Virus record (IMG/VR): IMGVR_UViG_3300009129_000093
Location: 1 to 22,389 of that record
Reading direction: 5' to 3' (one strand)
Length of the DNA stretch: 22,389 nucleotides
Source of the DNA: a virus
The position numbers were made by a program, and so were the translations under genes. Of the stretch, positions 1 through 22,389 are shown piece by piece. The stretch's first letter is position 1; each line of letters starts with the position of its first letter. The notes beneath the pieces were generated by a model, which saw only the letters and a program-made list of their open reading frames with translations, was not told where the DNA came from and did not search any database.

Positions 1-1395
1 CCAAGCGTTCCTCTTCGCACCCTGTCAACTTGGGGTGAGCCAAAGAGCTTGAAGAGCACTTACTGGGGAGCTTGGACAGGCAGAACAGGTACAGATACAT
101 TCTTCAACTCTCAGATTCCCGATTGCTTGAGAATCCGTTCGTTTGACGTATCCAGCAACTCTAACCCTGCTTCTACATCTCACGATGTTGAAGGCGAGCA
201 GACAGCCCTCATCGCTTCTGATCCAACAACAATTTCTTGGGTATTTTCCCTTGACAATGTTTCTGGCTCGTCAACCGCAGGCTATACCTATGGTTCTGGC
301 TACCGTGCTGCTGGCACAAGCTTGACAGCGCCAGTCATCGCTTCTTACAAGACAGCCTTGAGTGCCGGCATTGACCGATTCACTACTACTCTTCACGGTG
401 GTTCTGACGGATACAACATTAAAGAGCGCGAGCCATTTAGAAATACTAAGATGACTGCAACAGACGAGAAAGACTCTTACGAGTTATTCTCCTTGAGAAA
501 AGCCATCAACATCGCAGCCGACAAAGACTTCGTTCAAATGAACGCCGTCACCATTCCTGGCATTTGGCGGCCAGCAGTGACAAACTACTTGCTAGACGCC
601 GCATCCGATCGTGGCGACGCACTAGCCATTATTGATATTCAGTACGGCTTTACACCAAGTACTGAAGACACTGGTTCAGTTGCAGTTCGCAACGCTGCCA
701 ACACAGCGACACAGGCTGCTGATACATTAGCCGCTCGTAGCATCAACAACAGCTACGGTGCAGCATATTACCCCTGGGTTAGAATTCTAGACACCAACAC
801 AAATCAGAACTTGTGGGTACCACCCTCAGTAGCTGCTCTCGGTGTTTTGTCTTCTACCGACAGAATCAACGCCCCATGGTTTGCTCCTGCCGGATTTACC
901 CGCGGTGGTCTTAGCGAAGGTGCAGCCGGGCTTCCCGTGCTGGACGTCTCAAGAAGGCTCACATCTGATGATCGTGATAAGCTTTACGAGAACAACATCA
1001 ACCCCATCGCTAAATTCCCAGCAGAGGGTATTGTCATCTTCGGACAAAAGACACTACAGCAGACAGCTTCTGCTCTAGACCGTATCAACGTTCGTCGCTT
1101 GATGATCTACTTGAAGCGTGAGATTTCCTTCATTGCTTCCCGACTCTTGTTCGGTCCTAATACAAAAGATACTTGGGATCGTTTCTTGGGTCAGGCTGGT
1201 CCATTATTAGAGAGTGTTCGTGCTGAGTTTGGTATTGATGATTTCCGTCTCGTCCTTGACGAAACAACCACAACGCCTGACTTGGTTGATCGCAACATTA
1301 TTTACGCTAAGCTACTCGTCAAGCCTACCCGCTCTGTAGAGTACTTCGCAATTGATTTTGTAGTTACAAACAGTGGGGCAGCCTTTGAGGATTAA
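1..1395 (+). CDS. Contractile tail sheath protein (gp18-like), 5' partial
   Basis: The frame is open from base 1 to the TAA at 1393-1395, so the gene starts before the window; 464 residues are visible. The TTG at 49 is an internal codon, not a start. The C-terminal 130 or so residues have the conserved sheath layout: 'DRINVRRLMIYLKREI', then a helix ending 'LLFGPNTKDTW', then a segment around 'FRLVLDETTTTPDLVDRN', and a final strand around 'VEYFAIDFVV'. Sheath subunits assemble around the tail tube and contract on infection. The next gene is a tail tube protein, the normal sheath-tube order in T4-like phages. T4 gp18 is 659 residues, so a substantial N-terminal part is probably missing here. 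The family is confident; the exact length cannot be known from this window. Confidence 0.93.
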   Translation, partial: PSVPLRTLSTWGEPKSLKSTYWGAWTGRTGTDTFFNSQIPDCLRIRSFDVSSNSNPASTSHDVEGEQTALIASDPTTISWVFSLDNVSGSSTAGYTYGSGYRAAGTSLTAPVIASYKTALSAGIDRFTTTLHGGSDGYNIKEREPFRNTKMTATDEKDSYELFSLRKAINIAADKDFVQMNAVTIPGIWRPAVTNYLLDAASDRGDALAIIDIQYGFTPSTEDTGSVAVRNAANTATQAADTLAARSINNSYGAAYYPWVRILDTNTNQNLWVPPSVAALGVLSSTDRINAPWFAPAGFTRGGLSEGAAGLPVLDVSRRLTSDDRDKLYENNINPIAKFPAEGIVIFGQKTLQQTASALDRINVRRLMIYLKREISFIASRLLFGPNTKDTWDRFLGQAGPLLESVRAEFGIDDFRLVLDETTTTPDLVDRNIIYAKLLVKPTRSVEYFAIDFVVTNSGAAFED

Positions 1396-1437
1396 TTTGA
1401 AGGCGACTAATTATATTATTGAGGAGTATGATAAATA

Positions 1438-2004
1438 ATGTCAAGCTTATTTTGGAACGACGTAAGAACTGAGCCTAAGCGTAGGTTTCGGTTTGAACTT
1501 AAGTTTAGCAGTCGCACACTTGGACAGGGTGCTATCCCCGTCTGGACAATCAAAACCGCTAGCAAGCCAAAGGCAAATGTTAGCACAATTGAACATCAGT
1601 ACGTTGACCACACTTTTAAATATCCCGGCAGAGTTACCTGGGATCCAATTTCAATTACTTTGGTAGACCCTGTAGACCCAGATCTCTCCTTTGCTTTCCT
1701 TGATGTGTTGGGCGCTTCTGGTTATAAGTTTCCCACCACAGCCTCCAGATCTAAGCTCAGTTTGAGTAAAAAGCTCTTTGCCGACCAGATCGGCTCTATC
1801 TTTATTGATCAGATTGATGAGAACGGCGACATTATTGAACGCTGGGAGCTAATCAACCCCTTCATCACATCCGTTGATTTTGGTGGTAGCTTGGATTATT
1901 CTTCCGACGACATGAATGAGGTGACTGTTGAAGTGACTTATGATTGGGCAAAGCTCGTGCAGACAAAGGCTAATGGTCGCGACCAAACAGCCGCTGCCGA
2001 CTGA
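1438..2004 (+). CDS. Tail tube protein (gp19-like)
   Basis: This 188-residue protein starts at an ATG preceded by GAGGAG at 1421-1426. It begins 42 nt after the sheath gene. Its size (T4 gp19 is 163 residues), position and sequence fit the tube subunit, which polymerises into the inner tail tube inside the sheath. Typical features are the N-terminal 'NDVRTEPKRRFRFELKF', the middle 'YVDHTFKYPGRVTWDPISIT', and a late 'WELINPFITSVDFG' leading to a beta-rich end with 'EVTVEVTYDWAK'. No membrane segments or cysteine motifs are seen. The assignment rests on family resemblance plus the sheath neighbour. Confidence 0.9.
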   Translation: MSSLFWNDVRTEPKRRFRFELKFSSRTLGQGAIPVWTIKTASKPKANVSTIEHQYVDHTFKYPGRVTWDPISITLVDPVDPDLSFAFLDVLGASGYKFPTTASRSKLSLSKKLFADQIGSIFIDQIDENGDIIERWELINPFITSVDFGGSLDYSSDDMNEVTVEVTYDWAKLVQTKANGRDQTAAAD

Positions 2005-2056
2005 TCCTAAACGAAACAAGAGACATAAGTTATAATAGACAAAAGAAAGGTTTCAA

Positions 2057-2941
2057 ATGAGTCGCAATGAAAATAGAACAGGATTTCCTGAAGACTTTAC
2101 CCCCCAAGACGATACACCAACTCCTGCTGTTGCAACAACAGTAGGCGCTGGTGCGCCTGATACACAACCAGCATTTTCATGGTCTGTGCCAACAGAGTTC
2201 GTAACACTGCCCAGTGGAGGAAGATTTTACGAACCCGGACACCCTCTCCACAACAAGGAGTCGGTAGAGATCAAGTTCATGACAGCCAAGGAGGAGGATA
2301 TCCTCACTTCCCGAGCCCTTCTAAAAGAAGGAGTCGCTTTGGACAGGATGCTTCAGAATCTAGTTGTTGATAAGGATGTTCGCATCGGGTCCTTGTTGAT
2401 CGGTGACAAAAATGCCCTACTGGTGGCAGCACGAAGAACAGGATATGGGGCAGATTACGAGACCAATGTGACATGCCCCGGCTGCGGGCAGACGGATGAG
2501 TTTTCATTTGATATCAGCGACCCTAATATTACTCCTTTTACAGAGAATATAGACTCTCACAATGTTACATTAACAGACGGGGGCACTTTGGTGATCGCAT
2601 TGCCAATGACAAACGCCCAGGTAGAGTGCCGTATGTTGTCAGGTGAGGATGAGGTTCGCCTTTACAAAGAAGCTACCAGAAAGCAGAAAAAGAAGCTAGC
2701 AACAGGGACAATGACGGATATGTTCCGAAGCTACATTGTCAGCGTGAACGGCAATGATTCGCCCTTGGTGATAGAGGCGTTCATTCAGGCAGTTCCAGCT
2801 AAAGATGCGCGAGTTTTGAGGACAGCTTATTCAGAGTGTGTTCCTAACATTGATATGACACAAGAGTATGTCTGCACCAATTGCGGTCACGCGGCGGACA
2901 TGGAGGTTCCGCTCTCTGCGGACTTTTTTTGGCCTAAATGA
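2057..2941 (+). CDS. gp26-type baseplate hub/tail assembly protein with zinc-ribbon cysteines
   Basis: This 294-residue protein has an AAGAAAGG ribosome binding site at about 2043-2050. After a flexible acidic N-terminus, residues 45-130 carry the region typical of T4 gp26-type proteins ('LPSGGRFYEPGHPL', 'EEDILTSRALLKEGVALDRM', 'GDKNALLVAARRTGYG'). Two CxxC pairs (C140/C143 and C273/C276) suggest one zinc ribbon split around the middle domain. In T4 this family acts in hub assembly and is not an abundant structural subunit. The gene lies two small frames upstream of the tape measure, which is where tail assembly chaperones normally sit. It ends '...DFFWPK' with TGA at 2939-2941. The codons for FF lie in a run of seven Ts (2924-2930), where a shift into the next frame is likely (see findings). 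Confidence 0.8.
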   Translation: MSRNENRTGFPEDFTPQDDTPTPAVATTVGAGAPDTQPAFSWSVPTEFVTLPSGGRFYEPGHPLHNKESVEIKFMTAKEEDILTSRALLKEGVALDRMLQNLVVDKDVRIGSLLIGDKNALLVAARRTGYGADYETNVTCPGCGQTDEFSFDISDPNITPFTENIDSHNVTLTDGGTLVIALPMTNAQVECRMLSGEDEVRLYKEATRKQKKKLATGTMTDMFRSYIVSVNGNDSPLVIEAFIQAVPAKDARVLRTAYSECVPNIDMTQEYVCTNCGHAADMEVPLSADFFWPK

Positions 2942-3143
2942 TGAATATATAGAAAGTGTTTACGAGCAGATTTTTCAACTAAAGTATCATGGCGGCTGGA
3001 GTTTCTTTGAGTCATATAACTTGCCAGTAAGTGTTCGTATTTGGTTTTTAAACCGTCTTGTAGAGCAAAAAAATAAAGAATCCGATTCAATTAAATCAAA
3101 CACTGCTGCTTCCAAGGGACGAGGGCGGACCTATACTCCGTAA
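2931..3143 (+). CDS. Out-of-frame extension of the gp26-type gene, probably reached by ribosomal frameshift
   Basis: About 70 codons starting with 'GLNDEYIESVYEQIFQLKYH' and containing 'LPVSVRIWFLNRLVEQKNKE' form a compact helical, protein-like segment. It has no convincing start of its own. The only in-frame ATG upstream is at 2868, deep inside the gp26-type gene, has no good ribosome binding site, and would add an arginine-rich stretch that looks like a shadow of the zinc-ribbon codons. Between the T7 tract (2924-2930) and the conserved part there is no ATG, GTG or TTG in frame. Reading +1 (or -2) on the Ts joins gp26-type residue F291 to this segment, giving a protein of about 361-362 residues. 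Lambda G/GT pairs have the same organisation upstream of the tape measure. The coding nature is likely; the mode of expression is inferred. Confidence 0.65.
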   Translation, partial: GLNDEYIESVYEQIFQLKYHGGWSFFESYNLPVSVRIWFLNRLVEQKNKESDSIKSNTAASKGRGRTYTP

Positions 3144-3195
3144 GAATTAGTTTACGAAACTACTTAGTAAACATGGGACTAGGAGTATTTATCAA

Positions 3196-3525
3196 GTGCA
3201 AATAGATTTTGAAAACGACGTTTTAGACCTTACGCAATTTCGCGGCAACGAGCTAAACGAAAATATTCTCCACGTTTTTGCTGCGTGGATTGAGTACCTT
3301 TTGAGTAAAATGTTCAAAGGACGCAGAGTCCCGGTCAGAGTCAAAGGCAACAGAATAGAAGTAGAGAGATTTACTGACGCCTTGGTGAATGAAAAAAAGT
3401 ACCTAGACTTCATTAAGAAGTACGGACTAGATGATCCAATGACCTATAGTCAAAAAGCAAAGCTTGAGATTGCCATCAAGAGATTTGAGAGAGAAGCCGG
3501 CATCAACTGGCCTATCAAGGGGTAG
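3196..3525 (+). CDS. Small conserved-looking protein between tail chaperone and tape measure
   Basis: This 109-residue protein starts at GTG (3196), with AGGAG at 3181-3185 and a 10 nt spacer. It is predicted soluble and mostly helical ('NENILHVFAAWIEYLLSKMF' is the most hydrophobic part), with a basic central segment and a C-terminal helix ending 'AGINWPIKG'. No motif identifies it. Its place between the gp26-type pair and the tape measure suggests a role in tail or hub assembly, but that is inference from context only. It ends 5 nt before the tape measure ATG, so the two are probably translated from the same message with coupling. Confidence 0.75.
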   Translation: MQIDFENDVLDLTQFRGNELNENILHVFAAWIEYLLSKMFKGRRVPVRVKGNRIEVERFTDALVNEKKYLDFIKKYGLDDPMTYSQKAKLEIAIKRFEREAGINWPIKG

Positions 3526-3530
3526 GTTAG

Positions 3531-5531
3531 ATGACCAACGAAAACAATAACAATAACAATAATGCAAATGCAGATCAGATAGCACAACTTAATCGGCTCC
3601 TGAAAGAGCAAGCCGATTTGCAGAATAGATCCAACAATGCACACAGGGACCGCCTCAATCTCCAGGCAAAACTGAATGAAGATCTTAAAGCATATCTTGA
3701 CCTCAGAAAAGAACAACAGGCTCTTCAAAAAGCCGGCATTGATTTATCCGAAGCTGATCAACAAGCACTAGAGTCGTTTCATAATGAAGTTGATGAAGCG
3801 ACCAAAAAGCTTATAGAACTCGCAGATGCCCAAGACAAACTTAATAAACGAACCAAGGCTGTCTCTGACGGCATTAGGGAGTTTACTGGCGCAAATGTAG
3901 ATTTTATCAAGCAGATAAAAATAAACGAAGAAGGTGTTACAGATTACTCTGATGCTTTCGCCGAACTGGGCAAGTCAATAACTAAAGGCACCCGTTCAGC
4001 AGCCAAAGGACTAGATGCCCTAAATATCAGCCTAGCTAAGCAGACTGGCTTTACAACTGCTTTACGTCAAGATGTGTATGATTTGGCTGACAGTCACGGA
4101 AATGCACTGTTTCTGTCACTTTCCGAAAGCGAGAAAATTGTAGGATCCCTCAGTGTTGGGTTTAAAATGTATGCAGCTTTGAGTAAAACTGCGCGGGCAG
4201 AAACCAATGCCCTTGCTGGTCGTTTTAACAAGCTGGGCGTGGACGCTGGAGCGTTTTCCGAAGCCCTAGACCAACTTAATGAGGGTTTCGGACTGACTCG
4301 TGGGGGCGCACTCGCAGCCATGGCAGAATTTGAAAATCTAGCCATTAGAACAGGGCAACCCTTGTCAGCAGTTGTGAATGACTTTAAGGACCTGGGTCCA
4401 CAAATGGCGAGATTTGGCACTGATGGTGTCCGGGTCTTTACAAAATTGAACCAACAAGCACGAACTTTGGGACTGACCACCAGACAGGCATTTGACATTT
4501 CGGAATTGTTTGATACCTTCGAAGGCGCTGCCGATGTAGCCGGCAAGTTAAATGCACAATTAGGACTCCAACTCAATTCTGTTGAAATGATGGGGACTTC
4601 CTCCGAAGAGCGCCTGAAGATTCTCCGGGCAGAATTTGATATGCGCGGAATCCACATGAAAGATATGGGACGCCGCCAGAAGCAAATGGTTGCAGAAATT
4701 CTCAAGACAGATGTTTTGACTGCTGAGCGACTTTTGGGCGATCCGATGGAAATGCGTAAATTCCAAAGAGAACAAGCGAACAACCAAGATAGAATTGAAA
4801 AATATACAACAGCCACAGATAAATTCAGTGAGGCTTGGGAACAACTGTTTATCAATATAGCGCCTTGGCTCAACGGACTGATAGAAGCATTTGGCGCTAT
4901 AGCTGAAGGAATTAACTGGCTTGTGGCTAGCCCACTTGGGAGAATGGTGAGCTATGTGATTGTGATGGCAGGAGCAGCCATGAGGTTCGCAAAAATGTTA
5001 GGAGTTGCTGGCAGTTTTATGTCAAAGTTGGCCTGGTTTGCGAAAAAGATCCTTATACCCTTTCTGATTATAAAAGACGTCCTTCAGTCAATAGGGTTCA
5101 TGGCTGATGATAAAGAGCAATCGGCAGCCCAAAAGCGCCTTATGGCCGGTACTCTTGCTGGGTCCTCCACCGCTGCTGTTGCCGGCGCTGCTGGTTTGGC
5201 GGGCGGACCACTGGCATTTTTGACAGGTGCTGGTGGTTTTATGGCTGGTTATGGCGTCGGTCGTGAAATCCCAGAATTGGTGCAAGATAAAACACTCCCA
5301 TCTGGACAGCCAACCTTGATTGCTCGTGCCGGCCAGCGTCCAATTATAACAAGCCGTATGGATACAGTTACCGCCAGCAAAGGTAGTTCTGCCGGCAGCC
5401 TGGAGCGAAAGTTTGACAAACTTAGCAATGCTGTTTTGGCACTAGCTAGCCGTCCAGTTCAAGCTACCATGGAGGTGAACGGGGAGAAGCTCGGGAAAGT
5501 GATTCTCGCCGATGCCAGCCCCATGGCGTAA
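3531..5531 (+). CDS. Tail tape measure protein
   Basis: This 666-residue protein starts at ATG 3531 after AAGGGG. It opens with a poly-Asn tract and a coiled-coil-like region (residues about 15-120, rich in K, E, L, Q and A), followed by a long helical body. Residues about 460-525 hold two or three hydrophobic segments ('LGRMVSYVIVMAGAAM', 'ILIPFLIIKDVLQSIGFM'). Residues about 540-577 are an Ala/Gly-rich hydrophobic stretch. This is the usual build of a tape measure, which sets tail length and is thought to be expelled with DNA at infection. The neighbours (tube upstream, tube initiator and gp53 downstream) agree. T4 gp29 has 590 residues, so a tail of similar or slightly greater length is expected. 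It is recognised from build and position; no enzymatic motif was seen. Confidence 0.85.
   Translation: MTNENNNNNNNANADQIAQLNRLLKEQADLQNRSNNAHRDRLNLQAKLNEDLKAYLDLRKEQQALQKAGIDLSEADQQALESFHNEVDEATKKLIELADAQDKLNKRTKAVSDGIREFTGANVDFIKQIKINEEGVTDYSDAFAELGKSITKGTRSAAKGLDALNISLAKQTGFTTALRQDVYDLADSHGNALFLSLSESEKIVGSLSVGFKMYAALSKTARAETNALAGRFNKLGVDAGAFSEALDQLNEGFGLTRGGALAAMAEFENLAIRTGQPLSAVVNDFKDLGPQMARFGTDGVRVFTKLNQQARTLGLTTRQAFDISELFDTFEGAADVAGKLNAQLGLQLNSVEMMGTSSEERLKILRAEFDMRGIHMKDMGRRQKQMVAEILKTDVLTAERLLGDPMEMRKFQREQANNQDRIEKYTTATDKFSEAWEQLFINIAPWLNGLIEAFGAIAEGINWLVASPLGRMVSYVIVMAGAAMRFAKMLGVAGSFMSKLAWFAKKILIPFLIIKDVLQSIGFMADDKEQSAAQKRLMAGTLAGSSTAAVAGAAGLAGGPLAFLTGAGGFMAGYGVGREIPELVQDKTLPSGQPTLIARAGQRPIITSRMDTVTASKGSSAGSLERKFDKLSNAVLALASRPVQATMEVNGEKLGKVILADASPMA
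3537..3575 (+). repeat. AAC/AAT codon repeat encoding poly-Asn at the tape measure N-terminus
   Basis: AACAAT-type units repeat here and encode seven consecutive Asn residues just after the start of the tape measure. A simple triplet repeat like this can vary in length by slippage without breaking the frame. It probably encodes a flexible leader. No function is implied beyond that. Confidence 0.7.
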
Positions 5532-5552
5532 AAGAAGACAAGGAGATGAATA

Positions 5553-6413
5553 ATGCCGTTTAATCCAAATATATATTCAGAAGGTTCTAGGCATCAGTTT
5601 AAAGAGCGTGGTGAAGATTTAACGCTTAAGCATGTACCCACAGGAGAGATGGTAGTATTCCCGGCATTCCTAGACTTGTTCAGTGATAACTTTTCTTCAC
5701 AGTGGAACGCTGAGGATGTGTATGGACGCATGGACCCCATAGCAACGTTTATGAGCACTCGCCGCTCTTTGTCTGTAGCGTGGTGGGTTCCCGCAGATTC
5801 TTTTGAACATGCTGAAGAAAACCTAGCCAAAGCCAACAAGCTTATGAGTTTCTTGTATCCTCTTTATGATAATCCCGGCAAAGGCAGTGGCGGAGCCACG
5901 GTTATCAACCAAGGTCCGCTAATGAGAATAAGTTTTGGAAACCTGATCAGGAATGCTAAAACTGGTCGCGGGTTGCTGGGATATGTGAACGGCTTTACTT
6001 TTGATCCTGCGGTTGAGTACGGAATGTTTAACCGCCGTGGGGCATTTAGCAGCCAACTTGAGCCCCATGCTGACGGCTCGCGGCGAAACCCACAGTGGAA
6101 CGAGTATTACCCAAAAACTTATAGGCTTAATTTTGAATTTGTTGTTCTCCACGAACACGAACTTGGGTATCGCCAAAAAGGCAACAGATTTGTTTATAAT
6201 TCCAGACACGCAAGCAAGCTGACCTTTCCCTACAGCACGGAAAGGGACGACCAGGGAAAGCTTTCCTCCACTAGGGCACGCCTCAAAAACCGTGACCCCG
6301 GCGAACTTTACCACAATCCTAAGACTGGTAAGTCAAAGCGGTTCAAGAAGAAAGACCCAAATAGTCCCGACAAAGCCGATGCATCCCGAATTCTGGGCAA
6401 TAAAAAGGATTAA
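5553..6413 (+). CDS. Baseplate tail-tube initiator/cap (gp48/gp54-type)
   Basis: This 286-residue protein starts at ATG 5553 with AAGGAG 8-10 nt upstream. Three blocks are typical of the tube-like baseplate proteins that sit on the hub and start tube polymerisation: 'YGRMDPIATFMSTRRSLSV' (from residue 57), 'GLLGYVNGFTFDPAVEYGMF' (around residues 140-160) and 'FEFVVLHEHELGY' (around residue 195). The last 50 residues are basic and probably disordered. It lies directly after the tape measure and before gp53, as gp48/gp54 lie near gp29 and gp53 in T4-like phages. I cannot tell whether it corresponds to gp48, gp54 or a single protein doing both jobs. Confidence 0.72.
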   Translation: MPFNPNIYSEGSRHQFKERGEDLTLKHVPTGEMVVFPAFLDLFSDNFSSQWNAEDVYGRMDPIATFMSTRRSLSVAWWVPADSFEHAEENLAKANKLMSFLYPLYDNPGKGSGGATVINQGPLMRISFGNLIRNAKTGRGLLGYVNGFTFDPAVEYGMFNRRGAFSSQLEPHADGSRRNPQWNEYYPKTYRLNFEFVVLHEHELGYRQKGNRFVYNSRHASKLTFPYSTERDDQGKLSSTRARLKNRDPGELYHNPKTGKSKRFKKKDPNSPDKADASRILGNKKD

Positions 6414-6418
6414 ACAAC

Positions 6419-6757
6419 ATGACATATTCACGATACGCCGGCAGAAGAATATTCAAGAATGACGACCCCAACTACAGGAATGTATTTTTCCGCAGAAGAG
6501 GGATCAAGGAAACTTACCAGTATGAATCTCCTCAGTTTTCTTATCCCTCTAATGATTATATATCCGACCTCACAAACGTAACCGAGGTTTGGAGAGCAAC
6601 AGACAAACTTTATAATGTCTCTAATGAATATTATGGTTCACCCGATTATTGGTGGGTCATTGCATGGTATAACAAAAAAGGCTCAGAAGCAGAGTTTAAA
6701 GTAGGTGATATTTATTATGTTCCTCTGCCTCTCCAAGATGTATTGGCGTTCTTCTGA
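6419..6757 (+). CDS. Baseplate wedge protein gp53-like with LysM-like C-terminus
   Basis: This 112-residue protein starts 5 nt after the previous stop. The C-terminal half, 'DKLYNVSNEYYGSPDYWWVI' followed by 'AWYNKKG' and 'VGDIYYVPLP', is the LysM-like core found in T4 gp53 and its relatives. There it helps fasten baseplate wedges around the hub. The N-terminal half has 'YRNVFFRRRGIKETYQYESP' and an aromatic segment also typical of short gp53 proteins. T4 gp53 is 196 residues, so this is a short form. The TGA at 6755-6757 shares its A with the ATG of the next gene, implying translational coupling. Confidence 0.85.
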   Translation: MTYSRYAGRRIFKNDDPNYRNVFFRRRGIKETYQYESPQFSYPSNDYISDLTNVTEVWRATDKLYNVSNEYYGSPDYWWVIAWYNKKGSEAEFKVGDIYYVPLPLQDVLAFF

Positions 6758-9519
6758 TGTCTCCTCCCCCCAACCACTTGGATCATTGGAAAAAGCGAGC
6801 CGGGATACCAACTCCGGGCTCTGAGGAAGAAGCCGAAACCGCCCGGGCCCGAGCCGGACTACCGGGTGGTGGTCGTGGTGTGCCATCCGATGTCGCCAGA
6901 GACCGCGCGAAAAAAGAAGCCGAGAAAAAGCGGATAGAAAAGGAGAAAGCCGAGGAAGCCGCCCGTATTGCTGCCGGCAAAGCAGATGTTCGCATGACAG
7001 GGCAAGAGGTTTTGATCGCCAACATGGCAAAGATCAAGCAAGAAACTTCAGTAACCTCAGCCCCGGTCACTCGCAACATTCCACTATCGCCGGCCAAAGA
7101 AAGATTCAAAAGAAGAAACAAATATGTTATTCCAGCGGCTGGAATGTCGCCGCAGGGTGTCTTAGAACTCTTACAGCCTACGGACATGTCATCGTTTTTG
7201 CATGCCACTCCGGCACAATTATCCTCACTCATGCCGTTATTGAGGTTTTTTATTGTTTCAAGGGAAAAGAATAAAAAGACAGGAAGACCACTCCAAAAAG
7301 AGGTATACTTTAGCGACCATGCGAGCGAGAAAAAGATAAAGAACCTCGCCGCTGCCCGCCGGGCAAACACAATTTATGACCCAGAAGATGATCGGTCAAA
7401 TAGACTCTTCAGTAAAGGTTCCGAGGTGGGAATAAAAAGCTTTACTTGGGATTATCACAACAAGCACGAAGGTGATAAGATCATCAAGGCAAAATTAGAA
7501 TTATATTTTGGCACACTGACAGAGCTTATAAATAAAGAGTATTTAAATTTCATCTTTACTAACGGAAAGAAACACCCATCGGACCCGGCAGTGACTGGAG
7601 GCGACCATGCTGGCATCGCCGGACGAATGAAGAGGCTCCGCATTCGCCAGGATAAGCTTCAAGCGTCGCTAAAGCCAGGAACAGCACCACCAAAGAATAA
7701 GAACGACAAAGTGACAGATGACTTTAAGCAACTCAAGGTAGCGGTAGGGTGGTCAATACCAAAAGGAAATAAAGCGGATTTAGAAAGGTTGTTTGGCAGT
7801 AATTCAAAAAAACTTCAAAGCTTCAAAGCCGGCGTCCGCAACACACAAAAAGTTATTCTTCTTAATCTCACAAATTATGATGTGAATTTCTCTCAAGAGG
7901 GTCCGGTAACCCTCACGTTGGACTATGTGGGCTCTTCAGATAGTTATCTCAACTCTGTAGAGTCTGACATTCTGGGGGAAAATAATTTTTCTCAAGGAAG
8001 TCTGAATAGTCAACAAGTGATGATCTATGCCGAAGGTTTGCTCAAGGACTTGTCAAACAAAAAAATAGACCCCGATGGGTATCTTTATCATCAAATGACC
8101 TCTGACAGCTATGGCAAAGAGCTTATCAAAGCGACGGGCAAAATACCTGTGCGTTTAGATAGGCTCTTGAGGGAGTCTGACTTTATCGCAACAAAGAGGG
8201 AGTTGGCAGTCTTAGAAGAGTCTTATGGTAGCAATACGAACCCCCAGGCTCAGAAAAAAGCTTTAGCTATACTAGATGGCTATGCAGAGTCAGTAGAGAA
8301 AGCCTACCTAAAGGCTAAAAAAGAATTACGAGTTAAAAGGTATGCATCCCTTATCAACAACCTTATCGGCGGCACTGGACATGGTTCTCGTGTGTATGTA
8401 GCTCATGCAACGAAGGGGGCTGATGATCAAGTTGATATCAAAATCGGCGGATCCGGCGCGACGTCTGCAACTAAAGCCAGAGAACGACTTCAGAAGCTGG
8501 CAGAAATGACACCAGAAGACCGCGCCAAGTTTATAGAAAGTGAAGAGAGTAGTCCGCTTAGTAAGACATTCACTCGCGGAGCTAAAGAAGGTCCACCCTC
8601 AAATAAACCTGAGTATATGGCGATACCTTTTGTGCTTTTTGGCGACATTGTTGTTGCCGCTATGCAAAATGCAGATATGAGGGAGGATATTAAACTTATC
8701 TTTGGAACTTTTACTCCCACGCTTTTAGGTGTCCCTGGCTATATGGATTGGTACAACCACTACAACGAGCCAATTTATGATATCCCCATTGCTTTAGATT
8801 ATTTGGTCCAGTTTTTGTTTGATAATATGGTAGACAAAGACCGTGATGAATATCCTTTCCGGCTGTTCTTTGATCAACTGCTGAGTGCCATAACCATGCT
8901 CCTAAATAACCAGAGCGAATATAAGATGAGGATTTCGTTTGACTATACCTTGTACATGACCCAGCACGAAATCAAGCCAGAAAAAGATAGGGATTTGATG
9001 CTGTTGTTGAAGGATGATTTTCCGGAGATTAAAAGAAACCTATTTAATCAAATCGTGTCATCAAGCAAGCCCATTATGAGCTATTATGTACTGTTCGCCA
9101 GACAGATTGATACTGACTTTACGGGTGACCGAACCAAAGATGAAAAGGCTGGAATCTTTCACTATGCGCTTGGGGCAGACAGAGGTATTGCAAAAAACTT
9201 TAATTTCTCTAAACAAGACGTACCCCAATTTCAGGCTATGTTGGTGGAGGAACTGAGACAAGACAACCGATATCCGAATGCTTTAATCTTGCCGCAGAAT
9301 ATTTCGCTGGACATGGTAGGAAATACTTTACATAAGAATGGCGATTTGATTTGCATTGACAGTCGCGCGGCTCTTGGGAGCATGGCAAACGAGGTCTTGG
9401 CTCTTGGGGGGTATTATAGAGTTGTCCGATCTTCTAACCGGATCAGCAACCAAGGTTATTCAACAACAGTAGACGCAGTGTTTCAGCATCGCATGAGAAA
9501 CAAAAAGAGTAAAAAGTAA
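6757..9519 (+). CDS. Large baseplate-associated structural protein, function unknown
   Basis: This 920-residue protein starts at ATG 6757, overlapping the gp53 stop by one base. Residues about 15-75 are strongly charged (RARAG..., then 'KKEAEKKRIEKEKAEEAARI') and likely form an extended coiled coil. The rest looks globular, with alternating beta-rich segments such as 'GIKSFTWDYHNKHEGDKIIK' and 'NFSQEGPVTLTLDYVGSSD'. A hydrophobic segment, 'IPFVLFGDIVVAAMQNA' (from about residue 624), and an aromatic 'PGYMDWYNHYNEPIYDIPIA' follow. I recognise no catalytic motif. Its place between gp53 and another structural gene points to a baseplate or hub component. A gp27-like hub or a wedge scaffold are possibilities, but neither is shown by the sequence. 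Confidence 0.8.
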   Translation: MSPPPNHLDHWKKRAGIPTPGSEEEAETARARAGLPGGGRGVPSDVARDRAKKEAEKKRIEKEKAEEAARIAAGKADVRMTGQEVLIANMAKIKQETSVTSAPVTRNIPLSPAKERFKRRNKYVIPAAGMSPQGVLELLQPTDMSSFLHATPAQLSSLMPLLRFFIVSREKNKKTGRPLQKEVYFSDHASEKKIKNLAAARRANTIYDPEDDRSNRLFSKGSEVGIKSFTWDYHNKHEGDKIIKAKLELYFGTLTELINKEYLNFIFTNGKKHPSDPAVTGGDHAGIAGRMKRLRIRQDKLQASLKPGTAPPKNKNDKVTDDFKQLKVAVGWSIPKGNKADLERLFGSNSKKLQSFKAGVRNTQKVILLNLTNYDVNFSQEGPVTLTLDYVGSSDSYLNSVESDILGENNFSQGSLNSQQVMIYAEGLLKDLSNKKIDPDGYLYHQMTSDSYGKELIKATGKIPVRLDRLLRESDFIATKRELAVLEESYGSNTNPQAQKKALAILDGYAESVEKAYLKAKKELRVKRYASLINNLIGGTGHGSRVYVAHATKGADDQVDIKIGGSGATSATKARERLQKLAEMTPEDRAKFIESEESSPLSKTFTRGAKEGPPSNKPEYMAIPFVLFGDIVVAAMQNADMREDIKLIFGTFTPTLLGVPGYMDWYNHYNEPIYDIPIALDYLVQFLFDNMVDKDRDEYPFRLFFDQLLSAITMLLNNQSEYKMRISFDYTLYMTQHEIKPEKDRDLMLLLKDDFPEIKRNLFNQIVSSSKPIMSYYVLFARQIDTDFTGDRTKDEKAGIFHYALGADRGIAKNFNFSKQDVPQFQAMLVEELRQDNRYPNALILPQNISLDMVGNTLHKNGDLICIDSRAALGSMANEVLALGGYYRVVRSSNRISNQGYSTTVDAVFQHRMRNKKSKK

Positions 9520-11054
9520 TGGCTATCCAGAAAGACAAAAAACCAAACCCAGAAGAGGACATTTTACGCTACTCTTATGGCTCTAATAATTTGGGAGCTA
9601 AAACAATCTTCAACGAAAGACAAAGATATAATAATAATATCTTCCCACCAGACCTAATCAAGAACTCCACTAGCACATGGACTACTGAGAGGTTTTATGG
9701 GATTGTTAGCACAAAGGGCAATACTGTTGTTGTGGACCAAAAGCAACTTAAGCCAATGCGCTATACCGCTGAAACACAGTTTGTTCTGAATTTTGTAGCT
9801 GATGCTTGGAGAGACTTTGCAGAACGTGTTAGGTCTCTTGGCGACCAAAACCTAATTTATAAAGACAGTCCGTGGTTTGACCCGAAGGTTATCAAGGCAT
9901 GGGCACCGGCTTCTACACAATATGACAACTATATGCGAGAAGACGTGTATAGTGTCTTCAACACCACCTTCCTACCTTTGGGCGGCAAAGACAGAAGAAT
10001 CACAGACATTGATAGTTTTCTCAGTGTGTTTGATGAGTATATGGATATGGTAGTTTCGCTAGTGGGTCCAATCACTTTCAGTGGATTTTTGGAAGGCGGC
10101 ATCATGTCGCCCCTGACTTCTGGGCTTATGTTAGAGATTGGCAGCCAAAACCCAAGCGAAGACTTTCCAAAGTCATATGAATACTTGGACGAAAATTTTG
10201 AACTCATTGCTCATATAGCTGCTCAATATGGATTTATGATAGACCGAAATATTCCATGGCGTTTGGTTGCTGATCTCCGCAATGAAGCCATGCAAGAATA
10301 CATGTATGGTGTGCCTATTGAAGAATTTGACAGCGCGAACGTGGTGACAGAATGCGACCCTACTTTGCAAGACCCAGAGTTAGCACCCATGGCATTTGGA
10401 TATTCCCAGGTTCCCGGTATGGAAGATATTATGCGCCGTGTAGCAGTTCACTTTGATGAAAACGGAGAGCCCCAGCCGGGCTATCAGGAGTACCAAAGCG
10501 TCAAAGACGCGTCCTCTCAGCAGCAAGTATTTCACATTTTGTTCTCTACAGCATATGATGAAACATGGAACTCGGACGCAGACAGCCTCCAGACTTACTT
10601 GATCAACTTTTATAACACTTATGTTGCAACGCTTCCAGTTGTCAGTGTTCGTGAGGACTTTGTTCATGTTGATTGCACTCCGGAGACTGAGATCATTGAG
10701 CGCCGTCAGATTGACGAATCAGAATTTAAAGCCGCTTATGGTGACAGGTGGAAACTGAAGACGTTCTATATTTCCCGCCTAGCAGAGCGTGACCCTGAGA
10801 GGTCAACCAGGCTCAGAAGACGCGAGGTCCAGCAGATCATGAACATTTATAACCTGAGCGCGCGCAACGGCTATAACCGCGCACTGCGATATATTCAGGA
10901 AGAATACATCGGGCCATATGATATTGATCCATTAACATTGGACACTGTAGGGGATATAATTGAGTCTGATCCACGATCGCGAAGAATTGAGAGTGTAAAT
11001 GATATTTCAAACATTGGACGACAAATCGGATTGCGTCGGGATCTATACTCATAA
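9519..11054 (+). CDS. Conserved virion structural protein, function unknown
   Basis: This 511-residue protein has an ATG at 9519 that shares its A with the preceding TAA, so it is coupled to the large structural gene. It opens with a Lys-rich tail. The body has few basic patches and many aromatic/acidic segments, for example 'ENFELIAHIAAQYGFMIDRN' followed by 'IPWRLVADLRNEAM'. There is no enzymatic motif, signal peptide or membrane helix. The last 19 codons (10999-11054) are also read in another frame as the start of the DNA polymerase gene. It ends the run of tail/baseplate genes, so a baseplate or neck role is likely, but this is inferred from context only. Confidence 0.8.
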   Translation: MAIQKDKKPNPEEDILRYSYGSNNLGAKTIFNERQRYNNNIFPPDLIKNSTSTWTTERFYGIVSTKGNTVVVDQKQLKPMRYTAETQFVLNFVADAWRDFAERVRSLGDQNLIYKDSPWFDPKVIKAWAPASTQYDNYMREDVYSVFNTTFLPLGGKDRRITDIDSFLSVFDEYMDMVVSLVGPITFSGFLEGGIMSPLTSGLMLEIGSQNPSEDFPKSYEYLDENFELIAHIAAQYGFMIDRNIPWRLVADLRNEAMQEYMYGVPIEEFDSANVVTECDPTLQDPELAPMAFGYSQVPGMEDIMRRVAVHFDENGEPQPGYQEYQSVKDASSQQQVFHILFSTAYDETWNSDADSLQTYLINFYNTYVATLPVVSVREDFVHVDCTPETEIIERRQIDESEFKAAYGDRWKLKTFYISRLAERDPERSTRLRRREVQQIMNIYNLSARNGYNRALRYIQEEYIGPYDIDPLTLDTVGDIIESDPRSRRIESVNDISNIGRQIGLRRDLYS

Positions 11055-12219
11055 CAACTTGATCTTTGATCCGGACCAGTTTCCGGACTCCTTAAGTAAG
11101 ACTTGGAAATATGCTCCATACTTGCGAGATCTAGATGTTGACTATGTTTCCCTCTATTTGGAAGGCGGCAAGATCGCTGACAATATCCCCGAATACCTAC
11201 AAGACGATTGGGAAGATGTGTCAAGGAAGGTTCAAGCCTTTAAGCGTTCTCTCAGCATTTCAAAGGTTGATACATTTGAGAACTGCTTCTTTGATTTGGT
11301 GCCGCAGCGATTCTTGATGGAATTTTGCGAGGTAAAAAACAAAATCTGTGAACATATCTTGAAGACAATAGAGAAGCCAAAGCGATATAAATTCTACAAG
11401 CACATCTCTATGATGCTGGGAGACATTGCAGCCCAACCAATCAAGATCAACACGAGAGAGGTTAAATCCCTGGCTAAAGTTCCAAAGCTCGCAAACCAAG
11501 CAAAAGCTATCCTAGCGTCACCACCACATGTGAGCTATAATCAGTTCGGAACTAAGACCGGCAGACTCACGACCAAGAGGGGATCTTTTCCGATCCTAAC
11601 TCTCAACAAGGCTTTTCGGTCTGCTATTTTACCAACCAATGATTATTATTTGGAATTGGATTTCAACGGGGCTGAGGTCCGAACCCTCCTGGGGCTGCTG
11701 GAGAAGCCGCAGCCCGACGATGATGTGCATGATTATCACTTGCAAGAGGTGTTCACTGATCTTGTCTCGCGAGAGGATGCAAAGGTTGCCTTCTTTTCAT
11801 GGCTTTATGGCGCAAAGTCCTCAGATATGCGCGCACAAGCGGACAAATTAGCCTCATTTTATGAAAAGGATCTCCTGCTAAACAAATATTGGGATGGCTC
11901 AACAGTTAGAACGCCGTTTGGGAAGCAAATTTCTGATACATCTCGTCATCACGCTCTGAACTACCTTGTGCAGTCTACCGCAGCAGAATTGACGCTAAAG
12001 CAGGCTCTAAAGCTTGAGCACGTCCTAAAAAAACACTCTTGTGGATCTACTGTTGCCTTTTTGATTCATGATGCGGTCGTACTGGACATGAAAAACGAGG
12101 ATGAACATCTAATTAACACATTAGTATCTTTGATGACTTCCACCAACTTCGGGAAATTCAAGGTAAACATAAAAAGAGGTAAAACTCTTGGTTCTATGAG
12201 GGCGTCGCGACTTGGATAA
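10999..12219 (+). CDS. Small family A DNA polymerase (polymerase domain only)
   Basis: This 406-residue protein carries the family A core. Motif A is 'LELDFNGAEVRTLL' with D221. The O-helix motif B has exact spacing (R258, K262, F266, Y270, G271). Motif C reads 'FLIHDAVVLD' with H357-D358-A359. The classical third residue of motif C is Glu (E883 in E. coli Pol I); here it is Ala. 'GTKTGRLTTKRGSFPILTLN' before motif A matches the usual primer/template loop. No 3'-5' exonuclease (DxE) or 5' nuclease domain precedes it; the first 150 residues are probably a thumb-like region. ATG 10999 is the only reasonable start, has only weak Shine-Dalgarno matches, and lies inside the previous gene. A TTG at 11059 is an alternative. 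Its role is unclear, since a DnaE-type polymerase also occurs at the end of the window; repair, recombination or primer processing are options. Confidence 0.85.
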   Translation: MIFQTLDDKSDCVGIYTHNNLIFDPDQFPDSLSKTWKYAPYLRDLDVDYVSLYLEGGKIADNIPEYLQDDWEDVSRKVQAFKRSLSISKVDTFENCFFDLVPQRFLMEFCEVKNKICEHILKTIEKPKRYKFYKHISMMLGDIAAQPIKINTREVKSLAKVPKLANQAKAILASPPHVSYNQFGTKTGRLTTKRGSFPILTLNKAFRSAILPTNDYYLELDFNGAEVRTLLGLLEKPQPDDDVHDYHLQEVFTDLVSREDAKVAFFSWLYGAKSSDMRAQADKLASFYEKDLLLNKYWDGSTVRTPFGKQISDTSRHHALNYLVQSTAAELTLKQALKLEHVLKKHSCGSTVAFLIHDAVVLDMKNEDEHLINTLVSLMTSTNFGKFKVNIKRGKTLGSMRASRLG

Positions 12220-13069
12220 AGTTATCGGATTGGGCAAAACGGGCTGTTTCATAGCGGAACAACTAACAAAATACCCAGAGTACAGAATTTATAAAATAGA
12301 TGCGGACCTTGATGAGCGAGGAGGCTTATCGCTAGCGCCGCAGCCAGATGCTGAGTCTTATGAAGAAAGCATAGACCAGCAGGAGGTCTCTGTTTATCTG
12401 CGCTCAATAAAGGAGGGCGACGAAGTTCTGATGGTTGTGGGCGGTGGCGAGCCGATCACAGGAGCTTCTCTGAGGATCTTAGAAACAATCAAAGATGCGT
12501 GCCTTCATGTGCTCTATGTGTGCCCGGATAGGTTGATGAGTTCGGAGCAACAAAAGATAGACGACAAGATTACATTTAATATTTTGCAAGAATATGCCCG
12601 CAGCGGGGTGTTTGAAAATATATTCTTAGTGGACAGGACAAGGGTAGAGGCACTCGTCGGCGATGTTTCAATACATGATTATGAGAGTAGTATCTCGTAT
12701 TTTATTGCCTACGTTGTAGCAATGATTAATTATTTCAATCACACCAAGCCGATCCTGGCTAATAAAATAGAGCCTAGAAACATTGCCCGCTTAGCAACCT
12801 TTGGGGTCTCCTCTCTGGAGGAAGACCAACAGGACACAAAACTATTGTACCCCCTGGAGTCCGCAAGGGATATCCACTTCTTTTATGGGGTTCCTGAAAA
12901 AATGCTAGCAGATGATTCCTCCCTGATGAAAAAGATCAAAAATCATGTAAAAAGTTACAAACAAGACGATATATCAAGTAGTTTTTCAGTATACTCTACG
13001 AGTTTTGACGATTTGATGGTTCTTTGTCTCGCCTATTCCTCGCAGATTCAGCCGCTTTTAGAAGGCTGA
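12212..13069 (+). CDS. Divergent FtsZ/tubulin-like protein
   Basis: This 285-residue protein starts at TTG 12212, overlapping the polymerase stop by 8 nt; no ATG lies close to the start. It follows the FtsZ N-domain order. 'DKVIGLGKTGCFIAEQL' (residues 2-18) corresponds to the first glycine loop, and 'YRIYKIDADL' to the FtsZ 'NTDAQ' strand. 'VLMVVGGGEPITGASLRILE' (G77-G79, T83-G84) lies at the tubulin signature loop. 'FENIFLVDRTRVEALVGD' matches the FtsZ 'VIPNDRLL' strand and helix. The T7-like loop would be 'ANKIEPRNIARLATFGV'. The signature GGGTGTG is degraded, and the two catalytic aspartates of the T7 loop appear as E and N, so GTP hydrolysis may be weak or lost. A second domain fills residues about 205-285. 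A generic Rossmann protein is the main alternative. I place the assignment at moderate confidence. Confidence 0.6.
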   Translation: MDKVIGLGKTGCFIAEQLTKYPEYRIYKIDADLDERGGLSLAPQPDAESYEESIDQQEVSVYLRSIKEGDEVLMVVGGGEPITGASLRILETIKDACLHVLYVCPDRLMSSEQQKIDDKITFNILQEYARSGVFENIFLVDRTRVEALVGDVSIHDYESSISYFIAYVVAMINYFNHTKPILANKIEPRNIARLATFGVSSLEEDQQDTKLLYPLESARDIHFFYGVPEKMLADDSSLMKKIKNHVKSYKQDDISSSFSVYSTSFDDLMVLCLAYSSQIQPLLEG

Positions 13070-13071
13070 AG

Positions 13072-13102
13072 AAATAGTTTAAAGGGAAAGTTAAAACTAT
13101 TT
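13072..13102 (+). repeat. 9-bp perfect inverted repeat between tubulin-like gene and next gene
   Basis: AAATAGTTT (13072-13080) and AAACTATTT (13094-13102) are perfect reverse complements around a 13 nt loop. The stem is A/T-rich and no T run follows, so it is not a good intrinsic terminator. It could be a protein site or an mRNA processing/stability hairpin just upstream of the next ribosome binding site. Confidence 0.5.
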
Positions 13103-13128
13103 AATCAACATTGACGAGGGATTTATAT

Positions 13129-13575
13129 ATGAATCAGCCTAGGGGCGTTTTGTTGGCATCTTTTTTGAAGGGTGCCTCAGAGGAGCAAATACTAGAAGAG
13201 GTAGAATTCATAGCTAATAAGCTAAATTTGACGAATAAGTTTATTTTCCTCCTTGAAGATTTAGAGAATCCGGATAATAAATTTCTCACATATAATGCAG
13301 TGGTTAGTCGGGATAGAACATTCAATCCCCGACTTTATACTATTCGGGTCCACCGAAAGAAGCAGACCAACACCCTTTACACTATTAATGCATTGAATAA
13401 GGCTGTTGCCTTGGAGCACGATGGTCAGACTGGAAAGCACCTTAAACTTAACTGGGAAGGGTATCGCGACAGCGTTCTGTTGACTGCCGGCAAAGACCTG
13501 CGAGTCCACAAAATTAGCGTCTCCAAGATCTTTAAAATAGAAGATGAGCCGGCTCCCACCGAGCCCGCCGAGTAG
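13129..13575 (+). CDS. Conserved-looking protein of unknown function upstream of the ssDNA-binding protein
   Basis: The best start is ATG 13129, with GAGGG at 13116-13120 and an 8 nt spacer. It gives 148 residues; the in-frame TTG at 13111 is less likely. The protein is soluble and lacks cysteine clusters. An N-terminal helix-strand unit includes 'ILEEVEFIANKLNLTNKFIF', a beta-rich middle includes 'LYTIRVHRKKQTNTLYTINA', and it continues to 'LKLNWEGYRDSVLL'. It ends in a short acidic, proline-containing tail ('EDEPAPTEPAE'). Such tails are common in replication accessory proteins. Its place between the tubulin-like gene and the gp32-like gene suggests a replication or regulatory role, but nothing identifies it. 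Confidence 0.75.
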   Translation: MNQPRGVLLASFLKGASEEQILEEVEFIANKLNLTNKFIFLLEDLENPDNKFLTYNAVVSRDRTFNPRLYTIRVHRKKQTNTLYTINALNKAVALEHDGQTGKHLKLNWEGYRDSVLLTAGKDLRVHKISVSKIFKIEDEPAPTEPAE

Positions 13576-13635
13576 GCGCAGGGCTAACCCTTTCCTTTTT
13601 CTAGGGAAACAAAAAAAGAGCAAGAATTACTATAA

Positions 13636-13648
13636 ACCCTCTGAGGGT
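13636..13648 (+). promoter_or_regulatory. Operator-like palindrome ACCCTCTGAGGGT
   Basis: This is a 13-nt perfect palindrome with 6-bp arms and a single central base. It ends 4 nt before the TATAGT -10 box of the promoter in front of the gp32-like gene, so a dimer bound here would cover the promoter. As RNA it could form only a 5-bp, 3-nt-loop hairpin with no T run, so a terminator is unlikely. Confidence 0.5.
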
Positions 13649-13649
13649 G

Positions 13650-13658
13650 TGGTATAGT
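13650..13658 (+). promoter_or_regulatory. Extended -10 promoter candidate for the ssDNA-binding protein gene
   Basis: TGGTATAGT forms an extended -10 (TG at 13650-13651, hexamer TATAGT at 13653-13658), about 37 nt upstream of the gp32-like ATG. No good -35 lies 16-18 nt upstream, which fits an extended -10 or activator-dependent promoter. GGTATAGTA recurs in the promoter before the helicase gene. The whole gap 13576-13694 otherwise holds a weak AGGG/CCCT stem (13580-13591) and an A-rich stretch. Confidence 0.5.
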
Positions 13659-13694
13659 ATTAACACGGTCAACTAACCAGTAAAGGAGAAAATA

Positions 13695-14468
13695 ATGGGT
13701 ATTGATCTTGCAAAGATGCGGCAAAAGCACGCCGCTCTTACCACCAAGGGGGGCGACTCCTCCGACAGTTTTTGGAAGCCAGAAGAAGGCACACACCAGT
13801 TGCGGCTAGTGTGTCCACCAAATGGCGACCCTTTCTTTGAGGCATATTATCATTACGGCATGGGTGCCGAAGGTAAAACAACCGTCCTCAGTCCTCGCAC
13901 GAATGGCGACCCCGATCCCATCGCAGAGTGGGGAACTCGTCTTTGGAACGAAGGTACCGACGGCTCCAAGGAGGCAGCCAAACGCTTTTGGCCTAAGATG
14001 CGAGTTTTTGCTCCCATCGTCGTTCGTGGCGAAGAGGACAAGGGCGTTCGCTGGTGGGGCTTTTCCCGCACCACCTACCAAGCACTACTTGATGTAGTTC
14101 TTGACCCTGAGTACGGTGACATTACTGACACCGAAAAGGGAACGGACCTGCGTATTGACTATGGCAAGAAGTCTGGTCAAGCCTTTCCGACGACTGATGT
14201 CCGCCCGATGCGCCGCACCAGCAAGTTGGCGAAGACAGAAGAGGAGGTCAACACTCTTCTGGAGAGCATCGTCCCAGCTACTGATATTTTTGATGTAGCT
14301 ACCTACGAGGACTGCGAGAAGGTTCTCAACGAGACTCTTGGGGATACGGAAACCACCACTGGATCCGAAACCACCCAGTACAATAACAGCAACGAAGCCA
14401 CGAAGCCAAACATTAGCTTAGAGGGCGTTTCTGATATTGAGTCAGCGTTTGACGATCTATTGGCGTAG
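13695..14468 (+). CDS. Single-stranded DNA-binding protein (gp32-like), zinc ligands absent
   Basis: This 257-residue protein starts at ATG with AAGGAG at 13684-13689. It has the gp32 build: an N-terminal basic helix ('LAKMRQKHAAL', the self-assembly end in T4 gp32), an aromatic-rich OB-fold core ('FWKPEEGTHQLRLVCPPNGD', 'RVFAPIVVRG', 'VRWWGFSRTTYQALLDVV'), and an acidic C-terminal tail ('IESAFDDLLA') of the type that recruits replication partners. In T4 gp32 a loop with H64, C77, C87 and C90 binds zinc. The matching region here, residues 65-80 ('LSPRTNGDPDPIAEWG'), has no cysteine, so this version is probably zinc-free. The adjacent uvsX gene supports the call. A dedicated promoter and palindrome lie upstream. 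Confidence 0.88.
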   Translation: MGIDLAKMRQKHAALTTKGGDSSDSFWKPEEGTHQLRLVCPPNGDPFFEAYYHYGMGAEGKTTVLSPRTNGDPDPIAEWGTRLWNEGTDGSKEAAKRFWPKMRVFAPIVVRGEEDKGVRWWGFSRTTYQALLDVVLDPEYGDITDTEKGTDLRIDYGKKSGQAFPTTDVRPMRRTSKLAKTEEEVNTLLESIVPATDIFDVATYEDCEKVLNETLGDTETTTGSETTQYNNSNEATKPNISLEGVSDIESAFDDLLA

Positions 14469-14510
14469 TTGACCGCCAAACCCGCAGGGAGGCACGGGGT
14501 TATAGGTGTC

Positions 14511-14525
14511 TCTCCATTATGGAGA
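14511..14525 (+). promoter_or_regulatory. Palindrome that would sequester the uvsX Shine-Dalgarno
   Basis: TCTCCATTATGGAGA is a perfect 15-nt palindrome. As RNA it can fold into a 5-bp stem, UCUCC/GGAGA, with an AUUAU loop. The 3' arm contains the GGAG (14521-14524) that serves ATG 14531. Base pairing would block initiation of the recombinase unless melted. It could alternatively be a DNA operator. Confidence 0.55.
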
Positions 14526-14530
14526 TTAAA

Positions 14531-15601
14531 ATGGCTAGAGGAGCTACAAACTCCCTTGTAAATGATTTGCGCAGCGAATTAAACAAGGCAGCTAAAGAAA
14601 ATATAGCATATGACCTGCATGGGGATAACCCAACTGATGTGAAGACTTGGATCCCCACCGGCTCCACTCTTCTTGACTATATTATTTCTAACCGCCGAAA
14701 TGGTGGCATTCCTGTCGGCAAACTCACTACGATTGCTGGTGAGTCTGCCAGCGGTAAGAGCCTCATCGTCACACAGATTTTGGCGAACACACAAAAGATG
14801 GGAGGGCTCGCTGTCTATGTTGATACCGAGAACGCAGCTTCTCCAGATTTCATGGAGCAGTTGGGACTTGACACTAAGAACAACTTCTTGTATGTCCAGC
14901 CCGGCACCGTTGAAGAGGTTTTTGAGAATATTGAGCGCTTGATTGGACGCATCCGCGAAAAAGCACCAGACAAGCTTGTGTGTATTGTTTGGGACAGCGT
15001 TGCCGGCACACCAGTCAAAGCGGAAGTTGAGGGCGACTATGATCCCAACAGCCGTATCGGTCTGACAGCCAAGGCTCTAGCTAAAGGCATGCGAAAAGTA
15101 ACGGAGACATTAGGTAAAGAACAAATTGCCCTTGTCTTCACGAACCAGTTGAAAACCAACATCGGCGTGATGTTCGGAGACAACCGAGTTGAGCCCGGCG
15201 GAAAGGCTTTGCCCTACCACGCCTCTACTCGTATCTGGCTGACCCAACACAAGGGCAAGGCCAATGGAGAAATCCGCAACGAGAAGAAGCAGGTCATCGG
15301 TTTTCACACAAGTGCCAAGACCATGAAGTCCCGTTTCGGACCTTCACCAAGGAGTTGTCAGTTTGATGTGTTGTTTGACCTCGCTAATGACCGAGTTGGG
15401 ATTGATGATGAAGGTTCCTGGCTTGCTGCCATCGCTGGTACGCCTGGCTGCGTTCGCAGTGGTGCTTGGTACACTATCAGTATTGACGGGGAAGATAAAA
15501 AGTTCCAAAGTAAGGACTTTCCAAAGCTTCTAGAAGACAAGAAATTCAAAGAAAGAGTTCTTGACATTTTAGAGGATGAGTGTAGAATAGGTAAGAAGTA
15601 A
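14531..15601 (+). CDS. uvsX: UvsX/RecA-like recombinase
   Basis: Start chosen at ATG 14531 because GGAG lies 6 nt upstream (356 residues). The in-frame ATG at 14519 has no ribosome binding site and would lie inside the palindrome. The RecA core is complete: Walker A 'GESASGKS' (G70-S77), the strand after it with 'LAVYVDTENAASPDF', Walker B 'LVCIVWDSVA' (D155), and the loop-2/PGG region 'NQLKTNIGVMFGDNRVEPGG'. The enzyme forms filaments on ssDNA and exchanges strands in phage recombination-dependent replication. Length is close to T4 UvsX (391) and RecA (353). The gp32-like gene directly upstream is its normal partner. No UvsY-like mediator was recognised in the window. The choice of UvsX over cellular RecA rests on context. 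Confidence 0.9.
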   Translation: MARGATNSLVNDLRSELNKAAKENIAYDLHGDNPTDVKTWIPTGSTLLDYIISNRRNGGIPVGKLTTIAGESASGKSLIVTQILANTQKMGGLAVYVDTENAASPDFMEQLGLDTKNNFLYVQPGTVEEVFENIERLIGRIREKAPDKLVCIVWDSVAGTPVKAEVEGDYDPNSRIGLTAKALAKGMRKVTETLGKEQIALVFTNQLKTNIGVMFGDNRVEPGGKALPYHASTRIWLTQHKGKANGEIRNEKKQVIGFHTSAKTMKSRFGPSPRSCQFDVLFDLANDRVGIDDEGSWLAAIAGTPGCVRSGAWYTISIDGEDKKFQSKDFPKLLEDKKFKERVLDILEDECRIGKK

Positions 15602-15617
15602 CAGGAATGTCCGACAC

Positions 15618-16049
15618 ATGGAGAGCGACCCGAAATATACGGTACGCAACAAGTATCTTAGGCTGGCCTTGCGCAGGATTGACGGCGAGCACTACAGCAA
15701 AGACCTTCAGTATAAACATGCTGCGGTTATTGTAAAAGCAGGACGCGTGCTATCCATTGGTCGCAATCGCGACAAGACGCATCCCAACTCTATCCTAATA
15801 GACGAGGATGGCAACTCTTATACTCTATCAGTTCATGCTGAAATGGATGCAATCTCTAGAGTTAAAAACAAAGATCAACTAAGGGGGGCAACAATTTACA
15901 TTGCTCGCAAAGGTCGCACAGGCCACCCTGGAATGTCTTGCCCGTGCAAGATGTGCCAGGATCTTATTAATAAATACGGAATGAAGCGCGCTGTCTTCAC
16001 CACTGATTATGGAAGTGGTACGCTAGAATTCACAGGAGAAGTAGCATGA
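15618..16049 (+). CDS. dCMP/cytidine deaminase-family zinc enzyme
   Basis: This 143-residue protein starts at ATG 15618 with AGGA at 15603-15606. The deaminase active site is clear: 'VHAEMDAI' gives the zinc His H73 and catalytic Glu E75, and 'CPCKMC' supplies the zinc cysteines C110 and C113 in the P-C-x-x-C motif. In T4-like phages dCMP deaminase makes dUMP for thymidylate synthesis. This protein is shorter than T4 dCMP deaminase (193 residues) and does not show an obvious allosteric insertion, so a general nucleotide or base deaminase remains possible. It sits among replication genes and ends in an ATGA overlap with the 5' nuclease gene. Confidence 0.82.
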   Translation: MESDPKYTVRNKYLRLALRRIDGEHYSKDLQYKHAAVIVKAGRVLSIGRNRDKTHPNSILIDEDGNSYTLSVHAEMDAISRVKNKDQLRGATIYIARKGRTGHPGMSCPCKMCQDLINKYGMKRAVFTTDYGSGTLEFTGEVA

Positions 16050-17002
16050 AGCGATTGCTGATCATTGATGGACAAAACATGTTCATCCGAAATTATGTTA
16101 TGTCCCCCCAGTTGGACATTAACGGGAATCCCATCGGAGGGCTTACAGGGTTTATGAGGTCCCTTCAAAAGGAGGTGCGCCGAGCAAGGCCCGATGAGGT
16201 GATTGTTGCCTGGGAAGGTCCGGGCGGCTCCCAAAAACGCAGGGAGAAAAATAAAAACTACAAAGTAGGACGCAAAGCCCCCAAGCTCAACCGAGAATAT
16301 GAGTTCGCGACCCCCGAAGAAGAGCGAGAGAACAAGTATACACAAGTTGTGAGACTGACTGAGTATCTAGAAAACCTCCCAGTTATTCAACTTTCCTTGG
16401 AAAACGTAGAGGCGGATGATATTATTGCATGGCTTTGTCAGTGTAATGAGTATGCTGACTGGCAGAAGCTAATCATTTCTTCAGACCGAGATTTCATCCA
16501 GTTGTGTGATGACAAAACGGTCCTTGTGAGACCTGGCAAAAATGAGCAAGTGCTGAACAAGAATAAAATTCTAGAGGAATATAATATCCACCCATGCAAC
16601 TTCGCTATGGCTCGGGCGATCACGGGTGATAAGTCTGATAATCTAGAGGGAGTAAAAGGTCTTGGACTTGCCACGGTGGCAAAAAGATTTTCCTTCCTTT
16701 CGGAAAATAAAGACTATACGCTAAAAGATATTTTGACGCACGCAAAAAAGAATAAAAATAAAGTCAAGGCTTTTCAAAAAGTTCTTGAAAGCGCGGAAAT
16801 TATTGCTTCAAATTATGAAATTATGCAGCTATATACCTCTACCATATCGTCGCAAGGAGTCCGCAAACTCAAGCATGCGATTCAAAATGCCGAGCGCACC
16901 TTGAATCGTACCCAAATTAGGACAATGCTCCTCAAGGACGGTATCGGTACTCTTAATATAGACGAACTTATGTTGATGCTAGGCTCTCATAAAAAACGAT
17001 GA
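16046..17002 (+). CDS. 5'-3' exonuclease / RNase H (FEN family, T4 Rnh-like)
   Basis: This 318-residue protein starts at ATG 16046 within the ATGA overlap with the deaminase stop. It carries the PIN-like FEN fold. The first metal Asp is D8 in 'LLIIDGQNMFIRNY'. 'VEADDIIAW' gives E122, D124 and D125. 'IISSDRDFIQLCDD' and 'GDKSDNLEGVKGLGLATVAK' (from about residue 194) supply the remaining acidic ligands and the helix-three-turn-helix DNA clamp. In T4 the 305-residue Rnh removes RNA primers from lagging-strand fragments and has flap activity. That role is expected here, particularly because the family A polymerase of this phage lacks its own 5' nuclease. Neighbouring recombinase and helicase genes agree. 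Confidence 0.9.
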   Translation: MKRLLIIDGQNMFIRNYVMSPQLDINGNPIGGLTGFMRSLQKEVRRARPDEVIVAWEGPGGSQKRREKNKNYKVGRKAPKLNREYEFATPEEERENKYTQVVRLTEYLENLPVIQLSLENVEADDIIAWLCQCNEYADWQKLIISSDRDFIQLCDDKTVLVRPGKNEQVLNKNKILEEYNIHPCNFAMARAITGDKSDNLEGVKGLGLATVAKRFSFLSENKDYTLKDILTHAKKNKNKVKAFQKVLESAEIIASNYEIMQLYTSTISSQGVRKLKHAIQNAERTLNRTQIRTMLLKDGIGTLNIDELMLMLGSHKKR

Positions 17003-17009
17003 GATGGCC

Positions 17010-17037
17010 TTCACATTTTCGCCAGATGCGGTATAGT
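17010..17037 (+). promoter_or_regulatory. Sigma70-type promoter before the helicase gene
   Basis: TTCACA (17010-17015) and TATAGT (17032-17037) are separated by 16 nt, matching the consensus at 5/6 and 5/6 positions. Transcription would start near 17044, about 12 nt before the helicase ATG at 17056. The -10 shares GGTATAGTA with the promoter upstream of the gp32-like gene. Confidence 0.5.
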
Positions 17038-17055
17038 AAGGAATAAGGATAGTAA

Positions 17056-18531
17056 ATGACTGAACATCAACATGACACCTTCAGCAAGTTCGGAAAGTCA
17101 TTCCAAGAAAAACTGGTGAAGACGATCTTGTTTGATCGCAACTTTGCAAACCAGATGGAGGAGGTCTTAGATACGAGCTATCTAGAACTGAAATATCTTC
17201 AAGTGTTTGTTGATTTGCTTTTTCAACATAAGCAACAATATCCTCATCCCACTTACGAAGCAATGGTTTCGGTCGTCAGGACTCAGACAGAAGACTATTC
17301 GGATAGCATCATTAAGCAAGTCATTGACTTTATGGCGCGCATCAAAAGCAACGCTATTGGGTCCGACGATGATGAATATGTCAAGGAGAAGTCACTAGAC
17401 TTCTGCAAGAAGCAGAAGCTAAAAGAAGCCATTCTGAAATCGGTTGACCTTCTTCAGTCTCAGAGTTTTGACCAGATCCAAAAGGTCATCAACGATGCGA
17501 TGAACCTAGGGGCAGATAACGACCACGGGCACGACTACCACAAAGATGTGGAAGACCGATTTGAGATGAAGATGCGTAATCCTATTTCTACCCATTGGGA
17601 CGAAATTGATAACATCACCAAGGGCGGACTCGGAAAGCGGGAACTTGGGGTGGTAGTGGCTCCAACAGGCGCAGGCAAGTCCATGGCGCTTGCTCATCTT
17701 GGTGCTATGGCGGTGGTCAAGGGCAAGACGGTAGTTCATTACACATTAGAACTAGCGGACACCGTTGTGGGACAGCGTTACGACTCCTGTATCACAGGCA
17801 TTGAATTGAAAAATCTCATGTCCATGAAAGACCCAATCATAGAGGCAGTGAAGTTGATCCCTGGACAACTAGTTATTAAAGAGTATCCAACGAAGTCAGC
17901 ATCTACTCGGACCATTACGGCACATCTTGAGAAGCTGAAACAGAAAGGCGTCAACGTGGATATGGTCATTGTGGACTACGCAGATCTTCTTCGCCCCACA
18001 GCCACGGGATTCAAATCCCAAGAACTCCGGCATAGCCTCGGCAACATTTATGAAGAACTTCGCGCCATCGGACAAGTTTGGGATATTCCGGTGTGGACAG
18101 CATCTCAAACCAATCGCAGCGGACTGAACGCTGAAGTTATCACAATGGAGTCTATCAGCGAAGCATTTAATAAGTGTTTTGTGGCTGATTTTATTTGCAC
18201 TATCTCCCGTACAGTTGAGGACAAAACAGAAAACAGGGGACGCATGTTCGTTGCCAAGAATCGCAACGGCATTGATGGCATTGTTTATCCCATGGAATTT
18301 GATACGGCGAAGGTCCACCTTAAGGTACTTCCCCCCGATGAACATTCAACGATAGATGCCGTGGTGATGAAAACCAAACAAGAACAAGATGCGCATCTTC
18401 GGAAGAAATATAGACAATTTAAAGAAGAGCGCCAGCAACAGTCCGAAGATAAAAAAAAACAACTAAACCTTAGAGATGAACTGCGCAGCCTAAAAAAGAG
18501 CATAGAATTAAAGGAGAAAACAGTACCATGA
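17056..18531 (+). CDS. Replicative DNA helicase (DnaB/gp41-type)
   Basis: This 491-residue protein starts at ATG 17056 with AAGGA a few bases upstream. Residues 1-170 are the helical N-terminal collar region. The RecA-like motor follows, with Walker A 'APTGAGKS' (residues 202-209, K208), Walker B 'MVIVDYADLL' (D307) and a sensor segment 'PVWTASQTNRSGL' that contains the polymerised-helicase Gln. 'ENRGRMFVAKNRNGIDGIVY' matches the end of the DnaB core. The C-terminus (residues about 435-491) is a highly charged coiled coil. It would unwind duplex DNA at the fork as a hexamer. A primase is expected near such a gene but none is seen here. The TGA overlaps the next ATG (ATGA at 18528-18531). Confidence 0.92.
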   Translation: MTEHQHDTFSKFGKSFQEKLVKTILFDRNFANQMEEVLDTSYLELKYLQVFVDLLFQHKQQYPHPTYEAMVSVVRTQTEDYSDSIIKQVIDFMARIKSNAIGSDDDEYVKEKSLDFCKKQKLKEAILKSVDLLQSQSFDQIQKVINDAMNLGADNDHGHDYHKDVEDRFEMKMRNPISTHWDEIDNITKGGLGKRELGVVVAPTGAGKSMALAHLGAMAVVKGKTVVHYTLELADTVVGQRYDSCITGIELKNLMSMKDPIIEAVKLIPGQLVIKEYPTKSASTRTITAHLEKLKQKGVNVDMVIVDYADLLRPTATGFKSQELRHSLGNIYEELRAIGQVWDIPVWTASQTNRSGLNAEVITMESISEAFNKCFVADFICTISRTVEDKTENRGRMFVAKNRNGIDGIVYPMEFDTAKVHLKVLPPDEHSTIDAVVMKTKQEQDAHLRKKYRQFKEERQQQSEDKKKQLNLRDELRSLKKSIELKEKTVP

Positions 18532-20399
18532 CCACCAATGACATTTCCACGCAGATACTGTCAGATATCACAGTATACATGAAGTATGCAAGGTATCTTC
18601 CAGAAAAAGAGCGCCGTGAAACTTGGGAGGAACTGGTCACAAGAAATTTAATGATGCATGCTAAAAAGTATCCCGACCTTAGAGAAGAGATAAAGAATAA
18701 TTATAAATTTGTGTATGATAAAAAGGTTCTGCCCTCCATGCGCTCCATGCAGTTCGCAGGGAAACCTATTGAAATCTCTCCTAATCGTGTGTTCAATTGC
18801 GCTTATGCTCCCGTAGATGACTGGCGTGTATTCGGCGAGATTATGTTTTTGCTTCTCGGCGGAACCGGTGTCGGATACTCTGTCCAGCAACATCACGTTG
18901 ATGAACTGCCAGAAATTCGGAAACCCAATCAAGAAAGAACCCGGAGGTATTTAATAAATGATAGTATTGAAGGATGGGCTGACGCTGTTAAATATCTTGT
19001 ACGCAGTTACTTCTTCGGTGGCTCGCGGCTACGATTTGATTATAGCGATATTCGCCCTAAAGGTGCTCGCCTTGTAACCTCTGGCGGCAAAGCCCCAGGA
19101 CCACAACCTCTTAAGGAGTGTTTGGTGAAGGTTGAGGGTGTCCTCGCAGAAAAGAATGATGGCGACAGACTGTCTGCTATTGAAGTCCACGACATTGTTT
19201 GCCATATCGCTGACGCTGTGTTGGCTGGCGGCATCCGACGTGCCGCGCTCATCTCTCTGTTCTCCGCTGACGACCACGAGATGATTGCCTGCAAGGCTGG
19301 CAACTGGTGGGAACAAAACCCACAGCGAGGACGAGCCAACAACTCGGCTGTACTTTTACGGCACAGAATAACAAAAGAATTCTTCCTAGACTTATGGAAG
19401 CGAGTGGAGGCATCCAACGCTGGCGAGCCTGGCATCTACCTCTCTAACGACAAGGACTGGGGAACCAACCCTTGCTGCGAGATTGGACTACGACCCTTCC
19501 AGTTCTGTAACCTGACCGAAGTAAATGTCAGCAACATCACAGGACAAAAGGACCTTGAAGAGCGAGTGAGAGCCGCGGCTTTTATCGGCACACTCCAAGC
19601 AGGCTACACAGACTTTCATTATCTTCGCCCAGTCTGGCAGCGAACCACAGAAAAGGACGCACTCATTGGCGTATCCATGACAGGTATCGCTTCGCGTCGT
19701 GTACTCCAAGACGACATTAGTTTGACGGACGCTGCCAACGTTGTGAAAGAAGAAAATGCCCGTGTTGCTGACATGATCGGAATCAATCATGCAGCCCGCA
19801 CAACCTGCGTAAAACCTGCGGGAACCACGAGTTTGACCCTGGGGACATCCAGCGGCATCCACGCCTGGCACAACGATTATTATATCCGCCGAATCAGAGT
19901 TGGCAAAAATGAGCCAATTTATTGGCACCTTGCAATTCACCACCCTGAGTTGGTGGAAGATGAGTTTTTCCGCCCCCACGATACAGCCGTCATTTCGGTG
20001 CCTCAACGAGCACCTGAAGGTTCTATCCTGCGTGACGAAAGTGCGTTCCAACTTTTGCGGCGGGTAAAGAAAATTACCAAGGAGTGGGTCAACCCTGGCA
20101 AACGCTCTGGACAGAATGGACACAACGTTTCAGCCACCATCTCTCTCCACGAAAACGAGTGGACCGATGCCGGTGAATGGATGTGGAACAACCGACAGCA
20201 TTATAACGGGCTAGCAGTTCTTCCTTATGATGGAGGGACATATACTCAGTCTCCCTTCGAAGACTGCTCAGAGGAAAAATACACTGTTATGCTGGAGAAG
20301 CTTGTTTCGGTTGATCTTACTAAGATTGTAGAGGATGACGACAACACTGATCTGAAGGGCGAGGTCGCCTGTGCAGGCGGTGCGTGCGAAATCACTTAA
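18528..20399 (+). CDS. Class II (B12-dependent) ribonucleotide reductase, short RTPR-like form
   Basis: This 623-residue protein starts at ATG 18528 with an AAAGGAG upstream. The catalytic layout matches the monomeric Lactobacillus leichmannii enzyme RTPR. Redox Cys C91 is in 'RVFNCAYAPVDD'. The active-site N314-P-C316-C-E318 contains the thiyl Cys and catalytic Glu. The second redox Cys, C327, is in 'FCNLTEVN', 11 residues after C316 as in RTPR (408/419). The C-terminal shuttle pair C615/C620 in 'CAGGACEIT' has the same spacing as RTPR 731/736. 'VKPAGTTSLTLGTSSGIH' is a conserved barrel segment. It would make deoxyribonucleotides using adenosylcobalamin and no oxygen. It is about 115 residues shorter than RTPR, mainly before C316. 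No small subunit gene follows, consistent with class II. Confidence 0.92.
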   Translation: MTTNDISTQILSDITVYMKYARYLPEKERRETWEELVTRNLMMHAKKYPDLREEIKNNYKFVYDKKVLPSMRSMQFAGKPIEISPNRVFNCAYAPVDDWRVFGEIMFLLLGGTGVGYSVQQHHVDELPEIRKPNQERTRRYLINDSIEGWADAVKYLVRSYFFGGSRLRFDYSDIRPKGARLVTSGGKAPGPQPLKECLVKVEGVLAEKNDGDRLSAIEVHDIVCHIADAVLAGGIRRAALISLFSADDHEMIACKAGNWWEQNPQRGRANNSAVLLRHRITKEFFLDLWKRVEASNAGEPGIYLSNDKDWGTNPCCEIGLRPFQFCNLTEVNVSNITGQKDLEERVRAAAFIGTLQAGYTDFHYLRPVWQRTTEKDALIGVSMTGIASRRVLQDDISLTDAANVVKEENARVADMIGINHAARTTCVKPAGTTSLTLGTSSGIHAWHNDYYIRRIRVGKNEPIYWHLAIHHPELVEDEFFRPHDTAVISVPQRAPEGSILRDESAFQLLRRVKKITKEWVNPGKRSGQNGHNVSATISLHENEWTDAGEWMWNNRQHYNGLAVLPYDGGTYTQSPFEDCSEEKYTVMLEKLVSVDLTKIVEDDDNTDLKGEVACAGGACEIT

Positions 20400-20453
20400 A
20401 CTAGTAAACACTTTAGGGTAATATATAAGAGAGCCGAAAGGAAAACTAGTTTA
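20397..20453 (+). repeat. 9-bp inverted repeat flanking the leader of the first small gene
   Basis: TAAACTAGT (20397-20405) and ACTAGTTTA (20445-20453) are perfect reverse complements 39 nt apart. They bracket a TAATATATAA A/T-rich stretch and the AAAGGA ribosome binding site of the following gene. The second arm lies inside the local palindrome AAACTAGTTT (20443-20452). A protein-binding pair or a long-range RNA stem are both possible. Confidence 0.45.
20408..20418 (+). repeat. Direct repeat ACACTTTAGGG, copy 1
   Basis: The same 11-mer occurs at 20939-20949. Both copies sit in short leaders just before small genes, each about 6-45 nt upstream of the start codon. Here it is followed by an A/T-rich -10-like run (TAATATATAA), so it may mark a phage-specific promoter. 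Confidence 0.4.
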
Positions 20454-20680
20454 TGGCTACCTTGAATTTCATTATGCCTCCGCAAATTGCAGACGCGTTG
20501 TGCGAGAGAGAAGACACCAACAAGGTTCCCCACCGTTGGTTGCCCACAGGACAATCTAAGGCGATGCCTCATCGTCATGTTGGGGTGGAATGCTATTGCA
20601 AGCATTGCGGCATTCGCGAATGGGGCACTGTATCAGATATAGAATTTGTAATGATTTCAGAGTATTGGACAGAGTTATGA
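20453..20680 (+). CDS. Small Cys/His-rich protein, possible zinc finger
   Basis: This 75-residue protein starts at ATG 20453 with AAAGGA upstream. C47, C49 and C52 with H51 ('ECYCKHCGIREWG') form a compact metal-binding-like knuckle. H40, H42, C17 and H27 could supply further ligands. The sequence is otherwise unrecognised. Small zinc-binding proteins in phages are often transcription or DNA-binding factors, but that is only a guess. The TGA at 20678-20680 overlaps the ATG of the GroES-like gene at 20677, so the two are coupled. Confidence 0.75.
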   Translation: MATLNFIMPPQIADALCEREDTNKVPHRWLPTGQSKAMPHRHVGVECYCKHCGIREWGTVSDIEFVMISEYWTEL

Positions 20681-20937
20681 TGAAACCCTTGAACCGCAGA
20701 CTACTTATTGAAGTTGTGAAAGAAGAGCCGAGAACGGGCAGCTTCTTTGTTCCCCAGGAGGAAAAGCCGCAGGATTTTATTGTAGCCACTGTCGTCTCTT
20801 GTGCTGACAACTGTGCAGAAGATCTCTCCGGAAGGAGAGTGGTGGTACATGCTTTTGGTATTGAAAAGGTTACGGTTGATGGGAGCGAATATACATTTAT
20901 TGGTGAAAATCACTTAGTTTGCGTAACGGAAAAATAA
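20677..20937 (+). CDS. GroES-like co-chaperonin (gp31-type role)
   Basis: This 86-residue protein starts at ATG 20677 (ATGA overlap with the previous gene) or at the adjacent ATG 20680. It follows the cpn10 fold. 'MKPLNRRLLIEVVKEE' resembles the GroES start. A mobile loop with a hydrophobic tip, 'RTGSFFVPQEEKPQ' (residues 19-32, tip S22-F-F-V25), fits the GroEL-binding element. 'DFIVATVVSC' and 'LSGRRVVVHAFGIEKVTVDG' match the barrel strands, and 'ENHLVCVTE' the closing strand. GroES has 97 residues and T4 gp31 111, so this is a minimal form. Phage co-chaperonins pair with host GroEL to fold large capsid proteins. No phage GroEL gene is seen in the window. Confidence 0.72.
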   Translation: MMKPLNRRLLIEVVKEEPRTGSFFVPQEEKPQDFIVATVVSCADNCAEDLSGRRVVVHAFGIEKVTVDGSEYTFIGENHLVCVTEK

Positions 20938-20938
20938 C

Positions 20939-20949
20939 ACACTTTAGGG
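20939..20949 (+). repeat. Direct repeat ACACTTTAGGG, copy 2
   Basis: This is the second copy of the 11-mer at 20408-20418. Its AGGG, extended to AGGGAAAG, is also the ribosome binding site for the gene starting at 20955. Confidence 0.4.
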
Positions 20950-20954
20950 AAAGA

Positions 20955-21239
20955 ATGATGAGCAATAGTTTTGGAATAGGTAAGCCCGTATATGCCCACC
21001 GTCACGGACTCCTCCGCTTTGGGGTCATTGAGGCGAAAATGGTAGATAAGGACGGCTGGACACATTTTTCCATAAGGTGGCTTGAGGACCAACAATATGA
21101 ATCTTCTTTAGCGTGGGATCTAGAGACCAATCCTAACCGGAAAATTAAACAATTTTACCGCTGTGATGAGGTATACCCTCTGGACCTTCCGCGTCTAAAC
21201 AGGGTGAGTTCTTTGTACAAGGATCAAATAACATTATGA
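20955..21239 (+). CDS. Small protein with SH3-like barrel character, function unknown
   Basis: This 94-residue protein starts at ATG 20955 or the adjacent ATG 20958; AGGGAAAG at 20946-20953 supports either. The pattern 'GIGKPVYAHRHGLLRFGVIE' then 'DGWTHFSIRWLEDQ' is what small beta-barrel (SH3/tudor-like) domains look like: a conserved turn, a buried Tyr/Trp pair and alternating hydrophobic strands. 'WDLETNPNRKIKQFYRCDEV' follows. No catalytic residues are visible. It is between the GroES-like gene and another small gene, both coupled by overlaps or short gaps. The fold is suggested by pattern only. Confidence 0.7.
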   Translation: MMSNSFGIGKPVYAHRHGLLRFGVIEAKMVDKDGWTHFSIRWLEDQQYESSLAWDLETNPNRKIKQFYRCDEVYPLDLPRLNRVSSLYKDQITL

Positions 21240-21598
21240 GTGAAGAAAACAAAAGGGTTGAAGAGGTTGCTGACGATCTGATCCCCAAGCCACCACCCAA
21301 GCTGGCACCACGAGGGATTACTAGTTTCACAGTTTATCGCCAACAGGATGAAACAGGAGTTTCAGGCGAAGGCGTCGTTATTGAAGGCGTCGTCATGGCG
21401 ACAGGTCAATGCGTTGTTCATTGGCTTTACCCACCCCCTCGCGGAGGTATTGCCATCTTTGATAGTATGAGCGACTTTGTGAAGGTTCACATTGAGCCAC
21501 ATCCGGCTAATCAGACTATCATTACCTATCAAGATGGACACAAGGATGTGTATGGCGAGAAGCCCGACGATGACGAGAAAGAGGAACAAGGGTCATAA
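21236..21598 (+). CDS. Conserved-type small phage protein, function unknown
   Basis: This 120-residue protein starts at ATG 21236 in an ATGA overlap with the previous stop. The core 'ITSFTVYRQQDETGVSGEGV' then 'VIEGVVMATGQCVVHWLY' and 'FDSMSDFVKVHIEPHPAN' matches a pattern I know from small hypothetical proteins of many tailed phages (F-x-R..D-x-TG-x-SG-x-G-x-V-x-x-G, then V..W, then Y/F-x-S, then IH). The ends are acidic and disordered-looking (EEV... and 'DDDEKEEQGS'). The family has no function known to me. It closes this transcription unit, 45 nt before a strong terminator. Confidence 0.78.
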   Translation: MSEENKRVEEVADDLIPKPPPKLAPRGITSFTVYRQQDETGVSGEGVVIEGVVMATGQCVVHWLYPPPRGGIAIFDSMSDFVKVHIEPHPANQTIITYQDGHKDVYGEKPDDDEKEEQGS

Positions 21599-21643
21599 AA
21601 TTACTATTTACAGATAATCGGTGTTCCCCATACGTTGGGTGGA

Positions 21644-21676
21644 GAGCAGGGCAGTGGGAGCCCTGCTCATTTTTTT
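21644..21676 (+). terminator. Intrinsic terminator after the small-gene cluster
   Basis: GAGCAGGGC (21644-21652) pairs perfectly with GCCCTGCTC (21660-21668) across a 7 nt loop, followed by A and seven Ts. It is G/C-rich at the base and followed by a U run, so it is a strong rho-independent terminator for the unit ending at 21598. The rest of the 136-nt gap holds a promoter and no gene. Confidence 0.93.
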
Positions 21677-21677
21677 C

Positions 21678-21706
21678 TTGAACAAAAGCTTTTTGTAGGC
21701 TATAAT
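21678..21706 (+). promoter_or_regulatory. Near-consensus sigma70 promoter for the DNA polymerase III alpha gene
   Basis: TTGAAC (21678-21683) and TATAAT (21701-21706) are 17 nt apart, matching the consensus in 4/6 and 6/6 positions with ideal spacing. The start of transcription would be near 21713 and the gene ATG at 21735. It begins right after the terminator, so this gene is insulated from upstream transcription and is likely read by host RNA polymerase early in infection. Confidence 0.85.
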
Positions 21707-21734
21707 AATATCACACCAAAATGAAAGATTGCTA

Positions 21735-22389
21735 ATGGTTAACCGCATTGAAAGCAAGATCCCTTTTGTGGGACTCCACGCTCACTCTGGACTCTCTCCA
21801 TTTGATGGCTTGGGCATGCCCAGCGAGCATATGGATTTCGCCTATGAGAATGGGATGAATGCCCACGCTCTTACTGATCACGGTCACATGAATGGGCTAT
21901 CATTTCAGGTAGAGCATTTGAAGAAAATGAAGGCAGACGGGAAAGACTTCAGGGCTCTCTATGGATGTGAGTCTTACTTCATCAAGTCCCATCGCAAATG
22001 GCGCACGATGTATGAAGAGCACAAAGCGAATTCCAAGCGGCAGAAAAAAGAAGAATACGGAATGGTCATTGAGGATGAGGATCGCCAAAAGAAGCGTAAC
22101 CCACTCAATGAACGCCGTCACCTTGTCATGCTAGCCCAAAACCAGACAGGTCTAAACAACTTGTTCAAGCTGGTGTCCGACAGTTATCAGCCTGAAAACT
22201 TCTATCGCTATCCCCGCATGGACTTTGAGATGCTGGACAAATACAATGAGGGGCTTATCATTAGCAGTGCCTGCATGTCCGGACCTTTGTTCGCAGACTT
22301 TTGGAAGAACCGAGATAAGAGCCCCGACCACGTTCTTTCAAAAGTCTGCGAACAAAGGTCCGGACATGCAGGCACTGCTAATGATAAGC
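21735..22389 (+). CDS. DNA polymerase III alpha subunit (DnaE-type), 5' part; 3' end runs off and is likely chimeric
   Basis: The reading frame from ATG 21735 is open to the window edge (218 codons visible). The N-terminus is a PHP domain. 'VGLHAHSGLSPFDGLGMPSE' gives the H15-x-H17 metal pair, and 'AHALTDHGHMNGL' with D48, H49 and H51 is the next metal motif. 'ALYGCESYF' and 'EGLIISSACMSGPL' also match DnaE. This is the family C replicase found in some phages in place of T4 gp43, and it would be the main replicative polymerase. The Shine-Dalgarno is weak. Bases 22332-22389 are an inverted copy of 22253-22310, so the last 19 codons are probably artefactual (see findings). The true protein continues beyond the window. 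Confidence 0.88.
   Translation, partial: MVNRIESKIPFVGLHAHSGLSPFDGLGMPSEHMDFAYENGMNAHALTDHGHMNGLSFQVEHLKKMKADGKDFRALYGCESYFIKSHRKWRTMYEEHKANSKRQKKEEYGMVIEDEDRQKKRNPLNERRHLVMLAQNQTGLNNLFKLVSDSYQPENFYRYPRMDFEMLDKYNEGLIISSACMSGPLFADFWKNRDKSPDHVLSKVCEQRSGHAGTANDK
22253..22389 (+). repeat. 58-bp near-perfect inverted repeat at the end of the window
   Basis: Arms 22253-22310 and 22332-22389 match at 57 of 58 positions. The inner 21 nt (22311-22331) form the loop. The left arm encodes expected DnaE sequence; the right arm is its reverse complement and reaches the exact end of the window. A microhomology GTTCTT at 22332-22337 is at the inner edge. It is most likely a fold-back chimera from amplification or assembly. 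Confidence 0.9.

Follow-up and report, generated by a model that had tools for sequence, protein, structure and literature searches.

A divergent protein with a predicted tubulin/FtsZ fold is encoded behind a polymerase gene in uncultured phages, sister genomes of which also encode TubZ

Results and discussion

Uncultured phages of up to 190 kb carry two tubulin-fold genes, one of which is missed by the sequence libraries that we searched. FtsZ, CetZ, TubZ, PhuZ and FtsZl1/2 are already known families. The missed gene, which lies in a 22,389-nucleotide stretch of viral DNA that we analysed as a whole (hereafter the window), represents a new family, DTL (divergent tubulin/FtsZ-fold protein), whose members have the tubulin/FtsZ fold in predicted models and fail the GTPase-defining features that we tested.

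A conserved gene behind a small polymerase gene

An earlier note on this DNA had described an open reading frame on the forward strand with a TTG start codon and an 8-nt overlap with a polymerase gene; it is present as described, and the motifs that the note quoted from its translation are found at residues 4-11, 27-33, 74-90, 138-151 and 184-199. The gene and its neighbours in the window are:

10999..12219, + strand: small family-A DNA polymerase-like protein, 406 aa (PF00476, E 2.2e-15)
12212..12219, + strand: 8-nt overlap of the DTL and polymerase genes (TTGGATAA), covering the polymerase stop codon
12212..13069, + strand: DTL, 285 aa, TTG start (open reading frame, 37-member alignment, AlphaFold models and fold matches)
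13111..13575, + strand: conserved orphan protein, 154 aa, next gene after DTL (34/36 loci)
13695..14468, + strand: single-strand DNA-binding protein (SSB; phrog_1192, E 2.8e-16)
14519..15601, + strand: UvsX/RecA-like recombinase (phrog_97, E 5.4e-75)

A protein search of viral contigs identified DTL homologues at 23 loci, and a profile search, which took in the contigs of the former, at 36. Our alignment contains 37 members, with duplicates and truncated members excluded, and includes six of ten further loci from the search of TubZ records described below; identity to the window protein ranges from 76% down to 44%. Seven pairs were compared, in four of which dS could be estimated (0.17, 0.30, 1.2 and 1.9, two of these being greater than 1), and dN/dS in these was 0.018-0.043; synonymous sites were saturated in the remaining three, which gave no dN/dS. 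Since the family has 37 members and these ratios, and since a polymerase gene directly precedes DTL in 36/36 loci (this count leaves out 20 loci with short flanks on the same contigs), we conclude from the sequence comparisons that DTL is a genuine, conserved gene under strong purifying selection.

No DTL homologue was found in 50,697 phage records, and a pattern search of GTDB genome contigs, which can miss distant relatives, returned 57 matches and zero relatives. The window protein has no match in Pfam, and 20 members searched at E 10 gave chance-level matches only, to 11 families in all; DTL differs from TubZ in that no match to PF00091 or PF22453 was obtained for these 20 members at that threshold, and the C-terminal domain of PhuZ (PF22334) likewise matched 0/20. 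Searches of PHROGs with all 37 members gave nothing credible (seven families, each in 1/37, best E 0.0068), and the PhuZ family phrog_4733 matched 0/37 members at E 0.1, with the phiKZ control positive. When PDB sequences were compared with a 20-member DTL profile the best match was an unrelated ribosomal protein (E 0.56), and a divergent member (L052) used as a query retrieved itself only. The window record contains no match to TIGR00065 at E 0.001 or to PF00091 at E 10, 13/14 control genomes being positive for each.

Predicted fold

The AlphaFold model of the window protein, built on a 20-row alignment, has a pLDDT of 89.3 and a pTM of 0.89, the five models ranging in pLDDT from 74.2 to 89.3. 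L052, which is 49% identical to the window protein and was modelled on a 37-row alignment, gave a pLDDT of 92.1 and a pTM of 0.91, with a pLDDT of at least 91.0 in all five models. The fold features of the superfamily, namely an N-terminal Rossmann-like GTPase domain, a long helix H7 and a C-terminal alpha/beta domain, are met in both predictions.

DTL shares its fold and order of elements with the FtsZ proteins of bacteria and archaea, which provide the top Foldseek matches of the window model in the PDB (first rank, E 6.8e-13, TMq 0.71); TubZ is ranked 19. With VIA the best structural match is CetZ of archaea (Z 25.4 and 24.6), although DTL is only 14% identical to this cellular protein. The two-domain fold is also shared with TubZ, which is represented by Bacillus plasmid TubZ/RepX and phage c-st TubZ (Z 24.1 to 4ei7); FtsZ scores 23.7, with 264-282 residues aligned in these comparisons, and eukaryotic tubulins score about 22. 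The L052 model reproduces this result (Z 25.3 for CetZ, 24.0 for TubZ and 24.3 for FtsZ). Because we treat Z differences of less than 1 as ties, DTL is not assigned to CetZ, TubZ or FtsZ. VIA realignment of the two models gave Z values of at least 8 for all 718 and all 714 chains, and the best 50 of the 718 and best 50 of the 714 matches are all FtsZ, CetZ, TubZ or tubulin. Among the BFVD viral models the best match is to a 452-aa "FtsZ" from an uncultured phage, with 13-14% identity, and Noxifer PhuZ matches more weakly (E 2.6e-6, TMq 0.51). PhuZ of the Pseudomonas jumbo phages is, like DTL, a phage protein of tubulin fold, but the fold match is weaker and DTL lacks the C-terminal extension, mutation of which is reported to stop PhuZ polymerising (PMC3678025).

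Judged on these models, DTL almost certainly encodes a protein of the tubulin/FtsZ fold. The two models and the alignment support the suggestion of the earlier note that this is a divergent FtsZ/tubulin-like protein with altered nucleotide and catalytic loops, and the outcome that the note had named as refuting it, a dehydrogenase or other fold, was not met. The comparison that it proposed with FtsZ, PhuZ and TubZ bears out the superfamily fold, and PhuZ is by fold more distant from DTL than are CetZ, TubZ and FtsZ. It is extremely unlikely that DTL is an ordinary Rossmann-type enzyme with a chance resemblance to FtsZ, as weak Pfam matches to ATP-grasp PF02955 (6/20 members, best E 0.016) and TrkA_N (2/20 members, best E 0.039) might suggest, given that two confident models match tubulin/FtsZ across both domains with Z of about 25; a Rossmann dehydrogenase or other enzyme finds no support in the Foldseek and VIA searches.

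Nucleotide and catalytic loops

Residue numbers are those of the window protein, and the names T1-T7 and H1-H10 were assigned from the order of the elements, without model coordinates. The loops concerned are:

12227..12247, + strand: T1-like loop, residues 6-12 (GLGKTGC; 37-member alignment, G6, G8 and G11 invariant)
12440..12463, + strand: equivalent of the T4 signature loop, residues 77-84 (GGGEPITG; alignment and weak hhalign match)
12740..12790, + strand: T7-H8 equivalent, residues 177-193 (variable and without a conserved acid; both models lack a helix here)

The two nucleotide loops are well conserved, with a mean entropy of 0.63 bits in T1 and 0.74 bits in T4 compared with 1.30 bits overall (37 members). 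In T4 a family pattern GGxPxxG replaces GGGTGTG in 35/37 members: G78, G79 and G84 are invariant (37/37) and P81 is present in 35/37. The earlier note had stated that the signature of the window protein departs from GGGTGTG. When DTL was aligned with E. coli FtsZ by hhalign, GGEPITGA was placed on GGGTGTGA, although this match is weak (E 0.13). The "GGG" loop was thus rightly located by the note as far as a weak alignment can tell, but its first glycine is partly accidental, since residue 77 varies (glutamate in 23/37 members, glycine in 10/37).

T6 and T7 are variable. T6/H6 (residues 141-149, 1.90 bits) is among the least conserved stretches. Residues 177-193 average 1.66 bits, with 32 of 269 overlapping stretches of equal length being as variable or more so, and H177 and R193 are the near-invariant residues in this region. 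Residues 186, 187, 189 and 190 are variable and no T7 acid is conserved in the 37 members, so that the glutamate and asparagine proposed to replace two T7 aspartates, at residues 187 and 190, are not a feature of the family. In both models H7 (154-176) runs to the strand at 194-200 without an intervening helix (DSSP), the pLDDT of residues 181-190 being 75 in the window model and 86 in that of L052. Helix H8 is missing from both predictions, and the change in DTL therefore exceeds two substitutions. The chain stops nine residues past the last strand and has no C-terminal tail, while S9 (0.80 bits) and H5 (0.82 bits) are well conserved. From the alignment and models, it is highly probable that DTL has kept T1 and a modified T4 and is without a conserved T6, the T7 catalytic acids, H8 and the C-terminal tail.

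These features set DTL apart from TubZ, in comparison with which it has no GGGTGTG, conserved T7 acids, C-terminal tail or (in the models) H8, and from FtsZ, in that its T7 acids are unconserved and its models lack H8. In tubulin, FtsZ and the phiKZ protein, the longitudinal contact of the protofilament is reported to be made by the T7 loop together with S9 and the base of H8 (PMC3678025). FtsZl1 resembles DTL in being a divergent family of the tubulin superfamily; its T6-H7 region is reported as not confidently recognisable, and it is described as a cellular family with membrane-remodelling neighbourhoods, a coiled coil and no recognisable C-terminal domain (PMC2875224), whereas DTL retains this domain in its models. 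FtsZl1 and FtsZl2 are defined by family-specific sequence and by a coiled coil or a C-terminal region of 300 aa; DTL, at 285 aa, has no long extension.

The replication operon

At the 31 loci where the junction with the polymerase gene was measured (5 of the 36 being omitted), the overlap is 8 nt in 25, 1 nt in three and 13 nt in two, and the genes abut in one. We infer that translational coupling of DTL to the polymerase through this overlap is probable. The motif A and motif C aspartates of the polymerase are retained in 32/32 aligned sequences. At the two loci where the orphan gene does not follow DTL the contig ends first. Genes before the polymerase in the window encode tail sheath, tail tube, baseplate hub, tape measure and baseplate wedge proteins, and those past UvsX encode dCMP deaminase, an exonuclease, a DnaB-like helicase, ribonucleotide reductase and the start of a DNA polymerase (phrog_405); DTL differs from TubZ in adjoining replication genes. 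The earlier note had spoken of a compact genome, but the window is a 22-kb fragment and the longest contigs of such phages are 172, 179 and 190 kb. The contigs may be mostly marine, to judge from the IMG sample numbers, but nothing here relies on this.

Flavobacterium phage immuto, Microcystis phage Mel-JY01 and LR756508 each encode a homologue of the orphan protein. In immuto and Mel-JY01 the order of the orphan, SSB and RecA genes is the same but DTL is absent, and LR756508 has two open reading frames without a DTL match between a polymerase-like open reading frame (identified by reading only) and the orphan gene; DTL was not found in any of the three at E 1 or E 10. The presence of the operon without DTL in these records fits a gain of DTL into an older replication operon, although loss elsewhere is not excluded.

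TubZ in the sister phages

A search with PF00091 of ten records (seven with DTL and three distant phages) revealed a separate open reading frame above the cut-off in 4/7 of the former and 0/3 of the latter. The encoded protein has 378 aa, and its representative in L074 scores 37.2 bits against PF00091 (cut-off 33) and 31.8 bits against PF22453, TubZ-like_C (cut-off 26). Its closest PDB match is RepX/TubZ (E 7.8e-12), and among phage records it matches only Bacillus phage G (21.8%, putative FtsZ-like protein). The signature loop reads GGSGGGT in 14/16 aligned sequences, GGTGGGS in L160 and GGTGSGS in phage G, and the T7 residues F247, D248 and D251 are invariant in all 16, including phage G. 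With both Pfam domains over the cut-off and the T7 aspartates conserved, the second tubulin of the sister genomes is, as identified from its sequence, a TubZ. A search of viral contigs confirmed 94 relatives, of which 80 were kept, 79 of them at 85-100% identity and one at 65%; E. coli FtsZ as a query gave no match in these contigs. TubZ was not found in Mel-JY01, immuto or LR756508 at E 0.001. LR756508 contains a sub-threshold PF00091 match with an internal stop.

Raw counts of co-occurrence are low (DTL in 10/22 TubZ records searched; TubZ in 8/27 records searched, comprising 24 with DTL and the three distant phages) because the majority of records are not long enough for both genes. Between them, these searches took in all contigs above 26 kb from the 80 retained TubZ relatives. 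In fourteen records the two genes are found on one strand at a nearly constant distance, DTL lying downstream of TubZ by 28.5-32.6 kb. Of the 15 TubZ records that extend more than 29.3 kb downstream, 14 have DTL; the exception (G012) has a TubZ of 65% identity and neither DTL nor a match to the polymerase gene. A further record, G030, was found through DTL and carries the end of TubZ 28.9 kb upstream, so that the two occur together in 15/16 sufficiently long records. None of the 16 DTL records without TubZ extends far enough upstream, G007 (29.6 kb) being borderline, and in some cases the same phage may have been assembled twice (DTL is identical in G009 and G010). We infer that the TubZ of the window phage itself would fall outside the window, which starts 12.2 kb before DTL.

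One paper presents the tubulins known to date in phages, TubZ (phage c-st) and PhuZ (jumbo phages), as one tubulin per phage (PMC7950403), and another mentions two distinct FtsZ/tubulin representatives in jumbo phages (PMC7824862), which on our own reading are two families and not two genes per phage. Among the literature matches listed, no paper was recognisably concerned with the DTL family or with two tubulins in one phage, subscription literature being outside the scope of this search.

The two proteins have diverged to very different extents: the median identity over 78 pairs from 13 of the 15 records (G010 and G030 omitted) is 55.5% for DTL and 93.1% for TubZ, with a correlation between the two of 0.46 that is confounded by phage ancestry. 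Alignment of DTL with the phage TubZ by hhalign gave E 0.0035 and a score of 29.8 with phage G included, and E 0.032 and a score of 22.7 without it, whereas 60 column shuffles reach 24.3 and two reversed controls 20.7 and 21.1. As the score without phage G is inside the shuffle range, we make no claim that a duplication of this TubZ gave rise to DTL. The comparison with phiKZ PhuZ (E 0.05-0.07) involved a short, out-of-register stretch. Sequence homology of DTL to FtsZ, PhuZ or TubZ was rejected, with nothing credible in Pfam, PHROGs or PDB sequences and hhalign near noise.

Possible functions of DTL

We tentatively propose a non-catalytic role for DTL on the phage TubZ filament, as its seed, cap or adaptor, linked to replication. 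This function is inferred, without evidence of interaction, nucleotide binding or filaments, and we regard it as possible and no more than that. With the T7 acids and H8 lost and no tail, DTL is probably unable to build a canonical homopolymer or to trigger hydrolysis in a neighbour. Its nucleotide-side face could accept the T7/H8 face of another subunit, while DTL could not offer such a face of its own, and may dock on the intact T7/H8 face of the phage TubZ. As these phages also have a canonical TubZ, DTL would most simply serve to seed or end-cap TubZ filaments, much as gamma-tubulin does at microtubule minus ends. The analogy, of a tubulin-fold seed at one filament end, is a proposal only; gamma-tubulin has a full tubulin chain and acts in ring complexes. 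The presence of TubZ likewise makes the partner role floated in the earlier note more attractive. The operon position of DTL suggests that the filament is tied to replication: DTL, made beside the phage polymerase, may anchor a TubZ filament to replicating phage DNA, and TubZ would thereby position the phage genome or replication site.

Several points stand against a seed or cap. To judge from the sequences, DTL is diverging fast while TubZ is nearly frozen, which would not be expected for a large obligate interface, and the sequence signal linking the two lies at the edge of noise. The genes are 28-33 kb apart, and one informative record (G012) has TubZ without DTL.

A less likely possibility is that DTL, independently of TubZ, assembles with itself into a polymer or ring by way of a new contact and serves as a scaffold for the replication machinery of the phage. 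Its constant position between the polymerase gene and the orphan, SSB and UvsX genes, the 8-nt overlap in 25/31 loci and the conservation of S9 and H5 are all consistent with such a scaffold, but DTL has no tail or H8 for the usual contact and the three distant phage records have a similar operon without it.

It is improbable, although both tubulin-fold genes occur in 15/16 informative records, that DTL and TubZ are the unlike subunits of a mixed filament, as in alpha/beta tubulin or BtubA/BtubB, with one nucleotide site structural and unhydrolysed. The catalytic T7 of TubZ and the degenerate T7 of DTL would suit this arrangement; however, alpha and beta tubulin both retain T7 and H8, whereas DTL has no H8 in either model, and the two genes are non-adjacent and evolve at very different rates.

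DTL might alternatively be a nucleotide-sensing or structural part of the polymerase with no cytoskeletal role, as its position next to the polymerase gene in 36/36 loci and the overlap in 30/31 of those measured would allow. We think there is little likelihood of this, since the co-occurrence of a canonical TubZ would become a coincidence and we know of no polymerase subunit with a tubulin fold.

Quite improbable, finally, is that DTL binds host FtsZ and poisons the division ring, keeping the infected cell long. The fold match to bacterial FtsZ is compatible with this and the loss of one longitudinal face would, we infer, suit a capping poison, yet there is no significant sequence resemblance between DTL and FtsZ, and the strong constraint on DTL and its place behind a polymerase gene at all loci examined are not typical of accessory genes for host takeover.

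Conclusions

Returning to the seed, cap or adaptor reading, its fullest form is that large contractile-tailed phages combine a TubZ motor filament with a non-catalytic DTL that seeds or anchors it at replicating DNA, as a viral organising centre resembling that of gamma-tubulin. This rests on analogy and is speculative, and in this complete form we consider it rather unlikely. DTL is a further, deeply divergent branch of the tubulin/FtsZ superfamily and a natural example of a tubulin fold without T7/H8. The pairing of DTL with TubZ makes two questions testable, namely whether filament nucleators have arisen in phages and whether a viral cytoskeleton is physically coupled to the replication of phage DNA. 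Together, DTL and a normal-looking TubZ hint at a two-part viral skeleton that may be tied to the copying of DNA.

A polymerase-like protein, a second DNA polymerase and neighbouring genes

The phage encodes both a family-A polymerase-like protein, whose gene adjoins that of the divergent tubulin/FtsZ-fold protein (DTL), and the beginning of a phrog_405 DNA polymerase. Motif C of the former reads HDA or HDS, and HDE was found in none of 32 sequences; the latter is DnaE-like in our own reading. These and other genes of the window are:

6757-9519, large conserved ORF, 920 aa
9519-11054, large conserved ORF, 511 aa
10999-12219, family-A polymerase-like protein, 406 aa
15618-16049, dCMP deaminase
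21729-22388, second DNA polymerase, start only, matching phrog_405

Neither large conserved ORF has a PHROG match at E 0.01, and the dCMP deaminase gene is unmatched at its usual position in several related viral loci (e.g. L037, L043, L044 and L047). An ORF at 20590-20937 weakly resembles a GroES-like co-chaperonin (phrog_3188, E 2.9e-4).

The conserved 154-aa orphan encoded directly downstream of DTL (13111-13575) likewise has no PHROG match. Its homologues occur in Flavobacterium phage immuto, Microcystis phage Mel-JY01 and the 484-kb LR756508, and DTL was not found in these three orphan-bearing records.

TubZ in related phages

The canonical TubZ-like tubulin is encoded in the sister contig L075:

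L075:2511-3647 (-), phage TubZ gene

A nearby ORF resembles a large terminase, judging only from our reading of its translation, without a search. In the 84.6-kb record L160 (IMGVR_UViG_3300030107_007800) TubZ is present at just 65% identity, and that record contains no match to DTL or the polymerase; it may represent a sister lineage that has only one tubulin.
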